Shown here piece by piece: positions 1 through 41,254 of a stretch of DNA of 41,254 nt. The notes under the pieces were generated by a model. The model was given only the letters and a program-made list of their open reading frames with translations. It searched no databases and was not told the origin of the DNA. The position numbers and the translations under genes are program-made. Within the stretch, counting starts at the first letter, position 1. Every line of letters starts with the position of its first letter. The stretch is from Casimicrobiaceae bacterium (GTDB taxonomy: Bacteria; Pseudomonadota; Gammaproteobacteria; Burkholderiales; Casimicrobiaceae), in NCBI GenBank assembly GCA_025056355.1, contig JANWWI010000017.1:1-41254 (forward strand), in the 5' to 3' direction.

Positions 1-81
1 ATGGAGGAGAAGCTGCGCTTTGCCATCCGCGAAGGCGGCCGAACCGTCGGCGCCGGCGTGGTGACAAAGATTTTGAAGTAA
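1..81 (+). CDS. tuf: Elongation factor Tu, C-terminal end (5' partial)
   Basis: The first 26 codons visible are the very end of EF-Tu; the gene begins upstream of the window. EF-Tu delivers aminoacyl-tRNA to the ribosomal A site as a GTP complex. The residues [17 protein letters not shown] are the nearly invariant end of domain III, followed by TKILK and a TAA stop. The frame is open from base 1, so the first ATG is an internal methionine, not the start. Only 14 bp separate the stop from rpsJ, so the str-type cluster (rpsL-rpsG-fusA-tuf in relatives) probably runs straight into the S10 operon. Confidence 0.95.
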
Positions 82-95
82 ACGGGAGTTGCGCT

Positions 96-404
96 GTGCA
101 GAGCCAGCGTATTCGTATTCGTCTCAAGGCGTTCGACTACAAGTTGATCGATCAGTCGGCCTCCGAGATCGTCGAGACTGCCAAGCGGTCGGGGGCAATC
201 GTACGCGGTCCCGTGCCGCTGCCGACGCGGATTCAGCGTTTCGATATCTTGCGCTCGCCGCACGTGAACAAAACCTCACGCGATCAATTCGAGATGCGGA
301 CGCATCTGCGGCTGCTCGACATCATCGAGCCGAACGACAAGACGGTTGATCAACTCATGAAGCTCGACCTTCCTGCGGGCGTCGACGTCGAGATCAAGGT
401 CTAG
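96..404 (+). CDS. rpsJ: 30S ribosomal protein S10
   Basis: S10 is a 30S head protein and, as NusE, also a partner of NusB and NusG in transcription antitermination. The 102-aa product has the family length and the signatures [15 protein letters not shown] near the N terminus and [20 protein letters not shown] in the middle. The start is GTG at 96, preceded by GGAG about 7 bases upstream; no ATG fits the family N terminus. First gene of the S10 block, 14 bp after tuf, so the long leader that precedes rpsJ in enterobacteria has no room here. Confidence 0.97.
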
Positions 405-492
405 TGCAGCGCTGATCGTTTTTGTGATCGAGTGCCGGTCAATTGCAACCGGTCCCCGTCGACGGCGGCGGGCAAGAAAGAAGAGGTGACAC

Positions 493-1125
493 ATGAGTCT
501 TGGACTCATTGGACGCAAGCTTGGGATGACCCGCATCTTCAACGATGACGGGAGCGCCACGGCCGTCACCGTCATTGACGTGCGAAACAACCGAGTCTCG
601 CAGGTCAAGACGGTTGAGACGGATGGCTATACGGCCGTGCAGGTAACCTACGGCGAACGGCGTGCGTCGCGGGTCAACAAGCCGATGGCGGGACACTTCG
701 CCAAAGCGGGGGTCCCCGCGGGCACGCTGACGCGGGAGTTCCGCGGCGAAGCGGGCGATCTGAAACCCGGGGCCGCCCTGGATGTGGCTCAGTTCAAGGT
801 TGGGCAACTCGTCGATGTGACGGGGGTGACCAAAGGGCGTGGCTTCTCCGGGGTCATTCGACGGCACAATTTCAGCTCCAACCGTGCTTCTCATGGCAAC
901 TCCGTGACGACTCGCGCGCCCGGTTCGATCGGCATGGCGCAGGATCCCGGTCGCGTTTTCCCCGGCAAGCGCATGGCCGGGCAATACGGCAATGAGCGGC
1001 GGACCGTGCAATGCCTGAAGGTTGTGCGCGTGGACGTCGAGCGTGGTCTGTTGCTCGTTTCCGGGGCCGTGCCCGGGGCCTCAGGCGGGCACGTGATCAT
1101 TCGGCCGTCGGTGAAAGGGGCATAA
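493..1125 (+). CDS. rplC: 50S ribosomal protein L3
   Basis: L3 is an early assembly protein of the 50S subunit whose long internal loop reaches toward the peptidyl transferase centre. The 210-aa product starts [16 protein letters not shown] and carries the loop signature [18 protein letters not shown]. Its glutamine falls at residue 150, the same number as the glutamine methylated by PrmB in E. coli L3; modification here is inferred. The ATG follows an AGAGGTG ribosome binding site. The 88-bp gap before it is the longest between rpsJ and rpsQ. Confidence 0.97.
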
Positions 1126-1127
1126 GA

Positions 1128-1751
1128 ATGGAACTGCAAGTCCTCGACGCCCAAGGCAACCGGCGCGCGACGCTCGCGGCTTCCGACGAAATCTTTGGTC
1201 GGGACTACAACGAAGCGCTCGTGCACCAGCTCGTCGTGGCCTATCAGGCGAACGCGCGTGGGGGAAACCGCGCGCAGAAGTCGCGCGCCGAAGTCAAACA
1301 CTCCACCAAGAAGCCGTGGCGTCAGAAAGGCACGGGCAGGGCGCGCGCGGGCATGACCTCAAGCCCGCTTTGGCGAGGCGGTGGCCGAGCGTTCCCGAGC
1401 CGTCCGGATGAAAACTTTTCACAGAAAGTCAACCGCAAGATGTACCGCGCGGGCATGGCTGCGATCTTTTCGCAGCTTGCGCGCGAAGATCGTTTGCATG
1501 TGGTCGAGGACTTCACCGTTGAAGCGCCCAAGACCAAACTCGTCGCCGCCGCGCTCAAGAATCTTGGGGTGCGCGAGGCGCTCATCGTGACCGATCACGT
1601 CGATGACAAGCTCTATCTGGCTTCACGTAACTTGCCCAATGTGGCGATCGTGGCCGCCCAGCATGTCGATCCGGTCAGTCTCATCTCGTTTAGTCGAGTG
1701 ATCTTGACCAAGGCGGCGGTGGCCAAGATCGAGGAGGCGTACAAGAAATGA
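1128..1751 (+). CDS. rplD: 50S ribosomal protein L4
   Basis: L4 binds 23S rRNA domain I; its extended loop helps form the exit tunnel constriction. In E. coli it also represses the S10 operon. The 207-aa product begins [10 protein letters not shown] and holds the basic loop motif [15 protein letters not shown] around residues 60-75. I chose ATG 1128, two bases after the rplC stop, because it gives the family N terminus; the longer open frame beginning at 1011 lies within rplC. It overlaps rplW by four bases (ATGA), indicating translational coupling. Confidence 0.96.
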
Positions 1752-2044
1752 ATCCGCATCGACTCATGAGCGTGCTCGTTGCGCCTGTCATCTCGGAAAA
1801 GAGCACCTTTGTGGCCGAGAAGAATGAGCAAGTGGTCTTCGAGGTCCTTCCGGATGCGACGAAGCCGGAGGTGAAGGCGGCGGTTGAAATGTTGTTCAAG
1901 GTGCAGGTCGAGAAAGTCAACTTACTCAACCGGGTCGGTAAGACCAAACGCCACGGTCAACAGTTGGGCCGGCGCAAGCACACGCGGCGTGCCTACGTCT
2001 CGCTCAAACCGGGGCAGCAAATTCACTTCGGTGGGGAGGCATAA
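1748..2044 (+). CDS. rplW: 50S ribosomal protein L23
   Basis: L23 sits at the polypeptide exit and is the docking site for trigger factor and signal recognition particle. The 98-aa protein has the family signature VAPVISEKS near the N terminus; Glu17 corresponds by position to the conserved Glu that contacts trigger factor in E. coli. The basic loop [23 protein letters not shown] inserts into 23S rRNA. ATGA overlap with rplD and a 5-bp gap to rplB. Confidence 0.96.
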
Positions 2045-2049
2045 GCACC

Positions 2050-2886
2050 ATGGCAGTCGTCAAAGTCAAACCGACCTCGCCGGGGCGTCGCGCGCTGGTC
2101 AAAATCGTCACACCGGAGCTTCATAAGGGTGAGCCCTACCGGCCCTTGCTAGTTCCTCAGAAGCGAGGCTCCGGGCGCAACAACAATGGCCACATCACCA
2201 CGCGGCACAAGGGCGGCGGGCATAAGCATCATTACCGCTTGATCGATTTTCGACGCAACAAGGATGGCATTCCGGCCAAGGTCGAGCGGCTCGAATACGA
2301 TCCAAACCGCTCTGCGCACATTGCGCTCGTGTTGTATGCCGACGGCGAGCGGCGCTACATCTTGGCGCCGAAAGGACTGTCGTCCGGCGATCTCATCTTG
2401 AGCGGCCCAGAAGCGCCGATCAAGCCGGGCAATGTGTTGCCGCTTCGCAACATTCCCGTCGGCACGACCATTCATGCCGTCGAACTTCAACCGGGCAAAG
2501 GGGCGCAGTTGGCGCGCGCCGCGGGCGCTTCCGCGCAGCTCATGGCACGCGAGGGCGCCTACGCGCAGATCCGGTTGCGTTCGGGGGAGGTGCGCAGGGT
2601 GCACGTCGATTGTCGGGCGGCCATTGGCGAGGTGGGTAATGGTGAGCATTCACTTCGCTCACTTGGTAAGGCCGGTGCCAGTCGTTGGCGCGGGATTCGT
2701 CCAAGCGTGCGGGGCATTGCGATGAACCCGGTCGACCACCCCATGGGCGGGCGGACCAATGGCGGGGGCGGGCGGCATCACCCGATGTCGCCCTGGGGGC
2801 AAAACGCTAAGGGCTTGAAGACCCGTACCAACAAACGCACCAGCGGGATGATTGTGCGTTCGCGGCACGCAGCGAAGAAGGGGTAA
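2050..2886 (+). CDS. rplB: 50S ribosomal protein L2
   Basis: L2 is a primary 23S rRNA binding protein needed for subunit association and peptidyl transferase assembly. The 278-aa product contains [18 protein letters not shown] early and [14 protein letters not shown] late. The histidine of VDHP, matching the functionally important His229 of E. coli, is kept. The usual following run GGGEGR is here [10 protein letters not shown], a slightly divergent loop next to that histidine. The C-terminal tail is strongly basic. Start ATG 2050 gives the expected [14 protein letters not shown]. Confidence 0.96.
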
Positions 2887-2892
2887 TTCGCC

Positions 2893-3171
2893 ATGGCGCG
2901 TTCGATCAAAAAGGGACCGTTCGTCGATGGCCATTTGGCCAAAAAAATCGAGGCGGCCATTGCCAAGAACGACAAGCGGCCGATCAAAACCTGGTCGCGT
3001 CGCTCGACGATCACGCCCGACTTTGTCGGCCTCACGATTGCGGTGCACAACGGTCGCACGCACGTGCCGGTCTATATCACCGAACAGATGGTCGGGCACA
3101 AGCTCGGCGAGTTCGCGTTGACGCGAACCTTCAAGGGCCATCCGGCCGATAAAAAGGTCGTCAAAAAGTAA
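2893..3171 (+). CDS. rpsS: 30S ribosomal protein S19
   Basis: S19 lies in the 30S head next to S13 and contacts A-site tRNA and the B1a intersubunit bridge. The 92-aa product begins [15 protein letters not shown] and contains [15 protein letters not shown] and the nucleic-acid-binding [21 protein letters not shown], spaced as in the family. ATG 2893 follows rplB by 6 bp. A longer frame starting at 2852 is in another phase and lies mostly within rplB. Confidence 0.96.
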
Positions 3172-3183
3172 GGGTTTCAGGCG

Positions 3184-3513
3184 ATGAAAACCGTTGCATA
3201 CCTCAGAGGTGCACCCGTGTCGGCACAGAAGTGCCGCCTGGTGGCGGATCAGGTGCGCGGACTGCCGGTGGCCAAAGCGCTCAACCTGCTTCAGTTCAGC
3301 CCGAAGAAGTCCGCGGCAATCATTCGCAAAGTGCTTGAATCGGCGATCGCGAATGCGGAGCACAACGAGGGAGCCGATATCGACCAACTCAAGGTGACCT
3401 CGATCAAGGTCGACAAGGGCATGGTGCTGCGGCGCTTCGTGGCGCGAGCGAAAGGCCGTGGTGCACGAATTAACAAACAGACGTGTCACATTTACGTGAC
3501 CGTGGGTCATTAG
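3184..3513 (+). CDS. rplV: 50S ribosomal protein L22
   Basis: L22 contacts all domains of 23S rRNA, and its beta-hairpin lines the exit tunnel beside L4. The 109-aa product contains [17 protein letters not shown] near residue 15 and the hairpin region [16 protein letters not shown] near the C terminus, where macrolide-resistance changes are known in other species. No unusual insertion is seen in that loop. It lies 12 bp after rpsS and 8 bp before rpsC. Confidence 0.96.
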
Positions 3514-3521
3514 AGGTCAGC

Positions 3522-4256
3522 ATGGGGCAGAAGATCCACCCGGTCGGCTTTCGGCTTAGTGTGACGCGCGGCTGGACGTCGCGCTGGTATTCGAACTCGC
3601 GCGGTTTCGCGGAAAAGCTGATCGAGGACTACAAGGTCCGCAGTTACTTGCTCAGCAAGCTCAAAAACGCGAACGTGTCCAAGGTGGTCATCGAACGTCC
3701 GGCGAAAAACGCGCGCATCACGATCCATACTGCGCGTCCGGGCGTTGTGATCGGGAAAAAGGGCGAGGATATTGAGGCGCTGCGTGCGCAGCTGCGCAAG
3801 ATGCTCGGCGGGGAGGTGACGCTCAACATCGAGGAAGTGCGTAAGCCCGAAACCGACGCGAAACTGATTGCCGATTCAATCGCGCAGCAGCTCGAAAAAC
3901 GAATCATGTTCCGCCGTGCCATGAAGCGGGCCATGCAAAACGCAATGCGGCTCGGCGTTCAAGGCATCAAAATCATGAGTTCGGGTCGACTCAACGGGGT
4001 TGAGATTGCGCGTACCGAGTGGTACCGGGAAGGCCGTGTGCCGCTGCACACGCTGCGCGCCGATATCGACTATGCCGTAGCCGAGGCCAAGACCAGCTAT
4101 GGCGTGATCGGTATCAAGGTCTGGATTTTCAAGGGTGAGAACGTCGGGCTTGCCGCGGCGGAGAGCGCGGCAGCGCCGTCGAACGAGACGGCTGAAACGC
4201 CGCGGGAGCGTCGGGGCCGTCGCACCACAGGAGTGAAGCATGCTGCAGCCGTCTAG
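3522..4256 (+). CDS. rpsC: 30S ribosomal protein S3
   Basis: S3 is at the mRNA entry tunnel and contributes to the ribosomal helicase activity. I use ATG 3522, giving [12 protein letters not shown], the invariant family start; the frame is open upstream, but that part overlaps rplV. The product is 244 aa with a type II KH domain containing [10 protein letters not shown] around residue 75 and a C-terminal domain with [19 protein letters not shown]. The acidic alanine-rich tail is typical. Its last 17 bp overlap the start of rplP, more than the usual 4-base coupling. Confidence 0.96.
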
Positions 4257-4656
4257 ACGCAAATATCGCAAGGAACAAAAGGGGCGAAACAAGGGCCTCG
4301 CCACGCGTGGAACCAAAGTGAGCTTTGGTGAGTACGGGCTCAAGGCCATCGGGCGTGGGCGCCTGACGGCGCGGCAAATCGAGGCCGCGCGCCGCGCGAT
4401 CAGCCGTCACATCAAACGGGGCGGGCGCATTTGGATTCGCATCTTCCCCGACAAACCGATCAGCAAAAAGCCGGCCGAAGTGCGCATGGGCAACGGCAAG
4501 GGCAACCCCGAGTACTACGTCGCCGAAGTCCAGCCAGGTAAGGTCCTCTACGAGATGGACGGGGTTGAGGAGTCCCTCGCGCGGGAAGCTTTTGCCCTCG
4601 CTGCCGCGAAGTTGCCGATTCGGACGATCTTCGTACAACGTTTGGTGGGGGGCTAA
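4240..4656 (+). CDS. rplP: 50S ribosomal protein L16
   Basis: L16 organises the A-site region of the 50S subunit and contacts the elbow of A-site tRNA. The 138-aa product begins [16 protein letters not shown], the family N terminus, which fixes the start inside the end of rpsC. It also contains [18 protein letters not shown] and the loop [12 protein letters not shown]. In E. coli an arginine near residue 81 is hydroxylated by YcfD; the equivalent loop is present here, but modification cannot be judged. Confidence 0.96.
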
Positions 4657-4660
4657 GGCG

Positions 4661-4867
4661 ATGGCGAAGACCTCCAAAGCCGCCGAGTTACGCAGCAAAA
4701 GCATCGACGAACTCAACAAGGAAATCGAATCGCTCTATCGCGCGCATTTCACGCTGCGGATGCAAAAGGCCACGCAGCAGCTTCAGAACACTGCTCAGCT
4801 GGGCCGTACGCGGCGAGACATCGCGCGAGCCCTGACTGTGCTCAACGAAAAGCTGAGGACGAAATGA
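4661..4867 (+). CDS. rpmC: 50S ribosomal protein L29
   Basis: L29 is a small helical protein at the exit tunnel next to L23. ATG 4661, 4 bp after rplP, gives a 68-aa product beginning [20 protein letters not shown]; the frame remains open upstream into rplP, but that part has no family match. Signatures [20 protein letters not shown] and [14 protein letters not shown] are the two antiparallel helices. The stop overlaps the rpsQ start in an ATGA. Confidence 0.95.
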
Positions 4868-5136
4868 GCGCTGCCGAGACCTCATCGAAGACCCCGATCG
4901 TGGCGACGCGGATCGGGCGCGTCACCAGTGACAAGATGATGAAGACCGTCACCGTGCTCGTGGAACGTCGCGTCAAGCATCCGCTCTACGGCAAGGTGGT
5001 CACCAAGCGAGCCAAGTATCATGCCCATGACGAAGAGGGCATGGCCAAGCTTGGCGACCTGGTGGAAATTCGTGCCTGTCGGCCCATTTCCAAAACCAAG
5101 TCGTGGGTGGTCTCGCGCGTCATCGAAAAGGCCTGA
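4864..5136 (+). CDS. rpsQ: 30S ribosomal protein S17
   Basis: S17 is a primary 16S rRNA binding protein with an OB fold. The 90-aa product contains [19 protein letters not shown] and the KYHAHDE and [16 protein letters not shown] signatures. An N-terminal extension of about 12 residues ([12 protein letters not shown]) precedes the conserved core. It is the last gene before a 226-bp gap carrying a promoter, so it closes the S10-type segment, coupled to rpmC through an ATGA overlap. Confidence 0.95.
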
Positions 5137-5187
5137 TGGTCGCATCGCTCGCGAGCGGCGTGGCGCGCGGCGCTTGGGTCCTCGGAT

Positions 5188-5216
5188 TTGACGGCTCACG
5201 TTCATTTGGCGATAAT
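5188..5216 (+). promoter_or_regulatory. Strong sigma70-type promoter for the spc segment
   Basis: TTGACG at 5188-5193 and GATAAT at 5211-5216 are separated by exactly 17 bp; each hexamer matches the consensus at 5 of 6 positions. Transcription would begin near 5223, about 140 bases before rplN. The position matches that of the spc operon promoter of E. coli, upstream of rplN. This is the only strong promoter-like pair I found inside the superoperon. Confidence 0.75.
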
Positions 5217-5362
5217 AGGAAGCTTTGCTAGACCGCGCCTTAAGTGCCCAAAGGCCCGGCGCGGAACGTGTGAACGTTCAAGTGCCCACTGACACGGGCC
5301 CCAAGACTGCCGCTTAGCCGTTGCCCGCGAGCAACGCTTGCGGAGAAGTTGGAGAGAAAGCC
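5217..5362 (+). promoter_or_regulatory. Structured 5' leader of rplN
   Basis: The leader between the promoter and rplN contains three inverted repeats. CCGCGCC (5233-5239) pairs with GGCGCGG (5258-5264). GCCC and GGGC bracket ACTGACAC near 5284-5298. CGTTGC (5319-5324) pairs with GCAACG (5331-5336) around a 6-base loop. The 9-mer AAGTGCCCA occurs twice, at 5242-5250 (in the first loop) and 5280-5288. The ribosome binding site GGAGAG is at 5351-5356. No open frame is evident. A regulatory role is an inference from structure and position only. Confidence 0.4.
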
Positions 5363-5731
5363 ATGATTCAGATGCAGACGATGCTCGACGTCGCCGATAA
5401 CACGGGCGCGCGGCGTGTGATGTGCTTCAAAGTGTTGGGTGGCTCGAAGCGCCGTTACGCGAGCATTGGTGACATCGTGAAGGTGAGCATCAAGGATGCC
5501 CAGCCACGCGGCCGCGTCAAAAAAGGCGAGGTCTACAACGCGGTGGTCGTGCGCACGGCGCAGGGTGTTCGTCGCGCCGACGGATCGCGGATCAAGTTCG
5601 ACGGCAATGCCGTCGTTCTTTTGAATAACAAGCTCGAGCCGATTGGCACGCGAATTTTTGGGCCGGTTACGCGTGAGCTGCGCAGCGAGCGCTTCATGAA
5701 GATCGTCTCGCTTGCGCCCGAGGTCCTCTAG
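5363..5731 (+). CDS. rplN: 50S ribosomal protein L14
   Basis: L14 lies at the subunit interface, forms bridges to 16S rRNA and is the binding site of the silencing factor RsfS. ATG 5363, seven bases after GGAGAG, gives the invariant start [17 protein letters not shown] and a 122-aa product, the usual length. The signature [22 protein letters not shown] follows. The ORF could be extended upstream to 5321, but no family sequence lies there. First gene of the spc-type segment, downstream of its own promoter. Confidence 0.97.
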
Positions 5732-5740
5732 GAGCTACGC

Positions 5741-6046
5741 ATGCGCAAGATCCGAAAGGGCGACATCGTCGTCGTGCTCACGGGACGCGACAAAGGTAAG
5801 CGCGGCGAGGTGCTGCGCGTCGAAGCTGATCGTGTCGTCGTCGCCGGGGTCAATTTGGTCAAACACCACGTCAAGCCCAACCCGATGAACAACGAACCCG
5901 GCGGCATCGTCGCGCGTGAAGCCTCGATCCACATCTCGAACGTGGCGATCTACAACGCCGCTTCGCAAAAAGCGGATCGTGTCGCCATCCGCGTCATCGA
6001 CGGGCGCCGGCAGCGCGTGTTCAAGTCTTCCGGGCAGCCGATCTAA
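5741..6046 (+). CDS. rplX: 50S ribosomal protein L24
   Basis: L24 is an assembly initiator that binds the 5' region of 23S rRNA. The 101-aa protein has the KOW motif at its N terminus ([21 protein letters not shown]) followed by [13 protein letters not shown] and [16 protein letters not shown]. Start ATG 5741, 9 bp after rplN. In E. coli the rplX-rplE junction carries the S8 operator; the 14-bp junction here shows no obvious copy by eye. Confidence 0.96.
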
Positions 6047-6060
6047 GGGGGGGCGTGCGC

Positions 6061-6600
6061 ATGGCTCGTCTGCAAGAGTATTACCGCAAGGAAATCGTGC
6101 CCGCGCTGATGAAGCAGTTCGGGTATCGCTCGCCGATGCAAGTGCCGCGACTGACGAAGATTGTCGTCAACATGGGCGTCGGTGAGGCGGTGGCCGACCG
6201 AAAAGTCATCGAGTCGGCGAGCAAGGATCTCATGGCCATCACCGGGCAAAAGCCCGTGGTCACACGTGCCAAGAAGGCGATCTCGAACTACAAGATTCGT
6301 CAGGGATATCCAATTGGCACGATGGTCACGCTACGCGCAAGGCACATGTACGAATTTCTGGACCGACTGGTCAACATCGCCTTGCCGCGGGTGCGCGATT
6401 TTCGTGGCCTGCCGCCGCGCGGCTTTGACGGTCGCGGCAACTTCAATCTCGGCATCAAAGAACAGATCATCTTTCCCGAGATCGAGTACGACAAGATCGA
6501 TGCGTTGCGCGGGATGAACATCACGATTACCACGACGGCCAAGACCGATGCCGAGGCGAAGGCCTTGTTACTCGCGTTTGGTTTTCCGTTCCGCGGCTAG
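6061..6600 (+). CDS. rplE: 50S ribosomal protein L5
   Basis: L5 binds 5S rRNA and forms a bridge to S13 in the 30S head. I use ATG 6061 ([16 protein letters not shown]) rather than an in-frame ATG two codons upstream, since it is the family N terminus; the product is 179 aa. Conserved segments are [38 protein letters not shown] and [10 protein letters not shown]. It precedes rpsN by 12 bp. Confidence 0.96.
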
Positions 6601-6612
6601 ACGAGGAGCGTT

Positions 6613-6918
6613 ATGGCAAAACTGTCCCTCATCAACCGAGAGGCAAAACGCCAAAAGCTGGTGGCGAAATACGCCAAAAAGCGGGCTGAGCTCAAGGCAA
6701 TTCTTGCTGACGCTTCGGCAGGAGAGGAGGCGCATGCGAAGGCGCGTGCGGCGCTGCAGGCGCTACCGCGCAATGCAAATCCGACCCGACTTCGGCGCCG
6801 TTGCGCGATCACGGGACGTCCGCGTGGGGTATTTCGCAAGTTTGGGCTGTCGCGACACAAGATTCGCGAGCTCGCGTTCCGCGGAGAGATTCCCGGCGTG
6901 ATCAAGGCGAGTTGGTGA
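6613..6918 (+). CDS. rpsN: 30S ribosomal protein S14 (long, zinc-free form)
   Basis: S14 is part of the 30S head near S3 and S10. At 101 aa it is the long form that lacks the CxxC-CxxC zinc site; the C-terminal half contains a single cysteine, in [10 protein letters not shown], followed by [21 protein letters not shown]. The N terminus [24 protein letters not shown] is typical. The gene lies in its normal place between rplE and rpsH. Confidence 0.96.
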
Positions 6919-6931
6919 GGAGCGACAAGCG

Positions 6932-7327
6932 ATGAGTATGTCTGACCCGATTGCCGACATGCTGACGCGTATCCGTAACGCGCAGGCTATGGAGAAGCCC
7001 TCGGTCTGTGTGCCAGCGTCTAAGCTCAAGTCCGCGATTGCGCGTGTGCTCAAAGAGGAGGGCTACATCGAAGACTTTCGAATCGTGGGCGACCCCAAGC
7101 GACCGGAGCTTGAGATTGTGCTCAAGTATTACGCCGGACGTCCGGTGATCGAGTCGATCGTGCGGGTCAGTAAGCCGGGCCTTCGCGTCTACCGCGGTAA
7201 AGACGCCTTGCCCTCGGTCATGAATGGCCTGGGCATCGCCATCATCTCAACACCGCGCGGCGTCATGACGGACCGCAAGGCGCGAAGCCTTGGGGTGGGC
7301 GGCGAGGTTCTCTGCACCGTCGCGTAA
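6932..7327 (+). CDS. rpsH: 30S ribosomal protein S8
   Basis: S8 binds the central domain of 16S rRNA and in E. coli also represses the spc operon by binding its mRNA. The 131-aa product begins [18 protein letters not shown] and ends with the family signature [18 protein letters not shown] followed by GGEVLCTVA. Start ATG 6932; a second in-frame ATG two codons later is possible. Confidence 0.96.
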
Positions 7328-7340
7328 AGGGGGCTCTGCC

Positions 7341-7874
7341 ATGTCGCGAATTGCTAAGTATCCCGTGCCGATTCCGCCCAAGGTCGAAGTGACGATTCAG
7401 GGCAGCGTGGTCGAAGTCAAGGGGCCGCTCGGTTCGCTCAAGCGCGATTTTGGTCCGCGAGTGAAAATCGAGCGGCGGGAGGATTCGATTTTGTGCCAGG
7501 CCGTCCATGGCGATGCGGCGAGCCGGGCGATGTCGGGCACGGCGCGGGCGCTGATCAACAACATGGTGGTTGGCGTCTCGAAAGGCTTTGAAAAGCGGCT
7601 GACGCTCGTTGGGGTCGGCTATCGTGCCGCAGCCCAGGGGGACACGTTGAACCTGTCCTTGGGCTTCTCGCACCCGATCGTGCATAAGATGCCCCCGGGC
7701 GTGAAAGTCGCCACACCGTCGCAGACCGAAATCGTCGTAAGCGGTGCGGATCGTCAACAAGTAGGCCAAGTTGCGGCTGAGATTCGAGCCTATCGGCCAC
7801 CGGAGCCATACAAGGGCAAGGGGGTGCGCTACGCCGATGAGGTCGTAACGCTCAAGGAAACGAAGAAGAAGTAA
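7341..7874 (+). CDS. rplF: 50S ribosomal protein L6
   Basis: L6 stabilises the sarcin-ricin region near the factor-binding site. I place the start at ATG 7341 ([17 protein letters not shown]), preceded by AAAGGGGG; the open frame continues upstream but without family similarity. The product is 177 aa with two repeated domains and the C-terminal signature [17 protein letters not shown], the usual family ending. Coupled closely to rpsH and rplR. Confidence 0.96.
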
Positions 7875-7888
7875 CGCGAGGGCGAACG

Positions 7889-8248
7889 ATGAAGACCACC
7901 AAAGACGAGGCGCGGCGCCGCCGGGCGCGGCAGACGCGGCGCCGATTGACGCTGCAGCGTGCGATTCGACTCACGGTCTTTCGCAGCAACAAGCACATCT
8001 ACGCCCAAATCATTTCGGGTGACGGGTCGCGGGTGCTTGCTTCGGCTTCGACGCTTGAGCCGGAACTGCGCAAGGAACTCGCAAACGGCGGCAATAAGGC
8101 GGCGGCCGAGCGGGTCGGGGCGCGCATCGCTGAGAAAGCCAAAGCAGCAGGCATCGAAGTTGTTGCATTCGACCGAGCGGGCTACAAGTACCACGGTCGC
8201 GTCAAAGCACTGGCCGAGGCGGCTCGCGCTGGTGGGTTGAAGTTCTAG
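7889..8248 (+). CDS. rplR: 50S ribosomal protein L18
   Basis: L18 binds 5S rRNA together with L5. The 119-aa product has a very basic N terminus ([20 protein letters not shown]), then [14 protein letters not shown] and the C-terminal [20 protein letters not shown], which are family signatures. It begins 14 bp after rplF and ends 10 bp before rpsE. Confidence 0.95.
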
Positions 8249-8258
8249 GAAACACCTC

Positions 8259-8777
8259 ATGGCACGCGCACAAACGCAACAGAAGGACGAAACGGGCGAC
8301 GGCCTGCGCGAAAAGATGATCGCGGTCAACCGGGTGACCAAGGTGGTCAAAGGTGGCCGCATCATGGCCTTTGCCGCACTGACAGTGGTGGGCGACGGGG
8401 ACGGTCGAGTCGGCATGGGGAAAGGCAAGGCCAAAGAAGTCCCGGTCAGCGTGCAAAAGGCCATGGAACAGGCGCGTCGGCACATGAAGAAGGTCGCGCT
8501 CAAAAATGGCACGCTGCATCATGCGGTCATCGGCAAGCACGGTGCAACCAAGGTGCTCATGCTGCCCGCCTCCGAGGGCACCGGCATCATCGCTGGGGGT
8601 GCGGTACGGGCGGTCTGTGAGGTGGTCGGCATCACCAATGTGCTGGCCAAAACCTTCGGTCCGACCAATCCGTACAACGTCGTCCGCGCGACGCTCAAAG
8701 CGCTCGAGCGCGTTTCTTCGCCGGCTGAGGTGGCGGCCAAGCGCGGACTGTCTGTGGAACAAGTGCTTGGAGCGTGA
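8259..8777 (+). CDS. rpsE: 30S ribosomal protein S5
   Basis: S5 contributes to decoding accuracy at the mRNA entry side. The 172-aa product has the dsRNA-binding-like N domain ([18 protein letters not shown], then [21 protein letters not shown]) and a C domain with [18 protein letters not shown]. The loop VTKVVKGGR, where spectinomycin-resistance changes occur in other species, looks wild type. Standard position between rplR and rpmD. Confidence 0.96.
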
Positions 8778-8782
8778 GTCCC

Positions 8783-8968
8783 ATGGCTGAGAAAAACACT
8801 CTCACGATCCGGCTCGTCAAGAGCCCGATCGGCGCCAAGCGCAATCACATTGCCTGTGTGCGCGGTTTGGGCTTGACGCGCCTCGGCCAGCAACGCGAAG
8901 TGCTCGACACCCCCGCCATTCGCGGCATGATCAACACGGTGCGTCACCTGGTCAAGATCATTCGATAA
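8783..8968 (+). CDS. rpmD: 50S ribosomal protein L30
   Basis: L30 is a small protein of the 50S subunit. ATG 8783 gives a 61-aa product, the usual length, with [20 protein letters not shown] and [20 protein letters not shown] as recognisable segments. The frame also permits an ATG three codons upstream at 8774, which would overlap the rpsE stop; the shorter start fits the family better. Confidence 0.93.
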
Positions 8969-8981
8969 GGAAGTCGGACAA

Positions 8982-9458
8982 ATGCGTCTCAACACCATTG
9001 CGCCTGCCGAAGGTTCGCGCAGACCTCGACGCCGCGTGGGCCGCGGAGTCGGCAGTGGTCTTGGCAAGACCGCCGGTCGCGGGCACAAGGGGCAAAAAGC
9101 CCGCGCCGGTGGCTTTCACAAAATCGGCTTTGAAGGCGGGCAGATGCCCCTCCACCGGCGCCTTCCGAAGCGTGGTTTCACGTCGATTTGGCGCGACTTG
9201 CGAGCCGAAATCACCGTCGGCCGGCTGGCCAAGCTCGGCTTGAGTGAAATCGATCCGCTCGCGCTAAAACGCGCCGGTGCGATCCGTAGCGACGCGCGGC
9301 TGGTCAAGCTCATCGCCGGCGGAGTGATCAACACGCCCGTGATCGTGCGTGGCATGTTCGTTTCCGCCGGTGCGAAAGCGGCGATCGAGGCCGCGGGTGG
9401 GCGCATTGAGCTTCCCAACGTCCAGACGCTGCGTCGTCTACCGAAGAAGAGCGCGTAG
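8982..9458 (+). CDS. rplO: 50S ribosomal protein L15
   Basis: L15 is a late 50S assembly protein. The 158-aa product is a little longer than the common 144-150 aa. It starts [22 protein letters not shown], continues with the glycine and basic-rich [18 protein letters not shown] and [17 protein letters not shown], and has the C-terminal [14 protein letters not shown] helix region. It precedes secY by 24 bp. Confidence 0.96.
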
Positions 9459-9482
9459 CAGCGAGACGAAAGGAGAAAGCCC

Positions 9483-10799
9483 GTGGCGTTCAACCCCGCA
9501 GCCAAAGCAGGCGGCAAGTATGGCGACTTGAGGCGTCGCCTCTTGTTCTTGCTTGGCGCGTTGATCGTCTACCGGATTGGTACGCACGTGCCAGTGCCTG
9601 GCATCAATGCTGCCGTGCTTGAGGAGCTGTTCCGCTCTCAGCAAGGCGGCATTCTCGGAATGTTCAACGTCTTTTCCGGCGGGGCGCTCGAGCGTTTTTC
9701 AGTCTTCGCGCTTGGGATCATGCCCTACATCTCCGCCTCGATCATCATGCAAATGGCCACCTTTGTTGTGCCGAGTCTCGAGGCGCTCAAGAAAGAGGGT
9801 GAGGCCGGGCGGAGAAAGATCACGCAGTACACGCGCTACGGGACTCTGCTGCTTGCGACGTTTCAAGCGATTGGCATTTCGATCGCGCTCGAGAGTCAGC
9901 AAGGTCTGGTGCTTGATCCGGGTCTACTGTTTCGCTTTACCACCGTGGTGACGCTCGTCACGGGCACGATGTTTCTCATGTGGCTGGGCGAACAGATTAC
10001 CGAGCGCGGACTTGGCAACGGCATTTCCATTCTGATCTTTGCCGGCATTGTGGCCGGGCTGCCCTCGGCGATCAAGAACACGCTTGAACTGCAAGCTTCG
10101 GGCAATTTGCAAATCCTTCAGCTGCTGTTTTTGCTTGCGCTCGTGGTGGTCGTGACCGGCGCCGTCGTGTTCTTCGAGCGGGCGTTGCGCAAGGTGCTCG
10201 TCAACTATGCGAAGCGGCAGGTCGGCAACCGGGTGTTTGGCGGACAGAGCTCGCATCTGCCGCTCAAGCTCAATATGGCTGGGGTGATTCCGCCGATCTT
10301 TGCTTCGTCGATTATTTTGTTCATCCCCACCATCTTGGGCTTCATGGGGCCCGGCGCCGGGCCGAAGTGGATGCGCGATCTCGCCGCGATCCTCGCACCG
10401 GGGCAACCGATCTATATGATCGCGTATGCCGCTTTGATCGTTTTCTTTTGTTTTTTCTACACCGCTATTCAGTACAACCCGAAGGAGACGGCCGATAACT
10501 TGAAGAAAAGTGGCGCTTTCATTCCGGGCTATCGGCCGGGCGAGCAAACGGCGCGATACCTCGAAAAGATCACCACGCGCCTCACGCTGCTCGGGTCGAT
10601 CTACGTCACGGTCGTGTGCCTCATTCCGGAGTTTTTGATCAGCGCTTGGAACGTGCAGTTTTACTTCGGTGGCACGTCCTTGCTGATTGTCGTCGTCGTG
10701 ACGATGGACTTCATGACCCAGGTACAGGCCTATCTGATGTCGCAGCAGTACGACTCGTTGCTCCGGAAGGCCAATCTGAAAGGCAGTCTCAAGGTCTAG
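9483..10799 (+). CDS. secY: Preprotein translocase subunit SecY
   Basis: SecY forms the protein-conducting channel of the Sec translocon in the inner membrane, with SecE and SecG. The GTG start at 9483 follows AAAGGAGAAAG, and the 438-aa product has the family length. Visible signatures are the N-terminal [12 protein letters not shown] before the plug region, [32 protein letters not shown], and ENITTRLTL-like text near residue 360 (here [15 protein letters not shown]). Ten hydrophobic segments are apparent. As in most bacteria it sits at the end of the spc segment after rplO. Confidence 0.97.
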
Positions 10800-10801
10800 C
10801 C

Positions 10802-11020
10802 ATGGCCAAGGAAGACACCATTCAGATGCAAGGGGAAATTATCGAGACGTTGCCGAATGCCACGTTTCGTGTGAAGCTAGACAACGGACATGTGGTTCTA
10901 GGGCACATCTCCGGCAAGATGCGCATGAACTACATCAAGATTTTGCCGGGTGATCGGGTCACGGTGGAAATGACGCCGTACGACCTGTCGCGGGCAAGGA
11001 TCATCTTCCGAGCGAAATAA
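10802..11020 (+). CDS. infA: Translation initiation factor IF-1
   Basis: IF-1 occupies the 30S A site during initiation. The 72-aa OB-fold protein [20 protein letters not shown] has the family length, with [22 protein letters not shown] and the C-terminal [13 protein letters not shown]. It begins 2 bp after the secY stop. Placement between secY and rpmJ is seen in many bacteria, in contrast to E. coli, where infA is elsewhere. Some betaproteobacteria carry a second infA, which cannot be checked here. Confidence 0.97.
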
Positions 11021-11038
11021 GCACTATTGGAAGCACCT

Positions 11039-11152
11039 ATGAAAGTCAACCCATCGGTGAAAAAGATTTGCCGCAACTGCAAAATCATCCGGCGCAAGGG
11101 TGTGGTGCGCGTGATCTGTCGCGATCCGCGACACAAGCAGCGGCAAGGCTAA
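11039..11152 (+). CDS. rpmJ: 50S ribosomal protein L36 (zinc-binding form)
   Basis: A 37-aa protein identified by reading the frame directly. It begins [19 protein letters not shown] and ends RHKQRQG. Cys11, Cys14, Cys27 and His32 form the zinc ribbon of the C+ type L36. Many bacteria keep a zinc-free paralogue for zinc limitation; none is seen in the window. It lies between infA and rpsM as in most bacteria. Confidence 0.96.
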
Positions 11153-11170
11153 GCAGAAAGGGCCCAGCAC

Positions 11171-11536
11171 ATGGCACGAATTGCAGGGGTCAATATCCCG
11201 AATCACAAGCATGCGTGGATCGCATTGACCGCGATTTACGGTATCGGTCCGACGCGGGCGCGCAAGATCTGTGACGCGGCTGGGGTGCCGCAGACGAAGA
11301 AAATCAAAGACCTCACCGACGGCGAACTGGATGCGCTGCGTGAGCAGGTTGCCAAGTACACGGTCGAGGGTGACCTGCGCCGCGAGGTGACGATGAGCAT
11401 CAAGCGGCTCGTCGACTTGGGGTGTTACCGCGGGGTTCGACATCGCAGGGGATTGCCGGTGCGCGGGCAGCGCACGCGCACCAATGCGCGCACGCGGAAA
11501 GGACCGCGCAGGGCGATTGCCGGCAAGAAGACTTGA
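11171..11536 (+). CDS. rpsM: 30S ribosomal protein S13
   Basis: S13 lies at the top of the 30S head and contacts P-site tRNA and L5. The 121-aa product begins [20 protein letters not shown] and contains the helix-two-turn-helix [17 protein letters not shown] and the basic tail [20 protein letters not shown]. Opens the alpha-type segment (rpsM-rpsK-rpsD-rpoA-rplQ). In E. coli, S4 represses at this start; no pseudoknot could be verified by eye here. Confidence 0.96.
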
Positions 11537-11547
11537 GGTAGATCAGC

Positions 11548-11955
11548 ATGGCTCAAGCATCGGCCAAGACCACAGCGGCGGCACGCGCGCGCAAGCGCAT
11601 CCGGAAAAGCGTTTCCGAGGCGATTTGCCACGTGCACGCATCCTTCAACAACACGATCGTCACAATTACGGATCGGCAGGGCAACACGCTCGCCTGGGCA
11701 TCCGCAGGGAGCTCGGGATTCAAGGGTTCACGCAAGTCGACGCCGTTTGCAGCGCAAGTTGCCGCTGAAGCGGCCGGCCGAACGGCCATTGAATGCGGCG
11801 TCAAAAACGTCGAAGTGCAGATCAAGGGGCCTGGGCCGGGCCGCGAAAGTGCGGTGCGGGCGCTCAACGCACTCGGGCTCAAGATCACGAGTATTTCGGA
11901 TGTGACGCCGCTTCCGCACAACGGTTGTCGTCCGCCGAAGCGTCGACGCGTCTGA
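11548..11955 (+). CDS. rpsK: 30S ribosomal protein S11
   Basis: S11 is on the 30S platform near the E-site mRNA. The 135-aa product contains [39 protein letters not shown] and the C-terminal [20 protein letters not shown], the highly conserved end. The first 15 residues form a non-conserved alanine and lysine-rich extension. 11 bp after rpsM. Confidence 0.96.
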
Positions 11956-11980
11956 TTCGAGGGATGTGAGGAATACAGAT

Positions 11981-12604
11981 ATGGCTCGTTATACCGGCCC
12001 GCGCTGCAAACTATCTCGACGTGAAGGCACGGACCTCTTTCTAAAAAGCGCGCGTCGTGCGCTCGACAGCAAGTGCAAACTCGCTGCGCCGCCTGGTCAG
12101 CACGGCGCCAAAAGCGGGCAGCGGACATCGGACTATGGCTTGCAACTGCGCGAGAAGCAGAAACTGCGCCGTATCTATGGGGTCCTTGAGCGCCAATTCC
12201 GTCGCATCTTTGCGGAGGCTGCGCGACGGAAGGGCTCGACCGGTGAGAACCTGCTCAAGCTGCTTGAGTCGAGGCTTGACAACGTGGTCTATCGCATGGG
12301 CTTTGGTTCGACGCGCGCTGAGGCGCGGCAACTCGTCAGCCACAAGGCCATCATGGTCAACGGCCGCGTCTGCAATATTCCTTCAGCGATCGTGCCGCCG
12401 AATGCGGAGGTGGCTGTCGTTGAGAAAGCGCGAAATCAAGCGCGCATCGTCGAAGCGTTGGCGCTGGCCGAGCGTATCGGTTTCCCGGGCTGGGTTGAGG
12501 TGAACCCGAAAGAAATGAAGGGCATCTTCAAACACGCGCCCGATCGAACGGAATTTGCCTCCGACATCAACGAGAGCCTCGTGGTCGAGCTCTACTCGAA
12601 GTAA
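11981..12604 (+). CDS. rpsD: 30S ribosomal protein S4
   Basis: S4 nucleates 30S body assembly and is the alpha operon repressor in E. coli. I use ATG 11981 ([20 protein letters not shown]), not an upstream in-frame ATG at 11966. The 207-aa product carries [19 protein letters not shown], the S4 RNA-binding domain [20 protein letters not shown], and ends [12 protein letters not shown]. Only two cysteines lie near the N terminus, so this is not the four-cysteine zinc form. Confidence 0.96.
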
Positions 12605-12638
12605 TTGCTTGTTGGAATCGGCAAAGAAGAGGGACCTC

Positions 12639-13628
12639 ATGCAGAGCAGTGCTTTCCTCAAACCCCGTACCATCGAGGTACACGCCAAGAGTCCATTTGC
12701 CGCGCGTGTTGTCATGGAGCCGTTCGAGCGCGGTTACGGGCACACGCTTGGCAATGCGTTGCGCCGCGTTCTGCTGTCCTCGATGCCGGGCTACGCGCCC
12801 ACGGAGGTCACGATTGCCGGCGTCGTTCACGAGTATTCGACGCTCGAGGGCGTGCAGGAAGATGTCGTCGAACTGCTGCTCAATCTCAAAGGCGTTGTTG
12901 TCAAGCTTCACAACCGAGAAAGTGCCACGCTTGTCTTGCGCAAGTCGGGTGCCGGTCCCGTCACCGCGGGTGACATCGAGGTGTCCCACGACGTGGAAAT
13001 CATCAATCCCGAGCATGTCATCGCCAACCTCACCACGGGTGGCAAGCTCGAGATGGAAATCAAGGTTGAGCGCGGCCGCGGCTACGTGCCGGCCACCATG
13101 CGCGCAGCTGCTACGCATGGCGGGCAGCGCAAAGTCGGCTCAATCCTGCTGGATGCCTCGTTTAGCCCGGTCAAGCGGGTGAGTTATACGGTCGAATCGG
13201 CGCGAGTCGAGCAGCGCACAGATCTGGACAAGCTCGTTCTCGATATCGAGACGAACGGTGCGATCGACCCGGAAGGCGCTGTACGCTACGCGGCCAGTAT
13301 CCTGGTTGATCAGCTGTCGGTTTTTGCCGATTTGAAGGGCACCGACATGCCGGCGCTTGAACGGGCGGTAGCGTCGTTCGATCCGGTCCTGCTCAAGCCG
13401 ATCGACGATCTCGAGTTGACCGTTCGGTCGGCGAATTGCCTCAAAGCAGAGAACATTCATTACATCGGCGATCTGGTCCAGCGGACCGAAACGGAATTGC
13501 TCAAGACGCCGAACCTCGGCCGCAAGTCGCTCAACGAGATCAAGGAGGTGCTTGCGCAGCGAGGCTTGTCGCTCGGCACCAAGCTCGACAACTGGCCGCC
13601 GCCGCACCTCAAAGGGCATGGCGCTTGA
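12639..13628 (+). CDS. rpoA: DNA-directed RNA polymerase subunit alpha
   Basis: RpoA dimerises to nucleate RNA polymerase assembly and binds UP elements and activators through its C-terminal domain. ATG 12639 follows AAGAGGG and gives a 329-aa protein, the E. coli length. The N-terminal domain has [20 protein letters not shown] (dimerisation) and the C-terminal domain has [20 protein letters not shown] and [16 protein letters not shown], which include the DNA-contacting residues. An open frame extends upstream to 12555 within rpsD. Confidence 0.97.
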
Positions 13629-13648
13629 GAACACGGAGGGGGTAAAGC

Positions 13649-14059
13649 ATGCGTCACGGAAACGGACTCCGCAAACTCAATCGCACCAGTGCGCACCGTA
13701 AAGCGCTACTGCGCAATCTCTCGTGCGCACTTTTGCGTTACGAAACGATTTGTACGACGCTGCCGAAGGCGAAGGAATTGCGCCGAATGGTCGAACCGAT
13801 CATCACGCTGGGCAAGACGCCGACCTTGGCTAACCGCCGGCTTGCCTTTGACCGGTTGCGCGATCGCGAGCTGGTCAGCAAAGTGTTCAACGTGCTCGGT
13901 CCGCGCTATGCGAACCGGCCTGGGGGTTACGTCAGTATCCTGAAATATGGCTTTCGGCAGGGCGACAAGGCGCCGATGGCGCTGGTCCGCTTGATGGATC
14001 AGCCGAAACCGACCCCGGCCGAGAAGGAGCTCTCAGGCGCCGAGACGAGCAATCAATAA
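13649..14059 (+). CDS. rplQ: 50S ribosomal protein L17
   Basis: L17 is near the exit tunnel. The 136-aa product begins [20 protein letters not shown] and contains [20 protein letters not shown] and a glycine-proline segment [16 protein letters not shown], all typical. It is slightly longer than the common 127-131 aa because of a non-conserved C-terminal tail. Last gene of the superoperon, 23 bp before the terminator stem. Confidence 0.96.
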
Positions 14060-14082
14060 AGGCGTCGCTTTGCGTTTGCGAG

Positions 14083-14110
14083 AAAAACGGGGCTGACGGG
14101 CCCCGTTTTT
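14083..14110 (+). terminator. Intrinsic terminator of the ribosomal superoperon
   Basis: AAAAACGGGGC (14083-14093) pairs perfectly with GCCCCGTTTTT (14100-14110) around the 6-base loop TGACGG, a GC-rich stem running into five T. It lies 23 bp after the rplQ stop. The A/T symmetry means it could also stop transcription arriving from the minus-strand gene at 14278. Confidence 0.9.
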
Positions 14111-14277
14111 CTTCGCGTCGAGACATTCGGCAAAAGCCGGCCGAGTCGGACCGACTCACTGAGGAGTGGCTTGAGCCGCAGGCAGTCAGCTCAACGCGTG
14201 CAGGTCTCAGGCCTCCCCTAGCGTGATCGAGCCCTTGCGAGCCAAGGTTCTCGGCGGCGGTCGTTACGGTGGGCCAT

Positions 14278-14538
14278 TCAAGTGCTGGGCGGCGACTTCT
14301 TGGTGAGCAGGCTATAGATCCAGACCACCACCACGGCGCCAATGATCGAGGCGATCCAGTTTGTGCCCGACTGCGCGGACAGCACCCCTAAGGCTTGACC
14401 GCCGAACGTACCCACTAGGGAGCCGACGCAGCCCAGTGCCGCGGTCATCAAAATGCCGCCGCCTTGCTTACCGGGGACAATGAGTTTTGCGAGCGCCCCG
14501 ACGATGAGTCCGACGAGCGCGAATTTGATCAGTTCCAT
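14278..14538 (-). CDS. GlsB/YeaQ/YmgE family membrane protein
   Basis: An 86-aa protein made almost entirely of three hydrophobic segments: residues 5-20 (FALVGLIVGALAKLIV), 28-50, and 60-78. The glycine-rich pattern GLIVGALAKLIVPGKQGGG is the signature of the transglycosylase-associated GlsB/YeaQ/YmgE family, inner-membrane proteins often linked to envelope or general stress; the biochemical role is unknown. Start ATG 14538 is preceded by a strong TGGAGG site on the minus strand; the longer frame to 14661 lacks family similarity. Confidence 0.85.
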   Translation of the reverse strand: MELIKFALVGLIVGALAKLIVPGKQGGGILMTAALGCVGSLVGTFGGQALGVLSAQSGTNWIASIIGAVVVVWIYSLLTKKSPPST

Positions 14539-14558
14539 GGTCAGCCTCCAGGGATAAT

Positions 14559-14576
14559 GTGACCAGTACTGTACAC
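14559..14576. promoter_or_regulatory. Operator-like dyad between the glsB-type gene and the DUF4126 gene
   Basis: The 18-bp sequence GTGACCAGTACTGTACAC has a perfect 8-bp core palindrome CAGTACTG flanked by GTG and CAC at equal distance, so 7 of 9 base-pair positions are symmetric. It lies 20 bp upstream of the minus-strand glsB-type start. A dyad of this length in a divergent gap suggests a dimeric repressor or activator site; the regulator is unknown. Confidence 0.35.
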
Positions 14577-14640
14577 GAATTAGGGTTATCCCGCTCAACG
14601 AGCATGGTCCGGTCCCAGTTTGAGGAGGCGAGGTCGCTGT

Positions 14641-15267
14641 ATGGAGTGGTTTCAGCAGCATCTGGCGGAGCTCGCGATGGCGCTTGCGATGGCTTGGGGT
14701 GCCGGCCTTCGCTTGTATCTCGTGGTCTTCGTGGTGGGCTTGCTCGGGCGGCTTGGCTATATCGCATTACCCGAGACGCTGGCGATCCTCGCCAACCCCG
14801 TGGTTCTCGCCGCGGCAGGTTTCATGACCGTGGTCGAATTTCTCGCGGACAAGGTCCCGTGGGTCGATTCGCTCTGGGATGCTGTGCACACATTTCTGCG
14901 CATCCCAGCAGGCGCGGCGCTTGCAGCCGGCATGCTTGGGGATTCGGGCGAAGGGGTTGCAATGGCAGCAGCGCTCATTGGAGGCACGCTTGCTGCGGGG
15001 ACTCATCTCGGCAAGGCCGGCACGCGTGCGACCGTAAACACTTCGCCGGAACCGGTCTCAAACGTCACGCTCTCAGTCGTCGAAGACTCCCTCGTCGTGG
15101 GGGGGCTTACGCTGGCGATCGCCTATCCGCTCCTCTTCCTCGGGCTGCTCGCACTCTTTGTGCTGGGGCTTGTGCTGCTTTTTCGCCTGCTGATCCGTGG
15201 GGTAAGGGCTCTCGTGGCGCGGCTTTTTCGGCCCGGTTCACAGCCGAGCGCGCCGATGTCGCACTAA
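14641..15267 (+). CDS. DUF4126 family integral membrane protein
   Basis: A 208-aa protein with about six hydrophobic segments. The N-terminal LAMALAMAWGAGLRLYLVVFVVGLLG and the following FMTVVEFLADKVPWVDSLWDAVHTFLRIPAG resemble the DUF4126 family, whose function is not known. An alanine-glycine segment (LAAGMLGDSGEGVAMAAALI) and a C-terminal hydrophobic hairpin follow. Start ATG 14641 is preceded by GAGGAGG; the longer frame from 14620 has no better site. It is followed 96 bp later by the HAD-UbiA gene in the same direction. Confidence 0.8.
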   Translation: MEWFQQHLAELAMALAMAWGAGLRLYLVVFVVGLLGRLGYIALPETLAILANPVVLAAAGFMTVVEFLADKVPWVDSLWDAVHTFLRIPAGAALAAGMLGDSGEGVAMAAALIGGTLAAGTHLGKAGTRATVNTSPEPVSNVTLSVVEDSLVVGGLTLAIAYPLLFLGLLALFVLGLVLLFRLLIRGVRALVARLFRPGSQPSAPMSH

Positions 15268-15363
15268 AGCCGGGTCGCGGCCGCATGCTCCGAGCGCGTG
15301 GCGCTCGGGGCGGATTTGACTGTTCGGCAACTTCCCATCCGGCCGACTGAGAGGGGCGGCTTG

Positions 15364-16860
15364 ATGGCGCTTAGCTCCGGCCTTGCGACGCCCGAGCCAC
15401 CGCGCAAGGCGCATGGACCCGAGGTGCCGCTCTGCCTCGATCTGGATGGCACGCTTTGCCGAGGCGATCTGCTCGAAGAGTCATTCGCGCGCCTCCTCGT
15501 GACGCGCCCGTGGCGGGCACTGCTGGCGCTTTTTGCGCTCAGGCGAGGTCGCGCCGCTTTCAAAGCCGAGCTCGCGCGCACGATCGCAGGCGAAGCCTTC
15601 GAACCGGTCTTTCGGCCCGAGGTGCTCGCACTGATCGAGGCGGTACGACGCGATGAGCCATCTCGACCGGTGATTCTCGTCACGGCCGCCGACCAGTCGC
15701 TCGCCGAAATCGTTGCCCGGCGTCTCCCGCAGCGCATCGATGCCGTCGTGGCCTCAGACGGGCAGGTCAATCTGAAGGGTGAGGCCAAAGCAGCAAGGCT
15801 CGTCGAGCGCTATGGTCATGCCGGCTTTGACTACGTCGGCGATTCGTTGGCCGATCTGCCGGTCTGGATGGCTGCGCGACAAGCATTCGTGGTGGCTCCC
15901 ACGGCGCGGTTGCGTGCCCGGCTCGCCGAACGGGGGCTTGTCTATCGCACCGTGGCGAGACGGCCCGACCTCGTCGAACGGCTCACCCTGTGGCTGCGCG
16001 CGCTGCGGCCTCGGCAGTGGGCGAAGAACCTGCTCGTGTTTCTTGCGCCGCTCGCGGCGTTCGCGTTGGGCGATCCTGCCATCTGGCCGCCGTTGTTACT
16101 GACCGCGGTGGCGTTCTCGGCGCTTGCCTCGGCCGTCTACCTCGTCAACGACGTGGCGGATCTGGCCGCTGACCGAACCCATCCGCGTAAGCGACAGCGC
16201 CCCATTGCGGCAGGGTTCATCTCGCCGGCTCGCGCGCTTACAGTGGCCTTCATCCTTGCCGGGATCGGGCTTGCCGTGCTCGGTCAAATCGCCGTCGGAC
16301 TGCTTGCGCTCGGTTTGGGCTACCTCGTGAGTTGTTTTTTCTACAACGCGCTTTTCAAGCACCGACGCTGGTGGGACATCGCGGTGCTTGCCGGGCTCTA
16401 CGACGTGCGAGTGATTGCGGGTGCATGGGCGAGCGCGGTGCCGCTGTCGGCTTGGTTGACCGTGTTTGCCACGGCGAGCTTTGTTTCCCTTGCCGCCCTC
16501 AAGCGCGCGCTCGAACTCGGCGTACGCCGTCGTTCAAACGGTGAAGATGCCCGTGCCCGCGACTATCGGCAGGGCGATCATCGGCGCATCACCGGGGTTG
16601 GTCTGACCAGTGCCGTGATTGCGGTGGTGACCCTGGCTATCTATGCGATCGAGCAAGCCGCACAGGCGGGCTATCGCGCGCCCCCCTGGCTGCTCTTGAT
16701 GGCCCTTGCGGTTGCTTTGACATTCGCTCGTATTTGGTGGCGGGCGATGCCCGGGCAGCACACAAGCGACGAAGACGATCCGATCCGGCACACGGCTACC
16801 GATCCTTATGCCTGGCTTACCTTCGCGCTGGGGGTCAGCGCGTGGCTACTCGCGAGGTAG
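15364..16860 (+). CDS. HAD hydrolase - UbiA prenyltransferase fusion protein
   Basis: A 498-aa two-domain protein. Residues 20-200 are a HAD-like phosphatase domain: DLDGT with nucleophile Asp26 and acid Asp28, then VTAAD near 107 and the metal motif GDSLAD at 159-164. Residues 205-498 are a UbiA-type polytopic prenyltransferase with NDVADLAADRTHPRKRQRP (262-280), the first Asp-rich motif, and YDVRVIAGA (346-354), the second. The first motif resembles the decaprenyl-phosphate phosphoribosyltransferase-like branch of UbiA. The substrate is unknown; the fusion suggests prenyl-sugar phosphate transfer followed by dephosphorylation. Start is uncertain: ATG 15364 has GAGGGGCGG upstream; GTG 15298 is an alternative. 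Confidence 0.85.
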   Translation: MALSSGLATPEPPRKAHGPEVPLCLDLDGTLCRGDLLEESFARLLVTRPWRALLALFALRRGRAAFKAELARTIAGEAFEPVFRPEVLALIEAVRRDEPSRPVILVTAADQSLAEIVARRLPQRIDAVVASDGQVNLKGEAKAARLVERYGHAGFDYVGDSLADLPVWMAARQAFVVAPTARLRARLAERGLVYRTVARRPDLVERLTLWLRALRPRQWAKNLLVFLAPLAAFALGDPAIWPPLLLTAVAFSALASAVYLVNDVADLAADRTHPRKRQRPIAAGFISPARALTVAFILAGIGLAVLGQIAVGLLALGLGYLVSCFFYNALFKHRRWWDIAVLAGLYDVRVIAGAWASAVPLSAWLTVFATASFVSLAALKRALELGVRRRSNGEDARARDYRQGDHRRITGVGLTSAVIAVVTLAIYAIEQAAQAGYRAPPWLLLMALAVALTFARIWWRAMPGQHTSDEDDPIRHTATDPYAWLTFALGVSAWLLAR

Positions 16861-16882
16861 CGAGGCGGGGCCTGACTGAGTC

Positions 16883-19800
16883 TCAGAATTCGAGCGTTGC
16901 GTCGAGTTCAGCAAACAGCTCCGAGCGGGGGCGAACGCGAAGCGCGGCGCCGAGCTCGATGTGCCCGCTGAAGCCTGGCCGATCTGGTGCGCTTGGCGGC
17001 CGCTCGACCCGGATCGTGACAGGGAGTCCGGCGGCTTTGTCCGCGCTCAAGAAGTGGCGCAGCGTGGTCAAGATACGTTCGACCTCGGTGCGTCCACCCT
17101 GGCCATTGACGTGTACGACCAGCCGTCGGGCAAAGCGAGCACGCGCCTCATCGATCGTGTAGAGACCACTTGCCGTGATGCGTAGCTCGCCGTCGCGCAG
17201 CCGGGAAGCTTGCACTTCGAGCACGAGCGGCATATCTTCTTTGAGGTCGAGCCGCTTTTGGTCAAACAGCTCCTGAGGGATCAGGATTTCCCTCACGGCC
17301 GTTCGATCATCGAGCGTCACGAACCCCATGCGACCACTACGACCCGTGCTCGAACGCAGCGCGACGACGATTCCGGCGACGCGATTCGGATAGGCCGCCA
17401 TATCGAGCCGCGCGAGCGTGATCGTGGCAATGGGCGAGAGATGTTCGCGCCAGGCCTCGTACGGGTGTCCGCTCAGGTAAAGCCCCAGCGCCGATTTCTC
17501 GTGCGCAAGCTGTTCCATGAGCGACCAGGCAGGAGCCTCCAACAGGGGCGGTTCGTGGGCTGCTTCTTCGCCGAAGAGCGAGTTTTGCCCCGCCCGTGCC
17601 TGAACTTGACTCGCCCACTCCATGGCTTGCCCAACCGAGGCGAGGGCGCTGGCTCGGCTCGGGTGGATACTGTCGAATGCACCGGCCTTGATCAGCGCCT
17701 CGACCGTGCGGCGATTCACGAGATGCGGGTGCACGCGTCGACAAAAGTCGAACAAGCTTGTGAACGGGCCCCCCTCGTTGCGCGCGCGCACGATTTCGCG
17801 GATGGCTGCCTCGCCCGTGCCTTTGATGGCACCTAAGCCGTAGCGGATGCGATGGCGATCGATCGGTACGAAACGATACGACCCAGCGTTCACATCCGGC
17901 GGCTCGATGTGGATGCCCGCTGCGACGGAATCTTCGACCAGTGCGCGCACCTTGTCGGTGTCATCCATCACCATTGAGAGGTTCGCGGCCATGAAGGCGG
18001 CGCGGTGATGCTTCTTGAAGTAAGCCGTTTGATAAGCAAGCAGCGCGTAGGCGGCCGAGTGCGATTTGTTGAAGCCGTAGCCGGCAAACTTCTCGATCAG
18101 GTCGAACAGTTCGTCTGCTTTTTGTTCGCTCAGGCCGTTTTTTGCCGCGCCTTCGCGGAAACGCGCGCGATGTTTGGCCATCTCCTCGGGCTTTTTCTTG
18201 CCCATCGCACGGCGCAGTAGATCGGCTCCGCCAAGCGTGTAGCCGGCGAGGATCTGCGCGGCTTGCATGACCTGCTCTTGATAAACCATGATCCCGTAGG
18301 TTTCGGCCAGCACCGGCTCGAGCCGCGGATCCGGGTAGGTAAAGCTTTGGCGGCCGTGCTTGCGTTCGATGAAGTCCGGAATCAGCTCCATCGGTCCGGG
18401 GCGGTAGAGCGCGTTGAGTGCGATCAGGTCTTCAAGCCGCGAGGGCTGAGCGCGCATGAGCAGCGAGCGCATGTTGGGCGATTCGAATTGGAAGATCGCC
18501 ACTGTGTCGCCTTCGCAGAAGATTTGGAAGGTGGCTTGATCATCGAGCGGTATATCCTCGAGCCGAAGCGTCGAGGAGGGATCGAGCTCGCGCACATAGC
18601 GCAGCGTCCAATCGAGGATCGTGAGCGTCGTCAGGCCGAGAAAGTCGAACTTGACCAGGCCAATCGCCTCGATGTCATCCTTGTCGTATTGGCTCACCAG
18701 CGCTGCGCCGGGCTCTTGTGCGTAGAGGGGGCAGAAGTCCGTGAGCTTGCCGGGAGCGATCAATACGCCGCCTGCATGCATGCCCACGTTGCGCGGTAAT
18801 CCTTCGACCTGGGCGGCAAGATCGAGCAGCGCTGCTACCTCTTCCTCCTCGGCGCGTCGCTTGACCAAGAGGGGTTCCGCCTCGAAGGCATAGATCGTGT
18901 TCGGAGCGCGCTGCGTCGGATCGGCTGGAGCCGGCGCCAGGGTGGTCCACTGCCCGGGGCGAAAAGGAATCAGCTTGGCGACCCCGTCGACGAAGCCATA
19001 GGGCAAATCCAACACGCGTCCGCAATCGCGCACCGCGGCCTTCGCTGCCATCGTGCCGAACGTGGCGATTTGCCCCACGCTTTCCGCGCCGTACTTCTGG
19101 CGCACGTACTCGATCACCCGGTCGCGGCCGTCTTGGCAAAAGTCGATGTCGAAATCCGGCATCGACACGCGCTCAGGGTTGAGAAAGCGCTCAAAAAGCA
19201 GGTTGTACTTGAGTGGGTCGAGGTCAGTGATGCCAAGCGCATAGGCCACCAGCGACCCCGCCCCCGAACCGCGCCCAGGTCCCACGGGGATTGCGTTGGC
19301 TTTCGCCCAACCGATGAAATCGGCCACGATCAGAAAGTAGCCCGAAAAGCCCATGGCGACGATCGTGTCGATCTCGTAGGCCGCGCGTTCTTCGTAGCGC
19401 GGCCGCGCTGCCTCCCGTTCAGCCGGGTCGGGGTAGAGCTTTTCAAGCCGCGCGGCAAGCCCGCGCGCGACCTCAGCCCGGAGATGCGCCTCGATGGTCA
19501 CCCCGGGGGGCAGCGGAAACTCAGGCAGGTGCGTTTTTCCGAGTGGCAGTTCGAGGTTGCAAAGCTCGGCGATGGCCACGCTGTTTTCAAGCGCTTCGGG
19601 ATAGGCGGCGAAAGCTGCCGCCATCTCGGCTTGCGTGCGGAAGCACTGCTCGGGCGTGAAGCGTCGCGGACGTCGCGGATCCGAAAGCGTGTAGCCCTCG
19701 GCGATGCACACCCGCGCCTCATGCGCCTTCCAGTCCTCGGCTCGGGCAAACTGGATCGGGTGCGTGGCCACCACGGGCAGATCGGCCGCATGCGCGATTT

Positions 19801-20377
19801 CGAGAGTGTGCTCGTTGAGCAGCGCCTCGTTTTCAAAGCTGGCCTGGTGGATCTCAAGCGCGAAGCGTCCGGGAAAACAGCGCGCCCAGAACTGCGCTGC
19901 CTCCCGCGCCTGTGCTGGCTGTCCAGCCCGAAGGCAGGCGGCAACCTCGCTCACCCAGCCTCCGGAAAGGCAAAACAAATCTTCGGTGACCGCGGGGTCT
20001 GAGAGCCACTCGGGCTTCAAGTAAGCCATGCCGCGGCGTTGGTTGTCTCGCCAGGCACGGGTCAGAAGCCGGCAGAGGTTCAAGTAACCCGTGTGCGACA
20101 TCGCAAGGAGCAGGATGCGCACAGGATCGGCCTGGACACGCTCGCCAAGCCGGGGGCTTTCGACTGCCACATCCACGCCGCAGATCGGTTTGATGCCCGC
20201 CGCGCGCGCGGCCTGGTAGAACTTGATGAAGCCAAACAGGTTGCCCAGGTCCGTGAGCGCGAGGGCACCTTGGTCGTCTGCGCTGGCCAGCTCGATCGCC
20301 TGCCCGATGCGGAGCGTCGAATCGACGATCGAGTACTCGCTGTGCAGGCGAAGATGGACAAACCTCGGCGCGGGCAT
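16883..20377 (-). CDS. dnaE: DNA polymerase III subunit alpha
   Basis: The replicative polymerase catalytic subunit, 1164 aa, the normal DnaE1 length. The N-terminal PHP domain begins FVHLRLHSEYSIVDS. The catalytic carboxylates are PDFDID (Asp near residues 406 and 408) and the Asp of LVKFDFLGL near 577. GPGRGSGAGSLVAYALGI and GYGFNKSHSAAYALLAYQTA are further family blocks, followed by a tandem HhH and an OB domain toward the C terminus. I prefer ATG 20377 (MPAPRFVHLRL) over the upstream frame to 20458. No Shine-Dalgarno precedes it, but TAGAAT lies 7 bases upstream. It converges with the UbiA gene, with a 22-bp gap. Confidence 0.96.
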   Translation of the reverse strand: MPAPRFVHLRLHSEYSIVDSTLRIGQAIELASADDQGALALTDLGNLFGFIKFYQAARAAGIKPICGVDVAVESPRLGERVQADPVRILLLAMSHTGYLNLCRLLTRAWRDNQRRGMAYLKPEWLSDPAVTEDLFCLSGGWVSEVAACLRAGQPAQAREAAQFWARCFPGRFALEIHQASFENEALLNEHTLEIAHAADLPVVATHPIQFARAEDWKAHEARVCIAEGYTLSDPRRPRRFTPEQCFRTQAEMAAAFAAYPEALENSVAIAELCNLELPLGKTHLPEFPLPPGVTIEAHLRAEVARGLAARLEKLYPDPAEREAARPRYEERAAYEIDTIVAMGFSGYFLIVADFIGWAKANAIPVGPGRGSGAGSLVAYALGITDLDPLKYNLLFERFLNPERVSMPDFDIDFCQDGRDRVIEYVRQKYGAESVGQIATFGTMAAKAAVRDCGRVLDLPYGFVDGVAKLIPFRPGQWTTLAPAPADPTQRAPNTIYAFEAEPLLVKRRAEEEEVAALLDLAAQVEGLPRNVGMHAGGVLIAPGKLTDFCPLYAQEPGAALVSQYDKDDIEAIGLVKFDFLGLTTLTILDWTLRYVRELDPSSTLRLEDIPLDDQATFQIFCEGDTVAIFQFESPNMRSLLMRAQPSRLEDLIALNALYRPGPMELIPDFIERKHGRQSFTYPDPRLEPVLAETYGIMVYQEQVMQAAQILAGYTLGGADLLRRAMGKKKPEEMAKHRARFREGAAKNGLSEQKADELFDLIEKFAGYGFNKSHSAAYALLAYQTAYFKKHHRAAFMAANLSMVMDDTDKVRALVEDSVAAGIHIEPPDVNAGSYRFVPIDRHRIRYGLGAIKGTGEAAIREIVRARNEGGPFTSLFDFCRRVHPHLVNRRTVEALIKAGAFDSIHPSRASALASVGQAMEWASQVQARAGQNSLFGEEAAHEPPLLEAPAWSLMEQLAHEKSALGLYLSGHPYEAWREHLSPIATITLARLDMAAYPNRVAGIVVALRSSTGRSGRMGFVTLDDRTAVREILIPQELFDQKRLDLKEDMPLVLEVQASRLRDGELRITASGLYTIDEARARFARRLVVHVNGQGGRTEVERILTTLRHFLSADKAAGLPVTIRVERPPSAPDRPGFSGHIELGAALRVRPRSELFAELDATLEF

Positions 20378-20384
20378 GCAAACG

Positions 20385-20390
20385 ATTCTA
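20385..20390 (-). promoter_or_regulatory. Possible -10 element of dnaE
   Basis: On the minus strand TAGAAT lies 7 bases before the dnaE ATG, with no ribosome binding site between. A promoter here would start transcription at or next to the A of the ATG, giving a leaderless message. No convincing -35 hexamer is seen 16-18 bp upstream, so this is tentative. Confidence 0.3.
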
Positions 20391-20442
20391 CGAACCGAGC
20401 TTGGCGCTAGGCGGCTGCCAAAGTCGCTCGAACGGCCAGCCC

Positions 20443-20448
20443 TAGAAT
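20443..20448 (+). promoter_or_regulatory. Possible -10 element of the alpha/beta hydrolase gene
   Basis: TAGAAT lies 8 bases before ATG 20457 on the + strand, again without a ribosome binding site. It mirrors the arrangement found in front of dnaE on the other strand. No clear -35 box is present. Confidence 0.3.
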
Positions 20449-20456
20449 TTCGTGCC

Positions 20457-21389
20457 ATGTACGCGCCCCAACGGCCCGCAACGCGTCGCTATTCCTCGCT
20501 GCGCGGACATCGCGCAGGTTGGCTTGAGTGGGGCGTCGCTGGGGACTTGCCCACGGTCGTGCTCTTGCACGGCTGGATGGATGTGGCGGCGTCGTTCCAG
20601 TTCTTGGTCGATGCCCTTGCCGGTCGATGGCACCTCGTTGCCCCGGATCAGCGCGGTTTCGGGGAGACCGAGTGGACCCGCGAGCCGGCCGGTGGCTACT
20701 GGTTTCCCGAATACATTGCCGATCTCGAGGCGCTTTTGGAGGTGATTTCGCCTGATCGTCCCGTGCACCTGGTCGGACACAGCCTCGGTGGCAACATCGC
20801 CTGTCTCTATGCGGGGATTCGCCCCGAGCGTGTGAAGACGCTCGTCTCGCTCGATGGCTTTGGACTTCCCGCGGCCGATCCCGCGCGGGCGGCGGACCGC
20901 TACCGCCGCTGGCTCGATGCAGCCAAAGCCGGAGGTAAGCTCAAGCCCTACGCAAGCCTCGAGGCGGTGGCCGATCGGCTCCAGAAGAACAGCCCACGCC
21001 TTGCGCGCGAGCGGGCGCTCTGGCTTGCGCAAGCCTGGGCCGAAGGCGATCCGACGTGCGGCTATCGACTGCGGGCCGACCCGGCGCACAAGCTGCCCTT
21101 TCCGACCGGCTACCGGCTCGATGAGGCGCGTGCGATTTGGCGTGAAGTCACCGCACCGACGCTCTGGATCGGCGCGGAGTTCTCCGAGGCCTCGCGTTGG
21201 GTCGGCTATGGTCGAGATACCCGCGTCCCCGCACCCGGTGCGGCCGTTGTGCCAGGCTCATTCGAAGCGCGCCTTGCGGCCTTTGCCAAGATCGAATTCG
21301 TTGTGGTCGAAGGAGCCGGGCACATGCTGCATCACGAGGCGCCGGAGCAGGTGGCGAGGCTCCTTGAGCGTCACTGGCGCTCGGTTTGA
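20457..21389 (+). CDS. Alpha/beta-fold hydrolase
   Basis: A 310-aa cytoplasmic enzyme of the alpha/beta hydrolase superfamily. VVLLHGWMD provides the oxyanion loop, DQRGFGETEW follows, GHSLGG is the nucleophile elbow, and GAGHMLHHEAPEQVARLL contains the catalytic histidine. Overall it resembles epoxide hydrolase and haloalkane dehalogenase-like members, but the substrate cannot be told. No signal peptide. Divergent from dnaE with a 79-bp gap. Confidence 0.85.
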   Translation: MYAPQRPATRRYSSLRGHRAGWLEWGVAGDLPTVVLLHGWMDVAASFQFLVDALAGRWHLVAPDQRGFGETEWTREPAGGYWFPEYIADLEALLEVISPDRPVHLVGHSLGGNIACLYAGIRPERVKTLVSLDGFGLPAADPARAADRYRRWLDAAKAGGKLKPYASLEAVADRLQKNSPRLARERALWLAQAWAEGDPTCGYRLRADPAHKLPFPTGYRLDEARAIWREVTAPTLWIGAEFSEASRWVGYGRDTRVPAPGAAVVPGSFEARLAAFAKIEFVVVEGAGHMLHHEAPEQVARLLERHWRSV

Positions 21390-21510
21390 GCGGGTTAGAA
21401 CGCCGCACCGGGAGGCGCACCGGCGGCAGGCCTCCTCGGCAAACGCCCAGACCGCCGCAAAGGTCTGCGCGCCCAAGCGCAAGTGCTTCCTTGCGCGGTC
21501 GACGGCGTGA

Positions 21511-22533
21511 TCAACCGCGCTCGAGGGCAAGTTCAATCAAGCGGGTCACCAGCGCGGTGTAGCTCACACCGCCTGCGGCCCAAAGCGCCGGATACATCGA
21601 GGTTTTCGTGAAACCGGGGATCGTGTTGACCTCGTTCAAAAACAGCTCGCCCGTGTCTTCGAGATAGAAAAAATCCACCCGCGCAAGCCCGGCACAATCA
21701 AGCGCGCGGAAAGCGGTCAGGGCAAGCGCGCGCACGCGCTCGGCGATCGCTTCGGGAACGCGCGCCGGGATGTGCATTTCGGCGAGGCCCGGCGTGTACT
21801 TGGTCTCGTAGTCGTAGAAAGCCGCCGCGTAGGTGAGCTCCCCGACGGGTGAGGCCTGCGGGTCGTCGTTGCCGAGGATGCCGACTTCGAGCTCGCGCGG
21901 CTTCACGCGCGTGGCCGCCTCCACAATCACCCGGCGGTCGTGCTCGAAGGCGAGCCTGAGGGCTGCACGCAGCTCAACCTCGTTGGTTGCGCGCGAAATA
22001 CCGACCGAGGAGCCGAGGTTGGCTGGCTTGACGAACACAACCGGCGCGAGGGATTCAAGCCGTGCAAGCACCTGTTCTGGTGCGCGCGCGTATTCGTGGC
22101 GTGTGACAAGCGTCCAGGCGACCTGCGGGACGCCGTGGCTTGCGAGCACGGACTTCATCATCACCTTGTCCATGCACACGGCGCTGCCGAGCACGCCCGA
22201 GCCGACGCAGGGGATGCCCGCGAGCTTCATCATGCCCTGCACGGTGCCGTCCTCGCCGTTGGGTCCGTGCAGGATCGGAAAGACCACATCGAAGCCTTCG
22301 GCGATCGCTGCGCAGGCGAGCACGGGTCCCCCGCCGCTCGGAGCGCTGCCGCGCTCAAGTGCGCGCTCGGCCTCTTGGCCAGAAAGCCAGCGCCCTTCGC
22401 GCGAAATCACCACCGTGGTGACCTCAAAGCGCTCACGCGGCAGGGCCTCAAGCACATTGCGGGCACTTTTGATCGAGACTTCGTGTTCCTCCGACTGACC
22501 GCCGGCAAGGACGAGAACGCGGGTTTTCTTCAT
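21511..22533 (-). CDS. ddl: D-alanine--D-alanine ligase
   Basis: Ddl makes the D-Ala-D-Ala dipeptide for peptidoglycan precursors in the cytoplasm. The 340-aa product shows the family blocks in order: [17 protein letters not shown] (residues 11-27), [17 protein letters not shown], the ATP-grasp [17 protein letters not shown], and [20 protein letters not shown] with [20 protein letters not shown] chose ATG 22533 ([13 protein letters not shown]); an in-frame ATG at 22551 adds six residues. It is not beside murC or ftsZ as in the dcw cluster. No Shine-Dalgarno is evident. Palindromic repeats begin 36 bp upstream. Confidence 0.93.
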
Positions 22534-22568
22534 GACGCAATTCTGAAGCATTGCCCGGTCGAGCCTTT

Positions 22569-22811
22569 CCCCTCACCCGGCGCTTCGCGCCGCCCTCTCC
22601 CCGAGGGAGAGGGCAAAGAAGGTGAGCATCCTGCGCCAAGCTGTCTCCCCCGAGGGGAGAGGGCATGAGCAGCCCGCGCCAAGCTAGCTCCCCCGAGGTT
22701 GAGGGCAAACCACGTTGAATGGTTCGCGCCGCCGTACCGTCGAGGGAGAGTTCAAAAAACGCGGGCATTCCCGCTGCTCCCTCTCCCTTTGGGAGAGGGT
22801 TGGGGTGAGGG
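22569..22811. repeat. Composite palindromic element, family A (CCCTCTCCC type)
   Basis: The outer ends CCCTCACCC (22570-22578) and GGGTGAGGG (22803-22811) are complementary. Between them are GGCGC-TTC-GCGCC (22579-22591), CCCTCTCCC-CGA-GGGAGAGGG (22593-22613), TCTCCCC-CGA-GGGGAGA (22644-22660), a degenerate relative near 22688-22706, GCGGG-CATT-CCCGC (22761-22774) and CCCTCTCCC-TTT-GGGAGAGGG (22779-22799). The spacers GCGCCAAGCT recur twice. It looks like a decayed run of intergenic palindromes of the REP/BIME sort, lying just upstream of ddl. I cannot assign it to a named family. Confidence 0.75.
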
Positions 22812-22812
22812 C

Positions 22813-22828
22813 GGTGTGCGTGCACACC
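22813..22828. repeat. Linker hairpin between repeat families A and B
   Basis: GGTGTGC (22813-22819) and GCACACC (22822-22828) form a perfect 7-bp stem around GT. It fills the gap between the two palindromic elements with one unpaired base on the left and one on the right. Confidence 0.6.
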
Positions 22829-22829
22829 G

Positions 22830-22972
22830 ACCCCTCTGCCGCTTCCAGCGGCATCTCCCCTACGGCTTACGCCGCAGGGGAGAACAACTTTGGCCTGTCC
22901 TCCCCTTCGCCTCAGCGCTGTCCTCCCCTTCGCCTCAGCGAAGGGGAGGTGGCGCGAGAGCGCCGGAGGGGT
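22830..22972. repeat. Four-arm palindromic module, family B, single copy
   Basis: The ends ACCCCTC (22830-22836) and GAGGGGT (22966-22972) are exact complements. Inside are four hairpins: arm 1 TGCCGCT-TCC-AGCGGCA (22837-22853), arm 2 with outer CTCCCCT/AGGGGAG and inner CGGC/GCCG (22855-22882), arm 3 CCTCCCCTTCGC-CTCA-GCGAAGGGGAGG (22922-22949), arm 4 GGCGC-GAGA-GCGCC (22951-22964). The left half of arm 3 is duplicated: 19 bases at 22899-22917 recur at 22922-22940. The same module, in another sequence version, forms the array at the end of the window. Confidence 0.85.
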
Positions 22973-23153
22973 TTTGTGTCGCTACCACCCCACTCCCTCA
23001 TCCACCGCTAGAGAGCCGACGGCGCGTCGGGCCGCTGCAATCGTTGAGCGCGCGTTGATTCGCGCGTTGATCGTTTCCAGCCCAGCCCGAGCGCTGCTCG
23101 TCCGTAGAGACCGCGCCAAGGCATACGCTAGCGGCTGGATAGACGCGCAGGCC
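22973..23153. other. Remaining gene-free gap
   Basis: No convincing gene. One small pattern is visible: GTTGA occurs at 23043, 23054 and 23066, spaced 11 and 12 bp, within a GCGC-rich context. No promoter or terminator stands out. The 3' end of the secreted-protein gene on the minus strand lies at the right edge. Confidence 0.5.
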
Positions 23154-23649
23154 TCAAGCACGCATCCGGATCGCGAGCCAGCGGCGCATGAGCTCGTCGC
23201 ACACCTGCCCGTCGGTGTGAAGCGTCGCGTTCAACGCGCCGGTCGTATTTTTCGCTCGCCCTCGGATCGAGCCGGTCGAACTCATAGTGGCCGTGAAAGC
23301 CCACCCAGGTGAGGCTTGCCGGATAGTCGTCCGTGAAGTGCCGGGTGAGGCCGCCCAAGAAGAGTCGCGAACAGGCCGATACGCAATGCCCGGAGACGAG
23401 CGTGCGCACGCCTCGCTCGCGGAAGAACTCGCCGAGCCGGTAGCCGGTCCAGGAGTTGCCGCCCATGGAATTTCGCAGCACCACCGTGGTGATCGTCGGG
23501 GGCTTGGCGAATTCCGCCTGCACGCGGTCCAGATCGCGCCGCTCGATGGTACCGGAAAGGATGAGTGTGTCGCCGTGACGCGCAAGCGTCATCGCCTGCG
23601 CGGGGGCGGCAAGAACGCAGCTTGCAAGAAAAAGCGCGGCAGGTCGCAT
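23128..23649 (-). CDS. Secreted ClpP/crotonase-like protein, apparently frameshifted
   Basis: The first 19 residues MRPAALFLASCVLAAPAQA are a signal peptide. The body (TTVVLRNSMGGNSWTGYRLGEFFRERGVRTLVSGHCVSACSRLFLGG) resembles periplasmic proteins with a ClpP/crotonase-like fold (COG3904-like), in which GxCxSAC recurs; no enzyme role is assigned. The literal frame gives 173 aa but ends in implausible text (HRRAGVRRAHAPLARD). A +1 shift at the A5 run (23248-23252) instead gives ALNATLHTDGQVCDELMRRWLAIRMRA and a stop at 23154, a far more natural C terminus. So one base is probably extra: a true frameshift or a sequence error. The ATG overlaps the stop of the upstream gene (TGATG). Confidence 0.65.
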   Translation of the reverse strand: MRPAALFLASCVLAAPAQAMTLARHGDTLILSGTIERRDLDRVQAEFAKPPTITTVVLRNSMGGNSWTGYRLGEFFRERGVRTLVSGHCVSACSRLFLGGLTRHFTDDYPASLTWVGFHGHYEFDRLDPRASEKYDRRVERDASHRRAGVRRAHAPLARDPDACLRPARLSSR

Positions 23650-24887
23650 CAGCCGAAGAACAGATACGCCACAAGGATTGCGGCAACGATTCCGGCCAGA
23701 TCGGCGAGTAAGCCGAAGGTCACGCCGTAGCGCACCTTGGTCACACCGACCGTTCCGAAGTAAAGCGCGATGATGTAGAGGGTGGTGTCGGTCGCGCCCT
23801 GCATGATGCTTGCAAGCCGCCCGACGAAGCTGTCCACTCCGTAGGTCTTCATCGCATCGATGAACATCGCGCGTGCGCCCGAGCCCGAGATCGGCTTCAT
23901 GAGCGCGGTGGGCAGCGCTGCTACCCACTCGGTGGCTACACCCAGCGCGCCGAAAAACCAGGCGAAGCCCTTGACGATCAGGTCGAGCACGCCGGAATTG
24001 CGCAGCACGCTGATCGCGACCAGCATCGCCACCAGGTACGGGATGATCATGAGCGCGGTTTGCACGCCTTCTTTCGCGCCTTCGATGAAGGCTTCGTAGA
24101 CGTTGATACGGCGCCTGAGACCCACGCCAAGGAAGAGCGCGATCACCCCCGCGAGGATCAGGTTGGCTGCTACTACCGAGACGGTTTCAAGCTGCTCGCG
24201 TGTGAGCTGGGTCGAAAGAAACCATACAAGCAGTGCCACGGCGGCCGTGATGCTGCCGAGGCTCCCCGCGAGCACCGGGTCGGCGAGGCGGATCCTTTGT
24301 TTCCAGGCGCAGAGGAGCACCGCGACGAGGGTGGCGCAGAAGGTGGCAATCAAGGTGGGGATAAAAATGTCGACCGGGTTGGCCGCGCCCAGCACCGCAC
24401 GCTGGGCGATGATCGAGATGGGAATGAGCGTGAGCCCCGAGGTCTGAATGACGAGGAACATGAGCTGCGCGTCGCTTGCCGTGTCCTTTTGCGGGTTGAG
24501 CTCTTGCAGGCTCTTCATCGCCTTGAGTCCGAGCGGGGTGGCCGCGTTGTCGAGTCCGAGGAAGTTGGCCGCGTAGTTCATGATCATGTGCCCATGCGCT
24601 GGGTGGTCGCGCGGCACCGAGGGGAAAAGCCGAGTCATCACCGGCGCGATTGCACGCGAGATCGAGGCGATCAGGCCCGCTTTTTCGCCCACCGTCAGGA
24701 TGCCGAGCCAGAAGGTCATCACTCCCGCAAGCGGCAGTGAGATGTCCATGACCGCGAGCTTGGCGGCGGCAAAGGTGCCGTCGATGATCTTCTTGAACAC
24801 TGCGCCGTCGCCGGTTGCGAGCCACTGCAGCACCGCCGCAGCGATGCCGACCAGGAAGAAGCCGCTCCAGAGGTAGGTGAGGGCCAT
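23649..24887 (-). CDS. SpmA-SpmB fusion membrane protein (nucleoside-recognition domains)
   Basis: A 412-aa polytopic inner-membrane protein. Residues 1-200 match SpmA (LPLAGVMTFWLGILTVGEKAG, MNYAANFLGLDNAATPLGLKAM) and residues 210-412 match SpmB (AFIEGAKEGVQTALMIIPYLVAML, MKPISGSGARAMF, MQGATDTTLYIIALYFGTVGV). In Bacillus these are separate spore maturation proteins; fused forms occur in many non-sporulating Gram-negatives, where the role, probably small-molecule transport, is unknown. It is followed by the secreted protein through a 1-base stop/start overlap, suggesting co-translation. Confidence 0.88.
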   Translation of the reverse strand: MALTYLWSGFFLVGIAAAVLQWLATGDGAVFKKIIDGTFAAAKLAVMDISLPLAGVMTFWLGILTVGEKAGLIASISRAIAPVMTRLFPSVPRDHPAHGHMIMNYAANFLGLDNAATPLGLKAMKSLQELNPQKDTASDAQLMFLVIQTSGLTLIPISIIAQRAVLGAANPVDIFIPTLIATFCATLVAVLLCAWKQRIRLADPVLAGSLGSITAAVALLVWFLSTQLTREQLETVSVVAANLILAGVIALFLGVGLRRRINVYEAFIEGAKEGVQTALMIIPYLVAMLVAISVLRNSGVLDLIVKGFAWFFGALGVATEWVAALPTALMKPISGSGARAMFIDAMKTYGVDSFVGRLASIMQGATDTTLYIIALYFGTVGVTKVRYGVTFGLLADLAGIVAAILVAYLFFG

Positions 24888-24920
24888 GAGGGATGCGAGG
24901 CTCTGGTATCGTCTTGAGCC

Positions 24921-25790
24921 ATGCTATCCGGAAGCCTGGGGTTACGGGCCATGACCGTTGCTTGGGCTGCGCTTGCGGCGGGCTGTGCAAGCGTCGATCG
25001 CGAAGGCATGAGGGCGCAGGCCCAAGCGCTTCAAATCGACCGCACCACCTACAACGCGGTGAGCCAAGACTCGCGGGTGCAGTTTTTGATCCTGCATTTC
25101 ACGTTCGCGGACAACCGGGGCTCGATCGAGATCCTGACCCGTGGGCCGGTGTCCGCGCACTATCTGGTGACCGAGCGGGAGGGCGACACCCCGCCCAAGA
25201 TCTACCAACTCGTGCCCGAGGACCGGCGCGCTTGGCATGCCGGTCGCAGCTACTGGGACGGTGTGACCGCGCTCAACGCAAGTTCGATCGGCATCGAAAT
25301 CGTGGCCAAGGGCTTTACCGACACGCCGCAAGGGCGCATCTGGCACGACTACCCCGAAGAGCAGATCGACTTGGTCGTGGCGCTTGTCCGCGACATCGTC
25401 ACCCGACATCAGATCCGTCCCGACCGCGTGCTTGGCCACTCCGACATCGCCCCGACCCGCAAGAACGATCCGGGCCCGAAGTTCCCGTGGCGACGTCTTG
25501 CGCGCGAAGGGTTGATCGCCTGGCCGGATGAGGCGATGGTGCGTGAGCGGGCGCCGCAGTACGAGGCTGCCCTGCCGCCGATCGCCTGGTTTCAGGAGAA
25601 GCTTACGCAGCATGGCTTCAACGTGCCGGTGACCGGCGTGCTCGATGCGCTGACCCAAGCAAGTCTTGCCGCTTTTCAAATGAAGTACCGCCCGCAGAAA
25701 TTCGACGGCACGCCGGATGCCGAGACCGCGGCGCTCCTTGATGTGATCACCTCGCCCGGCGGCTTTCGTGTGCAGCCGGGCTTGTGGTGA
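24921..25790 (+). CDS. N-acetylmuramoyl-L-alanine amidase, AmiD-type lipoprotein
   Basis: A 289-aa predicted lipoprotein: the N terminus has a hydrophobic signal ending in the lipobox LAAGC with Cys22. The Amidase_2 domain follows: LILHFTFADNRGS, with the zinc histidine in LHFT, VSAHYLVTE, SSIGIEIV, and LGHSDIAPTRKNDPGPKFPW, which supplies further zinc and catalytic residues. Residues 215-285 form a peptidoglycan-binding domain (FQEKLTQHGFNVPVTGVLD, LAAFQMKYRP). The enzyme cuts the amide between muramic acid and L-Ala, as AmiD does in E. coli. Its last four bases (GTGA) contain the start of the next gene. Confidence 0.9.
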   Translation: MLSGSLGLRAMTVAWAALAAGCASVDREGMRAQAQALQIDRTTYNAVSQDSRVQFLILHFTFADNRGSIEILTRGPVSAHYLVTEREGDTPPKIYQLVPEDRRAWHAGRSYWDGVTALNASSIGIEIVAKGFTDTPQGRIWHDYPEEQIDLVVALVRDIVTRHQIRPDRVLGHSDIAPTRKNDPGPKFPWRRLAREGLIAWPDEAMVRERAPQYEAALPPIAWFQEKLTQHGFNVPVTGVLDALTQASLAAFQMKYRPQKFDGTPDAETAALLDVITSPGGFRVQPGLW

Positions 25791-27211
25791 GCGATGTGCG
25801 TCGGGCCTTCCTTCTCCGTGGCGCAGGCCTCGGCCTTGCAGGCGCGCTCACGAGCTGTGCCCTGCCTGGGAGCAAGCCTCCGGTGAGCACTGCGCTCACC
25901 GATGCCTCGCGGGCAGCGCTCGAGCACGCGCTTGCGGCGATCGTTGCCCGTCCGGGCCGGGAACTGGCAAGCCTCGCGGTCGCGCTTGTGCGCGAGGCCA
26001 AGGTCGTCTACACCGGGGCTTTCGGCCGCGCCTGGATCGATCCCGAGGGGCGTGGGCGGGACCGCCGCGCCACGCCTCAGACGCTGTATCGGGTCGCCTC
26101 GGTCTCGAAGCTGGTTGTGGCGCTCGCGGTTGCGGAGCTCTGCGCGCGCGGCGTGCTCGATCCGGATCGCGACGTGAGCGACTGGCTTGGCTTTCCCCTT
26201 CGCAACCCGAATCACCCGGCCGTGCCGGTGACGCTTGCGCAGCTGCTTTCGCATACCTCGTCCCTCACCGATCGCGCGGGCTACAACTTTCCGGAAGAGG
26301 TTCCGCTGGCTGAAGTGCTCACACCGGGCGGTCGGCGCTCTGCCGACGGCCGCGCGTGGCAGCGCGAACACCCGCCGGGCGTGTTCTTTCGCTACTGCAA
26401 CCTGGGCTTCGGCGTGGCCGTTCAGGTCATGGAGCGGGCCACCGGCGAGCGCTTCGACCGGCTGATGCAGCAGCTCCTCTTTGGCCCGCTTGGCATCACA
26501 GCGACCTTCGACCCCGCCACGCTCAGGCCGGAGGATCGGGCACGGGTGGCCACGCTCTACCGCAAGCGACCGGCCGGGGACGGCGATCTGCGCTGGGACC
26601 CCGTGGGGCTCTGGGTGCCACAAGTCGACGACGCATCCAACCCGCCGCAGCCACGCGCGAGCGAGCGCTACGTGATCGGCACGAACGGCAGCGTGTTTGC
26701 GCCCCAGGGCGGGCTGCGAATCTCGGTCGCCGATCTCGCGCGGCTCATGGTCGTGCTCGTCAATGGCGGCCGCGACGAAACCGGTCGAACAGTCCTTTCA
26801 CCGCGAACACTCGAACTCTGCTTCACCGAGCGCTGGCGTTTCGACCCGCGCGCAAACGGCGGTCGCGGCAACCGCGCGGAAGACGACGAAGGCGCTGGCG
26901 GGCTCTTCAACGCCTGGGGTTTCGGGTCGCAGCGCTTTCTCGATGTCTCCCACGGGCCGGGGCGCGGGGATCGGCTGGTCGAGGGGGGCGGCTTCACCGG
27001 CTGGGGGCATCTGGGCAATGCCTACGGGCTTACCTCCTGCTTTGCCTTGGATCCAGCGCGCAGAGCGGGCTTCATCTTCCTCTCTGGCGGCACTGCGTTC
27101 GATCCCGAGACCGAGCGCGGTGCGTTCTCGGCCCAGTATCGCTACGAGGAGGTGATCGCAAGCGCGCTCTGGCGTGCCGTGCTCGGCGAGAATGTGAGCC
27201 CTTCAAGCTGA
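25787..27211 (+). CDS. Class C beta-lactamase-like serine hydrolase, Tat lipoprotein
   Basis: A 474-aa protein of the serine beta-lactamase/esterase/D,D-peptidase superfamily. The catalytic Ser105-x-x-Lys108 is in RVASVSKLVV, the YxN motif is Tyr203-Cys-Asn205, and a C-terminal GHLGNAYG stands where KTG or HxG is expected. The N terminus has Arg5-Arg6-x-Phe-Leu-Leu followed by a hydrophobic run ending in LTSC (Cys24), so it looks like a Tat-exported lipoprotein. I chose GTG 25787 because it overlaps the amidase stop as GTGA; GTG 25784 is also possible. Coupling with an amidase suggests cell-wall peptide processing rather than antibiotic resistance. Confidence 0.82.
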   Translation: MSDVRRAFLLRGAGLGLAGALTSCALPGSKPPVSTALTDASRAALEHALAAIVARPGRELASLAVALVREAKVVYTGAFGRAWIDPEGRGRDRRATPQTLYRVASVSKLVVALAVAELCARGVLDPDRDVSDWLGFPLRNPNHPAVPVTLAQLLSHTSSLTDRAGYNFPEEVPLAEVLTPGGRRSADGRAWQREHPPGVFFRYCNLGFGVAVQVMERATGERFDRLMQQLLFGPLGITATFDPATLRPEDRARVATLYRKRPAGDGDLRWDPVGLWVPQVDDASNPPQPRASERYVIGTNGSVFAPQGGLRISVADLARLMVVLVNGGRDETGRTVLSPRTLELCFTERWRFDPRANGGRGNRAEDDEGAGGLFNAWGFGSQRFLDVSHGPGRGDRLVEGGGFTGWGHLGNAYGLTSCFALDPARRAGFIFLSGGTAFDPETERGAFSAQYRYEEVIASALWRAVLGENVSPSS

Positions 27212-27223
27212 GGAGATCGCCGA

Positions 27224-27616
27224 ATGTTCAGTCACGTCTTTGTCGGCACGAACGATGTGGAACGCGCCAAGCGCTTCTATGACGCCGTGTTTGCGGTGCT
27301 TGGCGGGGCACCGGGCACGATCGGCACCAACAAAACCGGCCAGCGCCGCGTGATCTATCGCCATGACGGCGCAACCTTCGCTGCAACCGAACCGATTAAC
27401 GGTCAACCGGCCACCGTTGGCAACGGCGGCACGATCGGGTTTCGTTGCAGCTCGGAAGAACAAGTCAAAGCCTTTCATGACGCCGGGGTGGCTGCCGGGG
27501 GCACTTCGATCGAAGACCCGCCGGGCTGGCGCGAAGGCTCGGCAGGACGGCTCTATCTCGCCTACCTGCGCGATCCGGACGGCAACAAGCTCTGCGCGCT
27601 CTATCGGCCTGCGTGA
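27224..27616 (+). CDS. VOC family protein (glyoxalase/bleomycin resistance fold)
   Basis: A 130-aa single-domain protein of the vicinal oxygen chelate superfamily. The N terminus MFSHVFVGTNDVERAKRFYDAVF and the C-terminal YLAYLRDPDGNKLCALYR are the two family edges; His4 and Glu-type metal ligands are partly recognisable. The substrate cannot be deduced. GAGGAG precedes the start, 12 bp after the serine hydrolase, so it may be in the same transcript. Confidence 0.85.
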   Translation: MFSHVFVGTNDVERAKRFYDAVFAVLGGAPGTIGTNKTGQRRVIYRHDGATFAATEPINGQPATVGNGGTIGFRCSSEEQVKAFHDAGVAAGGTSIEDPPGWREGSAGRLYLAYLRDPDGNKLCALYRPA

Positions 27617-27644
27617 TGAGCGTGAGGGGCCACGAAAGAGTCTC

Positions 27645-28073
27645 ATGACCGCACAGCCCGTGACCTCGCTCGACCTCTTGCGCCGGGCTCTCGACGCGAG
27701 CGCCGAAGCGCTTGAGCTCTGGCGTGAAGAGCCCGAGGCGTCGCGGCGAAAGCGGCATCTGCGGGCCGGCTTGATCCAGTCCTTCGAATTCAGCTACGAG
27801 CTGGCGGTAAAGACCTTGCAGCGTGTGCTCGCCGAGCGGGCACTCGTGCCATCTTCGGTGGCTGCGCTCTCGTTCAACGACCTGCTCCGGGCGGCGGCCG
27901 ATCATGGGCTGCTTGAAGATCCGCTCGCCTGGCGCCGGTGGCGTGAACTGCGCAACCGCACGAGCCACGCCTACGATGAAGCGCAGGCGCAGGCGATCGC
28001 CGAGGAGGTTGCGGCATTTCTGCGCGATGCGCGGGCGCTTGAAGCGGCGCTTGCGCGCGCACTGTCGCCATGA
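27645..28073 (+). CDS. HEPN-type protein, nucleotidyltransferase substrate-binding family (HepT-like)
   Basis: A 142-aa alpha-helical protein of the HI0074 type. The motif RNRTSHAY (Arg103 to Tyr110) fits RX4HXY, the active site of HepT RNases, in which the Tyr is AMPylated by the partner MntA. IQSFEFSYELAVKTLQRVL and AWRRWRELRNRTSH are typical blocks. It overlaps the next gene by four bases (ATGA). ATG 27645 gives the family N terminus; the longer frame runs back into the VOC gene. Best reading: toxin half of a type VII-like toxin-antitoxin pair, though HI0073/HI0074 homologues have no proven toxicity in many hosts. Confidence 0.8.
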   Translation: MTAQPVTSLDLLRRALDASAEALELWREEPEASRRKRHLRAGLIQSFEFSYELAVKTLQRVLAERALVPSSVAALSFNDLLRAAADHGLLEDPLAWRRWRELRNRTSHAYDEAQAQAIAEEVAAFLRDARALEAALARALSP

Positions 28074-28444
28074 GGCGCGCCGACGTCGCTCTCTCGCCCA
28101 ATGAGTTGGCGGAAGTGCGCGCGATCCTTGCGGCACACCTGCCGCCCGGGGCGCGTGTGGCGGTGTTCGGGTCCCGTGCGAGCGGTCGGGCGCGACCGTT
28201 TTCCGATCTCGACCTGCTGATCGAGGAACCTGCGCAGCTCGACTGGCGCACGCGCGTGGCACTTGTGGAGGCCTTCGAGGCAAGCGACTTGCCCTTTCGG
28301 GTCGATGTGGTCGAGGCGGGCTGGCTTGCTCCGGCGTTTGCCGAGCAACTGCGGCGCGAGGCAGTCACGATCTTTGCGCCGGGAGCGGATGAGCCGCACA
28401 CGGGAGGTTTGGCGGTCAATTCACCGCCGACTCAAGCAGCGTGA
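28070..28444 (+). CDS. MNT-type minimal nucleotidyltransferase (MntA-like)
   Basis: A 124-aa protein with the polymerase-beta-like core: Gly34-Ser35 followed after ten residues by Asp46-x-Asp48, exactly GSX10DXD, in VAVFGSRASGRARPFSDLDLLI. A third acidic residue, Asp79, is in FRVDVVEAG. In the HepT-MntA system this enzyme AMPylates and silences the HEPN RNase; here it is inferred from the motif and the coupled neighbour. The last 29 bp overlap the convergent LD-carboxypeptidase gene. Confidence 0.82.
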   Translation: MRRADVALSPNELAEVRAILAAHLPPGARVAVFGSRASGRARPFSDLDLLIEEPAQLDWRTRVALVEAFEASDLPFRVDVVEAGWLAPAFAEQLRREAVTIFAPGADEPHTGGLAVNSPPTQAA

Positions 28445-29489
28445 GGGTGTGTCGGTCGGCATCGAGCTGTGCTCGGATGCCAAGCGGCAGGACACCTTGC
28501 GGCGCGATGTGGCCGAAGGGTAGCCCGTAGGCAGCCGGAACCTCGATCGCGGCAAAGCGTTCTTCGAGCACTTGCGCGAGCGTGTGCTTGGGGCCTTGTG
28601 CCGCGTCGGGGTCGCTGCTTCGACGAAACACGCCGAGTGCCAGGCCACGGATGCGCTCAAAGCCGTGCGACTGCTGAAGCTGAAAGAGCATGCGGTCGAG
28701 CCGGTAAGGCGCCTCCCCCACATCCTCGAGAAAGAGCAGATGCCCGGCAAGCGGTGCCGCATCGGGGGTGCCGATAAGGCTTGCGATCACTGAGAGGTTG
28801 CCGCCAACCAACGGCCCTTCGGCCGTGCCGCTTCCGAGCGTTCGCGGCGCATCCTCGGGATTTGTTCGCGCGCGCTCGCGCTGGGCCTCGGGGACGGCGA
28901 CATGCACAAGCGGCGCGCCCTCGAAGAGCACCGCCTCGAGGGCCGCGCGGGTTTCCGGCAGGAACTGGGAAGAGGCCACCGGGCCGTGAAAGGCCACAAG
29001 CCGCGCATGCCGGTAGAGCCCGACGAGAAGCGCAGTCAGATCGGAGTAGCCGATCACGATCTTGGGGTTTGCGCGCACGAGGCTCCAGTTGAGATGTGGC
29101 AAGAGCATCGCAGCTCCCGAGCCGCCACGCGCCGGCCAGATCGCGCGCACATTCGGGTCGCGAAAGGCGGCGTGCAGATCGGCCAGGCGTTCTTTGAGCG
29201 TGCCCGCGTAATTGCCCGAACGGGCCAGTGCATGCAGCCCAAGCTTGACCCGCAGGCCCAGGCTTTCGAGGTTGCGGTAGGCGCGCTCGAGGAGCTCTTC
29301 GCTGATCCAGCCCGAGGGCGAGACGAGGGCCACCAGATCGCCGCGGCGAAGCCGCGGCGGCTTGATGAGCGGACGGGACGCGGTCTCCAGGGAACGTGCC
29401 GCATTCGAGCACGGGGTGAGGAGCCCGCTACCCGCGACGAGCCAAGCGCCCGCTGTGGCGAGCGCGTGTCTCCGGCTCGGCGAGTGCAT
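28416..29489 (-). CDS. LD-carboxypeptidase (peptidase family S66)
   Basis: Homologous to LdcA, which removes the terminal D-Ala from tetrapeptides during murein recycling. The family blocks are LVALVSPSGWI, PARGGSGAAMLLPHL, the nucleophile serine in IGYSDLTALL, the catalytic Glu in FLEDVGEAPYRLDR and His in LPFGHIAPQ. Unlike cytoplasmic LdcA it has an N-terminal SRRHALATAGAWLVAGSGLL, a possible Tat signal, so it may act in the periplasm. I use ATG 29489 (357 aa); ATG 29510 would add seven residues. Lies downstream of the TonB receptor behind a terminator. Confidence 0.85.
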   Translation of the reverse strand: MHSPSRRHALATAGAWLVAGSGLLTPCSNAARSLETASRPLIKPPRLRRGDLVALVSPSGWISEELLERAYRNLESLGLRVKLGLHALARSGNYAGTLKERLADLHAAFRDPNVRAIWPARGGSGAAMLLPHLNWSLVRANPKIVIGYSDLTALLVGLYRHARLVAFHGPVASSQFLPETRAALEAVLFEGAPLVHVAVPEAQRERARTNPEDAPRTLGSGTAEGPLVGGNLSVIASLIGTPDAAPLAGHLLFLEDVGEAPYRLDRMLFQLQQSHGFERIRGLALGVFRRSSDPDAAQGPKHTLAQVLEERFAAIEVPAAYGLPFGHIAPQGVLPLGIRAQLDADRHTLTLLESAVN

Positions 29490-29530
29490 CAAAGCGAGCG
29501 AGCGTTGCATCCGAGCGTGTCTTTACGAAA

Positions 29531-29564
29531 GAAAAAGCCGAAGCCGGTTGCCCGTGCTTCGGCT
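29531..29564 (-). terminator. Intrinsic terminator of the TonB receptor gene
   Basis: Reading the minus strand, AGCCGAAGC (29564-29556) pairs with GCTTCGGCT (29544-29536), a perfect 9-bp stem with an 11-base loop, followed by a T run ending TTTTTC at 29531. It lies 20 bp after the receptor stop and 42 bp before the LD-carboxypeptidase start. Confidence 0.85.
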
Positions 29565-29583
29565 GTTTCTGCAGCGCACGCGG

Positions 29584-32448
29584 TTACTTGAACGAATAGC
29601 TTGCGCTGATCACGTAGGCGCGGCCGCGGGGATCCGCCACCCGTGGATCCCATGAGCTGCCGCCGCCGGTGCTGGAGTCGTAGTAGGCAGAAAACGGCGG
29701 ATCGCGATCAAGCAGGTTCTTGATGCCTGCGTTCAGCGTCCAGTTGCGAAAACCGCGATAGGTCACAAACCAATCGAGCACGGAATAGTCGGCGGTTTTT
29801 GCGCTCCAAAGCGGCGGCTTGACCGTGCCGTTGGCCACGCCCGGCAGCACATTGTCGTAATAGCCACGCGAGAACTTTTGCATGAGCGTGGCCGACCAAG
29901 GGCCGCGGGTGTAGGTCGCAGAGAGCACATGCTTCCAACGGATCGGAAGTTCGGTGTTGCGTGAAAAGCGTCCCACCTCGTTGGGGCCGAAAGGCTGGTT
30001 CTGCAAAAGACGGCTCTTGCGCTCAATCAGATAAGTGCCCTCGAGCCGGGTTTCGAGCGCACCGCCCCAGAGGTTGACATGGCGTGTGCGCAGGCTCACC
30101 TCAATGCCACGGGTGAGCTGCTCCCCGGTGTTGACCCAGCGCTGGTCGATTGTGACCAAATTGCCGGAAGCATCACGAATGAAGGCTTCGGGGAAGAGGC
30201 TTGCGTTCTGTAAGAGCGTTGCAAGCGGTAACTGGCGGATGTTGTCGAGCCGGCGGATGTGCCAGTAGTCGACCGCAGCCGAGAGCCAGGGCAGGGGCTC
30301 GGCCACCAGACCCACGGACCACTGCTTGGCCGTCTCGGGGCGAAGGTTCGGTTTGCCGCCCGACAGGGTGGTTGGGTTGATCGCCACACAGTTTGGGTTG
30401 TTGGCATCGACCACAAGCGAGGGGCAGCGGAAGGGATCGACCAGATCGCGGCCCGCATAGGGCGACTCGGTCACCCCGAAGAAGAGCTGCCCGAAGGTCG
30501 GAACCCGGAAGCCCTCGTTGTAGGAACCGCGCAACAGCAGTTCTTTGGTGGGGTTGTAGCGCAGCGTGAACTTCGGGTTGGTGGTCCCGCCGAAGCCGGT
30601 GTAGCGGTCGTGGCGAACGGCGGCCGTAACTTCGAGGTCCTTGATCACCGGTACGGCCAACTCGAGGTAGGCCGCGCGGACGTCGCGTTTGACCGGACGC
30701 AGGTCGTTGACCGCATCAAAGGGCGCAAGCGGGATGTTGCGCTGGATGGCCAGATCGGTTTCGGTGCCGTTGAAGCGATATTTCTCTTCACGCAGGTCGA
30801 TGCCGACCGCCGCGAAGACCTCGCCTGCGGGGAGTTTGGCGATCGGTCCACTTACCGAGGCGTCGGCCTGAGTCACCGAGCTCTTGCCGCCGTAGAGCTT
30901 GGTGCCGGTGGCGGAAGCCGCCGCAAGGCCTGCAAGCGCCTCGGGTGTTTGCGACTGGCCCGGCGGCACAAAGGGATTGAGCGTGCCGGAGCGAATGAGT
31001 GCCGCGAGCTTGTCGCCGAAGTAGTAGCCGCCGTGCAGGATCGAGAAGGAATCGGCGAAAGCGTGCGAGACACCTGCTTTGTAGTCCCAGCTGTTCCATG
31101 AGCCTTCGAGGCCGGCCACAAGTCGCGCCGTTTCGGTGTTCGTTTCGATCTGCCGCGGGCCGCACGGCATGCAGCGCCAGCGAAAGGCGATCGGCTGGCC
31201 GCGGTTTTCCTCGATCGAGGGGAACAGTCGCGCAATCGCGTTGAAGACGTAGTTGTAGGAGGCGCCGGTGGCCGGATAGACCAGGTTGAAGAATGGGCTT
31301 GTCGAGGCGGTCGAGGAGGAGACCTGGATGTTGGAAAACTCCATCCGGTTTTTCACTTTGGCGGCCGTGCCCTCGACGAAGGCGCTCAGCGTCGGCGCAA
31401 GCTGGAAGCTTGCCCGGAACACGCCGGAGCTGTTGCTGACCGGCTGCTGCAAGGCCCCGGCTTTACCGGTATCCCAAGCACAGCCGTATTTGCCTGAGGG
31501 TAGTGCCCAAAGTGCCTCGTCGTAGTCCGCCATGCCGGGGATCGATTCACAGCCTGGCATGCCGGGCATGTTGAGCGCGTTGATGCCGTTCATCCGCACA
31601 TTGCCCTCAAGCGGGCCGAGACCGTTTTGCAACTGTCCGGCGGCGTTGCGCGAGGAGAGAATGGTGCGAATCGAGGTGATGGCGAAAGCGGTCGCAAAGG
31701 GCGCGCCGCGGGTGTCGACATGCAGCCCTCGCTCGGGCTGGAAGGTGTTGACAAAGTCGCGATCCGCGCCGCGCAGAATTTTGTGCTCGCGGTGCATGAG
31801 CGAGAACAGCACGTTGTAGCGATCTCGGGCAAGCGAGCCGAAGCCGGCTGAGACGGCTGCGCGATAGATGTTCCCGCCGCCCGCTTCGGTCACATCGATC
31901 GTGCCCTGAGCGTCAAAGCCTTGATAGTCCTTACGCAGGATGAAGTTGACCACGCCGCCAATGGCATCGGTGCCGTAAATCGCCGAGGCGCCATCTTTGA
32001 GGATTTCAATCCGCTCGACCGCGGCCATTGGGATTTGGTTGAGGTTGACCGCGGAGCCACCGCCCAACCCGTGAATGGCCAGACGCCGGCCGTTCAAGAG
32101 CACAAGCGTGGCATCGGCGCCCTGACCCCGCAGGTTGGCCGCCGAAAGCCCGTACTTGCCACGCAATTCGGGGCCGAGTACTTCGGAAGTGGAGGCGAGG
32201 TTGTCAAGGTCGTTGCCGAAGGTCGGCACGAGTTGGATGAATTGCTCGGCGCTGACGATCCCGGCGCGGTCGAGCTGTTCCTTGGTGACCACCTGCACCG
32301 GAAGCGCCCCTTCGGTCTGCACCCGCTTGATGATTGAGCCAGTGATTTCGACGCGCTCGACGCGCGTCGGCTCTGGGCTCTGCGCGAACGCGGCGGTTGT
32401 CAAAAGCGCCAGGCAGACGCATTGAGCAAGTGGTTTCAGGCGCGGCAT
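29584..32448 (-). CDS. TonB-dependent outer membrane receptor
   Basis: A 954-aa outer-membrane protein. A signal peptide (MPRLKPLAQCVCLALLTTAAFAQ) is followed by the plug domain (VEITGSIIKRVQTEGALPVQVV, LNGRRLAIHGLGGGSAVNLNQIP, RIEILKDGASAIYGTDAIGGVVN) and a 22-strand-type barrel ending in aromatic YVISASYSFK. It resembles the large receptors with a long extracellular insertion; several cysteines (for example in RWRCMPCGPRQIE) may form surface disulfides. The ligand is unknown; no siderophore synthesis or partner transporter gene lies nearby. Start ATG 32448 is preceded by GAGGAG on the minus strand. Confidence 0.93.
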   Translation of the reverse strand: MPRLKPLAQCVCLALLTTAAFAQSPEPTRVERVEITGSIIKRVQTEGALPVQVVTKEQLDRAGIVSAEQFIQLVPTFGNDLDNLASTSEVLGPELRGKYGLSAANLRGQGADATLVLLNGRRLAIHGLGGGSAVNLNQIPMAAVERIEILKDGASAIYGTDAIGGVVNFILRKDYQGFDAQGTIDVTEAGGGNIYRAAVSAGFGSLARDRYNVLFSLMHREHKILRGADRDFVNTFQPERGLHVDTRGAPFATAFAITSIRTILSSRNAAGQLQNGLGPLEGNVRMNGINALNMPGMPGCESIPGMADYDEALWALPSGKYGCAWDTGKAGALQQPVSNSSGVFRASFQLAPTLSAFVEGTAAKVKNRMEFSNIQVSSSTASTSPFFNLVYPATGASYNYVFNAIARLFPSIEENRGQPIAFRWRCMPCGPRQIETNTETARLVAGLEGSWNSWDYKAGVSHAFADSFSILHGGYYFGDKLAALIRSGTLNPFVPPGQSQTPEALAGLAAASATGTKLYGGKSSVTQADASVSGPIAKLPAGEVFAAVGIDLREEKYRFNGTETDLAIQRNIPLAPFDAVNDLRPVKRDVRAAYLELAVPVIKDLEVTAAVRHDRYTGFGGTTNPKFTLRYNPTKELLLRGSYNEGFRVPTFGQLFFGVTESPYAGRDLVDPFRCPSLVVDANNPNCVAINPTTLSGGKPNLRPETAKQWSVGLVAEPLPWLSAAVDYWHIRRLDNIRQLPLATLLQNASLFPEAFIRDASGNLVTIDQRWVNTGEQLTRGIEVSLRTRHVNLWGGALETRLEGTYLIERKSRLLQNQPFGPNEVGRFSRNTELPIRWKHVLSATYTRGPWSATLMQKFSRGYYDNVLPGVANGTVKPPLWSAKTADYSVLDWFVTYRGFRNWTLNAGIKNLLDRDPPFSAYYDSSTGGGSSWDPRVADPRGRAYVISASYSFK

Positions 32449-32511
32449 GTGGGGACTCCTCGACTTCATTGGGTTAGCCTTGCCTCCTCGCCCATGGACG
32501 AGGCGCGGATG

Positions 32512-32539
32512 TTGGCGGAGCTTTCGACACTTCGATTAT
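32512..32539 (+). promoter_or_regulatory. Weak candidate promoter for dacB
   Basis: TTGGCG (32512-32517) and GATTAT (32534-32539) are 16 bp apart, each matching the sigma70 consensus at 4 of 6 positions. Transcription would begin near 32546, which fits a dacB start at 32623 or later and argues against ATG 32494. Confidence 0.25.
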
Positions 32540-32551
32540 TCGGCCGCGCTG

Positions 32552-32572
32552 CCAACCCGCATCACGGGTTGG
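32552..32572. promoter_or_regulatory. Perfect inverted repeat in the receptor-dacB divergent region
   Basis: CCAACCCG (32552-32559) and CGGGTTGG (32565-32572) form a perfect 8-bp dyad around CATCA. It lies about 104 bp upstream of the TonB receptor start, between it and dacB, with no T tract on either side, so an operator is more likely than a terminator. Confidence 0.4.
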
Positions 32573-32604
32573 CCCGTCCGCCGCGCGTCGCGCTGCGTTT
32601 GCGT

Positions 32605-32627
32605 GACACTTTTGCGACACGTTTGCG
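32605..32627. repeat. Direct 12-base repeat, helical-turn spacing
   Basis: GACACTTTTGCG (32605-32616) and GACACGTTTGCG (32616-32627) repeat with an 11-bp period, and a third TTTGCG lies at 32598. Two sites one helical turn apart resemble the layout used by OmpR-type regulators; this is inference. The repeat overlaps the proposed dacB start codon at 32623. Confidence 0.35.
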
Positions 32628-34125
32628 CTGGCTACGCGATCTTCACCAGCGCGCACTTGTGCCGTGCATGCTCGCGGCGCTCGGGGTAGGCCCCGCGCTG
32701 GCGCTGCCACTGCCAGTCCGTGAAGCGCTCGCGCGGGTCGGATTGCCCGAAACGGCACTTGCGGTCTGGGTGGCCCCAGTGAGCCGCGGGGCGCCGGTGC
32801 TTTCGGTTCAGGCGGAGGCCGCCTTTGCCCCGGCCTCGACGATCAAAACGCTCACCACGATTGTGGCCCTTGAGACGCTCGGGCCGAACTGGCGCGGTCA
32901 GACACGGCTGCTCACACGCGCTCCGGTGAGGATGAATGAGGCGGGCGTTGCCACGCTCGGCGGGGACGTGATCCTGCGCGGCGAGGCCAATGTCGATTTC
33001 GATGAGGCGGCACTCGATCAACTCTTTGCGCGACTTCGCGCACGCGGTGTTGCGCGCATCGCGGGCGACCTTCTCGTCGATCGCAGCTTCTTTCGCCCTG
33101 CGCGCACCGATCGGGGCCTGCCGCCCTTCGATGCTTGGCCTGAGTTTCGCTACAACGCGATCCCCGATGCTTTGTTCCTGAGCGGGCATCTCTTCGCGCT
33201 TGAGATCGGCACCTTTGAGGGCAACGTGCGCATCATGCCTCGCCCGGTGCTTCCGTGCGTGCGCTGGCAAAGCGCCGCGCAGCTCACCGAAGAGCCGTGC
33301 GCGGCCTGGGAGCAGGGTTGGCGGCCGCCACAGGTTGAGGCCACGAACGACGGCGCAATCGTGGTCACACTCCAAGGGCGCTTGCCTCGGGAGTGCCTGA
33401 TCTCGACCGCGATCCAGGTCATCGACCGCGACGAGTTTGTCGCTCGGCTCGTGCGTGCACGCTGGGAGGCGGCCGGTGGGCGGCTTGACGGGCAAGTGCG
33501 CTTCGTTGATGAAGGCTCCGCCTCCGCCGATGACTTGCAGGAGCTCGCGCAGGTGCGCTCGCGCACCCTCGCCGAGATTGCGCGGGACATTCAGCGCCGA
33601 AGCGACAACCCGGTGACCCGCATGATCTACCTGGCGCTTGGCGCGCGCGAGGCCCGTCCCGAGGAGACGACCGCGCAAGCCGCCGAGCGCGTGGTGCGCC
33701 GCTGGCTCGCCGAGCGCGGCATCGATGCCACCGGGCTTGTGCTTGAGAACGGCTCGGGGCTCTCACGCCGCGAGCGGATTGCGCCGCGCACACTTGGTGA
33801 GGTGCTCCGCGCCGCTCGCCGCTCGCCGTGGTGGCCTGAATTTGCCTATGGCCTGCCGGTGGCCGGCCGCGATGGGTCGCTTGCGCGGCGTCTTGCTGAT
33901 TCCGCGGCGGCTCGCCTGCCCACTCCAGCCCGCCTCAAAACGGGGACGCTGCGCGACGTCGGAGCACTGGCCGGCTACATCACAGCGAGCGATGGCGTCG
34001 AGTACGTATTCGTCGCGATGGTCAACCACCCCGAGGCCACCACCGCCCGCGCGCAACCGGTGCTCGATGCGCTGGTTGATTGGGTCGCTCGTGCAGGGTG
34101 GCGGACTGAGCCGTGGGTGCCGTAG
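32623..34125 (+). CDS. dacB: D-alanyl-D-alanine carboxypeptidase/endopeptidase, PBP4 type
   Basis: Periplasmic PBP4-family (peptidase S13) enzyme that trims or opens peptide crosslinks. The SxxK motif is in FAPASTIKTLTT, SxN is the Ser-Asp-Asn of RRSDNPVTRM, and KTG is in ARLKTGTLRDVGALAGYI. The inserted domain between SxxK and SxN is typical of PBP4. The start is uncertain: TTG 32623 gives MRWLRDLHQRALVPCMLAALGVGPALA, a good signal peptide (500 aa); ATG 32668, GTG 32659 and ATG 32494 are alternatives, none with a clear Shine-Dalgarno. Divergent from the TonB receptor. Confidence 0.85.
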   Translation: MRWLRDLHQRALVPCMLAALGVGPALALPLPVREALARVGLPETALAVWVAPVSRGAPVLSVQAEAAFAPASTIKTLTTIVALETLGPNWRGQTRLLTRAPVRMNEAGVATLGGDVILRGEANVDFDEAALDQLFARLRARGVARIAGDLLVDRSFFRPARTDRGLPPFDAWPEFRYNAIPDALFLSGHLFALEIGTFEGNVRIMPRPVLPCVRWQSAAQLTEEPCAAWEQGWRPPQVEATNDGAIVVTLQGRLPRECLISTAIQVIDRDEFVARLVRARWEAAGGRLDGQVRFVDEGSASADDLQELAQVRSRTLAEIARDIQRRSDNPVTRMIYLALGAREARPEETTAQAAERVVRRWLAERGIDATGLVLENGSGLSRRERIAPRTLGEVLRAARRSPWWPEFAYGLPVAGRDGSLARRLADSAAARLPTPARLKTGTLRDVGALAGYITASDGVEYVFVAMVNHPEATTARAQPVLDALVDWVARAGWRTEPWVP

Positions 34126-34145
34126 GCGAGGCGCAACTCGAGCAC

Positions 34146-35348
34146 TCAGCCCACAAGCACACTCTCCGGCACATGCACAAAGCCGCTCATGAGCACGCGC
34201 GCCGAGCGGCTCATGATGGCCTTGCGCACGACCCACTGGCCAGCGACTTCTTCGGCCTCAGCGCCGACCCTGAGGGTGCCCGAGGGATGGCCGAAGCGGA
34301 TCGTGGTTTTCGCGCCACCGGCGGCGCGGGCGACCAGCGTTCCCGGTATCGCGGCAGCGGTGGCGATGGCGACCGCCGCCGTGCCCATCATCGCGTGGTG
34401 GAGCTTGCCCATCGAAAGGGCCCGGACGCACAGATCGATCTCGCTTGCGCGCACCGGCTTGCCGCTCGATGCGGTGTAGTCGGCAGGCGGGGCGACAAAG
34501 GCGATCTTCGGGGTGTGCTGGCGTTGGAGAGCCTCCTCCGGGGTCTTGATGAGCCCCATCGCCACGGCCGCATGCGCACGGATCGCCTCGAAGCGGGCAA
34601 GAAGCGCCGGGTCGTTGTTGATGTCGGGCTGAAGTTCTGTGCCCTTGAGCCCAAGGGCGGCGGCCTCGAGAAAAACCGTCGGAATGCCCGAGTTCACATA
34701 GCTTACCTCGAAGCGCCCGATGCCCGGCACCTCGAGCGTGTCGACCGGCCGACCGGTCGGCAGCATGGCGCCTGCGGCGCCCTCCTCGCCTTCATCCGCC
34801 GGGTCGAGAAATTCGAGCACGATCTCCGCGGCCGAAAAGGTGACCCCGTCGAGTTCGAAGTCACCGAGTTCAACCACTTCGCCTTCAGCCATCGGCACAT
34901 GCGCGATGATGGTTTTGCCGATGTTGGCCTGCCAGATGCGCACCCGCGCGATGCCGTCACGCGGCAATCGAGTGCGATCGATCAGGCCGCGCGTGATCGC
35001 AAAGGGCCCAACCGCAGCCGAGAGGTTGCCGCAATTGCCCGACCAGTCGATGAAGGGCTGATCGATTGAAACTTGACCGAAGAGGTAATCGACATCATGC
35101 TCCGGCCGTGCGCTTGGCGCAAGGATCACACACTTCGAGGTCGAGGAGGTCGCCCCTCCCATGCCGTCGATGTGCTTGCCGTAGGGGTCGGGTGATCCGA
35201 TCACGCGCAAAAGCAGCCGGTCGCGCGCCGGGCCGGGCGTGCGCGCGACCTCGGGGAGATCGTCCAGCCGGAAGAACACCCCTTTCGAGGTGCCGCCGCG
35301 CATGTAAGTGGCGGGGATTTGAAGTTGGCGAAGGGAAGCGATGGTCAC
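34146..35348 (-). CDS. prpF: 2-methylaconitate cis-trans isomerase PrpF
   Basis: PrpF isomerises 2-methylaconitate in the AcnD-dependent branch of the methylcitrate cycle for propionate. The 400-aa product has the family N terminus IPATYMRGGTSKGVFFRLDDLPE, DGMGGATSSTSKCVI, SIDQPFIDWSGNCGNLSAAVGPFAI and the late AMSMGKLHHAMMGTAAVAIATAAAIPGT-like block (here ALSMGKLHHAMMGT). The cysteine of SGNCGN is a conserved active-site-region residue. No prpB, prpC or acnD is in the window, so the partners must lie elsewhere. It begins only 9 bp after the vapC stop and may share its transcript. Confidence 0.92.
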   Translation of the reverse strand: MTIASLRQLQIPATYMRGGTSKGVFFRLDDLPEVARTPGPARDRLLLRVIGSPDPYGKHIDGMGGATSSTSKCVILAPSARPEHDVDYLFGQVSIDQPFIDWSGNCGNLSAAVGPFAITRGLIDRTRLPRDGIARVRIWQANIGKTIIAHVPMAEGEVVELGDFELDGVTFSAAEIVLEFLDPADEGEEGAAGAMLPTGRPVDTLEVPGIGRFEVSYVNSGIPTVFLEAAALGLKGTELQPDINNDPALLARFEAIRAHAAVAMGLIKTPEEALQRQHTPKIAFVAPPADYTASSGKPVRASEIDLCVRALSMGKLHHAMMGTAAVAIATAAAIPGTLVARAAGGAKTTIRFGHPSGTLRVGAEAEEVAGQWVVRKAIMSRSARVLMSGFVHVPESVLVG

Positions 35349-35357
35349 GAGAAACGA

Positions 35358-35732
35358 TCAGTTGAGCTTGCCGTTGTGGACTACGCCACATTCTGCGGCA
35401 AGCGAAGCGAGGCGGCGATCGAGTGTGTAGAGTTGCGTGCCGGGCGCAAGCAAACACGAGCACAGCAAAAGCACGTCGTTGTATCCGACGCCGCGGCCGT
35501 AGGCGCTGCGTTGTTCGATGAACTCAAGCGCTTCGTCGTGACTCGCTGTCGGTGCCTGTGGCAGGGCGTGCAGCGCGGCAAGGGTCTCGTCCCTCGGATG
35601 CAGGTTGCCCAAGGCCAGCTCGCCAATGACGATGGGATGGACCAGCACCCGGCCCAGCGCGAGCCAATGCCGCAGCGGCTCTAGCTCACGCCTGAAGTAT
35701 TCGATCCATACGCTCGTGTCGGCCAGGATCAA
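35358..35732 (-). CDS. vapC: PIN-domain ribonuclease, VapC-like toxin
   Basis: A 124-aa single PIN domain. The four metal-binding acids are Asp5 (LADTSVWIEYF), Glu38 (IVIGELALG), Asp86 (GYNDVLLL) and Asp105 (LYTLDRRLASL), so the active site looks complete. VapC toxins cut RNA, often initiator tRNA or 23S rRNA; the target here is unknown. Its start overlaps vapB by four bases, the standard toxin-antitoxin coupling. Confidence 0.88.
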   Translation of the reverse strand: MILADTSVWIEYFRRELEPLRHWLALGRVLVHPIVIGELALGNLHPRDETLAALHALPQAPTASHDEALEFIEQRSAYGRGVGYNDVLLLCSCLLAPGTQLYTLDRRLASLAAECGVVHNGKLN

Positions 35733-35950
35733 GCCGACGGCCCTCCCTCGGTGTGGGTGGACGGGGGCCGACGCCGCGGAGGGACCTCGAGATCCGGCAT
35801 CGTCCCGGAAAGCGCCATCAGTCGCCGCGCGGCTTCGCGCTCGATGAGGCTGTGGAGCCCGGCACGGATGAGCTCCGGGCGACTCTTGATGCCAGTGAGC
35901 TGCATCGCTTTAGCCACGAGCTCATCGTCCAGCGTGACGGTCGTTCTCAT
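35729..35950 (-). CDS. vapB: VapB-like antitoxin
   Basis: A 73-aa protein. The N-terminal MRTTVTLDDELVAKAMQLTG is the ribbon-helix-helix DNA-binding domain of the VapB group that pairs with PIN toxins, followed by RPELIRAGLHSLIEREAARRLM. The proline-rich C-terminal tail (LEVPPRRRPPSTHT) would be the toxin-binding part. Such antitoxins repress their own promoter by binding palindromes; a perfect one lies 47 bp upstream. Confidence 0.87.
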   Translation of the reverse strand: MRTTVTLDDELVAKAMQLTGIKSRPELIRAGLHSLIEREAARRLMALSGTMPDLEVPPRRRPPSTHTEGGPSA

Positions 35951-35970
35951 GCGAACGGATTGATGTGTGA

Positions 35971-35998
35971 TTGATGTCGAGTTGCGATGCTGTATTTT
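35971..35998 (+). promoter_or_regulatory. Candidate promoter of the valine operon
   Basis: TTGATG (35971-35976) and TATTTT (35993-35998) are 16 bp apart, each with 4 of 6 consensus positions. The -10 hexamer overlaps the first bases of the 29-bp palindrome, so a protein bound there would block or position RNA polymerase. The start would be near 36005, leaving a leader of about 170 bases. Confidence 0.4.
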
Positions 35999-36025
35999 GC
36001 ATCAAAAAACGCTTTTTTGATGCAA
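35997..36025. promoter_or_regulatory. Perfect 29-bp palindrome in the vapB-mmsA divergent region
   Basis: TTGCATCAAAAAA (35997-36009) and TTTTTTGATGCAA (36013-36025) are exact inverted repeats separated by CGC. Because the flanking genes are transcribed away from it on both sides, a terminator role is unlikely. It may be the operator of VapBC, of a regulator of the valine operon, or of both. GATGC half-sites also occur just to the left (35986-35990). Confidence 0.6.
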
Positions 36026-36174
36026 GTGCGGCCTCGGTTGGACGGGTATCGGGTTCCAGTTCGTCGGTACCGTCGCCATCCAGATCGCGAGCCGCAGAGG
36101 GCAAAGCCGCTTTTGCGACTAGGAGGGGCGCCTCTACACTCGACGGGTTCTCTATCAGAGCACGCAGGTTTTCC

Positions 36175-37674
36175 ATGGCTAACGCTTCCCGTGTACCCCT
36201 GTTCATCGACGGCGCTTTCGTCGAGTCTGCGAGCGCGGACTGGCGCGAGATCATCAACCCGGCCACCCAAGAGGTGCTTGCGCGCGTGCCGATGGCCACC
36301 GCTGAGGAAGTGGACCGCGCGGTGGCCGCAGCGAAAGCGGCCTTTCCCGCCTGGCGCAAGACGCCGATCGGCGCCCGGGCGCGCATCTTCCTCAAGTACC
36401 AGGAGCTCATCCGCGCCAACATGAAGCGGCTTGCCGCCGTGCTCACCGCCGAGCAGGGCAAGACGCTTGCCGATGCCGAGGGCGACATCTTCCGCGGGCT
36501 TGAGGTGGTTGAGCACGCGGCCTCCATCGGCAACTTGCAGCTCGGCGAATTCGCCGAAAACGTGGCCGGGGGCGTGGACACCTACACGCGCCTGCAGCCG
36601 CTTGGCGTCTGTGCGGGGATCACGCCCTTCAACTTCCCGGCGATGATTCCGCTCTGGATGTTCCCGATGGCGATCGCCTGCGGCAACACCTTCGTGCTCA
36701 AGCCTTCCGAGCAAGACCCGATGGTGACGATGGAGCTTGTGAAGCTCGCGGTCGAGGCGGGCATTCCGAAGGGCGTGCTCAACGTCGTCCACGGCGCGGC
36801 CGATGTGGTCAACGCCCTTTGCGACCACCCCGACATCAAAGCGATCTCTTTCGTGGGTTCGACCAAGGTTGGCACCCAGGTCTATCAGCGCGCCTCCTTG
36901 GCCGGTAAGCGGGTGCAGTGCATGATGGGGGCGAAGAACCACGCGGTGGTCTTGCCCGATGCGGTCAAGGAGCAAACGATCAACGCGCTGGTGGGCTCGG
37001 CCTTCGGCGCGGCGGGTCAGCGCTGCATGGCCATTTCGGTGGCTGTGCTCGTGGGTGAGACGCGTGCTTGGATCCCTGACATCGTGGCCAAGGCAAAGGC
37101 CTTGCGCGTGGGCCCCGGCACCGAGAACCTCGATCTTGGACCGGTGATCTCCTGCGCGGCCAAGGCAAGGATCGAAGGCCTGATTGCCAAGGGGATCGAA
37201 GAGGGCGCCAAGCTTGAGCTCGATGGTCGCCATCCCGAGCTTCCGGAAGCCTGGCGGCGCGGCAACTTCATCGCCCCGACGATCTTCTCCGGCGTGAAGC
37301 CGCACATGACGATCTATCGGGAAGAAATCTTCGGCCCGGTGCTGTCGATCGTCGAAGTGGAAACCTTTGATGAGGCCATCGCCTTGATCAATGCGAACCC
37401 GAACGGCAACGGCACTGCGGTTTTCACACGCTCGGGCGCTGCGGCGCGCCGTTTCGAGGAAGAAATCGATGTCGGACAGGTCGGCATCAATGTGCCGATT
37501 CCGGTGCCGGTGCCCTACTTTTCCTTCACCGGCTCGCGCGGTTCGAAGTTGGGCGATCTTGGCCCCTACGGCAAACAAGTGGTGCTTTTCTACACCCAGA
37601 CTAAAACGGTCACCGCACGCTGGTTCGAAGAGGGCGCCTCAAGCGCGGTCAACACCACCATCCGGCTCAAGTAA
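36175..37674 (+). CDS. mmsA: Methylmalonate-semialdehyde dehydrogenase (CoA-acylating)
   Basis: MmsA converts methylmalonate semialdehyde to propionyl-CoA, the last step of valine breakdown and also of inositol breakdown. The 499-aa product has [23 protein letters not shown], the NAD-binding [22 protein letters not shown] and the catalytic Cys284 in [11 protein letters not shown], followed by EEIFGPVLS and [12 protein letters not shown]-like text (here [17 protein letters not shown]). The asparagine-phenylalanine motif and the RCMA segment separate it from other ALDHs. ATG 36175 gives the family N terminus; an in-frame extension reaches 35971 across the promoter. First gene of the valine operon. 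Confidence 0.94.
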
Positions 37675-37690
37675 CCTGGGCGAGAAGCGC

Positions 37691-38851
37691 ATGGACTTTG
37701 AACTAAGCGAGGAACAGCGCGCCTTTCAAGCCACCGCCCGCGAGTTTGCCGAGCGCGAATTCGCACCGCATGCCGCCGAGTGGGATCGCACCAGCCACTT
37801 CCCGGTCGATGTGATCCGCCGTGCCGGAGAGCTTGGGTTTCTTGGTCTCTACAGCCCGACCGACTACGGCGGGCTGGGGCTGCCGCGGCTCGATGCCACG
37901 CTTGTCTTTGAAGAGCTTGCGGCTTACGACCCGTCGACCACCGCTTACCTCACCATCCACAACATGGTCGCGTGGATGGCCACCACTTTTGCGCGCCCCG
38001 AAGTTGCAGGCGAATTTGGCCCGGCGCTCACAAGCGGTGAACTGCTCGGGTCGTATTGCCTGACCGAGCCGGGCTCGGGTTCCGATGCCGCCTCGCTGCG
38101 CACAAGCGCCCGGCGCGATGGGGGCGATTATGTGATCGAGGGGGGCAAGGCCTTCATCTCCGGGGCAGGCTCGACCGATCTGCTCATCGTCATGGCACGC
38201 ACCGGCGGGCCGGGCCCTTCGGGGATTTCGGCCTTCCTGGTTGAGGCCCAAAGCCGCGGGGTGAGCTACGGGAAAAAGGAAGAAAAGATGGGCTGGAACA
38301 GCCAGCCCACTCGCGTGGTGTCCTTCGATCAGGTGCGGGTGCCAGAACGGTATCGCCTCGGCGAGGAAGGTGAAGGCTTCAAGATCGCGATGAAGGGGCT
38401 CGATGGCGGGCGAATCAACATCGCCACCTGCTCGGTCGGTGCGGCGCAGGGGGCGCTCACCGCGGCACAGCGCTACATGCAGGAGCGCAAGCAGTTCGGG
38501 CGGGCGCTTTCGGAATTCCAGGCGCTTCAGTTTCGTTTTGCCGATTTGGCCACGCAACTGGTGGCTGCCCGGCAGATGGTGCGTCTGGCCGCCGCCAAGC
38601 TTGATGCCAAGCACCCCGATGCCACCGTCTATTGCGCGATGGCCAAGCGCTTTGCCACCGATGCCGGCTTCGAGATCTGCAATCAGGCGCTTCAGTTCTT
38701 TGGCGGCTACGGCTACTTGCGCGACTATCCGCTTGAACGCCTCGTGCGCGATACCCGCGTGCATCAAATCCTTGAAGGCACCAACGAGATCATGCGTTTG
38801 ATCATCTCTCGGCGCTTGTTTCAAGCGGACGCACTGGAGGCGATCCGATGA
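37691..38851 (+). CDS. Acyl-CoA dehydrogenase, probably isobutyryl-CoA dehydrogenase
   Basis: An FAD-dependent acyl-CoA dehydrogenase of 386 aa. Recognisable are YCLTEPGSGSDAASL and GGKAFISGAGSTDL (FAD and substrate binding), ERKQFGRALSEFQALQF, FGGYGYLRDYPLERLVRD and the ILEGTNEIMRLIISR end; the glutamate of EGTNE is the usual catalytic base in this group. Context (mmsA, HIBCH, mmsB) makes isobutyryl-CoA the likely substrate, as in ACAD8; a broader branched-chain specificity is possible. Start ATG 37691; stop overlaps the next gene as ATGA. Confidence 0.9.
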   Translation: MDFELSEEQRAFQATAREFAEREFAPHAAEWDRTSHFPVDVIRRAGELGFLGLYSPTDYGGLGLPRLDATLVFEELAAYDPSTTAYLTIHNMVAWMATTFARPEVAGEFGPALTSGELLGSYCLTEPGSGSDAASLRTSARRDGGDYVIEGGKAFISGAGSTDLLIVMARTGGPGPSGISAFLVEAQSRGVSYGKKEEKMGWNSQPTRVVSFDQVRVPERYRLGEEGEGFKIAMKGLDGGRINIATCSVGAAQGALTAAQRYMQERKQFGRALSEFQALQFRFADLATQLVAARQMVRLAAAKLDAKHPDATVYCAMAKRFATDAGFEICNQALQFFGGYGYLRDYPLERLVRDTRVHQILEGTNEIMRLIISRRLFQADALEAIR

Positions 38852-39984
38852 ACGATGCCGCAAAGAGGCTCGAGCCCGTGCTCTTGAGCGAACGTGCCAG
38901 CGCCAGCGGCCATCGCATCGCACGCGCCACGCTCAACTCACCGGGCAATCTCAACGCGCTCTCGCTTGCGATGATCCGAGAGCTCGATCGGGCGCTTATC
39001 CGTTGGGCGGAGGATCCAACCATCGCACTCGTTTGGCTCGAAGGCGCAGGCGAGCGCGCCTTCTGTGCTGGCGGCGATGTGGTCGCACTGGCGCGGCTTG
39101 CGCTCGAACATGGGCCCGAGGCCGCCGTACCCCACGCGCAAGCCTTCTTCGAGCACGAATACCGACTCGACTACCGGCTGCACCGCTATCCGAAGCCGGT
39201 AGTGGTCTGGGGCCACGGGGTCGTGATGGGCGGCGGCATGGGGCTCATGCAAGGGGCCTCGCATCGGGTGGTCACCGAAGCCTCGCGCCTTGCGATGCCC
39301 GAGATCACGATCGGCCTTTTTCCCGATGTGGGCGGCAGCTGGTTTCTTTCGCGGCTTGCGCCGGGGCTCGGGCTCTTCCTCGCCCTCACGGGCGTGCACC
39401 TCAACGCGGCTGACGCACTCTATGCCGGGCTTGCCGACTTTGCCCTTGCCAGCGCTGAACGCGAGCGGGTGCTTGAGCGGCTTGCCGCCGAACCGTGGAG
39501 CGGGGAGGCGCAGGAGGATTCGTCGCGGCTCACGCATCTTTTGGAGGCTGCGGGCCAGGGGCTTGAGCTGCCAGCCTCCGCGCTTGAAGCGCACCATGGG
39601 CGCATCCGGCGCATCATCGGCCGGGACCGGCTTTCCGACATCGCCGAGCGCTTGCGTGCGCTTACCGAAGATCCTGACCCGTGGCTTGCCCGGGCGGCGC
39701 AAAACTTTGTGCGGGGCTCGCCGACCACGGCGGCGCTTTCTTACGAGCTGCAACAGCGTGCGCGTTACCTTTCACTGGCCGATGTGTTTCGGCTCGAATA
39801 CCAGGCCGCGGTGGGCTGTTGCGCGCACCGCGATTTCCCCGAGGGGGTGCGCGCACTCTTGATCGACAAAGACCGCAACCCGCGCTGGCAGCCGGCAACG
39901 CTCGAGGAGGTCACCCCCGGCTGGATCGAGGATCATCTGCGCCCGCGCTTTACCGGGCAGCACCCGCTTGCGGATCTGAGCTGA
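38848..39984 (+). CDS. 3-hydroxyisobutyryl-CoA hydrolase (HIBCH type)
   Basis: A 378-aa crotonase-superfamily enzyme with the ECH_2 architecture. It contains FCAGGDVVALA, VVMGGGMGLMQGASHRV (oxyanion hole), AMPEITIGLFPDVGGSWFLSRL with the catalytic glutamate and aspartate, and the C-terminal DFPEGVRALLIDKDRNPRW. The length and C-terminal block distinguish hydrolases from enoyl-CoA hydratases. It would release 3-hydroxyisobutyrate from its CoA thioester, feeding MmsB. No separate enoyl-CoA hydratase is in the operon, so methacrylyl-CoA hydration must be supplied elsewhere. Confidence 0.92.
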   Translation: MNDAAKRLEPVLLSERASASGHRIARATLNSPGNLNALSLAMIRELDRALIRWAEDPTIALVWLEGAGERAFCAGGDVVALARLALEHGPEAAVPHAQAFFEHEYRLDYRLHRYPKPVVVWGHGVVMGGGMGLMQGASHRVVTEASRLAMPEITIGLFPDVGGSWFLSRLAPGLGLFLALTGVHLNAADALYAGLADFALASAERERVLERLAAEPWSGEAQEDSSRLTHLLEAAGQGLELPASALEAHHGRIRRIIGRDRLSDIAERLRALTEDPDPWLARAAQNFVRGSPTTAALSYELQQRARYLSLADVFRLEYQAAVGCCAHRDFPEGVRALLIDKDRNPRWQPATLEEVTPGWIEDHLRPRFTGQHPLADLS

Positions 39985-39993
39985 AAACACACG

Positions 39994-40000
39994 AAGGAGG
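39994..40000 (+). promoter_or_regulatory. Strong ribosome binding site of mmsB
   Basis: AAGGAGG at 39994-40000, five bases before GTG 40006, is a full-length Shine-Dalgarno match and decides the GTG start. Confidence 0.85.
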
Positions 40001-40005
40001 AAACC

Positions 40006-40899
40006 GTGTCCGACAAGCCAGTCATTGCCTTCATCGGTCTTGGGAACATGGGCGCTCCGATGGCGGCCAATCTTGTGAAGGCGGGCTATCGTGTGCGCGG
40101 CTTCGACGTGGTCGCGGCATGCCTCGATAAAGCCGCGGCCTCCGGCGTGGAACCCTGCGTGAGTGCCGAGGAAGCCGCCGCAGGGGCTGGTGTGGTGATT
40201 TCGATGCTGCCGGCCAGCGCACATGTGGAAGCACTCTACCTGGGCGAGGGCGGATTGCTCGGGCGTCTTCGAGGCGGCACGCTTGTGATCGATTCGAGCA
40301 CGATCGCACCGGCCAGCGCCCGCAAGGTTGCGCAGGCCGCGCGCGAGCGGGGCTTGGCCATGCTTGATGCGCCAGTCTCGGGCGGGGTGGCCGGGGCAAC
40401 CGCCGGCACGCTCACCTTCATCGTCGGCGGAGAGGCGGCCGATGTCGAACGCGCCCGGCCGGTGCTTCTGTCCATGGGCAAAAACATCTTTCACATGGGG
40501 GCATCAGGGGCCGGGCAAGTGGCCAAGCTCTGCAACAACCTTGCACTCGGTGTCATCATGGCGGTCACGGGTGAGGCCATTGCACTCGGTGTGGCGCACG
40601 GGCTTGACCCCAAGGTGCTCTCGCAGATGATGGCCGTTTCGACGAGCCGCTCCTGGGCCACCGAAGTCTGCAATCCCTGGCCCGGTGTGCTCGAAAACGC
40701 CCCCGCTTCGCGCGGCTACACGGGCGGGTTTGCCAACGATCTCATGCTGAAGGATCTGGGTCTTGCCGTTGAGGCCGCGATGCAAGTGGGCGCCACCGTG
40801 CCGCTTGGCGAGCTTGCACGCAACCTCTACGCGATGAACCGCGCGCAAGGGCGGGGCGCGCTCGACTTCTCAAGCGTGGTCAAGGTGGTGGCGCCGTAG
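40006..40899 (+). CDS. mmsB: 3-hydroxyisobutyrate dehydrogenase
   Basis: MmsB oxidises 3-hydroxyisobutyrate to methylmalonate semialdehyde with NAD. The 297-aa product has the Rossmann signature FIGLGNMGAPMAANLVKAGY at the N terminus, the substrate-binding DAPVSGGVAGATAGTLTF and the catalytic lysine of GQVAKLCNNLALG near residue 173, then GYTGGFANDLMLKDLGLA, which is characteristic of this subfamily. The GTG start follows a strong AAGGAGG. Last gene of the operon; the palindromic array begins 13 bp after its stop. Confidence 0.94.
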   Translation: MSDKPVIAFIGLGNMGAPMAANLVKAGYRVRGFDVVAACLDKAAASGVEPCVSAEEAAAGAGVVISMLPASAHVEALYLGEGGLLGRLRGGTLVIDSSTIAPASARKVAQAARERGLAMLDAPVSGGVAGATAGTLTFIVGGEAADVERARPVLLSMGKNIFHMGASGAGQVAKLCNNLALGVIMAVTGEAIALGVAHGLDPKVLSQMMAVSTSRSWATEVCNPWPGVLENAPASRGYTGGFANDLMLKDLGLAVEAAMQVGATVPLGELARNLYAMNRAQGRGALDFSSVVKVVAP

Positions 40900-40912
40900 C
40901 GGTACATCAGTT

Positions 40913-41254
40913 CTCCCCTACGGCTTATGCCGCAGGGGAGAACGACTCGCCGTTTTCCTCCCCTTCGCCTGCGAAGGGGAGGTGGCGCGAAGCGCCGGAG
41001 GGGTTGGTCAAGCCCGCGCGCTCAAGCCCACGCAAGACCCCTCTGCCGACTTTGTCGGCATCTCCCCTACGGCTTATGCCGCAGGGGAGAACATTCCAAC
41101 CGGGTCCTCCCCTTCGCTTGCGAAGGGGAGGTGGCGCGAAGCGCCGGAGGGGTTGGTCAAGCCCGCGTGCTCGAGCTCACGCAAGACCCCTCTGCCGACT
41201 TTGTCGGCATCTCCCCTACGGCTTATGCCGCAGGGGAGAACATTCCATCCGGGT
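40913..41254. repeat. Tandem array of the four-arm palindromic module, family B (149-bp period)
   Basis: Three copies with a period of exactly 149 bp (arm 2 starts at 40913, 41062 and 41211). Copy 1 lacks arm 1; copy 3 is cut by the window end. In copy 2 the ends are ACCCCTC (41037-41043) and GAGGGGT (41147-41153). Arm 1 is TGCCGAC-TTT-GTCGGCA (41044-41060), arm 2 is 41062-41089, arm 3 CCTCCCCTTCGC-TT-GCGAAGGGGAGG is 41106-41131, arm 4 GGCGC-GAA-GCGCC is 41133-41145. A 32-bp spacer joins the copies (41005-41036 and 41154-41185) and differs at about three positions. No gene is seen in this stretch. Confidence 0.9.

Follow-up and report, generated by a model that had tools for sequence, protein, structure and literature searches.

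The window, by which we mean the whole stretch of 41,254 nucleotides analysed here, ends where its contig ends, and the contig belongs to a 2.62-Mb MAG of 170 contigs that is 97.95% complete. The MAG itself gave no 16S match; a 16S gene of the genus mate G005 is 91.1% identical to that of Cupriavidus, and we take the host to be a member of the Burkholderiales. The last part of the window, 40910-41254, is an array of palindromic repeats directly 3' of an ORF at 40006-40899 (putative mmsB, a name taken from a preliminary description of this DNA). Its building block is a half-element, about 50 bp long, with a hairpin 1 (CTCCCC…GGGGAG), a hairpin 2 and a GAGGGGT tail. Two half-elements, one of type Y and one of type Z, make up a unit in which they lie in opposite orientation, with the tails outward and a short spacer between them. 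The array reads as follows, scores being those of the models R1 (Y halves) and R2 (Z halves):

40910-40943, no strand: lone Y-type hairpin 1 with 15-nt arms, 93% complementary, and a 4-nt loop; no hairpin 2 or heptamer
40957-41004, plus strand: Z half with hairpin 1 CCTCCCCTTCGC/GCGAAGGGGAGG, hairpin 2 GGCGC/GCGCC and tail GAGGGGT (R2, 76.5 bits, not an independent score as this copy was used to build R2)
41005-41036, no strand: 32-nt tail-to-tail linker
41037-41090, minus strand: Y half, with ACCCCTC first on the plus strand (R1, 81.9 bits, again from a copy used to build the model)
41091-41105, no strand: 15-nt head-to-head spacer
41106-41153, plus strand: Z half, the right half of the complete unit 41037-41153 (R2 model and folding)
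41154-41185, no strand: second copy of the 32-nt tail-to-tail linker
41186-41239, minus strand: Y half of the following unit, truncated at the contig end (R1, 81.9 bits)

The tandem period of 149 bp given in the preliminary description was recovered by TRF (40912-41254, period 149, 2.3 copies), and the stretches 40956-41104 and 41105-41253 are 97% identical, with 5 differences in 149 positions. Of the three units described there, the tandem repetition stands, but just one four-hairpin unit is complete, at 41037-41153 (117 nt). The first copy (40910-41004) is truncated, its left half being without ACCCCTC and hairpin 2, and the lone hairpin it begins with starts 10 bp past the stop codon of the preceding ORF. 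The last copy (41186-41254) is cut off at the contig end. The complete unit is bounded by ACCCCTC (41037-41043) and GAGGGGT (41147-41153), terminal inverted repeats of the kind found in MITEs. Folded alone, it gives the closed structure that had been proposed, on either strand, with four main hairpins and the heptamers paired with each other (z-scores -7.8 and -9.6, none of 200 shuffles as good). When the longer 149-nt stretch 40956-41104 was folded, the Z tail reached over the linker and paired with the following Y tail. An array at the end of a MAG contig could also be an artefact of the assembly, an explanation we consider extremely improbable, since the two copies are not identical, a similar array lies inside another contig (L009), and R2 matches follow one another at 166-167-bp steps in the complete chromosome of Roseithermus.

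A second complete unit, absent from the preliminary description, lies isolated at 22830-22972; it is listed here with a diverged relative:

22571-22612, minus strand: diverged relative with hairpin CCCTCTCCC/GGAGAGGG, hairpin GGCGC/GCGCC and tail GGGTGAGGGG (R2, 30.2 bits)
22830-22883, minus strand: Y half of the isolated unit (R1, 80.2 bits)
22922-22972, plus strand: Z half of the isolated unit (R2, 73.3 bits)

Both element sites in the window sit between long ORFs; in other genomes a crude ORF map placed 80 of 95 copies between genes. A perfect 23-bp tandem duplication at 22895-22940, possibly a slippage event, runs on into hairpin 1 of that unit's Z half. The repeat at 22773-22815 (CTCCCTCTCCC…GGGAGAGGGTTGGGGTGAGGG) is a different one, with one hairpin and no second stem, and its core has dozens of matches within the genus, many of them in genus member G011.

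Typing by script covered the window plus 31 regions fetched from the same genome and gave 28 Y and 37 Z halves. The Z consensus (48-52 nt) is CCTCCCCTTCGC-loop-GCGAAGGGGAGG, T, GGCGC-loop-GCGCC, G, GAGGGGT, and the Y consensus (54-55 nt) is TCTCCCCTGCGSC-loop-GSCGTAGGGGAGA, a second stem such as TGTCGGC-loop-GCCGACA, and GAGGGGT. The halves are regularly paired: among 28 neighbouring pairs within 100 nt in these regions, 27 were inverted and 27 joined a Y to a Z (19 head-head YZ, 7 tail-tail YZ, 1 tail-tail ZZ and 1 direct YZ). This is the alternating orientation, with two unit types, that defines BIMEs. The Y-Z spacer varies between sites, being 9-15 nt in 10 of the 19 head-head pairs and 38-86 nt in the other 9. 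Some of the longer spacers contain, when read by eye, an extra hairpin flanked by duplicated spacer (15 of 15 bases matching in locus L012, 11 of 11 in L029 and 10 of 11 in L019).

The preliminary description had held that random unpaired changes in the stems would count against a maintained element. Here, 96.5% of the cells pair in the Y halves (n=27, 26 distinct) and 97.3% in the Z halves (n=31, 28 distinct), with 32 and 15 cells, respectively, changed on both sides. The covariation scores of Y and of Z were reached by none of 500 shuffles, although two further measures for Z did not exceed the shuffles (both-side-changed pairs 136/500, further pair types 409/500). The aligned halves are related copies of one genome, chosen by a pattern that requires the outer stem, and the covariation therefore shows that the copies keep their palindromes through double changes; it bears neither on the production of an RNA nor on how the palindromes are kept. 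One G-T pair is invariant in all 26 distinct Y copies, which is a strand asymmetry. The tail strand had no excess of G-T over A-C mismatches in the genome itself with this pair left out (8 vs 10), nor a significant one in the less biased cross-phylum subset (17 vs 9, p 0.17), and the test for single-strand recognition by mismatch asymmetry was negative. A broader cross-phylum count, 36 vs 9, was not used, since the search pattern fixes the 3' arm and biases it, and a reversed-sequence control (97 hits) was uninformative, the motif being nearly self-reversing.

Strong folding, covarying stems and a position just after an ORF are what would be expected if the host had selected the element, as a terminator, a stabiliser of mRNA 3' ends or the structured non-coding RNA first suggested for it. 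We find this improbable. Terminator-like sites in 39900-41254 numbered 0, against 0.8 expected, and none of the 18 Rfam matches up to E 10 in 40800-41254 reached its gathering score; the best E, 1e-4, belonged to a hepatitis C element whose gathering score is 140, where the match had 25.5 bits. The two halves of a unit face opposite ways. In other genomes, copies had no orientation bias relative to the genes, and the genes around them were arranged much as in the background (46 tandem, 20 convergent and 14 divergent vs 147, 65 and 68). Furthermore, the R2 model finds no match in the genus mate G009.

The suggestion that the element is mobile or amplifying is supported by its dispersal. The array gave 59 blastn matches across its own genome, some of them both strands of one place, and the models gave 101 (R1) and 103 (R2) matches, lists that include each other's halves and opposite-strand matches, so that neither is a tally of elements. 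Copies lie at, or no more than about 100 nt from, eleven contig ends; repeats of this kind break MAG contigs, as at the end of the window. Among 40 genomes, own included, R2 matches occurred in 10, nine of the genus and one (G033) from another family of the order, and a class-wide sample with stricter filters had matches in 14 of 143 genomes, again counting the own one.

The copies differ by lineage. G009 is the genus mate most similar to the window around the 22.8-kb site, 79% identical on both flanks, and no element is visible in its corresponding gap. At another orthologous gap (L043), compared by eye, G005 has a pair of two-hairpin halves and G016 has none, while G012, G006 and G004 carry single-hairpin repeats of another kind and G013 a different short hairpin. 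The repeat family in this gap changes from species to species, as if the gap were a landing site for palindromic repeats. Neither of the two sites compared showed a clean empty site or a target-site duplication, the relatives being too diverged.

In a wider scan, the exact Z-half pattern (20 fixed bases and two two-fold positions) occurs in at least 118 stretches of named genomes and in 25 of viral contigs. By the record titles, the stretches come from at least eight phyla, namely Pseudomonadota, Bacillota, Bacteroidota, Synergistota, Nitrospinota, Chloroflexota, CPR bacteria (Nomurabacteria, Taylorbacteria) and, with Roseithermus, Rhodothermota; one record is titled only 'bacterium'. Many of the stretches are from MAGs, where binning errors are possible, but Gemmiger formicilis, Fretibacterium fastidiosum, Roseithermus sacchariphilus, Asticcacaulis, Sphingomonas and Enhydrobacter are represented by other records. 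Twenty of these genomes, chosen for variety, had 3 to 148 R2 matches each among the 150 candidates scored per genome. A plasmid search with the whole unit gave one record and a phage search none. With the Z half alone, the plasmid search gave 17 records at E up to 1, of which two cover at least 80%; the best were in Vescimonas and Deinococcus, and several weak ones lay inside genes.

A similar paired arrangement recurs in other phyla. The loci were selected by the Z pattern alone, and a Y-like pattern, written after a few examples had been viewed, found 18 halves in 855 kb of them. All 15 Y-like and Z neighbours within 150 nt were inverted (14 in Bacillota and one, L109, in Bacteroidota), where about one would be expected by chance proximity. 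Neighbouring Z-Z pairs were inverted in 22 of 28 cases, and a looser scan found 75 of 89 adjacent pairs inverted; in the alphaproteobacterial examples (L110, L116, L118) Z pairs with Z. The second half is only Y-like in these phyla, with C or A after GGGGAG and T or A before GAGGGG. The Z half also forms direct tandem arrays, with a period of about 100 bp in L108 (Bacteroidales UBA4353) and at the steps already given in Roseithermus (G044); tandem growth has thus taken place in further phyla. In Reyranella a start codon follows the tail (GGAGGGGTCATG), and a role of the tail as a Shine-Dalgarno site was considered and dropped; many frames opening at this ATG are short, or run into the neighbouring inverted half, while a few stay open for 68-100 codons.

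It is conceivable that no enzyme is involved, and that template switching during replication and gene conversion amplify G-rich inverted repeats which unrelated phyla have converged upon. No linked enzyme was seen and the hairpin-spacer duplications fit with this, but a Z half with the same 20 bases that in Burkholderiales, Bacillota and Bacteroidota alike is paired in inverted orientation with another half type is hard to obtain by convergence. This argument is not decisive, as the second type is only Y-like in the latter two groups; all the same, we regard amplification of this sort as very improbable.

The obvious candidate for a mobiliser is RAYT, and a RAYT gene was sought as the preliminary description had advised. 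None was found in the own genome: the PF01797 profile found no Y1 transposase gene, and neither did a profile of 12 RAYT sequences from the genus, which recovers all four genes of G005. Y1 genes are present in 30 of the 40 relatives and 14 of the 20 named genomes. We scanned 58 Y1 loci, with two overlapping pairs among them; 43, and one overlapping repeat, are from genomes with R2 matches and about a quarter from genomes without the element. Only one, L247 from a Bacteroidales MAG, is flanked by the element; among positive loci, the scan detected elements in 28 of 31 and in 22 of 24. Seven other Y1 loci had one or two low-scoring scan hits each, without family sequence, and the R2 hits in L248 (E 0.12) and L239 (E 0.15) were weak. 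The product of the L247 gene (129-1097, Bacteroidales UBA4353) is 322 aa long and matches Y1 weakly (25.5 bits); the gene lies between two direct element copies 1.16 kb apart, which also share flanking sequence. In L074 (G013) a Y1 gene is near another repeat (TCAAGTCTTA…GGGGTGGG), present twice in the same orientation at 151-197 and 944-990 and unrelated to the element in sequence. Clustering of the neighbouring ORFs (at least 80 aa, within 1.5 kb) at 105 of the 143 pattern loci gave four gene families present in three loci each and none that was more widespread.

A canonical RAYT-driven system whose transposase gene is lost, or falls in an assembly gap flanked by repeats, would account for the BIME-like layout, and the frequency of Y1 genes among the relatives, the gene in L247, and an incomplete MAG with breaks at repeats agree with it. 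Against it, L247 is alone among the 58 loci; G033 is rich in R2 matches (36) with neither a PF01797 nor a RAYT-profile match; and Roseithermus has 54 R2 matches with no PF01797 match and a single diverged RAYT-profile match (E 1e-9), in a locus without an R2 match. We therefore give this explanation a small, though real, chance. RAYT is not supported as the present mobiliser; it may have acted in the past.

We think it probable that the element is a non-autonomous mobile palindromic repeat of the BIME/REPIN kind. Against this stand the searches that found no mobiliser, the two sites with neither a clean empty site nor a target-site duplication, and the negative mismatch test. By analogy with the action of TnpA-REP/RAYT on GTAG REPs, a strand-transferring enzyme supplied in trans would recognise the hairpins and the G-rich tail when the locus is single-stranded. 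With no RAYT gene visible in the genome, the family would either be no longer active there or be served by another enzyme. The 149-bp array may have grown locally, by slippage or by unequal recombination between identical halves, and the duplicated hairpin-plus-spacer blocks at other loci may be a trace of such growth. Effects on the mRNA of the upstream gene would then be side effects. A wider reading, which we put forward tentatively, is that the element represents a third REP-like superfamily, with a GAGGGGT tag and two-hairpin halves of two regularly paired types, which spans no fewer than eight phyla, CPR bacteria among them, and is moved by an enzyme other than RAYT. Bacterial non-coding DNA commonly includes short palindromic repeats. 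Should a third tag with a two-hairpin grammar span distant phyla, the mobiliser should be a widespread, unnoticed enzyme or a host process, and the paired Y-Z grammar would be a handle for finding it.

A literature search found no description of the element; most subscription journals lay outside it, hence this is no proof that it is unpublished, and passages of PMC12306157, PMC1273637, PMC2245857 and PMC1525189 did not settle its identity. The preliminary description set the element above simple REPs with their one hairpin. The half is indeed more elaborate, with two hairpins, but the layout of two inverted halves is that of known BIMEs and REPINs. BIMEs of E. coli have Y and Z unit types and are bound by gyrase, IHF or Pol I. 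The element shares with BIMEs the palindromic units, which are reported to alternate in orientation there as well (PMC2817692), the short linkers and the arrays; it differs in its two-hairpin halves, which carry a GAGGGGT tail and no terminal GTAG. The dispersed unit of REPINs is an inverted doublet. The element is such a doublet too, but of two unlike halves and in a genome where no RAYT was found.

According to the survey PMC3733652, most short palindromic repeats fall into two end-tagged superfamilies, GTAG and CGTC, the latter likewise without a linked transposase. The element resembles both in its short palindromes, a fixed tag at one end, occurrence in several phyla, dimers and clusters, and differs in its end tag, GAGGGGT after the second hairpin. 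In the consensus of 27 Y and 31 Z halves neither GTAG nor CGTC is terminal, GTAG being found only inside the paired Y stem, and of the RAYT gene flanked by copies that marks GTAG REPs there was no sign in the own genome, one Y1 locus of 58 elsewhere (L247) being flanked. Some TIRs of the TIR-associated tyrosine transposases in that survey are described as double palindromes and some as sharing a G-rich GGGGWSAS; the element is unlinked to Y1 genes except in L247. Br-REP1 and Br-REP2 of Bradyrhizobium, described in PMC5082802, are likewise intergenic multi-palindrome repeats, of an alphaproteobacterium, with Br-REP1 the middle of three stem-loops, but their printed consensus sequences are unrelated to CTCCCC/GGGGAG.

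The layout also has a counterpart in rhizobia. An approximate query for a rhizobial repeat gave 325 plasmid records, mostly Rhizobium and Sinorhizobium. On pSymB of S. meliloti there is a 112-bp unit that begins with CCCCTCA, continues with a one-hairpin half, a spacer and a two-hairpin half, and ends with TGAGGGG; R2 itself had no clear match in the first 50 kb of this replicon, the best E being 0.025. A copy in R. leguminosarum resembles this unit with its ends changed, and both may be RIME1. Rhizobial intergenic mosaic elements (RIME) and AB and C palindromes are named in PMC2573895, and the 112-bp unit may be the published mosaic element. Compared by architecture alone, the layouts are alike, whereas the rhizobial stems differ and the left half has one hairpin, and the element is perhaps kin to the rhizobial mosaic elements. 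Taken with these systems, we see it as a repeat of the REP/BIME kind with new features, and perhaps as one member of a GAGGGGT-tagged superfamily.
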